This document shows positions 1 to 64,000 of a DNA stretch of 64,000 nucleotides, piece by piece. The stretch comes from Diplonema papillatum (taxonomy: Eukaryota > Euglenozoa > Diplonemea > Diplonemida > Diplonemidae). Location of the stretch: the NCBI GenBank assembly GCA_030068145.1, contig JAPJBO010000054.1:186001-250000 (forward strand), in the 5' to 3' direction. How positions within the stretch are numbered: the stretch's first letter is position 1; each line of letters begins with the position of its first letter. Both the position numbers and the translations under genes were made by a program. The notes under the pieces were generated by a model. That model saw nothing but the letters and a program-made list of their open reading frames with translations, did no database searches and was not told where the DNA came from.

Positions 1-600
1 AAGACGTAGAAAAGAAATAAAAAGGTGGGAAATGGGAGCGTAAGACTCCGTAAATAGGGTGTGAAACCTATAGGGACTGGCCCCCTGCCATTCTGGTTTT
101 CACCGCGGGTTCCGTTATTGCTGACCATTCCAGAAATGGAGCTAAACCGGCGAGTCCTTCAGGTGGGGATTTTCAGTCCGATTCCGGCGCGAACTCAACT
201 TCTTTCGGTTCCATTGTCTTCTTCTGGAGAAGGGACGGGCCCGGGAGAGCTTTGTTTGCGGCGATGTTGTTTGGTGGTACCGGCAATCGCACATCTTCGA
301 GCAGCGGGGCAACCCCTCAAGTACGCCTCAGATGCAAAAAAGTGCGTCAACGCGTTTTTGTGCGTGACATCGATTCAACTTGGTTTGTACTCACACCGCA
401 GACCACAAGGAGACACAAGAGACACGGCAGTGAGCGTCTTCAAATTTTCCGGCGTTGCCGTGATGCACTTCAGGTGTTCCACACCCCCGTCGGCTCCGGT
501 TCCTGGGTCTTTTCAAGTCGGGCGCACACTCTTGCCGTGACGCTTCTCCTGTGCCTCGTTTTCTGAGCCAGTCCTGTGCTAGCCTGATTGAATGTGATAG
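1..600. other. gene-free; diverged D2-type repeat
   Basis: No convincing coding sequence is seen on either strand. Bases 1-160 resemble 8700-8870: both have a G-rich stretch, AGACTCC or GGCTCCC, then GAAACCT, GGGACT and a CCCCCTG block followed by CACCGCGG. This is the tail of dispersed family D2. The rest is unique-looking sequence with nothing recognisable. Confidence 0.5.
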
Positions 601-608
601 ACTATAAA

Positions 609-890
609 TGCTGAGGTTAGAATGCAGAATAACTGTAGCGATGGCCTGCATTACTACTATGATTGCGTGATAGCCTAACGATAGCCTGATAGAATGTGAT
701 AAATGCTGAGGTTACAATGCAGAATATCTGTAGCGATGGCCTACTATAATTGCGTGATAGCCTAACAATAGCCTGATAGAATGTGATAAATGCTGAGGTT
801 ACAATGCAGAATATCTGTAGCGATGGCCTGCATTACTACTATGATGCGTGATAGCCTAACGATAGCCTGTGCTAGCCTGATAGACTGCGT
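609..890. repeat. tandem repeat, ~94-bp unit, three copies
   Basis: The block GCTGAGGTTACAATGCAG, then ATATCTGTAGCGATGGCC, then ATAGCCTAACGATAGCC recurs about every 60-95 bp, with partial deletions between copies. It is not coding. Confidence 0.8.
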
Positions 891-1117
891 TAGACAGCAC
901 CAGGCAGTTAGATGCACTTCCAGGAAAGAGGGGTGGGCTGGCTCATATACGACCCCCCCGCCACATTATTCGGGTGCTTCGAAAATCGTGCGTGCATGAT
1001 TTCCTCTACGCTGGGTTTTTTTGTGGTCTCGCACGAGGGAAAAAACTGTAGCAGCTCAAAAAGGAGAAGGAGAAAAGAATGGTACGGCGCTCTCTTTTTC
1101 TTTTTAGAGTGAAAGCT

Positions 1118-1228
1118 TTTTGTCTGTGCGCACCGAGGCGTGCTCATCTGTTTGTTTGATGAGTTGCAGTTGTAGTGACGCTGCCTACTACGCATTTTCC
1201 GTACCAACGATGTATTGTTAACACAAAA
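1118..1228 (+). repeat. dispersed repeat D3
   Basis: Shares GTGCGCACCGAGGCG, GACGCTGCC and GTACCAACGATG...TTAACACAAAA with copies at 3510-3735, 4470-4575, 53480-53780 and 59836-59930. Confidence 0.65.
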
Positions 1229-1278
1229 GAAGAAGGAAACGAACAGCTGAGCAAGGACAAGGACTCTTGAAGTCTGTG

Positions 1279-1378
<100 letters not shown>

Positions 1379-1626
1379 TTATTTGCGCCATGACACAAAT
1401 CGGGTGCGATTCGTCTTGTATATTTCCTTTTTCTTCCTTTCAACCCTATCGACTTTCCTTTCGGTTCTGAGGCGAAAGGTTGTTGGTCAAGTCTGTTTCG
1501 TACAATGGTGTGCTCCTGGTGTTCCATTCCAAGTTGCTATTCGGCGAAGGGAACCCCTGCGAATTACCGACTTATCGCGCAGTACACGCGGGAGCGGTTG
1601 TATGCAGATCACTTACGGCGGGGAAC

Positions 1627-1941
1627 TTTTCCAAAGTTGACAAGTGGACAACATTTCCAAAGTTGCGCCCGCACTGATGAGACGAAGTAATGATCAGCAT
1701 CAACTCTCGCGTGCATACTAGGTGTAAACCTCTCTGAATGGGGGGGTTTCCTGCACCTAGCACTTTTTCGTTGGCTTCGTTTTTTCCAAAGTTGACAAGT
1801 GGACAACATTTCCAAAGTTGCGCCCGCACTGATGAGACGAAGTAATGATCAGCATCAACTCTCGCGTGCATACTAGGTGTAAACCTCTCTGAATGGGGGG
1901 GTTTCCTGCACCTAGCACTTTTTCGTTGGCTTCGTTTTTTC
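1627..1941. repeat. direct tandem duplication, ~157-bp unit x2
   Basis: The segment from TTTCCAAAGTTGACAAGTGG to CACTTTTTCGTTGGCTTCG occurs twice back to back and is almost identical, so the duplication is recent. Each unit holds its own short internal repeat TTTCCAAAGTTG. Confidence 0.9.
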
Positions 1942-2820
1942 CTCCATGTGTCAACCGTTGTTTGGAAATGTTCCCTTCAGTACACACTGCTGCTGAAAAA
2001 AAGAAGCCTGAGCGATTAGTACGCAGCCAGGCGTCTCTGCGATCTTTGTCCTCCGAGGCTGAATACTTCTCTTTGATTTTTTCCTTCCTTTAATTTCACA
2101 AGGGTTTGTTCAGGTTCCTCCACGGTTCTTTCGTCGAGCCTTCGCAGTTCTGCAACGTAAAGGGAAACGTGAGAATCAGCCCCGGGATCCTTTTTTTTGC
2201 CGACTTGGCACGCAAGAGTCTTGTACTTTCCGACTTCAATTTTTTTTCCTTCTGCGGGTTTATGCGGATCACTCCCCGTCGTGGAGACGGGTGGGCGATA
2301 AAGCGTGAGAACTCAGGTTTTTGCCAGCTGCTCTCTTGGTTCTTTTCTGCCAAGGCTCTCCCCTGGGCAGCTCAGGTAGTTTTCCTTCCCCGTACCGTGT
2401 TGCATAAGGCGGCCCTGGTGTCGGTGGTGACCCAGATGTAAAAACCTGTGGGTCAAACCAAGAGAGAGAGAGAGAGAGAGAGAGACGAGCTAGAGTGCAG
2501 GGACCATCTCTCTCCGGGGAGTTTCCGGTCTCCTCACTTCTCTTCGTACTGCTACGGCGGGCGTAAGTCGCTCCGGTGGCGCGCTGCAGGTTGCGGCTCT
2601 GCTGCAGAGGGTGACGGCACCCTCTGCAGCAGACTGGCCGGCGGAAGAGCTCGCCTCGCGGGGGATCGCCGCCTGTTGTGAACACTGCGGGCCCTCTTTT
2701 TTTTCCCCGCGACTCGGCGGCCTACGGCGGCGGCTACTTTTTCGACGAAGGTGCTGCAGTTGCGGAAGCTCCCAGCGACGGGGCTACCAGCAAACAGCGA
2801 CGGCGTAACGGTGGACGTGC
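1942..2820. other. gene-free; (GA)n with D6-related segment
   Basis: Bases 2461-2485 are (GA)n, followed by GAGTGCAGGGACCATCTCTC and GGAGTTTCCGGTC. The same block lies at 13450-13530, 54600-54660 and 54780-54850. Nothing else is recognised. Confidence 0.55.
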
Positions 2821-2821
2821 T

Positions 2822-3098
2822 TGAAATGGCTATGTGCTCAGCACGGCACTGATCATACCTGCACGGTGTTTCGGTCCTTGAAGCCACAGACATATATTCA
2901 TGTCTGCGGACGGGACACCCCGGTGTGCGTTTGCTTAGCCTGGCGGCTGTTCGTACTAAAGGGAGGGGATTGCAAGAACGTGCTTGGAATGGGTATGTGC
3001 TCAACACCGCACTGGTCCCGTCTGCGCCGTGTTTCGGTCCTTTAAGCCACGGACACATAAGGCGGACCATCATCAGCGCGGAACCTGAGCGTCTGCAG
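2822..3098 (+). repeat. dispersed repeat D7 (partial plus full copy)
   Basis: A partial copy (2822-2900) is followed by a fuller one (2962-3098) with TTGCAAGAACGTGCTTGG and CACGGACACATAAGGCGG. A near-identical copy lies at 52390-52530 and a fragment at 60370-60405. Confidence 0.75.
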
Positions 3099-3509
3099 AT
3101 AGGACTGCGGTGTGAGTCTGGTTTGTCAGGCGGCTGTTCGGACCACCTGTGCTACTAGAGCACAGGCGAATCCGTCACGGGGAGAAGGCCCCTACAACCG
3201 TGTCTGAGCAATCAGTTACTATAGGGGGGGCAGGGCCGAAACAATAACAGTTATTTGGCACACGTCTGGTTGTCTAAAAACACTTGTATTTTTTTGGGGA
3301 CGCATTGCAATGTCTCTGGAAACTGTATACCGCGAGAGTAGGAGCAAGAAAAACGGGAAAACTAGACTTTTCTAGCGTTTATTGCGTTCTAGAGGTTCGG
3401 TGGTTTAGGGTCTCCGGTTGACCATTGAGGCTGTGAGGTAGGGATGTAGGCATGATTACACACTATACCTACGGCTAGCCAAGTTTGTTAGTGTTGCTAC
3501 CGACTTTCT

Positions 3510-3735
3510 TTCGTTGACGGCACGATCCAAACCCTTCGACGTGGTTTCAGGGGGCAATCGATCATGTATATAAGATTAGCTACTAACTACCCGGGCGGTT
3601 CAGTTTCCACACGTTGCGATGCTGCTAAAGCTTTGTTTGTGCGCACTAGGCGGCTTTTCACCTGATCTGGTGAGTTGCTTTTAGTACGCTGCCGACTACC
3701 AAATTTTAGTACCAACAATGCATTATTAACACAAA
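3510..3735 (+). repeat. dispersed repeat D3, long copy
   Basis: Begins near CGTGGTTTCAGG and runs through GGGCGGTTCAGTTTCC, GTTTGTGCGCACTAGGCG and the end block TTTTAGTACCAACAATGC. The 5' half is shared with 63505-63620, which shows that the family is longer than its common ~120-bp remnant. Confidence 0.65.
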
Positions 3736-3942
3736 AAAGACGCTTTGGAGCTTGCCCACAGAAAGGCACTCCTCTGGCCGGTGGCCCGCAACGAAACGGT
3801 TGTCTTTGGGTTGCTTGTGGATCCTGGAGAGGGGGTAGGTTCGTTCTGTGTCAGTACACGCATATTTCGTTGCTGGGTTCTGGATCTCCTCATGGAGAAC
3901 AGTGAGAAGGCGAAGCCGACACTTTCTTTTAGAGTTAAAAAA

Positions 3943-4240
3943 GGTACCAGGGAAAGCCTGCTACACGGGAGCCAAGCTTCACGCGTTCGGCGGTACTGCA
4001 GAGCCACGGGCCTACGGGTCAAGTGTGGCTACCGGTTTCCCAAACTAAAGCATCAAGGCTTGGCGTACCTTGGGGCTTGGCGCTCGCGCTGAACACAAGC
4101 TCGTCGAGACTGTCAGCCGCAGGGCAGAGCGGACGGGTTTGTGGCACTGTGCTGCCTCCGACTCAAGCTTTGCAAGCTGTGGTTGACCGTCAGGTTCCTG
4201 GACCAGGAGCGGCCTTTTTCTTGTTCTTTCTTCTTCTCTT
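3943..4240 (+). repeat. dispersed repeat D5, ~290 bp
   Basis: Starts GGTACCAGGGAAAGCCTGCT and ends near the poly-pyrimidine stretch after CCTGGACCAGGAGCGGCC. Near-identical copies are at 7093-7385 (+) and 20822-21100 (-). Partial copies are at 46805-46960 and 47168-47315. No protein is encoded. Confidence 0.85.
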
Positions 4241-4244
4241 AGAG

Positions 4245-4345
4245 TTAAAGCTCGCGATTCCGGGGGTTTAGGTCTCCGGGTGACCGTTGTAAAATGGGTT
4301 CTCTGAGAACAAGAAAGGTCAATGTGCGGGTTGCTTCTTTGGTGT
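4245..4345 (+). repeat. dispersed repeat D1
   Basis: TTAGAGTTAAAGCTCG followed by CCGGGGGTTTAGGTCTCCGG and TGACCGTTG. Related copies lie at 3370-3430, 5318-5360, 9535-9590, 9693-9760, 40155-40215, 43805-43870, 45828-45905 and 49603-49680. Confidence 0.65.
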
Positions 4346-4469
4346 ACTTTCATTGTGAGCTATGGCTAGCCATGTCCGGGGCTGTTCGTGACAGACACCC
4401 CAAGAACATTCCTTCGAGGGATGTTGTTGTCTTCTTTGGAACAAGGTCGGAATGTCTCGAGAGAGAAAT

Positions 4470-4575
4470 TCGCCAGTTTTGTTTGTGCGCACTAGCTGAA
4501 CTCACCTGCTTCGGCCAGCTTCATGAAGTGCGCTGCCAACTACTAATTTTTAGTACCAGCAATGCATTTGTTAAC
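4470..4575 (+). repeat. dispersed repeat D3
   Basis: TTTTGTTTGTGCGCACTAGC through TAGTACCAGCAATGC. It is immediately followed by a D4 copy. Confidence 0.65.
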
Positions 4576-4585
4576 AACAAGAAAA

Positions 4586-4812
4586 TACTCGAGGGACTGC
4601 CTTGTGCTCATTTCGAAGGAGGTTAGAGGGGGAGAAAACAATACAACTACAAAGTGGGTCTTTTTTTGTTGAACGCTTACGCCCGCCACCAAATCCAGAT
4701 TTACCTGTGTTTCGTGTGGGCTACAGCACATTTACCTCCTTTTTTTGATCTATCGCAACTGGCAGTCTCCTCGAGCATTCCCTACAAAGCAGGTGCTTCT
4801 ACAAAAGAAAAA
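4586..4812 (+). repeat. dispersed repeat D4, ~225 bp
   Basis: Runs from ACTCGAGGGACTGCC through AACGCTTACGCCCGCCAC to AAAGCAGGTGCTT. Copies are at 17290-17513, 21411-21632, 61288-61455 and 63645-63864 (+) and 53505-53733 (-). Its size, lack of coding capacity and nested insertion at 53.5 kb suggest a SINE or MITE. Confidence 0.85.
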
Positions 4813-5579
4813 GACGGAACGGGCCACTTTCCTTTGTATCGGGTACACGTAAACAGAGCAAGGGTCGTTGCGATGAATGGGAGGCATTTTTCACTTTACG
4901 GTCCTTTTTGGAATGTTTCCCCCTTTTGTTTGAAGCAGCGAGAGTCGTCGGCCGCCCTCATCTCTTCGGGCGGGCCGGTTGGGGTCGTTGGTTGATTTGG
5001 TTCTGGTTTCGAGAAATGCGGGGGAGGCGAGAAAGTTTGCGGCGGTCTCCGTCGGTCAGGGTAGTTTGGACTACCTCGGTTCTTTCCTATGGTAACAAGC
5101 TAGCTTGTCTATATCAAAAAGTGTCGGATGGCAGCGTGCTGCGTTAAATCACTCGAAACAGGGTGTAAAAACCGGCTGTGCGCACAAATAGAGCCACGAC
5201 ACTTTTTACACTCGTTCTGGGCTGTTTCGAGTGTTAAGTTTCGTGTTGGTATGTCTGCGGTCGACAGTCAAGGCAGGTGGGGGTTCTTCCTTGGGTGTAG
5301 TGTGGCTGGTACCTTTTAGAGTGAAAGTTCGCTTGAAACTCCGGGGTGGAGGGGTTGAGAAAAGTAAGAGGGTGCTTTTAGTTCGTCTGTTGGGTGGTCT
5401 TTGCAGCTCTGCTTCCTATGTCTGTACTCACACTTTTGTACGTACAGTTCTCTCCTCTTAGCGTACTCCGTGCTTCTTTTACTCACGGGTAGAGAGCTGG
5501 GGCTTCGCTTGACCCTCCGCTTTCGGCAAACAGGAAGGGTAATGCATTTCCCTGGCGAAAAGTCCAAATAAGGCTGTTT
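4813..5579. other. gene-free; D10 and D1 repeats
   Basis: Bases 5060-5190 (D10) match the reverse complement of 61740-61866, sharing GTAGTTTGGACTACCTCGG and AAAAGTGTCGGATGGCAGCG. A short D1 copy lies at 5318-5360. No gene is seen. Confidence 0.6.
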
Positions 5580-5607
5580 GCCCAACGGGGACTAGTCCCC
5601 GTTGGGC
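5580..5607. repeat. perfect 28-bp palindrome
   Basis: Fourteen bases beginning GCCCAACGGGG, centred on ACTAGT, are mirrored exactly by their reverse complement. A partial echo, GGGACTAGTCC, follows about 15 bp later. Confidence 0.9.
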
Positions 5608-6054
5608 ACATTGCACATTGGGACTAGTCCTCCGAAGGCACTTTTCCCTATCCTTTCATACGCGGCAATTCTTCCTCTTTTCCAGACTGTTTCGTGCTCT
5701 TAAGAACCCGTGCCCAGCCAGGGTGGTGAAGTAGAACTGGTCTTCGGCACTCAACTGTGGTACGGCGGGTTTTTGTCACTTGAAAGGGGTAGGGACGGTA
5801 GCTTTCGGAACTGGGAACGTGACGCAGCGGGAGGAAAGGCCTCAATTCTAATGCTCAGGCGGAACACTGCCTCTCTCATGCATTGATGCCGGCAGCAAAT
5901 CGTGCCTTGGGGGTGGGGTGTGGAGGGGAGGATGTCAGTATCAGGCTCCCGGTCGACGGTGGCAGGCAGGACCTCACGGCTGCCGGCCTTTGCGACAGAA
6001 GGTTGCCCGATAGCACCTTCTATGCCCCCCCCCCCCCTAGGGCTAAGTTGGATG

Positions 6055-6145
6055 GAAACGCCGTTTCTTTTAGTTTTTTCGAAATAAGGAAACGGAAACG
6101 GAAACGGAAACGGAAACGTTTCCGTTTCTTTTAAAAGAAACGCCG
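6055..6145. repeat. foldback element with (GGAAAC)n hexamers
   Basis: GGAAACG-type hexamers are followed directly by their complement, GTTTCCGTTTCTTTT, then AAAAGAAACG. The whole can fold as a hairpin. A second copy is at 7478-7580. Confidence 0.75.
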
Positions 6146-7092
6146 GAAGGCTCTTCATGCTGAGGGGTCCTATAAGATACCACTTCGCGGGTCCTTCTGT
6201 GTGTCCGTCGGGTGTCCGTTTCCAGCCAATTTTTGGCTTTCCTTTCAGAGGGCGGGATCACCTTCTTCTTTTGATCTACCAGCGGGCACTTCTCTTCCTC
6301 CGTCTTCTGGCGGGCTCTCTGACTCTTCAGGGCCCTTCCTGGGCTGTTCTTCGACTTGGCTCGGCCCCTTCTTGTGTGTCGTCGCGGTCTCGTTTGTGCA
6401 GAGCAGTCGCCGGTGCTCACCGCTTTCTTTCGTCGGCGATCCGACACGAGCAAATAGGTAACCACAAGCTAATGATGCAGAATGTCGTCACATGTGGATG
6501 TTTTCTGACACCAGATTCCACTCTTCTGTGCCTACCACTTCGTCTTCTGATGCTTCCAACCCACGTTCTCATGTGAGTGGGGCTTTTTGAATCTGCCGTC
6601 CTCTTCTGCATTGTTGGTGGGTTCTTCCTGCCGTCGTTGTCTATGCTCCGACAACACCGCCCCTTCCGGTGACGGTTGCCACCCGTCGTCGTATGCAAGG
6701 TGCACTGTGGCAAGCGATGTTTAACGCACACGTTACTGCGTGGCCATCGCTTTTCTGGCGGGTTCAACATTGCCCCGGCATACGTGTGCCCTTCTCACCT
6801 CCTGATGCTGATTGCACTCACTCTTTGTCTTACACCGCCGAAAGACCCGTCTTGTAGCCTGTGGCGCTGAACGATCGTATCTGTAGAGTCTATTATAGTA
6901 GTTTATTGGAGCGGATGTGCTTTCCCGATCGTCTTCAGCGCGTTGGCCAACAGCCTCGCATAACAGAGCATCGTCGCCACAACAGCCATTGGTGTAAAGA
7001 GCTGCAGACCTCAAAAGTCAGCACAACCGGATGCGTGTGGTTGCGTCTGCTCCACGCGGTCGCAACTCTTATGCTTCTTTCCTCCCTCTTTA
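6146..7092. other. gene-free interval
   Basis: Open frames here are short, overlapping and without recognisable domains. Nothing is supported. Confidence 0.4.
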
Positions 7093-7385
7093 GGTACCAG
7101 GGAAAACCTGCTACACGGGAGCCAAGCTTCACGTGTTCGGCGGTACTGCAGAGCCACGGGCCAAGCGGCCACCGATTTCCCAAACTAAAGCATCAAGGCT
7201 TGGCGCACCTTGGGGCTTGGCGCTCGCGCTGAACACAAGCTCGTCGAGGCGGTCAGCCACAGGGCAAAGCGGACGGGGTTGTGGCACTGTGCTGCCTCGA
7301 CTCAAGCTTTGCAAGCTGTGGTTGACCGTCACGTTCCTGGACCAGGAACGGCCTTTTTCTTTTCTTCTTTCTGTCTTCCTCCCTC
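7093..7385 (+). repeat. dispersed repeat D5
   Basis: Full-length copy, very close to 3943-4240, with a small internal deletion after GGGCC. Confidence 0.85.
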
Positions 7386-7477
7386 TTTTCGGAGCCTCCT
7401 TGTCCACTGGATTGCGGGGTCCGCCGTTCGGAACACATTTCCGGTCGGACCTTCAGCCAGTATACTAGTGGCATACC

Positions 7478-7580
7478 AGCCGTTTCTTTTGAAAAGAAAC
7501 GGCGTTTCCATCCACCGCCAAAAAGAAGGAAACGGAAACGGAAACGGAAACGGAAACGTTTCCAACGTTTCCATCCTACA
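7478..7580. repeat. foldback element with (GGAAAC)n hexamers
   Basis: Begins with the palindrome CCGTTTCTTTT/AAAAGAAACGG and then repeats GGAAAC about four times before GTTTCC. It is related to 6055-6145 by the shared GATGGAAACGCC segment in inverse arrangement. Confidence 0.75.
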
Positions 7581-8600
7581 TAGCCGGGCCCCGGGGTGGT
7601 GTACGAAAGGCGAACTTGAATAAACGACACTGTCGCGTGCATCCCTTCAACAAAAACGTTGGAATCTGGAAAATCCCACTACGGATGATAGCATCTCATT
7701 GTTTTTCTCGGAAAGACATCGAACTTTGTGAATATCGCTCTAGCAGAAGTTCGGGGAAGAGCTGCTGCCTGCGGTGTCAACAGCACCTCAGCTTGCGCAA
7801 GACCCAGAGAACCTTTTGGGACGTTGTTAACCATCCAGACGAGCAACGTTCATAGCTGCCTTCCTCCTGGGTGTCGTTCGCCCTTTTGTTGCTTCCATTT
7901 GTGGCTGCCTGTACGTGATTGTAGTCTCATCTTTGCATGGTATGAACAGTGAAGCACACACACAGGCTGCTAGCCGGTACCAAACGGTGTCCACCCTAAA
8001 ACCATCAACTAATACACCCCCCCCTGGGCCATTTTCCATGAAACTTCCCCCGAAAACACGTTTCCGGGCATTTCTGAGGCGGGTTGCATGTTCTTTTAGG
8101 CTTAAACTGCCGTTAAGTCTACAGGCTGAAAATGTCACCATTTTGACGCAAAAAAAGACCTTTTGACCCCCCCTACCCCCCCCCCCCCCCCCCACCCTCA
8201 GTGCTGCAACAACACGTTCATCTTGACTTACTCATACAATAACATGCGTATATGTACACCACCCCCTCCGGCTCCCTTTTTAGCCTGGGCAGTGATGCTA
8301 GGAGACGGATACGTATCGAGGAGACGCTTCCGTATCCTATCTCTTCCGGATGAGCTAGGATGTGCTAGAATACGTGGTGTACGGAGGGTCGTGAAGGTGG
8401 GGGTACTAAGTAGTATGTGCAGCACAAGTGACAACACCTGCAGCAGAAGGCCATGAAAAACAGCGCTTATATGTCCGCCGCCAAGCCGACAGCGAAAAAG
8501 ACCGCGGCGAAGCCAGTCGCGAAGCCAGCCCCAAGGCTAGCAGCATTGGAGATTCGATGTGGGAGGCCGTCACCCGTGGGAAACAGAAACTTGGTTTGGG
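7581..8600. other. gene-free; poly-C tract
   Basis: A run of about 20 C residues lies at 8174-8193. No gene or known repeat is recognised otherwise. Confidence 0.45.
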
Positions 8601-8604
8601 GGGA

Positions 8605-9060
8605 AAATCTTAGTTTAAGGTTTAGGCAGAGCACTGCCTCTCGGGAATGGTTGATGCCTAGCATCAATTCTTCTTCGAGGAAGATGTTGTCTAGGAAAGG
8701 GATGCAAAATAGAAAGAGGTAAAAAGGGGAGTGTGCGGCTCCCAAAGTGGGGTATGAAACCTTGAGGGACTACCCCCTGTGTTTTTTCACCGCGGTGTTG
8801 AGCCCCTCGTTCTTCGTCTCAGGTTTCGCTCTTGAACGCAGACCATTCCAAAGTCAGAGCTCAGAGAGAGGGGGGGGGGTCTTCGTTTTAGGCTTAGGCA
8901 TAACGCTGCCTCTCATGCATGCTTGATATAGAATCAAGTCTTTTCCGACGAAAAAAGAGGGAGGGAGAGAGTGAGAGAGAGAAAAAAAGAAGGGAGTGCA
9001 AGACTCCGTCCGTTAAAAAAGAAACGGTTTGAAGGGTCGATGAACCATGGGAACTATTAT
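8605..9060 (+). repeat. two copies of dispersed repeat D2
   Basis: 8605-8870 and 8875-9060 each carry the AGGC...CACTGCCTCTC block, a GATGC...GCATCAA hairpin and a downstream G/A-rich section with a GACTCC-type box. Other copies are at 22930-23070, 31380-31590 and 40612-40700. Confidence 0.7.
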
Positions 9061-9239
9061 TAGACGGTCTTGCTGCGCTGCGTTGGGATCTTGAAGGAGG
9101 GGTGGTTCATTTTTTTTTCTTTCTCTTATTTGCTTGTGGTGTTGACCAGTGTTCCCGCCAAGGCCGATGGCCCGGTCTTTTTTTATGGTTCCTGGGCAAT
9201 TAGCCCACTGCACTATCACGACTCCACTGCACCAGCCGG

Positions 9240-9530
9240 TCTTTTTTTTTTTTTTTTTTTTTTTCCCCGACGACAACTCGTGTCAGACTAGCCTACCCGA
9301 AGGCAGTTGATTTCTTTAGGCAAGGTTTCTCTGCCGGCGGAAGTTGTTTGGGTTAGCCTTTTTTTTTTTTTTTTTTTGGGCGAAAAAAGGCCGGCCTTTT
9401 TTTGCCGGGTGTTTTTTTCAAAAATATTTTTTGGTGTCATAAAAGGCCGGTCTTTTCCTTAGCGGGAGCACTGGTATTGACAGCCGCGGGACAACCCGTT
9501 TTTTTCCTCTTTTTTGTGTGTTGTCTTTTT
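9240..9530. repeat. poly-T tracts
   Basis: T runs of about 20 lie at 9242-9263 and 9359-9377, with T-rich sequence between and after. Nothing else is seen. Confidence 0.8.
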
Positions 9531-9534
9531 TTTT

Positions 9535-9903
9535 TTCAAGAGTGAAAGCTAGCTTGATAAACTGACGGCCGGGGATTAAGTGTCTCCGGACGCCTTCCCG
9601 GGTGCTGCGCGCGTTGTGCAGACTCGGGGTGGGGGGTGGGTTTATAATATATTATATATTTTGGAATCATCTTTTTTTGTGTGTTTCCTGGTTTAGAGTG
9701 AAAAAGTCCGCGGCTTGAAATTCCGGGGTTTCATGAAAGTCTCCGGTGACTTCACCAATTTGGGAAATATCCTTTGTGCTCTGAGTGTTCTCAAGAGTTG
9801 CACCAATTTGGGAAATATCCTTTGTGCTCTGAGTGTTCTCAAGAGTTGCACCAATTTGGGAAATATCCTTTGTGCTCTGAGAGTTCTCAAGAGTTGCACC
9901 AGG
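9535..9903 (+). repeat. two D1 copies, the second running into a 48-bp x3 tandem repeat
   Basis: D1 copies lie at 9535-9590 and 9693-9760. From 9757 a 48-bp unit containing TTGGGAAATATCCTTTGTGC and TTCTCAAGAGTTGCACC is repeated three times with one mismatch. 48 is a multiple of 3, so the repeat is open in several frames. No other sign of coding is seen. Confidence 0.85.
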
Positions 9904-10464
9904 TGAGAGAATCGGTGTGTACCTTTGTAGTTGGTCATTGGTGGTTTCGGCCAATATCCACATACCTTGCTTACGGTAGTGGCCTCAGTATGGTGCCGTA
10001 GTAGGTGACTGCCTGTCTTCTTGGCCCCGTAGGACCCGTCTCTTTTCGTGTACTTTTGATTTGTATGTCAACTTCAGTTTAGTACATGCTTGTGTGCTTC
10101 GCCTGTTTCTTCTGTTTCAAGAGCTTGGCTGTTTTACACTCTTCGATTGACAAAGCGAGGTGGGGGGTGGAGTAAGGTCAAGGTCTGGCAGTGGGTTAGC
10201 AAGCTTCCAGTGGACTATATAAGTTGAGTCCTTTTGCTGTGTCACTTCTAGATGCGCCTTTGTGCGTCTTTTTTCGAAGTTGGCCTTTGAAACCGACAAC
10301 AAGCCCACTTCGTAGTAACTGTGGCTGTGGGGCCCATGTTTCAAGCATTTTTGAGCTTTATACGACGGGCACCCCTTTGAAAGTATGAACTCTCTCACAC
10401 TTTCGCTGCTACTTCTTCGACTTGGGCCCTCACAGTTTTGCAGATTAAGACGGGGTTTTATTTG

Positions 10465-10610
10465 TGCGTGCCGGTTGATCGTTTTCCCACTTGTATTTAC
10501 CCTGTGTGTATTCAGGTAAGGAATTCTGATCAACCACCAAAACACGCTGCCTACGTCTTTTTAGCCTGCACAGTACATTGAAGGGCAACCCACAAGATTG
10601 TTAGTACTAA
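10465..10610 (+). repeat. dispersed repeat D9
   Basis: Matches 20058-20215 over about 145 bp, including GCCGGTTGATCGTTTTCCC, AACACGCTGCC and TTTTTAGCCTGCACA. Confidence 0.75.
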
Positions 10611-10737
10611 AAAGTGTGAATTCTCTCACACCTCAGCACTTTTACCTGCTTCTTCTTTTCCTCCCAGGGGCTCTCAGTTCTCTCTCACACTTTTTCTGCA
10701 AACAAAGACTCCGGTCTGTTGGGTTTGGCTTTCTAAC

Positions 10738-10870
10738 TTAACGGGTTCAGGACGATCCAAATCAGCGAAAACGCGGCGCAACCGAACGCGGCGAAGAAGT
10801 GGTTCACATATCGAAGGCTTCGAAGCCGCAGGCGACGTGGGGGCGCGCAGGCATCCAACGAAGGACCCCC
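10738..10870 (-). pseudogene. decayed echo of part of the C2-like gene
   Basis: ATCAGCGAAAACGCGGC, GCGGCGAAGAAGTGGT and GAAGGCTTCG parallel 11340-11430 in the adjacent gene, with deletions. It is a partial copy of coding sequence placed about 0.4 kb downstream of the parent. Confidence 0.6.
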
Positions 10871-11135
10871 TCCCCTCTGAAAGTGTGAACTCTCTCACAC
10901 CCTTTTTGCTGCTGCGTTCTTCTTCTTCTTTTTCTTCTTTCTTCCTCGTCACAGGTTTCGCAGTAACGGTCCCGACTCCCCTTCGAAAGTGTGAATTCGA
11001 GACTTCCTTCTCGTATTTCGTACCTGTCAACCGTCTATTTTTTGTGCGTTTCCTTGGTGTTTTGCTGCAGCGCTGAAGGCTCCAGTGTGCCGGTTTGGCT
11101 TTCGTTTTCTGAACGGAACGTCGGAGGTGGGCGGT

Positions 11136-12344
11136 CTAGCGGCTTGCGTCTCCGTGCGCGATGGCAAGCGACGTGCGAGGGGACGTGACCAGGATGTGCG
11201 GGGCTGCCTTCGGCGTGGTGGGCTGCGCTGCGGGCGAGGTCGGCGGGGTGGCCAGGGATTTGCCGGCGGGCAGACTCGCGACGAAGGACAGCGTCCCGAT
11301 GGCCAGCACGACGCCGACGAGGAACAGCGACGGGTCTGCGATCAGCGAAAACGCGGCCGACCCGGACGCGAGCCCGACGAAGGCGTTCGCCGCGAAGAAG
11401 TGGTCCACCGCCGACGGCTTCGCGGCCGTCGGCGCCGCCGGCAGCGCCGCTGCGTCCAACACCGCACCCAACCCGGACGGCAGCGCCGCGAGCACCGAGA
11501 AAACCGCCGAAAAAACCCCGCCCGAAACCGAAGGCGCCGACGCGGGGGCACGAGACGGGACCGGCGACTCCTTCGACGGAGCCGCGGCCGCGGCCGCCGA
11601 CGAGCCTTGGCTTGGCTTCGCTGGGCGCGCGGCTTGCGGCTTCGCGGGCGCCGCCTTTTTGGCGGCGGGCGCCGGGTTGACCGTGACGCAAGAGCCGCGC
11701 TGAACGCTGCGGCGGACGAGGCTCGTGGAGCCGACGGTCATCTCGAGAGAATCGACGCTCTTCACGGTTTCGCCGGGGTCCGCCTCCTTCGTGACCTTCC
11801 ACTCCACGTGGACGTAGATTTGCTCCGGCATCGCGAGGTCGAGCGTCGAAGCGCGGGTGGGTGTGACGGGGACCCATTTCGAACCGGTGAGGGCGCAATT
11901 CGCCGGGAAGTGCATGGTGCTCTGCGCGATGCACCGTGACCGTGGGCGGTGCGATGAGGAGTTCGAAGTCAGCGAGGCGTCAGGGTCGAAGCGGAGGGAT
12001 CCGGTCGTCGTGCAGAGGAGGGAGGACGAGCGGGGAGGAGACCCCCTGCCAGTGTGTGAGGAGACGGAGGTCGGCGGCGAAGGGTACTTCGCCTCGGTCA
12101 GGCAGATCTGTACCTTCGCGTTGATCGAACCGCCCCACGCGACGCCGGTGCTGTGCAGCCACTGCGACCAGCCCGGGCACGAGCCGGCAGCGTCGGCGAG
12201 GGTACCGCACGGCACGTTCTTCGTCTTCACCGCGCGCTCGCCACCGAACTCGACGCGGCCGAAGACGCTGCCAGCTTCGCTCGCGACGCCCGACAACCCC
12301 CTCGCGGCCGTGATCCTCAAGGAAAGGCACTGCGTGTGCTGCAT
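11136..12344 (-). CDS. C2-like domain protein, Ala/Pro-rich, hydrophobic C-terminus
   Basis: Single open frame of 402 residues from the ATG at 12344. Upstream in-frame sequence is only poly-Pro and poly-Lys from poly-G and A-rich tracts, so the start is taken here. Residues 1-80 read like a C2-type beta-sandwich (LSLRITAARGL near the N-terminus, then GRVEFGGE). Residues 150-215 hold a second beta-rich stretch (IYVHVEWKVTKE). Residues 225-280 are an Ala/Lys/Pro/Ser linker. Residues 280-365 have two or three hydrophobic segments, including FLVGVVLAIGTLSFVA, that could span or anchor in a membrane. Function is unknown; membrane-associated lipid or Ca binding is inferred from the C2 resemblance only. 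High GC and strong third-position bias set it apart from its surroundings. An intron may hide in the low-complexity Ser-rich part at residues 85-135. The end of the frame could be artificial if a 3' exon exists. Confidence 0.65.
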   Translation of the reverse strand: MQHTQCLSLRITAARGLSGVASEAGSVFGRVEFGGERAVKTKNVPCGTLADAAGSCPGWSQWLHSTGVAWGGSINAKVQICLTEAKYPSPPTSVSSHTGRGSPPRSSSLLCTTTGSLRFDPDASLTSNSSSHRPRSRCIAQSTMHFPANCALTGSKWVPVTPTRASTLDLAMPEQIYVHVEWKVTKEADPGETVKSVDSLEMTVGSTSLVRRSVQRGSCVTVNPAPAAKKAAPAKPQAARPAKPSQGSSAAAAAAPSKESPVPSRAPASAPSVSGGVFSAVFSVLAALPSGLGAVLDAAALPAAPTAAKPSAVDHFFAANAFVGLASGSAAFSLIADPSLFLVGVVLAIGTLSFVASLPAGKSLATPPTSPAAQPTTPKAAPHILVTSPRTSLAIAHGDASR

Positions 12345-12449
12345 CTTTTTCAACGAACTTTTTTTCGTGCGGATTATGTGTGTTTTTTTTCTTTGTTTGC
12401 TTTTCTTTTCTTTTTTTTTTTTTTTTTGCGAAAGAGAAGCGCGAGAGAA

Positions 12450-12486
<37 letters not shown>

Positions 12487-12605
12487 GCTACGAAAATCGG
12501 ACGGAAATCAAAAATACCAGAAAAAGCGAGTGAATCGCCTCCGGGGGTGACGTGCCAGGGGATGTGACCAAGACACACAGCACCGAGAAGGAGATGGAAC
12601 GGAAA

Positions 12606-12643
<38 letters not shown>
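12450..12643. repeat. poly-G tract and (GA)n
   Basis: About 36 consecutive G residues (12450-12485) are followed by A-rich and (GA)n sequence (12599-12643). It lies just upstream of the minus-strand C2-like gene. Confidence 0.95.
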
Positions 12644-12646
<3 letters not shown>

Positions 12647-12715
12647 GCGGCGAGTTGGTTGTGGTGCGGTTTCCTCCCCCCCGTATATTTCTGTTCCCCT
12701 TTTTGCTTGTTTTGC

Positions 12716-13008
<293 letters not shown>

Positions 13009-13252
13009 GCTTTTACTCCAGTTGTGGGAGGGGGGTTACTTCCCCGAGGTGCGTCTCTCTTTTTTTTTCTTCTGCTGCCCCTTTTCTCTTCTACTTTTGT
13101 GTAGGGGCAAGAGTGTTTTTCGGTCGGTTTCTCTCGTCTCTAATCCGGAAGCACCGCAATGGGAGAGGGGGTGTGCTTCGGCCGGAGAAAGGAGATATGC
13201 GCGGCTCGTATGCGGAGCGGAGGATCTCTGTGTGTCGATGGGAGGGTGGAAT

Positions 13253-13530
13253 TTAGAGAGAGAGAGAAAGAGAGAGATCACATAAAACAAGTCAAAAGGT
13301 GTGGGCCTCCACCGTCAGGTGAGCAGGCTAGTTTCGGGGTGGCTCCGTGGGAGGGACAGGGGCGGGGTTGTCACGCCTGCAGTCCCAGGGCCTCTCCCCT
13401 CCCACCTATATGTGTTCTCGCTGTCATCGCTGCCGCGCTGACAATTCCGAGAGAGAGAGAGAGACGAGTTGGAGTGCAGGGACCATCTCTCCGGGGAGTT
13501 TCCGGTCGCCTACCGTACTGCCACGTACTT
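13253..13530 (+). repeat. dispersed repeat D6, (GA)n at both ends
   Basis: A GA-rich end, then CACATAAAACAAGTCAAA, GTGGGCCTCCACCGTCAGGT, CCTCCCACCTATATGTG and a second GA tract that runs into the GAGTGCAGGGACCATCTCTC block. Matching copies are at 18458-18662 (-) and 32988-33176 (+), with fragments at 19005-19080 and 19250-19330. Confidence 0.85.
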
Positions 13531-15240
13531 GCGTAGGTCGTCCCGTCGGAGGCGCGGAGCGGGCCGTGGCCCCGTCACCGAGGGTGACGGCGTCGGTGTT
13601 GACACAACCGGGGCCGATCTGGCAGGGCGGGCAAGCCCGTTTCGCTTCAGAACATTTTGACCGGTTTGCACGCGCAAACCCGTAGAGTTGTTTGTGTTGC
13701 CCTACTGCTGCCCTGTTTGCTTTCTGACCAACGCGTTCCACGTCTGAAGGGTCCTTGCGTTAAGTTCGCGCCTTCTGTGGGTACACAGACTTGATCACGA
13801 ATTTTGGAAACGAAGGCTCACTCTTGACTGGTGTGGAGGGCCATCGTTACCTGACAAAGCCCACTACTTCAGCCCCGCGCATCTAGCGCTCACAAGGCAA
13901 CCCATGATTCGACCTATTTGTGCTGACCCACTGAGCTGCGTTGCAGTCCCACAGCGGTTTAGGAAATCCGGGACGCTGTGTTTTTCGTAGTGACAACGCT
14001 TTGTAAACACGAAAGAGAGAACGCTGGCAGCTTGTTGGGGAGAAGATTTAGCCTAACGATCATTATTCACTCACTATCAATCACTAACACGGCTAATCCT
14101 CCCCCGGCACGTACAAACAAACACACGCCTATTCTTTTTTTAGCCCTTCGACCGTTTGGGTTATACCGACTGAGCTGCGCCGCAGCCATGCAGGGGTTCG
14201 GGCGATCCTACACGCTCAGAAAGCGTTGTCCTATGTTTGAGGTGTGAGAGTACCTGAGGGTGCAAACATGGGGACTAGTCCTGCGCGAGCCTTGGGCACG
14301 TGCCTCGTGTGGGGCAGGTGGGCCTGCGACCCGGCCTTGAGAACACTGGAGTGCGGCAGTTGCTCTGGAGGCCGGCACTGTGTCCGAACTCCAGCTCGGG
14401 TTTGGCTCTGGCTTTTTCGACATGAATACATGTCCCCTGTCCGTAAACTGAAACTATCTTTTTTCAACCGCCAGCGCGCCCGCGCGGCGAAGATCACATC
14501 CTTCGGCCCATACCTATCGCACGCCAGGTGTGCTTCCCACTCGGGATCCGTATCAGTATTGAGTTCTGTAAAGTGCAAGTGCCATCAAGGCAGGCGAGCA
14601 CTGTTCACGGGCTAGTGTTACTTTATGACGTCGTCCGTCGGGAGAGTCAACGATGATGAGGACGAGGTCAAACTGGTCATTTCCAAGTCAAGGTCTATCG
14701 CGCGCTCGCTTTCGCGGTGCGGTTTTTCCGGGCGGTCATGGCTGTGTCCGGGTCGATGGCGGGGAAGATGTTAGACATTCCTTTCCTGATCGTGCGTCGT
14801 GTTGTTCGCGGCCTGCCGCGATCGCTTCGATCTTCGTGGCTTCCCTGTCGGGGATGCGGGCTTCGAGGACTCCTACAGGGGTCGCTTCGTATCAGTAGTG
14901 TCAGCTTGCTGGATTGCTTGCGCTCGCTTTGGGCCAGGCTCGCCAAAGACCAGCCGCAGTCAACACCGCCGTACTAGGCCTAGACTTCTGGTCAAAGCCA
15001 TGCGTCGTCATGTTCTGGCCTTCACTGATATAGGCCACGGTGTAGAAGCGCATTCGTCGCTGGCGCGAAGCGGCGTTCAAAACAAAGGCTGAATCAGGGT
15101 ACGGGCAAGTCTAGTGGCACGTGCACGGGGCTAGCCGGCAAGGCAAGGGAAAAGGGAGACCGCACACCGCGATCATACAACGCTCTAATCCCCCTGTGTA
15201 CATGGATGTTGTGTCGGGACAGACACGCGGGCGGGCGAGA
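13531..15240. other. no supported gene; small D8 fragment
   Basis: A D8 fragment (TTGAGTTCTGTAAAGTGCAAG) lies at 14560-14605. Around 14700-14900 both strands have modest open frames with coding-like composition, for example a minus-strand frame with MSNIFPAIDPDTAMTA, but no domain or splice structure supports one. Confidence 0.35.
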
Positions 15241-15269
15241 GGCTACGCCAGGCGCATCGCAAATGCCAA

Positions 15270-15648
15270 CGTTCTAACCATGGCTTCGTTGAGCTTTGCG
15301 TGCAGTCGAGGACCCCTGCGCGGGCGCGGGACAAAGTGCTCAGGCTCCGAAAAGTGCTCCCGCAGCTGCACCGTAGAGAGAAGGACGAAAGCAACGGCGG
15401 TGATGGCGACGATCGGCCCCCGCTACCTGGCCGTGCCGTCTGTTTTGGACCCGGCGCGGTCGTCGGCGTCCGAGTGCGTGGGGCAGCTCAGGAGGACTAT
15501 CAGGAACCCGACGGTGACCACGACGCCAAGGCAGGCAACCAACGAGCCCTTGTCGGACAGTATTCAGGCGGCGAACGCGAGCAGCGCGAACAGGAAAGTG
15601 CACAACAGGACAGAACACAGGCAGCCCACGTCGAGAATCAGGACAGGA
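15270..15648 (-). pseudogene. broken copy of the multi-pass membrane protein gene
   Basis: Nearly identical to 16418-16790 over about 370 bp. It carries an in-frame TAG where the intact copy has a Ser codon just before the last membrane segment. It ends abruptly in unrelated sequence at 15648. Confidence 0.75.
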
Positions 15649-15756
15649 TGCTCCTGATGCGGATGGTATGCACCACGTACTATACCCACCCACTGACCTA
15701 CGTAGCACCCTCTAGGTCCAACACCGACTCTTCTGCTGCTACGAGACACCAGCTCG

Positions 15757-16428
15757 GATGGCTTCTTGAAGCTTTGCGTGCAGTCGAGGGCCTCTGTGCG
15801 GGCGCGGGACAAAGCGCTCAGCTCCGAAAAGTGCTCACGCAGCAGCACCGCAGAGAGAAGGACGAAGGCAACAGTGGCGATGGCAACGACAGGCGCCTCA
15901 TCACTACTTTAGCCACTATTTCTCAAGTTCGGCTCGCGAAGCCACGTGTGCCCTGCAACACCAATTGTCTCGTCCGGGCGCGGGACAAGGTGTTCAAGAG
16001 CAACGCAGGCGACTCGACACCTCATCTGCTATGGAGCCACATATATGGCATGTCGGAAGCTGAAACCACGTGCTGCTACGAGACAGCAGCTCGGATGGCT
16101 TCTTTAAGATTTACGTGCAGTCGAGGGCCTCTGTGCGGGCGCGGGACAAAGCACTCAGCTCCGAAAAGTGCTCACGCAGCTGCACCGCAGAGAGGACGAA
16201 GGCAACAGTGGCGATGGCAACGACAGGCGCCTCATCACTACGTTAGCCACCATTTCTCAAATTCGGCTCGCGAAGCCACGTGTGCCCTGCAACACCAATT
16301 GTCTCGTCCGGGCGCGGGACAAGGTGTCCACGAGCAACGCAGGCGACTCGACACCTCATCTGCAATGGAGCCACATATATGGCATGTCGGAAGCTGAAAC
16401 CACGTGCTGCTACGAGACAGCAGCCCGG
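15757..16428 (-). repeat. two ~335-bp tandem units holding the 3' exon end of the membrane protein
   Basis: The units begin at 15757 and 16096, and the parental sequence follows at 16429. Each contains GTGCAGTCGAGG...GCGCGGGACAAAG, a coding-derived block (VAFVLLSAV-like on the minus strand), then unique sequence to CACGTGCTGCTACGAGACAG. The two units are almost identical apart from substitutions and a small deletion of GAAG. Confidence 0.8.
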
Positions 16429-16880
16429 ATGGCTTCTTTAAGCTTTGCGTGCAGTCGAGGACCCCTGCGCGGGCGCGGGACAAAGTGCTCGGGCTCCGAA
16501 AAGTGCTCCCGCAGCTGCACCGCAGAGAGAAGGACGAAAGCAACGGCGGTGATGGCGACGATCGGCACCCGCGACCTCGCCGTGCCGTCTGTTTTGGACC
16601 CGGCGCGGTCGTCGTCGTCCGAGTGCGTGGGGCAGCTCAGGAGGACTATCAGGAACACGACGGTGACCACGACGCCAAGGCAGGCAACCAACCAACCCTT
16701 GTCGGACAGTATGAAGGCTGCGAACGCGAGCAGCGCGAACAGGAAAGTGCACAACAGGACAGAAAACAGGCCCCAGCCCATGCCGAGGATCAGGACGACG
16801 CCACCATCCTCCGGCGCATTTTGCGCAGCAGCCTCGGCCACAAGGCTAGTCAGGAGGGCAACCCAGAGGTTCCACAACAT
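16410..16880 (-). CDS. small multi-pass membrane protein, unknown family
   Basis: 156-residue open frame from the ATG at 16880 (MLWNLWVALLTSLVAEAAAQ). This start gives a signal-peptide-like N-terminus; an in-frame ATG at 16961 would add 27 polar residues. Three hydrophobic helices follow: about residues 30-58 (LFSVLLCTFLFALLAFAA), 62-85 (ACLGVVVTVVFLIVLLSC) and 107-123 (IVAITAVAFVLLSAV). An acidic loop with SDDDD sits between the last two. The tail is Arg/Pro-rich. I do not recognise the family. The stop at 16410 may be within a 3' intron, because the tandem copies diverge there. The gene is surrounded by broken copies of itself at 15270-15648, 15757-16428 and 19081-19172, so recent tandem duplication and decay are evident. 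Confidence 0.5.
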   Translation of the reverse strand: MLWNLWVALLTSLVAEAAAQNAPEDGGVVLILGMGWGLFSVLLCTFLFALLAFAAFILSDKGWLVACLGVVVTVVFLIVLLSCPTHSDDDDRAGSKTDGTARSRVPIVAITAVAFVLLSAVQLREHFSEPEHFVPRPRRGPRLHAKLKEAIRAAVS

Positions 16881-17049
16881 GGATGGACGAAGGGTTCGGC
16901 TTCCGACGAGTCTTTTTGTCAACAACAACCCGAGCGAGGAATCGTCGGGGTCGCAAACCACGAACGGGGCAGCGACAAGCCTTGCCTGATCGATCTACTC
17001 CAACAGGCAGCTGCGTGTCAAAAAACGACTGAGAAAGTTGCGCTTCAGG

Positions 17050-17200
17050 CGGGGGGGCTCTAACAGAAATGACTGAACGATCGAGCCTTGCAGCTGCAGG
17101 AGGCTCTGAGACTGCTAAGGCGTGACAGGCTCTAACAGAAATAACAGAACGATCGAGCCTTATAGCTGCAGGAGGCTCTGAGACTGCTATGGCGTGACTG
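17050..17200. repeat. direct repeat, ~70 bp x2
   Basis: GGCTCTAACAGAAAT, GAACGATCGAGCCTT and AGCTGCAGGAGGCTCTGAG occur twice in succession. The end, ACTGCTAAGGCGTGAC, is also part of D6. Confidence 0.75.
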
Positions 17201-17289
17201 CCCGTGCCCCTCCCACACCCCACGGTGGAGGCCCACAACCTTTTGACCTGGTTTGATGTATTCACTCGCTGTCTCGATTCTAGTGGTAC

Positions 17290-17513
17290 TGGAAATACTC
17301 GAGGGACTGCCTTGTGCTCATTTCGAAGGAGGCTAGAGGGGGAGAAAACAATAAAACTACAAAGTGGGTCTTTTTTGCTGAACGCTTACGCCCGCCACTA
17401 AACCCAGATTTACCTGTGTTTCGTGTGGGCTGCCAGCACATTTACCTCTTTTGATCTATCGCAACTGGCAGTCTCCTCAAGCATTTCCTACAAAGCAGGC
17501 GCTTATACAAAAG
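17290..17513 (+). repeat. dispersed repeat D4
   Basis: Full-length copy matching 4586-4812. Confidence 0.85.
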
Positions 17514-18457
17514 AATTACCGTGTCGTGCTTCTGGCGTTTGCACTCATAGCGCAGTCGCTTCGCGTCCCTTTCCTTCCTCGCCGGTGTGCATGCCTTCGC
17601 TTTCAGGGGTGGCGCTGGGCACTACTTCCGTTGGGGGGTCGTCATCCCTCGTCTTCGTTTTGCCGTGCCCGCTACCTTGTTCTGGCAACACTGTCACAAC
17701 TTTTTCTCATCGGCACACGGTGGGCTGGGGCTAAGGCTGGAGTCTCAACCCGCTTTTCGGGTGTTTTCTCGGGCACACCCTCTTTGCTCCAGCTTCTGAG
17801 GCTGCTGAACAATCCTTCACTAAACCCGCGGTTCAATTCCTTGCTGCGCCTGTAAAATGCGGCAAACGATAACACTTGTAAACGGCAATGCTTGCGTTTA
17901 CTTAGTCTAGCCCCCGTTTGTCTAAGCTTCTGCTACTTCGCCTTCGCTGATTCTTGCTCTTCAGGAGACGGTGGTGGTCGTGGCTCTAAAGTAGTAATAA
18001 TAATAATGTACCAGTCGGTGTCATCACCGCCTTCGCGGGTGAACACTTTGTCCCCGCCGCGCACGGTCATCAGAGCTGCCACGTAGCAGTGGAAGAGTTG
18101 AGGTGCTGCAGGGCACACGAGGTCACATGCCGAACTTGAGACACGGTGACTCTAAGGTAGTGTGCAGTGTCTTTCAGCTTCGGACAAAAAGCCTTTCTTG
18201 CAACCTTCGCAGTTCTCTTATCTGGGTGCAGCCACCGATGCCCCGAGGGGCGTGGTTGAGCAAGTGATCCAATACTCAGCCGGTGGACAACACGTGAGTG
18301 TGGGTGTTCAGGCTGGACGCCCAACAAGGCCGCGTTGAGGACGGGGTAGACTGCGCAATGGACAAACGGGGAACGAGAACACACCAGGAGGCAGCAGGAA
18401 TACTCGTTCTTTGTTTCTTTATTCTTTGTCCTTCTTTCAGCGCTTTCGCTCTCTCTC
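17514..18457. other. gene-free interval
   Basis: No domain, repeat family or splice structure recognised. Short open frames lack any signature. Confidence 0.4.
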
Positions 18458-18662
18458 TCTCTCTCTCTATCTCTCGGAATGGTCAGCGGTAGCGATGACA
18501 GCGAGAACACATATAGGTGGGAGGGGAGAGGCCCTGGGACTGCTAAGGCGTGACAACCCCGCCCCTGTCCCTCCCAGGGAGCCACCCCGAAACTAGCCTG
18601 GCCCACCTGACGGTGGAGGCCCACACCCTTTGACTTGTTTTATGTGTTCTCTCCTTTTCTCT
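18458..18662 (-). repeat. dispersed repeat D6
   Basis: Reverse-orientation copy of the 32988-33176 element, with CT-rich sequence at both ends. Confidence 0.85.
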
Positions 18663-19080
18663 CGGAGGTCGCGTTGGCGGTAACGGTGAAGATGATGATT
18701 GCCACATTGGTGAAACGAAAGTGACAATCTAGTACAAGCCCAGATCCTAATCAGGTTCACGGTTAGCCGAAGCAGGCTTCCATTTGTCATTCGCTTTCTT
18801 TTTCAATCTTCACAAGGTTTGCACCCACTTTCTAATAGATGCTCTATTCTTACTCTCTCAGTGCGAAATGAAAGCCAGAAATTGGGGTAAGCCCTGATCA
18901 TCAGACGCACGGTTAAACGAAGCTGGCGCAAGAAGCTCGCCTGATCCTGCTTTCCGATGACCAAATAGATGCTCTATTCTAACTCTCTCCATATTTCTCG
19001 CTTTCTCCCTCGGAAAAGTCAGCGCGACAGCGGGACCTGGGACTGCCAAGGCGCGACAAACCCGCCCCTGTCCCCCCAGG
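18663..19080. repeat. imperfect duplication with D6 fragment
   Basis: CCTGATCATCAGACGCACGG and ATCCTAATCAGGTTCACGG open two related segments that end near AGATGCTCTATTCTTACTC. A D6 fragment lies at 19005-19080. Confidence 0.5.
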
Positions 19081-19172
19081 ACAGTATGAAGGCGGCGAAC
19101 GCGAGCAGCGCGAACAGGAAAGTGCACAACAGGACAGAAAACAGGCCCCAGCCCATGCCGAGGATCAGGACG
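19081..19172 (-). pseudogene. 92-bp fragment of the membrane protein gene
   Basis: Nearly identical to the segment of 16707-16798 encoding the second hydrophobic helix. It is embedded in a D6-derived segment and followed by a poly-C tract at 19188-19205. Confidence 0.8.
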
Positions 19173-19205
19173 GTCCGAGTCTAGCGAGCCCCCCCCCCCC
19201 CCCCC

Positions 19206-20820
19206 AACGGAATTTTTTTTGGAGCGAAAGAAATTTTTTGTTTTGTGTTCTCTCGCTCTCTTGGGAAAGGTCAGCGCGGTAGCGGTGACCACGAGGAGAG
19301 GCCCTGGGTCTGCTGAGGCGCGACTACCTACAACCTTTGGTCTGAATTGGTGTGCTCGGTCTCTGTATTCTCTGTTTCAGCGTTGCAGGGCAGGCGTTGA
19401 CGGCAACCCCTACCATGGATGTCTTTGCCTAAAAGCTAATCGCTTAGCAAAGGGGGGGGGGGGCGCTTGCGAGAATGTGCCTGGAACTCGGCATCCATCA
19501 TCGTTTCTGATATCTGTGATATCAATCTCGCCCGAGAGTCGGGTGCAACGGCCCACCCTCTTAGGTTTCGTCTGCCTAATCGCCGCCACCGAGCCTCTTC
19601 TAGAATTCTGGGCACTCTTTTTTCAGGGCGAAACAAGGCAGGGCATTAACTTGGTTTCCGGCACATTTTCCAGATTTGGAGCGCAAACGGCTTTTTGCGT
19701 CCTCAGGGACTCAACAAAACGCGACGTATCTTCACGACAATGCCGGGCCCTGATTATGCCTCGGTTTGCACATTGGCCACCTCTGCCGGGGGCCCGGGTG
19801 ATAGTGTAGTTGCCATTTTTTTTCTTCGTTTTCCCCGCCGGCTTTTCCGAAAATTCTTGGACTGACAGTCCGAATGTGGATATAGAAGCTAATCCCCTGA
19901 ACAAGGTCTTCTGGGCAGCTTGTCGGGGCCTCGCCCCAGAGGATGATAGTGGGGAATTCTGTCGGCACTTCTTTCCGCAGCGATCCGAGCTGCGGGCAGT
20001 GAAATCAGATCATCGATTGCGTTCCCCTTTTGCGAGCGGTGTAAGCGCTTCGTTTTGTTCGTGCGTGCCGGTTGATCGTTTTCCCACTTGTATTTTACCC
20101 TGTGCCATTTTCAGGTAAGAAATCCTGATCAACCATCAAAACACGCTGCCGCTGACGTCTTTTTAGCCTGCACAACATATTGGAGGGCAACCCGCAAGAT
20201 TGTCAGTACAAGACAACACTTACCCACCTCCCTCATGTTTAACCCCTTACGGAGGGGAAGGTAGTCCAGCGCGCAGAAAACAGGTTTCCGGGGAATCTAT
20301 GGTCCAACTCGAGAGACTTACGACTCCAACCCAGTGCTCCTTGGGAAGGTTTCGTATCACGTATCTTCACAGCAGCGCACATTGATCATTTTTGACGTAC
20401 CTGTACTCTAAAAGTCCCGTGTCCGAACTCCAGTGTTTTGGCTTTCTCGACATAAATAAATGTCCCCGGCCCGTAAAGGGTTAATATCAGATTGTTGGGG
20501 GGGGGGGGGCAATCTTAAACACGAAAAACGCGATCTGTACACGGGAGGTAGGTCCTTTTTTAACCGGCGGGCTGGATTTTGGTTATCCAAAAACAAAGCA
20601 AAAAAGAGAAAGACTCAAGAAAGAAAAGCAGGAAGAGAGAGAGAGAGAGAGCGTACGTGTGCGGGGTAGGGTCCGCCACGAGGAAGCGAACCTACACGCA
20701 CCCGAACGGATTATCGGCACTTGCAATCCGGACCCACAGCTGCGAAACCCCAGCAGGACTGGTCCAGGGGGGATGGATGGAAAAGGAGAGAAGAAGAAGA
20801 AGAAGAAGAAGAAGAAAGAA
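19206..20820. other. no supported gene; D6 and D9 pieces, (GA)n, (AGA)n
   Basis: Contains a D6 fragment (19250-19330), poly-G (19450-19462), D9 (20058-20215), (GA)n (20634-20650) and an AAG-rich tract (20787-20830). Open frames of up to about 196 residues have no recognisable domain. Confidence 0.45.
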
Positions 20821-20821
20821 G

Positions 20822-21100
20822 AAGAAAAAGGCCGCTCCTGGTCCAGGAACGTGACTGTCAACCACAGCTTACAAAGCTTGAGTCGGAGGCAGCACAGTGC
20901 CACAACCCAGTCCGCTCTGCCCTGTGGCTGACCGTCTCGACGAGCTTGTGTTCAGCGGGAGCGCCAACCCCAAGGTGCGCCAAGTCTTGATGCTTTAGTT
21001 TGGGAAATCGGTAGCCACTTGACCCGTAGGCCCGTGGCTCTGCAGTACCGCCGAACACGTGAAGCTTGGCTCCCGTGTAGCAGGCTTTCCCTGGTACCCA
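20822..21100 (-). repeat. dispersed repeat D5
   Basis: Reverse complement of 3943-4240, ending with AGCAGGCTTTCCCTGGTACC. Confidence 0.85.
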
Positions 21101-21410
21101 AGGAGAGAAGAAAAAACGTCGTTTTAAACAATAACTAAAAAAAACTGATCTACCCAAAAAAAAGAACAAAGAAAGCAGAAAATACTGCGTTTACGACTGT
21201 AGGAACGGGTTGATGGCCGCGATAATGTAGTCGTCGATGAGCGATTGGAGGAGTGGGTCTTTCCAGAATAAGGGAAGGAAATAATATAAGAAAACAAAAC
21301 AACAATCAAACAAACTAACAAACAAACAAACAAAAATATTTTACATCCGCAAAAATAGAGAGAACATAGACGGGGTGAAACGAAGATGTACACATTAAGA
21401 AGATGAGCAA

Positions 21411-21632
21411 AATACTCGAGGGGCTGCCTTGTGCTTACTTCGAAGGAGGCTAGAGGGGGAGAAATAATACAACTACAAAATGGGTCTTTTTTGTTGAACG
21501 CTTACGCCCGCCACTGAACCCAGATTTACCTGTGTTTCGTGTGGGCTACAGCACATTTACCTCCTTTGATCTTTTGCAGCTGGCAGCCTCAAGTATTTCC
21601 TACAAAGCAGGTGCTTATACAAGAAAAAATAC
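21411..21632 (+). repeat. dispersed repeat D4
   Basis: Full-length copy matching 4586-4812. The 300 bp before it (21110-21410) are A-rich and hold no gene. Confidence 0.85.
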
Positions 21633-22094
21633 AGCGAGCCAGCAGTGAGGCCAAGCAGAATTGCTGAGGAATGAAATAGAAGCTCTAACAAGAACGCAAT
21701 CACGGCGGTCACAAAAAAAATACAGAGCGGTTGTGCCAAAAAAAAAAAAAACACGAACACGAGATAGTGCCCCCCCTCAAAAAATAGGTCTTAAACACAA
21801 AGAGTGCACAACATTTTCTTTTTTCCTTTTTTTCGGGACATGACGAAGTAAAATCGAGAAAGAAACAGTGAACGTACAGTGTGTAAGTTACACTAAAAAA
21901 AAAAAAAAAAAAACAGCAACGAACAACAGAAACTCAGTAGTGGAAACTTGGGCATGTGCTGATAGCATCGTAGTAGTCTGTACGAACAAACAAAACATAA
22001 ATTCTGGGCAGCGCCAGCAGTGAGCATCAATGACTAGCGTTTGCAGAGGGAATGGTGGCAAACTGCTCACAGATGAGCAGGACAGACCAGCTGC
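21633..22094. other. A-rich gene-free interval
   Basis: Several poly-A tracts, the longest at 21895-21913. No gene or repeat family is recognised. Confidence 0.5.
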
Positions 22095-22668
22095 AGTGCC
22101 ACAGCTCAGTACCACAGCACAGTGCCACAGCACAGTGCCACAGCACAGTGCCACAGCACAGTGCCACAGCACAGTGCCACAGCACAGTGCCACAGCACAG
22201 TGCCACAGCACAGTGCCACAGCACAGTGCCACAGCACAGTGCCACAGCACAGTGCCACAGCACAGTGCCACAGCACAGTGCCACAGCACAGTGCCACAGC
22301 ACAGTGCCACAGCACAGTGCCACAGCACAGTGCCACAGCACAGTGCCACAGCACAGTGCCACAGCACAGTGCCACAGCACAGTGCCACAGCACAGTGCCA
22401 CAGCACAGTGCCACAGCACAGTGCCACAGCACAGTGCCACAGCACAGTGCCACAGCACAGTGCCACAGCACAGTGCCACAGCACAGTGCCACAGCACAGT
22501 GTCACAGCACAGTGTCACAGCACAGTGCCACAGCACAGTGCCACAGCACAGTGCCACAGCACAGTGCCACAGCACAGTGCCACAGCACAGTGACACAGCA
22601 GTGCCACAGCACAGAGCCACAGCACAGTGACACAGCACAGTGACACAGCACAGTGCCACAGCAAGCTT
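22095..22668. repeat. 13-bp minisatellite, ~43 copies
   Basis: The unit GTGCCACAGCACA is repeated with very few variants (GTGAC or GTGTC in place of GTGCC near the right end). 13 is not a multiple of 3, so one array reads through all frames as the same 13-residue cycle and gives long but artefactual open frames on both strands. Confidence 0.97.
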
Positions 22669-22929
22669 TTGCCGAATGACCTCCCAGCGTGAACCTTCCC
22701 TGCGCAATTTCCATCTCTGGCTTCACAGCATGTGATGGTACCGACGTGTTAGCCACATAAGTAGCTACCCACCCTCATCCGGCGCGATTCCCTTCTAGTG
22801 TCTCTTGGCCCCGGGGACGTGTTTACTGATCTTTGAAACGCATCCAGCGGTTCACTTCGGCGACAGGGGGGTTGCAGTATGTAAATAATAGTAGGCTCTT
22901 CAGAGAAAAGAAATGCGTCGTTTGTTTTC

Positions 22930-23070
22930 TTCTGAAAGTGGGGAAAAGCTTAGTTTAGGCAGAACACTGCCTCTCATGCATGTTTGATAGCATCAAGTCT
23001 TCGTTGAAGAAAGTGTAAAATAAAATAGGGGAAAGGGAAAAGGGTCGCAGGGAGTGTAAGACTCCCGGGG
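22930..23070 (+). repeat. dispersed repeat D2
   Basis: Cleanest copy: TTAGTTTAGGCAGAACACTG, TCTCATGCATG, GATAGCATCAAGTCTTCG and GTGTAAGACTCC in order. Confidence 0.8.
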
Positions 23071-23454
23071 GGGAAGGTTGCTGAAAAACAAGAAGAACAG
23101 AGAAAGGCGACAGCGCGCCGGTGAAAGCGAAGAAGAGACAAAACACAATGAAATGAAAAAAAAGAAGGGGGGGGGGGGGGAGAGCTGGTTCGGGAGGAAC
23201 CGTCGGGGTTGATTTCGTCGGTCCTGAGCCGCCAGGGGTCTCTCGTCTTCAGCTCTGGGAGCTAGTGGGACTTGAAGTACTGAGAGCAAGTCGTCCTACG
23301 TATTTCCAGCTCGACCTCCCGGAAACGATCGCAGAGTTGCCAGAAAGATGAGAAGTTGGAACCCACGGTAGCAGTGTGATAGAGTGTGGCAGCTTGAGTC
23401 GGATGTAGCGCAGTGCACAACCCCGCTCCGAACCCACACGTGCTACCACATCCG

Positions 23455-23835
23455 TGCTCGCCATATGACGAGTCCACTGAAGAGTTCATTCGATGACACG
23501 AAAAAAGCACCTGCCATCGTGCCACTACATGAACTCGCCATGTGAGAAGTACATTCGATGACCCGTGCTATGCCAGAGGACAAGTATGAATGACAAGCTC
23601 ATTCGACGACCGGGAAAGCACTCTTACGCATCACAGCACCGTGTAATGCACATTGACGAGACAATCGATGACACGTAAATCACTCGCCACCGCGCTGCAT
23701 CCCTTGCTATGCCAGATGGCAAGTATAAATGACAAGCAAACCGGAAAGCACTCTTTACATGTCACTGCACTCACACTTGCCACGTAAAATGCACGTCGAC
23801 GAGTGCATTTATGACAAGAAAAGAACATGCCATCG
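23455..23835. repeat. degenerate ~100-bp tandem repeat, four units
   Basis: Units share CATTCGATGAC(A/C)CG, a GCAC...GCCA block and CACTTGCCA-type boxes, with many substitutions. It looks like an old satellite remnant. Confidence 0.55.
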
Positions 23836-24864
23836 TCTCCTGCTTGACAGCGAGCAATGGCCAGAGGTTGCCTTGCATCGGTCGGCCGCGGGTGAGGGTG
23901 ACGCCACCATCGGTATCGTTGACTGAGCCATCGCAGCTCTCAAGGGAAAAGAAAGAGCATGCGCGGCACGCGCTGCACGACAGTCGACGACGGCCCTGGA
24001 ATGCGTCACCTGGGAACCTCCGTTCAGGAAAGGACAGACGCAGCTCGAACACCCGATCCCCCCGCGTCATGCTCAAGGGACGGTTGGAGCCGAGGGGGGG
24101 AAATGAATGGCTTCGGGGCGGTGAAGCTCGGGGCCACCTTTCTCCTACTCTTTCAACACCACAAGAACGGGCCGGCAATTTGTCTGCGGTGCAATGCCGA
24201 CACTTGAACCGGAACTGGATGCGACACGTTAAACCGACGCCTTACACACGAAACTGTGCAGAGCGCAAACGTGGACTGACCATCGACTCAGGGTACTCCA
24301 GGTGGTCCACGAAACAGTCCACCGCTGTTCCCTTGAAAGGCGAGGATCATCGGGATACGTAGCCTCATCGGTCTCCAAACAAGCGGGCGTCGACTCGGCC
24401 TATCCACCGGCTGTTCCTTTGTGGGGCCAGGGTCATGGGATCCTTAGCCTATCTGTTTCCAGCGGCAAGCGGGCTTCGACTGGCAAATCCTCGTTTGGAA
24501 ACGCCACACGTTGTCAAGGAAGAAATCTCCCTTACCCCCTCCTAGTCGAGAGAATTCATTACGCTCCTCGCATCGGATGGAGCAACAGGCGGAAGCTGAA
24601 GCGGCCGAAGACGTCTGAGGCTTGGCAACGGCAGTACTTGTCCGATAGACGCCCGCTGTTCCCTTGTGGGGCCAGAGTCATGGGACCCGTAGCCTATCTG
24701 TTGCCAGCGGCAAGCGGGCTTCGACTGGCAATTCCCCGTTTGCGGTTGCAGGCGGCTCCTCTTGCTCGCCATGCGCATGGCATGGCACTTGCTGCACTGT
24801 GCGTGATGGCCGCGGTGGAGAGGGGAAGGAACCTGGCTTAGCAGCAACTACCGCCTCACCGCGA
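23836..24864. other. no supported gene; short duplicated segments
   Basis: CGCTGTTCCCTTGTGGGGCC, then GTCATGGGA..CGTAGCCTA and CAAGCGGGCTTCGACTGGCAA occur at 24405-24490 and 24650-24735, with a third, weaker copy at 24320-24400. Nothing is recognised beyond these. Confidence 0.45.
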
Positions 24865-40010
<15,146 letters not shown>

Positions 40011-40154
40011 CTTTCAAATGGGCGGCGGGGGAAGGGAGAAGGGGGATGGGAAGGGGTGTTTTTCTTTGACTGCTCTTTTGCTCCCCTGTGTGGCTCCGGC
40101 CGGCCCCTTCCACCCGTATATTCTTCTTTTCTTGACTGGTTTGAAGCAGATTTT

Positions 40155-40295
40155 TTAGAGTGCAAGTTCATTTAAAGATCCGGGGTTTCATAGTCGTCGG
40201 GTGGCCATTGCGTAGGCGGTTTCTTTAAGGTACCGCGCGACGACAAAACAGTTGGACCATTTTGTCCGGTCCAACATATTTCATTCCACCCGTAT
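40155..40295 (+). repeat. D1 copy followed by a GTTGGACC hairpin
   Basis: D1 at 40155-40230, then GTTGGACC...GGTCCAAC, an 8-bp stem, at 40250-40273. The same arrangement is at 45828-46025. A third hairpin is at 46455-46480. Confidence 0.7.
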
Positions 40296-40620
40296 TTTTC
40301 GAGACTGGAGGTCCTATGAACATGCAATGTGAATAGCCTCTATTCGAGCCACCCCAGTTTTCTGTAAACGAGTTTGAAAGTGTATTGTTTTTGACTGGAT
40401 TTAGTGGGAGCTAGCTTTCCCCCCCCCTGCCCAAAAGCATAGGGGTGGCAGGGTGGGCTGGCTTCGGCCTTCAGGCCGGTAGGCCCGGGTTCGGACCCCG
40501 CCCATGACGCTTTTCCGGTCGAAGATTGTTTTCGAGGTTTGTTGCGATCGGTCTCATGTGCCCGAAATTCAAACTTTACCCGTACTCGGTGGTCGGGGGG
40601 GGGTCTGGGGGGGGAAAATC
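40296..40620 (+). mobile_element. tRNA-derived composite SINE (T-SINE), copy 2
   Basis: 5' module at 40296-40360, tRNA-like head at about 40441-40510 (B-box GGTTCGGACCC, one mismatch), and body at 40511-40560 with CCGGTCGAAGATTGTTTTCG. The tail is a single AAACTTTACCCGTACTCGG unit, then G-rich sequence. Confidence 0.75.
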
Positions 40621-40700
40621 TTAGTTTCGTGTTCAGGCGCTACTTGCCTCTCATGTGTTTGATGCTAGCATCAAGTCTTCTTCGCGGAATGCAGAGTCTT
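40612..40700 (+). repeat. dispersed repeat D2
   Basis: Diverged copy with CTTGCCTCTCATG and GATGCTAGCATCAAGTCTTC. Confidence 0.6.
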
Positions 40701-41110
40701 ATTTTCTGTTCTTTTCTTTCTTTCGTTGTCGACAACTTCCTTTTTTCTCCTTCTACTTTCTTTACCTTTTTTTTGGACTTTCTGGTGCCGTAGTGTAGTT
40801 CTTCTTTCTCTATGCCGCCCACGTCGATGTTCGTTTAGCATTGAGTTCTTTTAAGTACATGAACCACAGGATTAGCATGCACTACGATGTTCGTTTAGCA
40901 GCGGCTGCCGTATCATGCCGTGGCACCGTCCCTTTGTGCGTCTGCGCGCTTCGCAGAAAAAGTGTGGGAAAGGAGTCCAGGACTCCGTGGTTTGAAACCA
41001 TATGGTATGGTTCCACTTCCTCCTTCCTTCGTTCGTTCTTCTTTAAAAAAAGGGGGTTTTCAAAGTGTGTTGTGGCTCGTAACCAACCGCCACGGGGCAC
41101 TACTTCCACC
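40701..41110. other. gene-free; D8 fragment and short duplicated block
   Basis: D8 (TTGAGTTCTTTTAAGTACATG) lies at 40843-40890. The block 41078-41130 (TGGCTCGTAACCAACCGCC) parallels 39708-39760. Confidence 0.5.
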
Positions 41111-41114
41111 AGGT

Positions 41115-41576
41115 GAAAGTGTTTACGCTTTCTCGAGAGAGATGATGTAGCCATTCGTTGTGAATCTTCTGGCACATTCCTCCCATGAGAGTACGAATAC
41201 CTGCTGGTCGTCGAAGCCCACCCATTCGTCATTTACCTTTAGCACGGTATAGTAATGACCTGCCGTCGCTCTTCCGGTGTGGAATGATGAAGCCATTTAC
41301 CGTGTAGGAGTCTTCCCCGATCAGAATGGTTGGTCGGATCGGGGTACGGGCTGGTATTTTGATGTCTTCGCGTGTTTTTTTCGACAGCTGTGCTCGTTGC
41401 AGTACTACATCCATTTGGTTTGGAAATGTGTAATACTCCTTCGTGAGTCCAACGGTCCTTTTGTTGCAGGTGCTACAGGGGCAGTCGTCCACTTTGGTTG
41501 CTCTCTTGTTTTTCACTTTCTTTATCAGATCGTCTACTGACTGGTGTAGGGCTTCTCCCTGTTTTTGAGTTCAACC
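41115..41576 (-). pseudogene. ubiquitin-specific protease, C-terminal half (frameshifted)
   Basis: A frame entering near 41575 reads LHQSVDDLIKKV, then the second zinc-finger pair CPCSTC, YTFPNQMDVVLQRAQLS (the LKRF position), DSYTVNGFII, then breaks. A one-base shift at about 41270 restores HTGRATAGHYYTVL and EWVGFDDQQV, ending NGYIISLEKA and a stop at about 41115. These are the His box (GHYY) and Asp (FDD) of peptidase family C19. The shift makes it a pseudogene, or there is an assembly error there. It continues the half at 42424-43506 across an inserted LINE fragment. Confidence 0.85.
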
Positions 41577-42423
41577 ATTAGGAACGGTTCTGACGCCGGC
41601 GGTCGACTTCGGAGCGGACGGAATGATGGAATGTCTTGGTGTCGAACTCGACCGGGTGAATCTGCCGAAGCTGAAACTGTACAACGTGTACAGACCACCG
41701 GAAGAGGGTGCATCGCTAAACATGGGGCCTCTTGTAGGGGACGACCATGTGGTGATCAGTGGGGATCTGAACACAAGGCACCCGTCATGGTGCCCATCCG
41801 GCAAGTCAAACGCTGCCGGAGTGACTCTACACGAATGGTTGACCCTGAGACAGACGACGGTCTGGAACGACCCAGGAACACCGACCCGGGACGAGTCAAA
41901 AACGTCACCAGACGTCACGATCTCGGCCGCACACCCGCACGCTGTGTGCAACTGGCGGACGATCGAGTCTTGGGGGTCGGACCACCGCACTCTCATCTTC
42001 GAAGTGCCCCGCGGATACGAGCACGAGAGGGAACAGGTCCGACCGCGCTACGCCTGGAGCCGTGCCGACTGGAAGGAGATGTCCAAATACCTCGAAAAAG
42101 ACAACACCTGGCCCCAGACCGAGTACGAACAATACAAGGAAAGCCCGCAGCGCCTCGCCGACGCCATTTCTAACCGGATGAAAGGGGCCATCAGTCGGTA
42201 CGTCCCGAAGGCGTCGGGCAACAAACCACCGAAGCCGTGGTGGACAAAAACGCTGACTCCTCTCTCAGTAAAATGACTAGTCAAAACACCTTTTTCACTT
42301 TTACTAGTGCACCGTGGGGGGGGGGTGGGGGGTCAGGTCCGATTCTGCCAACGACTCCGCAATCTGGCCGCTTAGGGCCACCCCTGGGGGGGGGGGTGGG
42401 GGATAGAGAACCAAGTATCCTCA
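41577..42423 (+). mobile_element. LINE fragment inserted in the USP domain
   Basis: Occupies exactly the gap between the two USP halves, on the opposite strand. It holds an endonuclease frame and then a poly-G-rich sequence at 42310-42415 similar to T-SINE tails. Confidence 0.7.
41623..42276 (+). CDS. LINE AP-endonuclease (EEP) domain, 5'-truncated
   Basis: 217 residues. The frame is open from before 41623, so the N-terminus is missing. NVYRPP, then ISGDLNTRHPSW (residues 46-56, with the Asp and Asn of the active site), SPDVTIS (95-101) and WGSDHRTLIFEV (117-128, catalytic Asp-His) are classic for apurinic endonuclease domains of non-LTR retroelements of the Jockey/ingi type. The sequence ends PPKPWWTKTL, the start of the linker to RT in such proteins. 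The first catalytic Glu block is absent, and no RT follows. A dead fragment. Confidence 0.85.
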   Translation: MMECLGVELDRVNLPKLKLYNVYRPPEEGASLNMGPLVGDDHVVISGDLNTRHPSWCPSGKSNAAGVTLHEWLTLRQTTVWNDPGTPTRDESKTSPDVTISAAHPHAVCNWRTIESWGSDHRTLIFEVPRGYEHEREQVRPRYAWSRADWKEMSKYLEKDNTWPQTEYEQYKESPQRLADAISNRMKGAISRYVPKASGNKPPKPWWTKTLTPLSVK

Positions 42424-43506
42424 CTAAGGAGGTGCTCGTGAAGACTCTTCGCATGTTGTACACGTTGTCAATCGGGAGTATGTCACCGTCGCTTGGTCGT
42501 CGTCGTCGTCCGTTACGCAAGAGCGTATCCACGTCAACAGTTCGTGCACGTCCCGCTGCGCGGAGTCGTTTGTTGTCGTGTCGAACACAAGGCTCCGAAG
42601 TGTGGCCATTGTTCCGTGGATGTCACGGCCTGCGTCGAAATCCGTGAACAGCTGCTGCACCTTCAGCTGGTTGGTGTTCGGGTGCGAAAGGCCTGCGAGC
42701 TGCAGTCGGAAGGAAGTCCTTCGCGCCAGGAACTGAACGCTGGCGGCAAAGAAACATGAGTTGCGGATGTTCCTTATGCCGTTGCGTCCAGGTGGGTTTG
42801 TTGGCTTCGTCGCAAGGTGCGTAGTGCTGGTGGGTTCGGGTTTGTGCGGCGACGTTTTCTGCGGCGAGGTTCTCCCGGGTGGAGGTCTCGGTGAACCATC
42901 GGGTGGTTGCGGTGACCGGATGCTGATGTACGGTTTCTCTTCGTTGGTCGGGCGTCCTTCGTCAAAGGCCTTTCCGACGAAGTGGTAAAACCGTGACAGA
43001 ACTCGCGCATCCAGTTCGTACTTCCCGTACGTTTGTGCAACGAACGTGTCGAACGTGTGTCGGAGTTCCCGTCCAGAGAATCCTCGGTTGCAGAGTCTGT
43101 AATGCACCTTCATGACCTCGACCTTCAGATCTGGCATATTGTTACATATGCGCGCTGCTCGAATCAGAGCGCCTTTGAAGATCGAGGTTCCGGTGTTCCG
43201 TGGTACCGTTGATTCGACGTGCGTGTACTTGATCGGATACCAGGGGAATTCCTCACCCTTGTCCAGGACGGACATCCGAATGAAGTCCGTTTTGGTATCC
43301 CTCTCCATCCGGATCCGCATCCCCAGAAAGACGACGTCGTCGACACCTTTCGATGTTTCTCCGTACTCCATGCCGTAGACAGATTCCGGCGGTGGTCGAA
43401 CGCCCCAGGTCAAGAAGTCATCGATGAATCTGACGCTGTCGGCGTGATTCCTGGCTTCTTCTTGCAATCCTTTTGCGACCAGGCCGTCCCCGGGTACCAG
43501 TGCCAA
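42424..43506 (-). CDS. reverse transcriptase segment fused to USP N-terminal half
   Basis: 360 codons in one frame, without a proper ATG (the frame opens at a T-SINE tail near 43495). Residues 1-190 are the 3' half of an RT: RFIDDFLTW (26-34) holds the Asp-Asp of motif C, then VVFLGMRIRM, LDKGEEFPWYPIKY and IFKGALIRAARICN. Residues 190-240 are a Pro/Ser/Thr-rich linker. Residues 241-360 are the start of a family C19 protease: NGIRNIRNSCFFAASVQFL (Cys box, Cys 251), AQRDVHELLTWI (318-327) and CTTC (349-352), the first zinc-finger pair. The match to RT lineage is uncertain; the DK..EFPW/S.VP pattern resembles a group of RTs I know from animals and protists, outside LINE and LTR types. The protease runs into an inserted LINE fragment and resumes at 41576. 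Confidence 0.8.
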   Translation of the reverse strand: MALVPGDGLVAKGLQEEARNHADSVRFIDDFLTWGVRPPPESVYGMEYGETSKGVDDVVFLGMRIRMERDTKTDFIRMSVLDKGEEFPWYPIKYTHVESTVPRNTGTSIFKGALIRAARICNNMPDLKVEVMKVHYRLCNRGFSGRELRHTFDTFVAQTYGKYELDARVLSRFYHFVGKAFDEGRPTNEEKPYISIRSPQPPDGSPRPPPGRTSPQKTSPHKPEPTSTTHLATKPTNPPGRNGIRNIRNSCFFAASVQFLARRTSFRLQLAGLSHPNTNQLKVQQLFTDFDAGRDIHGTMATLRSLVFDTTTNDSAQRDVHELLTWIRSCVTDDDDDQATVTYSRLTTCTTCEESSRAPP

Positions 43507-43990
43507 ACTTTACCCGTGCTCGGTGGGATGGGGGGGTGTCCCCCCCCGTGTACGAGCACCGACCTTAGCTTCACCCGGACTTTACCACCCTGGCCGAACT
43601 TCGCTTCGTGCCCAAACTTTTTTTAGTAGCACCAGAACTTAGCTTCGCCCGAACTTAGCATCACTCGAACTTAGCGCCGTCCGAACTAAGTTTCGCCAGA
43701 ACTTAACTTCGCCCGAACTTTAACTGCTGCCTCCAGTCTCGCCCCGCGCCGGCCTTTAGCCGAGCGCACGTACTCTTCTTGTTTGACTGGTTTGAAGCAG
43801 ATTTTTAGCGTTTATTGTGGTTTAGAGGTTCGGTGTTTTAGGGTCTCCGGTTGACCATTGAGGCTGTGAAGCGGGTAGGATGAGGGCAGGAGGTATGCTT
43901 ATACACTTTAACTACGGCTAGCCATGTGTTGTAAGTGTTGCGACCGACACCAAGAAGAAATTCGCTTTGAATTTAGTCTTGGGCCCCCCA
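43507..43990 (+). repeat. T-SINE tail minisatellite, then D1-type sequence
   Basis: 43490-43740 holds units of CTTCGCCCGAACTTTA type with TAGCATCACTCGAACTTAG. 43780-43945 parallels 3355-3520 (TTCGGTG.TTTAGGGTCTCCG, CTACGGCTAGCCA). No gene. Confidence 0.65.
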
Positions 43991-43995
43991 CGCGC

Positions 43996-44060
43996 ATGTA
44001 AGTTGAGCATTGAGTTCTTTTAAGTACATGAACCACATGGATTAGCATGCACTGCCTTGA
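43996..44060 (+). repeat. direct repeat D8, left of LINE fragment
   Basis: CGCATGTAAGTTGAGCATTG with AGTTCTTTTAAGT. The matching copy at 45714-45775 lies at the other end of the LINE frame. Confidence 0.75.
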
Positions 44061-44068
44061 AAGTCAGG

Positions 44069-45718
44069 TTATCGGATGACGTCGTCACCTGCCATTGCGT
44101 CGTCAAGGTCGAGCATTTGTGGAGCTAGCGGGGTTTGGCTTTCTTGCGATTCCAGAGACTGAGTCGGCGAGTACGAGGGCGGGCACGTGTGTCCGTTTTT
44201 CACTTTCGAGGGCATTGGTGTGCCCGTGGTCCCCGGTCGTTTCTGAGAGCTGCTTGCCCTCGGTACCTTCTTCTTCCTTCGATGCACCCCTGAGTCGGGG
44301 GTGGTCGCCTTCGTCTTCTTCCGCTTGCGGCCGGCGATCGGGCCTTCCTTCGGGGTGCCTAGCACCCTTTTCTTCAGCGCTGGTCGTTCGCTGGTTCCTG
44401 GCGTTGGTGGCGGCCTTTTGGTCGCCCGTCCGGTCGTCGCCGTCTCCTTTTTCGTTGCCGCGGGCGGCGCTTGCGCCGCTCGCTTTCCAACTGGCGTTCC
44501 CCGTTGTACGCCCACCTGGGTGGGTGAGGAGGGCCTCTTCTTCTTGTTGCGTCCGGGGGTTGACGGGACGTTCGGTTCGTTGGACTGGTGGTGGCCGCGG
44601 CGGCAACATGCCGCCGGTCGCCTCTGCGTCAGCGTAGGGAGCCTCTTGCACTCTTGGCAGGTTCCTCTGCCATGCGTCGCCGCCGTCTTGCACTCGCCGC
44701 ACTTCGTCGTGCTGTGCTCTGTGCACACCGCGATCGGCTGCCCATCGTTCGCGTGGTGATGGTGCCGGCAGCACATCTCTACCGTGGGCACGTCCCTTCG
44801 GACGAGTGCTCTGCACGCCTCACACTTCCCTTTGTGATGGGTCGCGCACGTGACGAGTGCCTTCTCTATATCGACACCCGGCATATGCACGGGGTCTGGG
44901 TGCAGTTGTGGTGGGGCAGGCAGGGCCCACCTCGCCGCTCTCCCGATCGTCCAGTCAGGGTACGCCGGGCACTGCGTCCCTACATCGCTTCCTTTCACTT
45001 GTTCCTCAAGTATCGTCCCCGTGTGTGCCTCGCGAAAGCGTGGCCTGGGCCGTACACCCGATATCCCCGAGATGCCCATGAACGACAGCGACGTCGTCGG
45101 GCACACCCTCTCCCCTCTCATGCAGCTTCCCAGCCCTTGCTGTGCCGCCAGCTTGTCCAACGCGCTCATCATGCAGCGCAGGACGTTTCCCCGTTCTCTC
45201 ACCCCCTTCGGCGCATTCCCGTGCAGCGGCATGCTGAGGCCCGAGAAGAGTTCAAAGTCGATCGCAAGCTCTAGCATTGACGCCTGCCCGCTCTCGGTCC
45301 ACTGCATGTCAGACAGCCACGCTACCAACGCATAAAACGTCGGTAGTCCCCAGGTCTTGTTTCGCTCCCACGTCCATGCCGGGGCAATCCGCGCAAAGGG
45401 GTGGTCAAATTTCTCGGCAGGCATCGCATCCGCTCTCGACCAGGGGGTCGTGGGGTTCCTGGCTACCCAGCCACGTGCTTCGAGCCCTGCACGTTCCGCA
45501 AGGATTTCAGCCATCATCTCCTGGAGCCGCCTTGATAAGTGGGCGTTCCCCGGTACAACCACACCATGTTCCAGCGTGCATCGGGGCCACTCGGTTCGGT
45601 TGGCCGCCATCAGCCCGGCGTGTGCTTCCCGCCGGCGAATGTGTGAGTATGCGTCGCAGTCCCAGTAGATATGCTGTTCGTTCTCCGTCACGCCGCTCCC
45701 ACAGTGCTTGCAGCGCAT
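44069..45718 (-). CDS. LINE ORF2 C-terminal fragment with zinc-rich tail
   Basis: 549 residues, no internal stop. It begins inside the D8 repeat, so it is 5'-truncated. Residues 3-21 form a CCHC knuckle (C3, C6, H16, C21), the motif that follows RT in R1/Jockey-type LINE proteins. Residues 30-285 are a Trp-rich domain (WLSDMQWTESG, LELAIDFELFSGL) seen after RT in some protist LINEs. Residues 291-377 contain about twelve Cys and many His in CxxC and CCRHHHH patterns, probably several zinc-binding knuckles. Residues 378-510 are Lys/Arg/Pro-rich, suited to nucleic-acid binding. RT and endonuclease are absent. The intact frame suggests a recent fragment. Confidence 0.75.
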   Translation of the reverse strand: MRCKHCGSGVTENEQHIYWDCDAYSHIRRREAHAGLMAANRTEWPRCTLEHGVVVPGNAHLSRRLQEMMAEILAERAGLEARGWVARNPTTPWSRADAMPAEKFDHPFARIAPAWTWERNKTWGLPTFYALVAWLSDMQWTESGQASMLELAIDFELFSGLSMPLHGNAPKGVRERGNVLRCMMSALDKLAAQQGLGSCMRGERVCPTTSLSFMGISGISGVRPRPRFREAHTGTILEEQVKGSDVGTQCPAYPDWTIGRAARWALPAPPQLHPDPVHMPGVDIEKALVTCATHHKGKCEACRALVRRDVPTVEMCCRHHHHANDGQPIAVCTEHSTTKCGECKTAATHGRGTCQECKRLPTLTQRRPAACCRRGHHQSNEPNVPSTPGRNKKKRPSSPTQVGVQRGTPVGKRAAQAPPAATKKETATTGRATKRPPPTPGTSERPALKKRVLGTPKEGPIAGRKRKKTKATTPDSGVHRRKKKVPRASSSQKRPGTTGTPMPSKVKNGHTCPPSYSPTQSLESQESQTPLAPQMLDLDDAMAGDDVIR

Positions 45719-45775
45719 GTATGTTGAGCATTGAGTTCTTTAAAGTGCAAGTGCCATCAAGGCAGACATGTTGAG
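45714..45775 (+). repeat. direct repeat D8, right of LINE fragment
   Basis: CGCATGTATGTTGAGCATTG with AGTTCTTTAAAGTGCAAG, closest to the 14560-14605 fragment in its 3' half. Confidence 0.75.
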
Positions 45776-45827
45776 CAGGGGTTGCCATGCAGCTCGTATC
45801 GGTCTGTAATATGCGTTCTTACTTCCT

Positions 45828-46030
45828 TTTTAGAGTGCAAGTTCATTTTAAAGATCCGGGGGTTTATAGTCGCTGGGTGGCCATTGTTCGCAGGCGGTTT
45901 CTTTAAGGTATCGTCAGCAGAAACAAGTTGGACCGGATATATGTCGGACCGGCAATATGGACCGGACAAAAGTTGGACCGCGCGACGACAAAACAGTTGG
46001 ACCATTTTGTGCAGTCCAACATACTTCCGC
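45828..46030 (+). repeat. D1 copy with GTTGGACC hairpins
   Basis: D1 at 45828-45905, then repeated GGACCGG and GTTGGACC boxes, including a stem-loop at 45995-46020. The next such hairpin is at 46455-46480. Confidence 0.7.
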
Positions 46031-46044
46031 CCAGGCACGTAGGC

Positions 46045-46255
46045 GGGGTTGGGCCATGGCCAGGGTGCTTCCATGGCTACCAATGGCTGGACCATGGCCA
46101 GGGTGCTTCCATGGCTGGACCATGGCCAGGGTGCTTCCATGGCTACCAATGGCTGGACCATGGCCAGGGTGCTTCCATGGCTACCAATGGCTGGACCGTG
46201 GCCAGGGTGCTTCCATGGCTACCAATGGCTGGACCATGGCCAGGGTGCTTCGTTG
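46045..46255. repeat. 38-bp tandem repeat, ~5 units
   Basis: Unit GGACCATGGCCAGGGTGCTT plus CCATGGCTACCAATGGCT. One unit lacks the last 12 bp. CCATGG occurs twice in each unit and can pair between units. Confidence 0.9.
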
Positions 46256-46489
46256 CGAGTGCTTGATGGGACACAGCGGGTTACGCAGTGCGCAGTGTTC
46301 TGGAACTCCTGGCGGCGGGCTCATGCGCGACTATCAAACTACGGAGGTGAAGCGAGTGCTGTTCAGTGGCCAGCCGCGAGATTTCACTGAGTACACAGGA
46401 CCCCCGAAAAAAGTTGGAGCGGACAAAAGTTTGGACCGCGAGAGGATAGGTGAGTTGGACCCGTTTTGTCCGGTCCAACTGATTTCTGT

Positions 46490-48140
46490 GTACGGTATCT
46501 TTTATTTCCGCACATTTCAGCATTTGCAAAGGAAGAATTGTGAAAACGGGTACAGCACCAAGAGAAAGAATTGGGCTGTCCATCAGAGGAAAAAAAGCAG
46601 TTCAGAGGGTTTGGGATTTTTGGGGAGACACGCTTGTGTCGATCCTGTGATGTGCACGGGATCACCCCCCTCCCATAGCGGTCAGCAGCACAGCGGGCTG
46701 TTTGCGATGTTGTAGCACTGCGGGCTGCCAACTCAACACTGCGGGCTGAAGCTCTGTTCGCGGTACTGCGGGCTGCCTTCTCAGCGTGATGGAATGAGAA
46801 AGCAGCTCGCGCTGAACACAAGCTCGTCGAGACTGTCAGCCGCAGGGCAGAGCGGACGGGATTGTGGCACTGCTACCTCCGACTCAAGCTTTGCAAGCTG
46901 TGGTTGACCGTCACGTTCCTGGACCAGGAGCGGCCTTTTTCTTTTTCTTTTTCTTTTTTCGTAACCCGGAAAAAATGCTTTACGCACGACCCCCGTGGAC
47001 TAAGCGGAGAGTGTGGGACTACGTTCGTGGAGCTATGGTGGCCGAACGCTACCCACTAAAACAACCGGGGGCCCTTAGAGACTGCTGCTGAGGAGGCCAT
47101 CCCCCGTGACTCCCCCGGAGGGGGGCTTGTCAGGCCGAACTTTTTTTCTTCTTCTCTCTTCCTGGTTTGGTACCAGGGAAAGCCTGCTACACGGGAGCCA
47201 AACTTCACGTGTCCGGCGGTACTGCAGAGCCAACGGCCAAGTGGCTACCGATTTCCAAAACCAAAGCATCAAGGCATGACGCACCTTTGGGCTTGGCGCT
47301 TGCGCGAGGGTACCGTTGACCAGCATCGAAAAGAGGGGAAAAGCAAGCGAAGACGAGTAACGCCGAGGTCAGGTGTAAATGAGCCAAAGAAAACAAGGAG
47401 AAGGGGAGTACTGGTCGGTGGGGGATGGGGCTCGGCCGCTTTGTGGCTCTGTTGGCACTGTTGTGCTGAAAGGAAAGGGTGTCTGACACGCGCCTGCACG
47501 TCTTGAAAGGGCGAGGGCGGGGGATAGAAGATGGGACTGAAAGAAAAGCCGAAGCATAGCAATGAATCGACCAGTCAGTGTCTGCCAGGGCGTCAGCCAA
47601 CGTGCAGCCAACGTGAAGAGGGTGAGGAGCCCTCATAGTAGTAGTGATAGGTGTGCACCGTTTGTATTTGATATGCAGCAACAATCTGACGAGAGACTGC
47701 ACAATGTGTCGTTCTAGTACGTGGGCAAGTGTGGAAGACGAACGGAGCAGTCTTTACAAACAAAACGAGTGACTCAATGCAGCCGCCTAAGCGGCGATGA
47801 TCCGAGCGCAGTCAGCAGTAGTGACGCGGAGATCGCTTCTCAAACCGGGTTGCTTCATTGAACTCTGACACGTAATAGTGCTTTTTAAGTGGGCCCCTTT
47901 TGATGAGCAGGACTGGCGAGGCGTGATGAACCGAGAGCCAACTTCAGGTGTCCGAGTGATCGCTCATCAGATCCGAGAAAGGGTGTCAGCTGGGCGTGAC
48001 TGCGTCACTTTGCTCACGACGAGAGAGAGTTTGATTTCTGTCATCATTTGCGGACGGCATATGTTTCTGAACAACTATTCATGTTGTTTCGCGACTCAGA
48101 AGAAGGTTTCCATGTGATTCCAGCACGGAGACCGGTGGTC
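46490..48140. other. gene-free; two partial D5 copies
   Basis: The 3' half of D5 lies at 46805-46960 and its 5' half at 47168-47315, as if one D5 copy had been split and the halves exchanged. GCGGGCTG..TTCTC boxes repeat at 46690-46800. 47316-48140 shows nothing recognisable except the short box at 47738-47760 shared with 31062-31080. Confidence 0.55.
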
Positions 48141-49201
48141 TCTTGGATAACGAGTTTGATTTCTGTCATCATTTGCGGAGCTGCCTCCACCAACGCGTGA
48201 ATGCTCGCATCGCGCAATCGTGTTACCGCGAAGTAACGGTTCAAGGTGTCCTCACCAGCTCTCAGAAAAGGTGCCGACTCAGCTCGGGTCCTGTTCCGGT
48301 TCCTGCGAGCTGCCCCCCGCCAACGCGTGGATGCTTACATCGCTCAAATCGGATTGCCACGAACACGTAGCAAAGGGTGTCGGTTCAACTCGACGTGACT
48401 CCAGGTGTCCAAGTGATCGCTCACCAGATACCAGAAAGTGTGTTGGCTCGGCTCGACTGCACCACTTTGCTCAGCAGGTTCGACTAAAGGCAGGTTGATT
48501 GGCCACGCCACCGACCGCCGCTTACTGCCGACCGACATTCCGCCGCTGATTTTCGCGTTGACTGCCAAAGCAGCGGTCAAATCCGCCATCGCAGCTTCCA
48601 GACCCTCACGTTGTCCAACACATCAACCGACCGAAGGCACCGGTTCCTGCGAGCCCCAACGCGTAAATCCTCACATCGCTCAATCGTGTTGCCGCGAAGG
48701 AACACGTGACAAAGGGTGTCAGTTCAACTTGACATGACTTAAGGTGTCCTAGTGATCACACCAGATCTTAGAAAAGGTGTCGACTCGGCACGGCTGCGTC
48801 ACTTTGCTCAGCAGGTTCGACTAAAGGCGGGTTGATGGTGCCACGCCACCGACCGCCGCTTACTGCCGACCGACATTCCGCCGCTGATTTTCGCGTTGAC
48901 TGCCAAAGCAGCGGTCAAATCCGCCATCGCAGCTTCCAGACCCTCACGTTGTCCAACACATCAACCGACCGAAGACACCGGTTCCTGCGAGCCCCAACGC
49001 GTAAATCCTCACATCGCTCAATCGTGTTGCCGCGAAGGAACACGTGACAAAGGGTGTCAGTTCAACTTGACATGACTTAAGGTGTCCTAGTGATCACACC
49101 AGATCTCAGAAAAGGTGTCGACTCGGCACGGCTGCGTCACTTTGCTCAGCAGGTTCGACTAAAGGCGGGTTGATGGTGCCACGCCACCGACCGCCGCTTA
49201 C
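48140..49201 (-). pseudogene. tandem 337-bp copies of an LRR exon end and intron start
   Basis: GCAGGTTCGACTAAAGGC occurs at 48476, 48813 and 49150; TTCCGCCGCTGATTTTCGCG at 48537, 48874 and 49211. The spacing is 337 bp in both cases. Each unit spans the end of the LRR exon plus the start of its intron. A more decayed unit lies at 48140-48400. Copies have lost their frame (GTAAATCC for the GTGGATGC box, deletions). Confidence 0.85.
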
Positions 49202-49562
49202 TGCCGACCGACATTCCGCCGCTGATTTTCGCGTTGACGGCTAAAGCAGCGGTCAAATCCGCCATCGCAGCTTCCGAGACCTTCACGTTGTCCAACACAT
49301 CAACCGACCGAAGGCACCGGTTCCTGCGAGCCGCCCCCACCAAAGCGTGGATGCTGACGTCGCTCATCGTGTTGCCGCGGAGGGACACGTAGCAAAGGGT
49401 AGGGTGGGTTCCCAACACGTCCGCCAGCTCCTTCACTGCTAGGTCGCCGAAGTCGTTCCCGTTGAGGTTGAGGGCCGTGCACGTGGCGTTCAGCCGGAGG
49501 GCGGTGAGCAGCGAGTGGAGGTGGACGTCCGTCATCTTCGCGTGCGAGAGGTCGACTTCGGC
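49202..49562 (-). CDS. leucine-rich-repeat protein exon (RNI-like)
   Basis: Exon with acceptor TTTCCGCAG at 49563-49571 and a strong donor GGCA|GTAAGC at 49202/49201. 120 codons plus one base. It reads AEVDLSHAKMTDVHLHSLL, ALNLNGNDFGDLAVKELADVL, YVSLRGNTMSDVSIHALVGA and SVDVLDNVKVSEAAMADLTA. These are about four repeats of 27-29 residues of ribonuclease-inhibitor type (LxLxxNxFxDxxxxxLAxxL). Such domains bind proteins; the partner is unknown. If the donor is not used, the frame reads on to a stop at 49146. Flanking exons were not found, so this is one exon of a larger gene or a stranded exon. Confidence 0.7.
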
Positions 49563-49602
49563 CTGCGGAAAGAAGTTCGTTGGTGGGGGCAGGCTACTGA
49601 TA

Positions 49603-49680
49603 TTAAGAGTGTAAGTTCACTTCGAGATCCGGGGTTTTAAAGTCTCCGGGTGACCATTGTCGTAAAGGTTCCTTTAAGGT
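49603..49680 (+). repeat. dispersed repeat D1
   Basis: TTAAGAGTGTAAGTTCACTT, CCGGGGTTTTAAAGTCTCCG and TGACCATTG. 49681-50365 holds no recognised gene. Confidence 0.65.
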
Positions 49681-50365
49681 ACCTTATACTAGCGTGCGTA
49701 TCGTATATCTGCGGTAGTGGCAGCACGTGTGCTTGTGCGTGTGTCTTTGTTGCCTATTGCCAACTATTCGACTTATGTAAGAGCACGCACTCATGTCCGA
49801 CGGCTCCGAGTGGCCCCTCGAAGGAGCGTGCCTGCCGCTGTTTATCACAGTGAATCATGGTCCACCACGGTCTATCAGGTACCCCCCTAGTTCCTAGAGC
49901 TGCATCGAATTGCCCGGTGCTTTCTTCGGTCGATCACGGTCTATTAAGAGGGGATGGACCGGCTCATTATATGCACGGTTGGCGACCAGAGACCCGGGCC
50001 AAGTTGTCTGGACCCAGTCCGGGTCTTGCCCGTTGAAGGCTGCGGTCACAAAAAAACTCGGCCTCTCGTGGTGTGCAGGCTTCGTCCTGCGACCGAACAG
50101 GGTATCAGCTTCATTTCTCCGGATTTGCAGTTATTCCGTCCGTTTCTTGCTGCTTTCGAAAAGACAAGACGCTCCCACTCGTCCCGCGTATTTAACGTAC
50201 ATTTAATGCCGCGTTCGCACAAACAGAATACGTGGTTACGGTCCTTAGCTGGCCTGCTGAAGCTGTGGGACAGAGCCGACGGCGCAGCCGCTGCTAGCAG
50301 GGGCGGCCTGTGTACTATCTATATAGAGAGTATACGCACACGTGTAGACATATACCACACTACAG

Positions 50366-50901
50366 GTAGATGCTAAGCTCTTTTGGGAAACCTTTGGGCG
50401 CACACCAGCGACGGGGAGCCGACGGCGAGCAGCGGGACGACGGCTTGGAGCCTGTGGCTAAATAGTACGAGTCACCCTGAAAGTTTGGGGGGTGTACTTT
50501 TAGCTTTTTCTGGAAATATCTGATGATTTTCACCTAAATAGTACGAGGGGGGGGCTTTAAGCTCTTTTGGGAAACTGCACACCAGCGACGGGGAGCCGAC
50601 GGCGAGCAGCGGGACGACGGCTTGGAGCCTGTGGCTAAATAGTACGAGTCACCCTGAAAGTTTGGGGGGTGTACTTTTAGCTTTTTCTGGAAATATCTGA
50701 TGATTTTCACCTAAATAGTACGAGGGGGGGGCTTTAAGCTCTTTTGGGAAACTGCACACCAGCGACGGGGAGCCGACGGCGAGCAGCGGGACGACGGCTT
50801 GGAGCCTGCTTTTATAGCGTCCTTAGGTACACCATGGGATGTGGGCTCTCATACTACTATCTATATAGAGAGTATACGCACACGTGTAGACATATACCAC
50901 A
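50366..50901 (-). repeat. tandem copies of the IQ gene's last coding segment
   Basis: The end of the last exon (about 85 bp; GGAGCCGACGGCGAGCAGCG, GACGACGGCTTGGAGCC) recurs at about 50405, 50590 and 50765, with spacing near 178 bp. CTAAATAGTACGAG and GAAATATCTGATGATTTTC lie between. ATCTATATAGAGAGTATACG with the following 50 bp is also duplicated (50318-50375 and 50858-50915). Confidence 0.85.
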
Positions 50902-51660
50902 CTACAGGTAGATGCTAAGCTCTTTTGGGAAACTGCACACCAGCGACGGGGAGCCGACGGCGAGCAGCGGGACGACGGCTTGGAGCCTGCTTTTGGCGGT
51001 CGCGGCGGGCGGGAACCGGACGCGGCGGCCGTGCGCCGTTGCGGCCCGCGCCGGCGACGCGGGGCGCGGCTCCTTTTGGATCCAGTCCTCGGCGAACGTG
51101 CGCAGCGGCACCAGCGGCGGCGCGTCGTACCCTATCGACCTCAAGAACGCCGGCGGCGGCACCGTAGCAACGAGGGGCTCAAACGAGTCACTCAGCGGCG
51201 ACGTGTTCAGCACGGGCAAAGGACTTGTGTTGCTGAAGCCCTGAGCATCAGCCGGCTGCAGCCGAGAAGCTCTCGAGGCGGAGTGTTGGGGAGAGAGGGT
51301 GGGGCCTGCGTGCAGCGCTCCCGCGGCCCTGGCGCGGGTGAGTCGCTTCGCGACGTACCGCGCCTTGAACTCTTCGCACTTGTCGCGGGCGCTCAGCTTC
51401 TGCCGGCGCAGCCGCTCCTGCAGCTCGAGCTCTTCGGCCCGCTTCCGGTTGGCCACGAACCGCTCACGCCACAGCAGCCGCTTGCGCTCGTACACGGTCA
51501 TGCCCCGCTCCCTCTCCTCTGCCTCCCTGCGGGCTTCTTCCGCCTTCCGGGCTTGCTCCTCGTTCCACAGGCGCTGCCCCTTCGCCAGCCGCACCTTCAC
51601 CAAACACTCCTTCACTGCCGCCGCGATGCAGTCCCATGCTGAAGCTTCTGACTCGCAAAC
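50902..51660 (-). CDS. IQ gene, last exon
   Basis: Acceptor ACCTTTCAG, then VCESEASAWDCIAAAVKECL, the charged helical region, a Pro/Ser-rich part and a hydrophobic end (SRLQAVVPLLAVGSPSLVCS) before the stop. 252 residues. Confidence 0.75.
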   Translation of the reverse strand, partial: VCESEASAWDCIAAAVKECLVKVRLAKGQRLWNEEQARKAEEARREAEERERGMTVYERKRLLWRERFVANRKRAEELELQERLRRQKLSARDKCEEFKARYVAKRLTRARAAGALHAGPTLSPQHSASRASRLQPADAQGFSNTSPLPVLNTSPLSDSFEPLVATVPPPAFLRSIGYDAPPLVPLRTFAEDWIQKEPRPASPARAATAHGRRVRFPPAATAKSRLQAVVPLLAVGSPSLVCSFPKELSIYL

Positions 51661-54600
51661 CTGAAAGGTTTGTTGCGTGTTCTTACGTGCGCTACAACTA
51701 CAAAAGTAGCTTCTTATAAGATCTTAGGATAGGCTTTTGCGGGAGTGCAAGTGGTGAATTCGTGGATTGTGTGGGCAAGTGAGCGGTCTGAGCAGTACTA
51801 ATGCGCAGTAGCAATATTGCACGCCTAGGCGTGAGTAGTACTGCACGCTTGAACGTGAGCGGTACATCGCTGCGGAAGGCATCGAAGCTGGGAAGCTCTG
51901 GAGGTGGAGTCGTGGTGGAATAATTTCTTGAGTGACAAAGAGCGCGTGGTGCTTGCACCGGTTTTCAACCGCAACCTGGGGGGGGGATACACGGTGGGGA
52001 CCGCACGCAGGGCTCCCGCGGCCCTGGCGCGGGTGAGTCGCTTCGCGACGTACCGCGCCTTGAACCCTTCGCACTTGTCGCGGCGCTCAGCTTCTGCCGG
52101 CGCAGCCGCTCCTGCAGCTCGAGCTCTTCGGCCCGCTTCCGGTTGGCCACGAACAGCTCACGCCACAGCAGCCGCTTGCGCTCGTACACGGTCATGCCCC
52201 GCTCCCTCTCCTCGGCGTCCCTGCGGGCTTCCTCCGCCTTCCGGGGTTGCTCCTCGTTCCACAGGCGCTGCCCCTTCGCCAGCCGCACCTTCACCAAACA
52301 CTCCTTCACTGCCGCCGCGATGCAGTCCCATGCTGCGGCTGCAAAGTTGTGGGGAGCCACAATTAACATTTTGGTAGACCGAAAATAGGGGGGGGGATTG
52401 CAAGAACGTGCTTGGGGTGGATATGTGCTCAACACCGCACTGGTCCCGTCTGCGCCGTGTTTCGGTCCTTTAAGCCACGGACACATAAGGCGGACCATCA
52501 TCAGCGTGGAACCTGAGTGTCTGCAATCGAAAATAGGGGGGGGGGGGGGGGGTAAAAATGTCAGCTGTGGGAATCGACCCAAAAGAAAGTCCTTCGTGGG
52601 GTTCGAACCGCGGACCCTTTTGTCGACCCCTGTGCGCTACGAAAGTAGCCTCCTATAGTACTATGGTAGTGCAAGGAGTGGATGCGTGGATATGTGGATG
52701 TCGATGGCTTCCCCCCTCCTCTCCTTACCACGCTTCGAAGTGAACAGTCTGAGCAGTACCACCGCGCATCAGCAATATTACACGCGTTGGCATAAGCATT
52801 ACTGCACGCTTGAACGTGAGCGGTACATCGCTGCGGAAGGCATCGAAGCTGGGAAGCTCTGGAGGTGGAGTCGTGGTGGAATAATTTCTTGAGTGACAAA
52901 GAGCGCGTGGTGCTTGCACCGGTTTTCAACCGCAACCTGGGGGGGGGGATACACGGTGGGGACCGCACGCAGGGCTCCCGCGGCCCTGGCGCGGGTGAGT
53001 CGCTTGTGTCGACCCCTGTGCGCTACGAAAGTAGCCTCCTATAGTACTATGGTAGTGCAAGGAGTGGATGCGTGGATATGTGGATGTCGATGGCTTCCCC
53101 CCTCCTCTCCTTACCACGCTTCGAAATGAGCAGTCTGAGCAGTACCACCGCGCATCAGCAATACTAGACGCGTTGGCATAAGCAGTACTGCACGCTTGAA
53201 CGTGTGCGGTGCAAGCTGCTGGAGTCATGTAAGCTAGGAAGCTCTCTGAAGACGGAGTATGATGGGGAAAGGGTGGCTGCATGCAGCAGGGGCCGGCTTG
53301 GGTGAGCCGCTTTGCGACGTACCGCGCCTTGAGCTCTTTGCTCTTGTCGCGGGCGACACTTGTCGCAGCGGCTGCCAGCTTACCCCGTGACACCTTTCGT
53401 ATGTAGCCGGTATTTTGTGGATCAACTACGCGTGGAAAAAGTAGTGTTGTCACTCTTTCTGGTGAGTCTTGAGTTTGTGCTTGTGCGCAGCTTTTGGTAA
53501 GTTTCATGTAGTACGCTGCCAAGCACCTGCTTTGTAGGAAATACTTGAGGAGGCTGTCAGCTGCAAAATCAAAGGAGGTAAATGTGCTGTAGCCCGCACG
53601 AAACACAGGTGAATCTGGGTTCAGTGGCGTGCGTAAGCGTTCAACAAAGAAGACCCACTTTGTAGTTGTATTGTTTCTCCCCCTCTAGCCTCCTTCGAAG
53701 CAAGCACAAGGCAGCCCCTCGAGTATTTTTAGTACCAGCAATTGCTTTGGTAACACAGAAAAGTCGCGGCAACACTCACATTAACCACACACCTCCTGCA
53801 TCGCGGCTGCAGCTGCGTCTTCGACGCCTTGCCGGGCGGCGTCGTGCGCGACGAGGAGCTTCTTGTGCTGGCGGTGCCACGCCCGTTCTTGCTCGGTGGC
53901 GAACGAGTCAGAGTAGTCGTCTGCACCCGCGCTGGGCGTGCCGCCGCGGGCCGCCGCGTCGCTGTGGCGCTGCGCAATGGCGACGGCTCCGTCGTCGGCC
54001 ATGTCCAGCAGCACCGCCCGCGTCCGCCTCTCCCACGCCACCTCTTCCTCCAGCAGCTTCTGGAACGCGGAAAACACCTCGTTTTCGACCCGAACCCGCG
54101 CCCGCCACTCTGCCCGCCGGGCCGCCAGCTTTTCCCGCAGGAACCGGCCCCGCCAGCAGCCCTGGATCGTCCGCGCTGCGTCTCGCCTCGCGCCGAGCTT
54201 CCGGCCGCAGGCCCGCCGAGCCCTACACCCGCGGTACCACCGCTGGATCGTCCGGGTGCCCGCGTCCCTGCGCAGCCGCGCCACGAGCAGCTGCAGCCGC
54301 GCCGCTCCGGCGCGAAGGGTGCGGGCGAGGGTGGCGGCTGCTGCGAGGCACACGTTCTTCCGCGCGGCGGTGCGGACGGTGCAGACGGCCGCGCGGGCTG
54401 AGGCTCCGCGGCCCAGCCGCTGCAAGATGACGCAGCGTGCCTGCCGGCCCTGCAGCTTCCTGCGGTGCACGGCGCGTTGCTGCTGGGCTTTGAACTGAGC
54501 CGTGATCTTCGTTGCGGCGTATCTGGATGGTTTTGCTTGACGTGGACTACTAACTGTACGTGCAGCTGTTAGACAGTCAGGAGACAGTCAAGAGACACAG

Positions 54601-57600
54601 AGAGAGAAAGAGAGAGAAACAAGTTGAAGTGCAGGGACTATCTCTCCAAGGAGTTTCCGGTCGCCACACTAATACACTACATAAATGTTCTGCCAGACAG
54701 TAGACAGCCGGCCAATACGCTGTTAGGCAGCTAAACACTACATATGCATAGCCAGAGCTGCACATGCAGCTGAGAGAGAGGGAGACGAGTTTGAGTGCAG
54801 CGACCATCTCTCCGAGGAGTACCCAGTCGCCCCACTACTGCGACGGGCGTAAGTCTTTACGTCGGAGGCGCGGTGTGACTGCCATAGATGACAGATGGTG
54901 ATAGGGGGGGTGGTGCGGGCGAGGACTGGGCTGCTGCAGCGAGGCGCAGCCTTGCGCTGAGCTTCCGACCGCAGGCCCGCCGAGTCCTTCACCGCGGTAC
55001 CACCGCTGGATCGTGCGGGTGCCCGCGTCCCTGCGCAGCCGCGCCCGGAGCAGCTGCAGCCGCGCCGCCCCGGCGCGAAGGGTGCGGGCGAGGGTGGCGG
55101 CTGCTGCGAGGCACACGTTCTTCCGCGCGGCGGTGCGGACGGTGCAGACGGCCGCGCGGGCTGAGGCTCCGCGGCCCAGCCGCTGCAAGATGACGCAGCG
55201 TGCCTGCCGGCCAGCTGCGCATGCAGCTGGTGTCAGGCGTGGATACCACCGTAAACAGCTGACCATACTACGCACGACTGGCATACAACTATTACTTCTA
55301 GAGGACACTGAGACATCTGACAGGCACTGACATACGACCGATATTTAACTGACATACTTCTGGAAGACACTGAGACATCTGACAGGCACTGACATACGAC
55401 CGATACTTAACTGACATACTTCTGGAAGACACTGAGACATCTGGCAGGCAGTGACAGACGACCGACATTTAACTGACATACTTCTGGAAGACACTGAGAC
55501 ATCTGACAGGCACTGACATACGACCGATACTTAACTGACATACTTCTGGAAGACACTGAGATATCTGACAGGCACCGACATTTAACTCGATAAGCAGCTG
55601 CTGGTGAGCAGATAGCTGGGTTGCAGCTGGACTCGAAAGAATTGAAGCGGGTGAAAGCGGAAAGAGGCACACACCTTTGTTCTTGCCGGACCCAGGTTTG
55701 CTCGCGCCTGGTGTGCAGGCCCCGCCAGCCGGCCTGGATGGAGGTGGCCGCTCGGCGTTTGCCTTCGTTCGCCGCCCGCTGCGCTCGCGCAACCACGGCG
55801 CCGACGCTGCGCCGCGACCTGCAGAACGCCTGCACCACCGCCGCAGCCTCGCCCGCGTCTTCGTCCGCTTCGGTGCGCAGCTGCCGCTGCGCCCGCCGGG
55901 CGCGCGCGCCGTGGGCCCGCGTCCGGGCAGCCTTCTGCCGCCAAGCGCGTTGGATCCTCGCCGCCGCTCCCTCGTCACGCGCGCGCCTGTGTGTGGGGGA
56001 AGCACATGCGTGGGTTTTGGCGGGGTAGTTCTTGTTTGTTTTTGCACACGTGCGTAGTTCCTACGTGATAGGTTTAACACGATATACACTCTTCTTGATA
56101 ACGACAAAAGCGTCTGGGAGCACAGATTTTTACCTGAGCGGGCCACCTGCCCACCATTTGGGGGAAGTCTGGGGTACCCACCTTTTCCCCCCAGGGGGTT
56201 TCTAGAATTTTGGAACCACTCCGAATCGGTGCTCGGCGCCGAGTTTTTAGAAAACATGAAAGAACAAAAAAGGGGTGCGGGGAGCTACGCCCCCCGCCCA
56301 AACGGTACGGGTTTACCAATTGAGTTTTCAACACCGTTTCAACAATCCTGCTGGTGTTTCTCACTTAGAAATGAACAGCTGCAGTACTGTAGCCACTTTT
56401 CAGACAACCAAAACGGACGTGAAAATCGTTGCCATAAGAAAAACAAGTGGATTCTATAATATTATTCGAGACTGGAGGTCCTATGAACATGCAATGTGAA
56501 TAGCCTCTATTCGAGCCAACCCGGCTTTTGTCTATGAAAAAGTGTATTGTTTTTGGACTAGATAATAGTGCGGCGCAAGCTTTTTTTTCCCCCGCTGGTA
56601 TGAAGCTCACCGCCGCCGGGGATCGGCGCACGACAACCCGGTCGTTCCCGGTCGGGAAATATGCGCACAGTTACCGCGCGGAGCAGGTAGCCCTGTACTC
56701 GGCCCTGGTGTTCTACAGTCAGCATCTCGCGCCGACGACTCGCCCGCTCCACATCCTCATCCTGAGCGACTCCCAATCGTTTCTCAAAACGTTGAGTGCC
56801 GGCCCGCATGCCCAAGTCGAGCCTCTCGCCATAGAGTGCTGGAAGATCCTGTCGGATCTGGAAGCAAGGGGTTATCTAGCCACCTTGCAGTTCGTCTACG
56901 GGCACTGCGGGCTTGAAGGCAACGACGTGGCGGACAACCTCGCAAAAACTGCGGCCCTCGCACACCGTCAGGCTGCGGAAGACTCTTCCGCGATTCACCC
57001 TGAGCCCTACCCGCTGACCGTCGCTGATGCAATCTGCCGCTATCGACGGTACCTACGACTGGATAGCAGCGAATTAGGTGCCAAGGGTGCGTTCGAGCGT
57101 GCAGACGAGCACGGGAACATCTCGCCGTTCGCCCGTATTGTTCACGGGCGGCCGATACCTCGACGCCGTCACCTCACGGCGCGGGCGGAGCGAGAGATTC
57201 GCCAGCTGAGGACCGGACACCACCGCCTGATCATGACGCTTTATTCTGCGTCGTACGTATCCCTCGGTTCGGATGAGCGGCGGTGGCACTTCCTTCCGTG
57301 CCCGATCTGCGGGGCTCGCTCGCCCAGCCCCCTGCTGCACTTATTCGTGCACTGCCGAGCCTTCGTTACAGCTCCCCTCAGGACCACGCTGCGGCTTGAG
57401 GTAACAAGGCGGATAAAGAAGGACCCAGGCGGACCCATCGACTCCCTCTGGTACTTCTTATTCGTCCACCCCGAGCTCGCCCTTTTTTACTTACAGAGAG
57501 CTGGCGCCCTTCCACCCTTCCAAGTCCTTGTGGCGTCCAGCCCTGACGATACCCCGGACACGACCGAAGAACACGAGTACGGGCTTGTGCCCATACTGTA

Positions 57601-60600
57601 GAGGCAAACCCGCGTGCTCTCCCGACAACGGCGGTCGCAGTGTTCGCGGAACGCGGTACGCCGACGGCGCGACGCATGCTCGAAGCTGCGCCGCTGGAGA
57701 TCCGCGTCCCGCTCCGCGCACACACAAGTTGGTTGGAGTTGGCTGTGCATTCGTCTCCTTTTTTTTTTTTTTTCTTCTTTTGTATGCGTTGGCAAACCGC
57801 AGCCCCACATCAGGACAACAGTGAGTGCAGAACAAACTGTCACAACCACGCAGCCGCCAGCAGGGAGGCACCACACGGAACCCGGCTGAGTGACAGGAAG
57901 GGGAGAAGAAGGGTAAACCGCGGCACGGTACTGCACGGGGACGCGCCTCGCATACAACGGACTCTCTTTCCCCCCCGCCCCTTCAATTACAAGTTGAAAC
58001 GTGTGACCGCCTTCATATTGGCAAACGTTGGCAATACCACAGTAGTGGTATAGCCCAAGGAACAGCCCCGGCTGCGCCAGGCACAGAGGCCGGAGGGAAA
58101 AAAGGGCAACGGTCTCGCGCAACAGCGCAGGCCGACACGCCCGCACAGCTGCTAACTGGGAAGCAACAGGAAAGCACCACACGGAACCCGGCTGGAAGGC
58201 CCCAAAGGGGAGTTGTCGGTGCTTACCAAAGCTGCCCTTGGTCAAACGCCGCCCAGGCCACCCAAACAACCAACTATTCTGTACCCCCTACTGGTAGCCG
58301 GAGCGGCTCGGTGGAGCATCACTGGATGCAGGACTGCAAGTCGCTGGCTCCCGACCAACGGAACGCAATCACCAACGCCACGGCAACGATCGACAACCGT
58401 ACCCGCCACACAACGGGGAAGCTCGACCGCAAACAGCGCGGCACATAACACTCATTCCACGAAAACGTGTCACAGATTTTTGCTTCCTCATATCCGACAT
58501 GTACAGGTCAAATTTTGAGCAAATTCGGTGCAGCCCGAAAACACATGGCAAGTCGTAGCGCAGGCGAACCCGAGCGACGTTACCGTCACCGGGGGGGCAA
58601 AAGGCCCGGCCGAGAGGCCGACGGCACAAACGCAGCCCAGACACCGACCAAGCGCACAACGGTCCTCGGGGACATGCCACGCTAGCGAAACACTTCTTTC
58701 TTTCTTTATTTCTTTACTTATTTCCGTCTTCTTTCTTATTTCCCTCGTCGACCCCCCCCCTTCCTATCCCCTAACCTGTGGACCTGTCACTCGTGCGCGT
58801 GTCTCTTGGCGCAAACGGGCTAGTAACGCCTGACCGTTCCGGATGCTGCTCTTCTGAGCGGCTGAAGGAACGGTGCTTGTTTTTCATTCATTCATTCATT
58901 CATTCATTCATTCCTGCCAAAATGCAAACGGGTGGCAGAGGGAGCGGGTGTCGGCCTTCAGGCCGGTAGGCCCGGGTTCGAATCCCGCCTTTGACATTTT
59001 TCCGGTCGAAGATTGTTTTCGAGGTTTGTTGCGTTTCGGGGTCAAATGTGCCCGAAAATTGCGTTTTTGGCGGAGTTTCACAGTATCTCGCGGTATTTGG
59101 GTCACCCCGGGAAACGGAGTCGGGCGGCCGAGCTTGCCATCACAGGCCAAACTTGCTACGAGAACCGAACTTTGCTTCACCAGAACTCAGCTTCGTGCGA
59201 ACTTTGCTTCGTCCGAACTCAGCTGCGCCCGTACCAGAATTTAGCATCGCCCGAACTTTGCTTCGCCAGAACTTAGCTTCGCCCGAGCGTTGCTTCGCCC
59301 GAACTCAGCTGCGCCCGAACTTTGCTTCACCAGAACTTAGCTCCGCCCGAACTTAGCATCACTCGAACTTATTATCGTCCGAACTGAGCTTCACCAGAAC
59401 TTAGCTGCGCCCGAACTTTTGCTTCGCCGGGGGGCGGCGGGGGGGGCGCCCACCCGGGTACCAGCGCCAAACTTTTCCCGCACTCGGTGGGTCGGGGGGG
59501 GTCCGGGGGGGGTGTCCCCCCCCGGGCACGAGCACCGACCTTGGCTTCACCCGGACATTACACCCTGGCCGAACTTCGCTTCGTGCCCGAACTGTTTTCC
59601 AGTACCAGCGCAGCCTGAGCGCTTAGCAACGCCCGAACTAAGCATCACTCGAAGTTAGCTTCACCAGCATTGCCCGAACTTAGCTTCGCCCGAACTTTAC
59701 TGTTCCCCGAACTTTAACTGCTGCCTCCAGTCTCGCCACGCGCCGGCCTTAGCCGAGCGCACGTACTTATGACTGGATTACATTTTGAAACACATTGCAA
59801 ATGTCTCGGATAAATTGGTATGGCGCTTTCTTTAGTTTTGTGCGCACTAGCGGAACTCGCCTGCTTTGGAAAGTTTCAAGACTGTTTCGAGTTTTAACCT
59901 GCGGTCGATATCGGTTTCATGTACTGCGCTGGGGCAACGGCAAAAGCATTGATAGCTAGCACCCCCACGCCCCCAGCACCTCGCCCGCGGCGCCCTCGCT
60001 AGGAGGCGGCTCGTCCGCCAGAAGCTCGCAGTCCGCAGGGTGCAGATCGCGAGGTGCTGGGGGCGTGGGCCCGCGGCGCCCGCGGCGCCCGCCAGCCGGG
60101 CTTCGCGCGTATCGCGCGCCACCCGCGCCGCGTGCGCCCTTCGCCTCCGCCCCCAGCACCTCGCCCGCGGCGCCCTCGCGAGGAGGCGCAGTCCGCAGGG
60201 TGTAGATCCCGAGCGTAGGTGCTGGGGGCGTGGGCCCGCGGCGCCCGCCAGCCGGGCTTCGCGCGTCTCGCGCGCCACCCGCGCCGCGCGCACTTCGCCT
60301 CCGCGCCGGCGCGGCCCCTCGCGCCGCTCTGGATGAGCACCGTGCCGCGCAGGTAGCCACCACAAAACCGGGGGTTTGCAAGAACGTGCTTGGAATGGGT
60401 ATGAGCCGGGGGAGGGGTCTCTTACCTCTCCGAGGAGTTTCACCACCTCGCACCTCCAAGGCGGGTGTAGGAGACGACGGTGTGGGCCGCCGAAACATAG
60501 AAATAAAAAAAAAGTGCGCTCGGCTAAAGACCGGCGCTGGGCGCTGGGAGAGCTGGAGGCAGCAGATAAAGTTCGGGAAACAGTAAAGATCGGGCGACGG

Positions 60601-63600
60601 GCGAAGCTAAGTTCTGGTGAAGCAAAGTTCGGGCGAAGAATGTTCGGGCGCAGCTGAGTTCGGGCGAAGCAACGCTCGGCGGTAGCTAAGATCTGGTAAA
60701 GCAAAGTTCGGACGAAGCTAAGTTCGAAGCAAAGTTCGCGAAGCTGAATTCTGGTGAAGCAAAGTTCGGGCGAAGCAACGCTCGGGCGATGCAAAGTTCT
60801 GGCGAAGCTAAGTTCTGGTGAAGCAAAGTTCGGGCGAAGCTAAGTTCTGCGAAGCAAAGTTTGGCCTGTGATGGCAAGTTCGCCCGCCAGTAACCGGGAG
60901 GGAGACCCCCGGACCCCGCCCGACTCCGTTTCCCGGGGTGACCCAAATACCGCGACATGCTGAGAAACTCCGCGAAAAACGCAAATTTCGGGCACATTGG
61001 CCCCGAAAAGCAACAAACCTCGAAAACAATCTTCGAGCAAAAACGTGTGATGGGCGGGGTTCAAACCCGGGACTACCGGCCTGAAGGCCGACGCCCGCTC
61101 ACACTGCCACCCCTTTGCATTTTGGCAGGGGGAAAAAAAGCTAGCTTTGCACATCCCCAGCTCCAAAAAAGAACGATACACTTTTGAGTGTAGAGAAAAG
61201 TGGGGTTGGCTCGAATAGAGGCTATTCATTGCATGCTATTCACATTGCATGTTCATAGGACCTCCAGTCTCGGAAAAAAGTGCTTATTTCGACGGAGGCC
61301 AGAGGAGGACTCATCATTTGTTGAACGCTTACGCCCGCCACTAAACCCAGATTCACCTGTGTTTCGTGTGGGCTACAGCACATTTACCTCCTTTGATCTT
61401 TTGCAGCTGGCAGCCTCCTCAAGTATTTCCTACAAAGCAGATGCTTGTACAAGAATGGTTGAGTTGCAGCTCTTGACAAAGATAGACGGAAAAAAGAAGG
61501 TGTTTTTATTCTTCGCTTTTTCTCACGAACGGGGGGGTCGGTCCTGCTTTTGGCTTCGTAGGTTCTCCCGACTCCCCAATTCGTGGTTAGCACAAACTCA
61601 AGAGGTCTAGTCAACTATTCCCTGCAGTATTGGCCACAGCAGCCGGGCGGCTCGCCGGATATAGTACGACTGGGATGGTATCCCAATCTACGTTCGGTAG
61701 ATCCATTTTGTTCTAGGGTAGGCACAGCCGGCATATTTTTTATTTGTGCGTACGTGTGTAAACCCTGTTTTGAGTGATTTAACACAGCACGCTGCCATCC
61801 GACACTTTTTGATATCGACAAGCAAGCTTGTTACCATAGGAAAGAACCGAGGTAGTCCAAACTACCCAAGAAAATAATTTTTCCACACACCGCAGCAAGA
61901 ACCCGACACGCCTCCGGAACGACCGGAACGCGATCTGCACCCTGCGGACTGCGAGCTTCTGGCGGGCGAGCCGCCTCCTCGCGAGGGCTCCGCGGGCCCA
62001 CGCCCCCAGCACCTCGCCCGCGGCTCCCGCCAGCCGGGCTTCGCGCGTCTCGCGCGCCACCCGCGCCGCGTGCGCGCTCCGCCTCCGCGCCGCGCGGCCC
62101 CTCGTGCCGCTTTGGATGAGCACCGCGGCGCGGCTCCTGCGCAGGTAGACCCGCAGCAGCCCCGCCCTCGCGGCCCGGCTCGCGTGGGCCCGACGCTCCC
62201 GCCAGCCCCTGACCGCCGCCTGGATCTTCGCCGCCGCGTGGTACTCGGAGCTCGCGCCGAACCGCAGCAGCCACGCCCGGTCCAGCCACCCGCGCGCCGC
62301 CGCGCGGATGGTCGCGCCCGCCGCCTCCGCCCTCCGCCGCGCCTCGGACGCCTTCGCCGGCGCGGCCGTGGCGCGGTAGAAGCGTTGGATCCGCCGAGCG
62401 GCGCAGTCCCCGGACAGGGTCGACCGCTGCTTCAGGACCGCCGCATTTCTCGCGGCGGCGATGCTCCTGCGCATGAGGGAGACGGCCAGCCGGCTCGGGG
62501 GGTCGATGGGCTGGTTTCTACGGTACCGCCGGTGTGGTGCGCGTCGATGTGGGTGTGACGTAGTCCTGCGGGGTGCCTTCCGGCGGCGCCCGAGCTCTGG
62601 GCGGGGCGCCAGCGCGAACGCGGCGCGCCCGGCGTAGCGGCGGGCGATGTCGTGGCGTGTCCGCTCGGTCTGGATCAGAGCGCGCCGGCGCTGCACGGCG
62701 CGGCGGAACTGCTGGACCTTCTCGGCGGCTATCCAGCGGCGGAGCCTCGCCTGCGTCTCGCGTGCGAGGTCGTGGCGCTGGCGCAGGAGGAGGGTTGCCT
62801 GTGCGTGTGTGTTCAAGCTCAGTTATGGGTAATCCCTGCGCCGAATACTGCCCATTAAAGTGTGCGTGCGGTGCGTGTGTGTGTGTTTTAGTTCGGGGCT
62901 TTGAGTGGGTAACGGCTGAATCGAAGTATAGCCCGCTTGTCACGTTCGGCCCTGAGGGTCGAGAGACCGGTTTCTACGGAGCCTCCGGTGTGATGCGCGT
63001 GGACTTGGGTGACGTAGTCGGTGCCTTCCGGCGCCGGCCGAGCTTCGGGCGGGGCGCCAGCGCGAACGCGGCGCGCCCGGCTTACGACGGGCGATGTCGT
63101 GGCGTGTCCGCTCGGTCTGGATCAGAGCGCGCCGGCGCTGCACGGCGCGGCGGCTATCCAGCGGCGGAGCCTCGCCTGCGTCTCGCGTGCGAGGTCGTGG
63201 CGCTGGCGCAGGAGGAGGGTTGCCTGTGCGTGTGGGTTCAAGCTCAGTTATGGGCAATCCCTGCGCCGAATACTGCACATTAAAGTGTGCGTGCGGTGCG
63301 TGTGTGTGTTTAAGTTCGGGGCTTTGAGTGGGTAACGCCTGAATCGAAGTATAGCCCACTTGTTATCACTTTCACCAGTCGGCTCTGGGGGGGTCGATAG
63401 GCTGGTTTCTACGGAGCCTCCGGTGTGATGCGCATGAACGTGGGCGGGGTCCTGCGGGGCGCCTTCCGACGCCGCCCGAGCTTCGGGCCCGAGACTTTTC
63501 GTTGACCGCACTACGTGGTTTCAGGTGGCAAATTGGTAAATGATCATGATCAGAAGGTCCTACTTGGGCGGTTCAGTTTCCTCACGCATTGCACGTGGCT

Positions 63601-64000
63601 GCTAAAAACGACTACTAAAAGGTGTTCTGTGCAGTACAGACAGAAATACTCGAGGGCTGCCTTGTGCTTACTTCGAAGGAGGCTAGAGGGGGAGAAACAA
63701 TACAACTACAAAATGGGTCTTTTTTGTTGAACGCTTACGCCCGCCACTGAACCCAGATTCACCTGTGTTTCGTGTGGGCTACAGCACATTTACCTCTTTT
63801 GATCTTTTGCAGCTGGCAGCCTCCTCAAGTATTTCCTGCAAAGCAGGTGCTTATGCAACAAAAGAGACAAAAAAATTGCGGACCGTGTCGGTAGCCTGCT
63901 GGAAGAAGCTGTGGACGCGCGCCCGCGAGAAGAGCCCCCGCCCGACACGCTGCAGCAGCGGCGGCTCGCGCAGCAGGTGCCGCCGCCGGCTGGCGGCCCT
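50902..64000 (-). CDS. large IQ-motif protein, 3' part (5 exons; 5' end outside window)
   Basis: Exons on the minus strand: 64000-63884 (partial), 62798-61891, 55986-55675, 54522-53793, 51660-50902. Introns are GT-AG and phases fit throughout (0, CG+G, AG+A, 0), giving 941 residues from the window edge. Multiple IQ-like motifs are visible: AAKIQAAVRGWRERR, AARRIQRFYRA, AARIQRAWRQKAAR, AATSIQAGWRGLHTRR, TRTIQRWYRGCRARR and ARTIQGCWRGRFLREK. A charged helical segment near the C-terminus (YERKRLLWRERFVANRKRAEELELQERLRRQK) may be coiled coil. IQ motifs bind calmodulin or myosin light chains. A cytoskeletal or flagellar role is plausible but no motor or other domain is in view. Introns hold partial copies of its own exons plus D4, D7, D10, T-SINE and a LINE fragment. 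Confidence 0.75.
52005..52338 (-). pseudogene. copy of the 5' part of the IQ gene's last exon
   Basis: Near-identical to 51312-51645 but lacks one base in GTCGCGGCGCTC, which breaks the frame. It ends at GACTGCATCGCG... without a good acceptor. Confidence 0.85.
53505..53733 (-). repeat. dispersed repeat D4 nested in D3
   Basis: D3 sequence stops at ...GTACGCTGCC and resumes after the D4 copy with TTTTTAGTACCAGCAATTGC. This shows that D4 has moved as a unit. Confidence 0.8.
53793..54522 (-). CDS. IQ gene, fourth exon
   Basis: Acceptor ACCATCCAG, then YAATKITAQFKAQQQRA (an IQ-like motif) and three further motifs, then an acidic segment (DDYSDSFATEQERAWHRQ), ending AAAAAMQE at donor GAG|GTGTGTGG. 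243 whole codons. Confidence 0.75.
54523..54880. other. intron segment: (GA)n and D6-related blocks
   Basis: Two copies of a (GA)n block followed by AGTGCAG.GAC.ATCTCTCC lie at 54595-54660 and 54773-54850. AGACAGT-type short repeats lie between. Confidence 0.6.
54925..55215 (-). pseudogene. copy of the 5' part of IQ exon 4
   Basis: Near-identical to 54160-54455 of the exon, with a deletion after GCCCGCCGAG. It has no matching upstream exon sequence. Confidence 0.85.
55300..55590. repeat. ~62-bp tandem repeat, 4.5 units
   Basis: Unit with TACTTCTGGAAGACACTGAG, ACATCTGACAGGCACTGACA and TACGACCGATACTTAACTG. It lies in the intron between IQ exons 3 and 4. Confidence 0.9.
55675..55986 (-). CDS. 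IQ gene, third exon
   Basis: Acceptor CCCACACACAG, then RARDEGAAARIQRAWRQ, an Ala/Arg-rich helix and AATSIQAGWRGLHTRREQ, with donor AAAG|GTGTGTGC. 103 whole codons. Confidence 0.75.
56464..56590 (+). repeat. T-SINE 5' module, solo
   Basis: CGAGACTGGAGGTCC through TATTCGAGCC, then GTGTATTGTTTTTGGACT and AAGCTTTTTTTCCCCC as in T-SINE copies 1 and 2. Instead of the tRNA-like head, a LINE fragment follows directly. Confidence 0.8.
56591..57601 (+). CDS. LINE RNase H and C-terminal zinc knuckle fragment
   Basis: The frame opens within the T-SINE module at 56528, but LINE homology begins at about 56591. RNase H: SYRAEQVAL (Glu 52, counting from 56528), LILSDSQS (Asp 81), YGHCGLEGNDVADNLAK (His 126, Asp 136). 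The first catalytic Asp block (TDGS type) is missing, so it is 5'-truncated. After it come QLRTGHHRLI and CPICGA...HLFVHC (C258, C261, H271, C276), typical of ingi/Jockey-like LINE proteins. The frame is intact to a stop at 57601, so this is a young truncated copy in an IQ gene intron, opposite in sense. Confidence 0.85.
   Translation, partial: PAGMKLTAAGDRRTTTRSFPVGKYAHSYRAEQVALYSALVFYSQHLAPTTRPLHILILSDSQSFLKTLSAGPHAQVEPLAIECWKILSDLEARGYLATLQFVYGHCGLEGNDVADNLAKTAALAHRQAAEDSSAIHPEPYPLTVADAICRYRRYLRLDSSELGAKGAFERADEHGNISPFARIVHGRPIPRRRHLTARAEREIRQLRTGHHRLIMTLYSASYVSLGSDERRWHFLPCPICGARSPSPLLHLFVHCRAFVTAPLRTTLRLEVTRRIKKDPGGPIDSLWYFLFVHPELALFYLQRAGALPPFQVLVASSPDDTPDTTEEHEYGLVPIL
57602..58915. other. 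intron segment, no gene; (ATTC)n
   Basis: GCACCACACGGAACCCGGCTG-type sequence occurs at 57868 and 58174. (CATT)n lies at 58888-58914. Nothing else is recognised; the LINE 3' UTR may lie here. Confidence 0.45.
58918..59735 (+). mobile_element. tRNA-derived composite SINE (T-SINE), copy 3
   Basis: No 5' module. tRNA-like head 58930-58998 with perfect B-box GGTTCGAATCC, body 59000-59130 (CCGGTCGAAGATTGTTTTCG, GCGGTATTTGGGTC), then the longest tail, 59130-59735, of about forty imperfect 13-20 bp units such as CTTCGCCCGAACTTAG and CTTCACCAGAACT. Confidence 0.8.
59962..60345 (-). pseudogene. two tandem copies of the 3' part of IQ exon 2
   Basis: 59962-60110 and 60150-60345 each match 61935-62125 (GCACCTCGCCCGCGGC, CGCCAGCCGGGCTTCGCGCG, GGATGAGCACCG), with deletions. 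CCCAGCACCTCGCCC joins the two. Confidence 0.85.
60585..61290 (-). mobile_element. tRNA-derived composite SINE (T-SINE), copy 4
   Basis: Read on the minus strand: 5' module 61290-61205 (with an internal ATAGCATGCAATG duplication), head about 61115-61050 (B-box GGTTTGAACCC), body 61045-60930, tail 60900-60585. Orientation is opposite to copy 3, which lies about 0.9 kb away; together they form an inverted pair. Confidence 0.8.
61288..61890. other. D4 (truncated) and D10 next to IQ exon 2 donor
   Basis: D4 at 61288-61455 (+). D10 at 61740-61866, reverse of 5060-5190, starts 25 bases past the exon-2 donor. 61460-61735 holds nothing recognised. Confidence 0.7.
61891..62798 (-). CDS. IQ gene, second exon in window
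   Basis: Acceptor ACACGCACAG, then ATLLLRQRHDLARETQ, AAEKVQQFRRAVQRRR, AARRIQRFYRATAAP, AAKIQAAVRGWRERR and VLIQSGTRGRAARRR, with donor CTGCG|GTGTGTGG. 302 whole codons. A short intron could lie around 62520-62590, where the frame is Arg/Pro/His-rich. Confidence 0.75.
62830..63500 (-). pseudogene. tandem copies of the 5' part of IQ exon 2 and its upstream intron
   Basis: 62950-63240 repeats 62505-62800 with deletions (for example the GAACTGCTGGACCTTCTCGG part is lost). The upstream 100 bp (GCGTGCGGTGCGTGTGTG, TTGAGTGGGTAACG) is repeated too. A third partial copy lies at 63385-63490. Confidence 0.85.
63645..63864 (+). repeat. dispersed repeat D4
   Basis: Full-length copy. A D3 5' segment precedes it at 63505-63640. 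Confidence 0.85.
63884..64000 (-). CDS. IQ gene, first exon in window (partial)
   Basis: 39 codons to the window edge: RHLLREPPLLQRVGRGLFSR then VHSFFQQATDT at donor CACG|GTCCGC. In phase with the next exon at 62798. The exon continues beyond base 64000. Confidence 0.65.

Follow-up and report, generated by a model that had tools for sequence, protein, structure and literature searches.

The window analysed here is a 64,000-nt stretch of the Diplonema papillatum assembly GCA_030068145.1 (contig JAPJBO010000054.1, positions 186,001-250,000, forward strand), and on its minus strand it carries a stop-free frame of 361 codons (43509-42427) in which the C-terminal half of a reverse transcriptase (RT) is joined through a Pro-rich linker to the beginning of a ubiquitin-specific protease (USP) [Table 1]. 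A preliminary description had claimed one open frame with an FIDD motif, a Pro-rich linker, a Cys box, a QRDVHELL box and the first CxxC, and all of these were located, the Cys box (NSCFFAAS) starting at 42762 and QRDVHELL at 42558. The frame is element sequence from 43488 downwards, where homology to the complete element L021 starts; its first seven codons (43509-43489), however, are a neighbouring repeat outside the element, the 5' part of which is absent from 43489 on. With the 98% relative L021 as reference, an insertion was recognized that maps between L021 positions 5601 and 5603 and splits the USP; it contains a LINE-type endonuclease (E=7.6e-12), and no target-site duplication was seen around it, its edges sharing no word of six or more bases. 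The rest of the USP, with its GHYY and FDD boxes, had been noted behind a LINE piece and was confirmed there, the C-terminal piece matching Pfam UCH above the cut-off of 23.9 (E=7.3e-6, 26.2 bits) and the N-terminal piece (42822-42427) falling below it (E=5.6e-4, 20.0 bits). Both USP pieces match UCH by themselves. The RT piece alone had no relevant match in Pfam, where RVT_1 had been proposed as a check, nor in NCBIfam, PHROG or PDB; it is identified as an RT through complete copies at other loci of the genome. A YopE Pfam match of one window frame (E=8.3e-4) was taken as composition noise. With its 5' part missing and its USP split by the insertion and then altered by a frameshift in the C-terminal part, the window copy is dead.

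Table 1. Parts of the window copy and of the insertion that interrupts it (window positions).
Feature	Position	Strand	Basis
RT C-terminal half, from motif C (FIDD, 43428) onward	42922..43488	-	Homology to L021, RT motifs of complete copies; inner boundary approximate
Pro-rich linker between RT and USP	42790..42921	-	Sequence; boundaries approximate; weakly conserved in relatives
USP N-terminal part: Cys box, QRDVHELL box, first CxxC	42432..42789	-	Pfam UCH; L021 alignment ends at 42432
831-bp insertion with LINE-type endonuclease (Exo_endo_phos_2)	41601..42431	+	PF14529; gap against L021
USP middle part, second CxxC	41232..41600	-	97.8% nucleotide identity to L021
USP C-terminal part: GHYY (His) and FDDQQV (Asp) boxes	41126..41296	-	Pfam UCH; frame differs from middle part
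3' terminal direct repeat (pseudo-LTR), end TTTT-poly-C	40609..41056	-	91-97% identity to L021 and L012 terminal repeats; 3' end motif

The genome-wide search for RT and USP in one frame, which the preliminary description had called for, recovered many copies with an identical junction. The window frame matches 114 places in its own genome, 35 of them in uninterrupted frames of 1417-1525 aa (hand count), and besides this lineage A there is a lineage B of the same architecture with 28-30% protein identity to it, in which 23 of the 34 listed matches are near-complete and stop-free. In the complete frames scanned, a GIY-YIG endonuclease, a CxC motif, the RT, the Pro-rich linker and a full C19 USP follow one another in this order. 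Among the matches listed, members of a given subfamily that sit at separate loci are 99.3-100% identical over their longest alignments, and tandems of lineage A occur with periods of 5726 and 5850 on C510 and C2819. Because many copies share the junction and a second lineage has the same architecture, the RT-USP fusion is confirmed as real and multi-copy; it is apparently recently mobile and under selection. No splicing is required, as complete frames of 1417-1590 aa read through both domains, and a splice site that would take out the RT was rejected on this ground; a host gene with a retroelement insertion was ruled out since the frames are open through all domains. The truncated and interrupted state of both parts in the window, and an RT half without a Pfam family, would suit a dead RT fragment that by chance came to lie, at a single locus, next to a USP gene or pseudogene of the host, but this reading has a negligible probability and is refuted because, by the listed ranges, 105 of the 114 matches (window copy included) run across the junction from the end of the RT into the start of the USP, besides the 35 long open frames and the recurrence of the architecture in lineage B.

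In both lineages, the endonuclease precedes the RT in one ORF. The GIY-YIG domain scored over the Pfam cut-off in three of the four lineage-A frames scanned (aa 249-336 in L014); among three lineage-B frames it was over the cut-off in one and just under it in another, while the remaining frame is truncated and has no such domain. By inspection, CCHH is missing from the endonuclease in both lineages, and a CPC (the CxC motif) lies between endonuclease and RT in the four lineage-A frames aligned and in the two long lineage-B frames. Motifs that we take to be RT motifs 2, A, B, C and D are present in this order in both lineages. In the lineage-A frames aligned, a basic insert separates motifs 2 and A. 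The Pfam RVT_1 match was weak and limited to two of four lineage-A frames (E=0.043 and 0.095). In a PDB sequence search the RT profiles found no RT among solved structures, so the RT call is based on the motifs and on modest profile comparisons. Against six phage RTs, motif B aligned with B and C with C at a score of 40.1 (probability 47%); the best of 50 column shuffles reached 30.4 and the reversed control 18.8, and against a single phage RT the probability was 12.6%. Searching at the nucleotide level with a pattern for motif B returned a single stretch, which was not an RT.

In lineage A, the elements lie mostly at poly-C tracts and carry terminal direct repeats of up to ~440 bp. Of 19 copies, 14 allowed the two repeats to be compared, and there they are 97.7-100% identical; in two lineage-B copies no such repeat was seen within the stretch examined. 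In 7 of 10 copies the C-run at the left end is 7-23 long, whereas the element itself accounts for 5-6; of the other three junctions, one has a tract of 36 C at a distance of six bases, one is without extension and one is cut by the locus. The Rfam searches, which returned no hammerhead ribozyme at gathering score in seven loci and none for the leader of L024 even with E-values allowed up to 5, exclude a known hammerhead in the terminal repeat or leader. As a separate observation, the start of the L024 leader folds better than its shuffled versions (z -2.73), but that of L012 does not (z -1.23; 28 of 200 shuffles equal it).

Penelope-like elements with an N-terminal GIY-YIG domain have a CxC motif, are not known to carry a hammerhead ribozyme, insert at simple repeats and have an insertion in the fingers domain of the RT; two such clades, Naiad and Chlamys, were reportedly described by Craig and colleagues in 2021, and the Chlamys endonuclease reportedly lacks the CCHH motif. 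As the order GIY-YIG, CxC and RT is the layout of this type, we assign the element there. The window copy thus probably derives from a Penelope-like retroelement, recently mobile and of the N-terminal GIY-YIG type, whose single protein has gained a C-terminal USP (C19), the class being read from domain layout, motifs, terminal repeats and target. With Naiad and Chlamys it would share the N-terminal GIY-YIG, the CxC before the RT, Penelope-like RT motifs, pseudo-LTRs, tandems, simple-repeat targets and the lack of an Rfam hammerhead, and with Chlamys also an endonuclease devoid of CCHH. Unlike either clade, it has the additional USP and inserts at poly-C tracts. Canonical Penelope/Poseidon elements, e.g., PAc of Anolis, likewise combine GIY-YIG and RT in one ORF and have tandem pLTRs, but differ in a C-terminal endonuclease and a hammerhead ribozyme, and the passages describing them mention no USP (PMC11167929).

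Proteases of ubiquitin-like pathways are present in other mobile elements. NeSL/Utopia non-LTR retrotransposons are described with an RT and a ubiquitin/SUMO-type cysteine protease in a retroelement ORF, but with another RT class and endonuclease and with an N-terminal, Ulp1-like protease that is not C19 (passages in PMC4640811). The fusion of a C19 deubiquitinase to a mobile-element protein is itself already in print for a Trichomonas DNA transposase_11, which has no RT and for which the relevant passage cites a single protein (PMC2836005). Among the literature matches listed (titles and abstract openings), no retroelement with a C19 USP was found, which does not imply absence from print; likewise, an endonuclease, an RT and a deubiquitinase in one protein were not found described for any retroelement in the literature searched. 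No relative turned up in viral contigs, whether these were scanned with the entire frame, with its RT or USP piece or with profiles A2 and A3, the exact-short-peptide scans being of a kind that misses distant relatives; a phage tblastn gave no match, and PHROGs and NCBIfam held nothing relevant.

The USP occupies the C-terminal ~280 aa, after the Pro-rich linker, and was recognized as UCH in all seven frames scanned at 56.9-82.4 bits (cut-off 23.9), with E-values of 3.8e-18, 3.0e-15, 4.0e-18 and 4.8e-16 in four lineage-A frames and of 5.1e-23, 1.3e-20 and 1.1e-21 in three of lineage B. Searched against PDB, a USP profile found 47 sequences at E<=1e-3, led by USP21 (2.6e-8), and all bear the name of a USP or Ubl hydrolase. 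By sequence the element's USP has the Cys, His and Asp boxes and the CxxC pairs of its cellular counterparts, for example USP21 and USP15, but unlike them it is fused to an endonuclease and an RT. The catalytic boxes are intact in the aligned complete frames (four of lineage A, two of lineage B), and four subfamilies show no change in the triad or in either CxxC pair. The dN/dS of the USP is 0.113-0.259 in six lineage-A pairs and 0.152 in one lineage-B pair, below that of the linker in 7/7 pairs (0.218-0.411 overall, 0.218-0.350 within lineage A), and that of the RT is 0.062-0.113 in the same pairs, so that pair by pair the constraint on the USP is weaker than that on the RT by a factor of 1.6 to 2.3. 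At the level of codon substitutions, these values show the predicted protease to be under purifying selection with its catalytic residues kept. Its lesser constraint relative to the RT, and the capture of host DNA by Penelope elements reported in PMC3846280, would fit captured host sequence that is carried without use, but a dN/dS of 0.11-0.26 under that of the linker, the invariant triad and CxxC pairs, and an architecture common to two lineages 28-30% identical make such a passenger highly improbable.

Work on host restriction has linked ubiquitin to the control of retroelements. By analogy with the family, the GIY-YIG domain would nick a poly-C/poly-G tract, the C-tailed RNA of the element would engage this target, and the RT would copy the RNA by target-primed reverse transcription. 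The USP, putatively an active deubiquitinase, would stay covalently joined to the RT and may strip ubiquitin off the protein or RNP of the element itself, by which proteasomal destruction would be delayed. Such self-protection fits the data and is our leading guess, although we give it somewhat less than an even chance. Second in our ranking of the most likely putative roles comes an action directed chiefly at the chromosome around the new insertion, where histones or repair factors would be deubiquitinated and insertion favoured via second-strand synthesis or repair; the tethering of the USP to endonuclease and RT at the cut speaks for it, as does a proposal, in a passage of PMC2836005, that ubiquitin/SUMO proteases act in repair during Ginger transposition, but the choice of substrate is not readable from sequence, and we hold this role to be rather unlikely. 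Less likely still is a USP that is no longer a protease and serves as a ubiquitin-binding or targeting module, or one that trims the element's own polyprotein. Some cellular USPs have been annotated as inactive, though the abstract stating this reports two of them as active, and as far as the sequence goes there may be a cleavage site; against both stand the intact Cys, His and Asp boxes of the complete frames. As an RT-deubiquitinase fusion under purifying selection in two deep lineages, the element makes it directly testable whether retroelements counter ubiquitination in cis.

Concerning the origin of the module, a comparison of two lineage-A queries with 13 host USPs gave 19-28% identity for alignments of 150 residues or more, and one host gene encodes an MBL-fold protein fused to a USP ~60% identical to that of the element. 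In a tree of 21 USP domains, lineage A forms one clade, which adjoins the host USP L045 (support 85/85, with a possible long-branch false join flagged by the tree program), and an AU test on a common origin of the lineage A and B USPs gave p=0.238, so that the tree neither supports nor rejects such an origin and the USP may have been acquired once or twice. We consider it possible, though doubtful, that a deep Penelope-type lineage carries a conserved deubiquitinase opposing ubiquitin-based host control and that at least one host gene, the MBL-USP, has exchanged the module with it. In the same tree, lineage B and the MBL-fused USP together form the other clade.

In the window, the uninterrupted frame joining a reverse transcriptase (RT) to a ubiquitin-specific protease (USP, peptidase family C19), which the preliminary description had claimed at 41115-43506, was recovered as a stop-free minus-strand frame of 361 codons (43509 to 42427), carrying FIDD, the Cys box of the USP and QRDVHELL as described there. 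The LINE piece said to interrupt the USP is likewise real, being an 831-bp insertion with a LINE-type endonuclease, at which no target-site duplication was seen. When the pieces were compared with Pfam, the USP part of the claim stood, with two separate UCH matches in the correct order, one from the N piece (E=5.6e-4; 20.0 bits, below the 23.9 cut-off) and one from the C piece (E=7.3e-6; 26.2 bits, above it), the latter also matching cellular USPs in PDB; the RT piece alone gave no relevant match in the databases searched. The window copy is unable to make the fusion protein because the start of its RT is missing, the insertion splits the USP and a frameshift follows; intact copies are present elsewhere in the genome. 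Fragments of the terminal repeat, 76-94% identical, also lie in the window at 8598-8863, 22953-23065, 31521-31592 and 43983-44053, apart from any other ORF copy.

Coordinates of the window copy, tandem arrays, leader hairpins and the host fusion gene (L0nn, stretches taken from the same genome; G000, genome assembly; C510, C2819 and C9, its contigs)
Feature	Location	Strand	Remarks
Window copy, start	43488, within RT	minus	adjoins repeat recurring at 59453-59767
Window copy, 831-bp insertion	42431/41601		LINE-type endonuclease; splits USP
Window copy, frameshift	USP C part		after the 831-bp insertion
Window copy, 3' repeat	41056-40609	minus	
Head-to-tail tandem	G000:C510:80366-92864		three copies, period 5726
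Head-to-tail tandem	G000:C2819:756-7667		two copies, period 5850
Leader hairpin	L024:1421-1481		directly after first terminal repeat
Leader hairpin	L012:802-860		directly after first terminal repeat
Leader hairpin	L021:741-799		directly after first terminal repeat
MBL-USP gene	L047:2101-4206 = G000:C9:544801-546906	+	single uninterrupted 702-aa frame

The question of the RT-USP fusion was settled by copies across the genome rather than by the window alone. A search of the genome (271 Mb, 2910 contigs) with the 361-aa window frame found 114 matching places, 113 of them strong, and the RT-USP junction was spanned by 105 of the 114 rows, judged by their listed ranges, so that the check proposed earlier, for RT and USP in one frame genome-wide, returned many copies. 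Uninterrupted frames of 1417-1525 aa were counted by hand at 35 of the 114 places. These copies, hereafter lineage A, fall into subfamilies whose identity to the window copy is about 98, 90, 76 and 73%. In the 20 stretches taken around long-frame copies, complete frames comprise, from N to C, a basic region, a GIY-YIG endonuclease, a CPC motif, the RT (YGxPKLHK, FDFxxMY, GIPMGGNASPDLAN, FIDDF, FLG), a Pro-rich linker and a complete USP. Among four lineage-A frames scanned, Pfam UCH was found in all (E=3.8e-18, 3.0e-15, 4.0e-18 and 4.8e-16), GIY-YIG was above the cut-off in three and slightly below it in one, and RVT_1 was weak, in two (E=0.043 and 0.095).

A UCH-family search of the genome, which gave at least 149 places above the cut-off with host genes included, revealed a second set, lineage B, whose two long frames measure 1562 and 1585 aa. 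Over the region from endonuclease to USP these two share 28-30% identity with lineage A, and UCH was found in the three lineage-B stretches taken for analysis (E=5.1e-23, 1.3e-20 and 1.1e-21). As the domain order in all three is that of lineage A, the RT-USP architecture is conserved over a deep divergence. Searching with one lineage-B copy gave 23 near-complete, stop-free matches among the 34 listed; identity is 100% for 16 of these, 97-98% for two and 85% for five. A further family search of the assembly, for chlorophyll a-b binding proteins and taking no account of introns, found no match, a result that argues against a light-harvesting plant or alga as the source.

The RT motifs stand in canonical order. 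RT profiles found no RT among PDB sequences. A profile for which seven element RTs were entered and five kept by the program was compared with six phage RTs, and motif B fell on B and motif C on C (score 40.1; probability 47%; single-comparison E=1.9e-4), with control scores against the same phage RTs of at most 30.4 for 50 column shuffles, 18.8 for the reversed profile and 17.8 for the element USP. The Bordetella phage RT alone aligned over the same stretch (E=0.0023, probability only 12.6%). We regard it as established that the element RT is an RT. Its affinity to Penelope-like elements is very likely; the grounds are its motifs, the type of endonuclease and the structure, not a tree. The Naiad/Chlamys clades of Craig et al. 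2021 are reportedly distinguished by an N-terminal GIY-YIG, a CxC motif, no hammerheads and microsatellite targets.

Full lineage-A units are flanked by terminal repeats in direct orientation, at most about 440 bp long. Both repeats could be compared in 14 of 19 copies and are 97.7-100% identical there (in one of the 14 over 49 bp only), and head-to-tail tandems occur on two contigs. Two reports describe such pseudo-LTRs and tandems as typical of Penelope-like elements (PMC11167929, PMC3846280). Among the matches listed, same-subfamily copies from separate loci show 99.3-100% identity in their longest alignments; stretches L018 and L026, which have flanks in common, stand for a single locus or a duplication. 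At the 3' end, TTT or TTTT precedes a run of five or more C, which is not an independent count because the search pattern itself required C; directly beyond it comes host sequence or the next unit. The second repeat shows the left end proper to the element to be C5-C6 and T6-T7. At the outer left junctions of 10 copies, the C-run is lengthened to 7-23 in seven; of the remaining three, one has 36 C six bases off, one lacks any extension and one is cut off by its locus. The first repeat is followed by a conserved leader, about 0.8-1 kb long, that begins with a hairpin; the hairpin shows compensatory C-G to T-A changes between subfamilies, and the predicted leader fold was better than shuffles in L024, not in L012. 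Rfam searches found no relevant family in the L024 leader and no hammerhead in the element.

Across six lineage-A subfamily pairs, dN/dS was 0.113-0.259 for the USP, 0.062-0.113 for the RT, 0.055-0.098 for the endonuclease, 0.218-0.350 for the linker and 0.373-0.494 for the N-terminal region, and one lineage-B pair gave 0.152 (USP), 0.082 (RT) and 0.411 (linker). Many of the dS estimates lie above 1 and are rough for that reason; the least saturated pair (L012/L021, dS 0.12-0.31) had the highest USP value, 0.259. The USP values indicate purifying selection, weaker than that on the RT. The USP Cys, His and Asp and both CxxC pairs do not vary across the four subfamilies. The lineage-A USP profile matched 47 PDB sequences at E<=1e-3, every one named USP or Ubl hydrolase (best, USP21, 2.6e-8).

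Since RT and USP form one protein, the nearest substrate of the USP would be the element protein itself, and the simplest reading is that the putative USP activity protects this protein from degradation; among the functions considered, we put its probability at just under even. The USP may instead act at the cut, on histones or repair proteins that carry ubiquitin, a role that we rank second and hold to be less probable. According to one source, a C19 domain is present in a Trichomonas DNA transposase and a role of ubiquitin/SUMO proteases in transposition has been proposed (PMC2836005); according to another, NeSL/Utopia elements carry Ulp1-type proteases (PMC4640811). Among the papers listed in our literature searches, none deals with a retroelement that carries a C19 USP.

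A tree was built from 21 USP domains: four from lineage A, three from lineage B, 13 from host genes and one fused to a metallo-beta-lactamase fold (MBL). It placed lineage A in one clade and lineage B with the MBL-fused USP in another, each fully supported. Lineage A stood beside the host gene L045 (support 85/85, flagged as a possible long-branch artefact), and the USPs of the two lineages may have one origin or two (AU p=0.238). The MBL-USP gene, L047, has the MBL domain at 34.2 bits (cut-off 22.7) as well as the USP, which is 60-62% identical to most lineage-B matches listed and 54-57% to four; its MBL part, to about residue 367, matched only itself among 63 matches listed of 618 first-look candidates. 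L047 is either the host source of the USP module or a host gene that acquired it from the element.

Elsewhere in the window, a minus-strand open frame of 556 aa (44069-45739) has motifs rich in Cys and His close to its N terminus, and Pfam gave nothing above the cut-off; on visual inspection it resembles the C-terminal part of a further retroelement. Another minus-strand frame, of 976 aa (27299-30226), contains an RNase H-like domain of the kind that occurs in reverse transcriptases (PF17917, E=4.3e-7). The window also holds very long perfect microsatellites, namely TG x145 at 12717-13007, TAG x150 at 26272-26721 and TAG x139 at 30601-31016.
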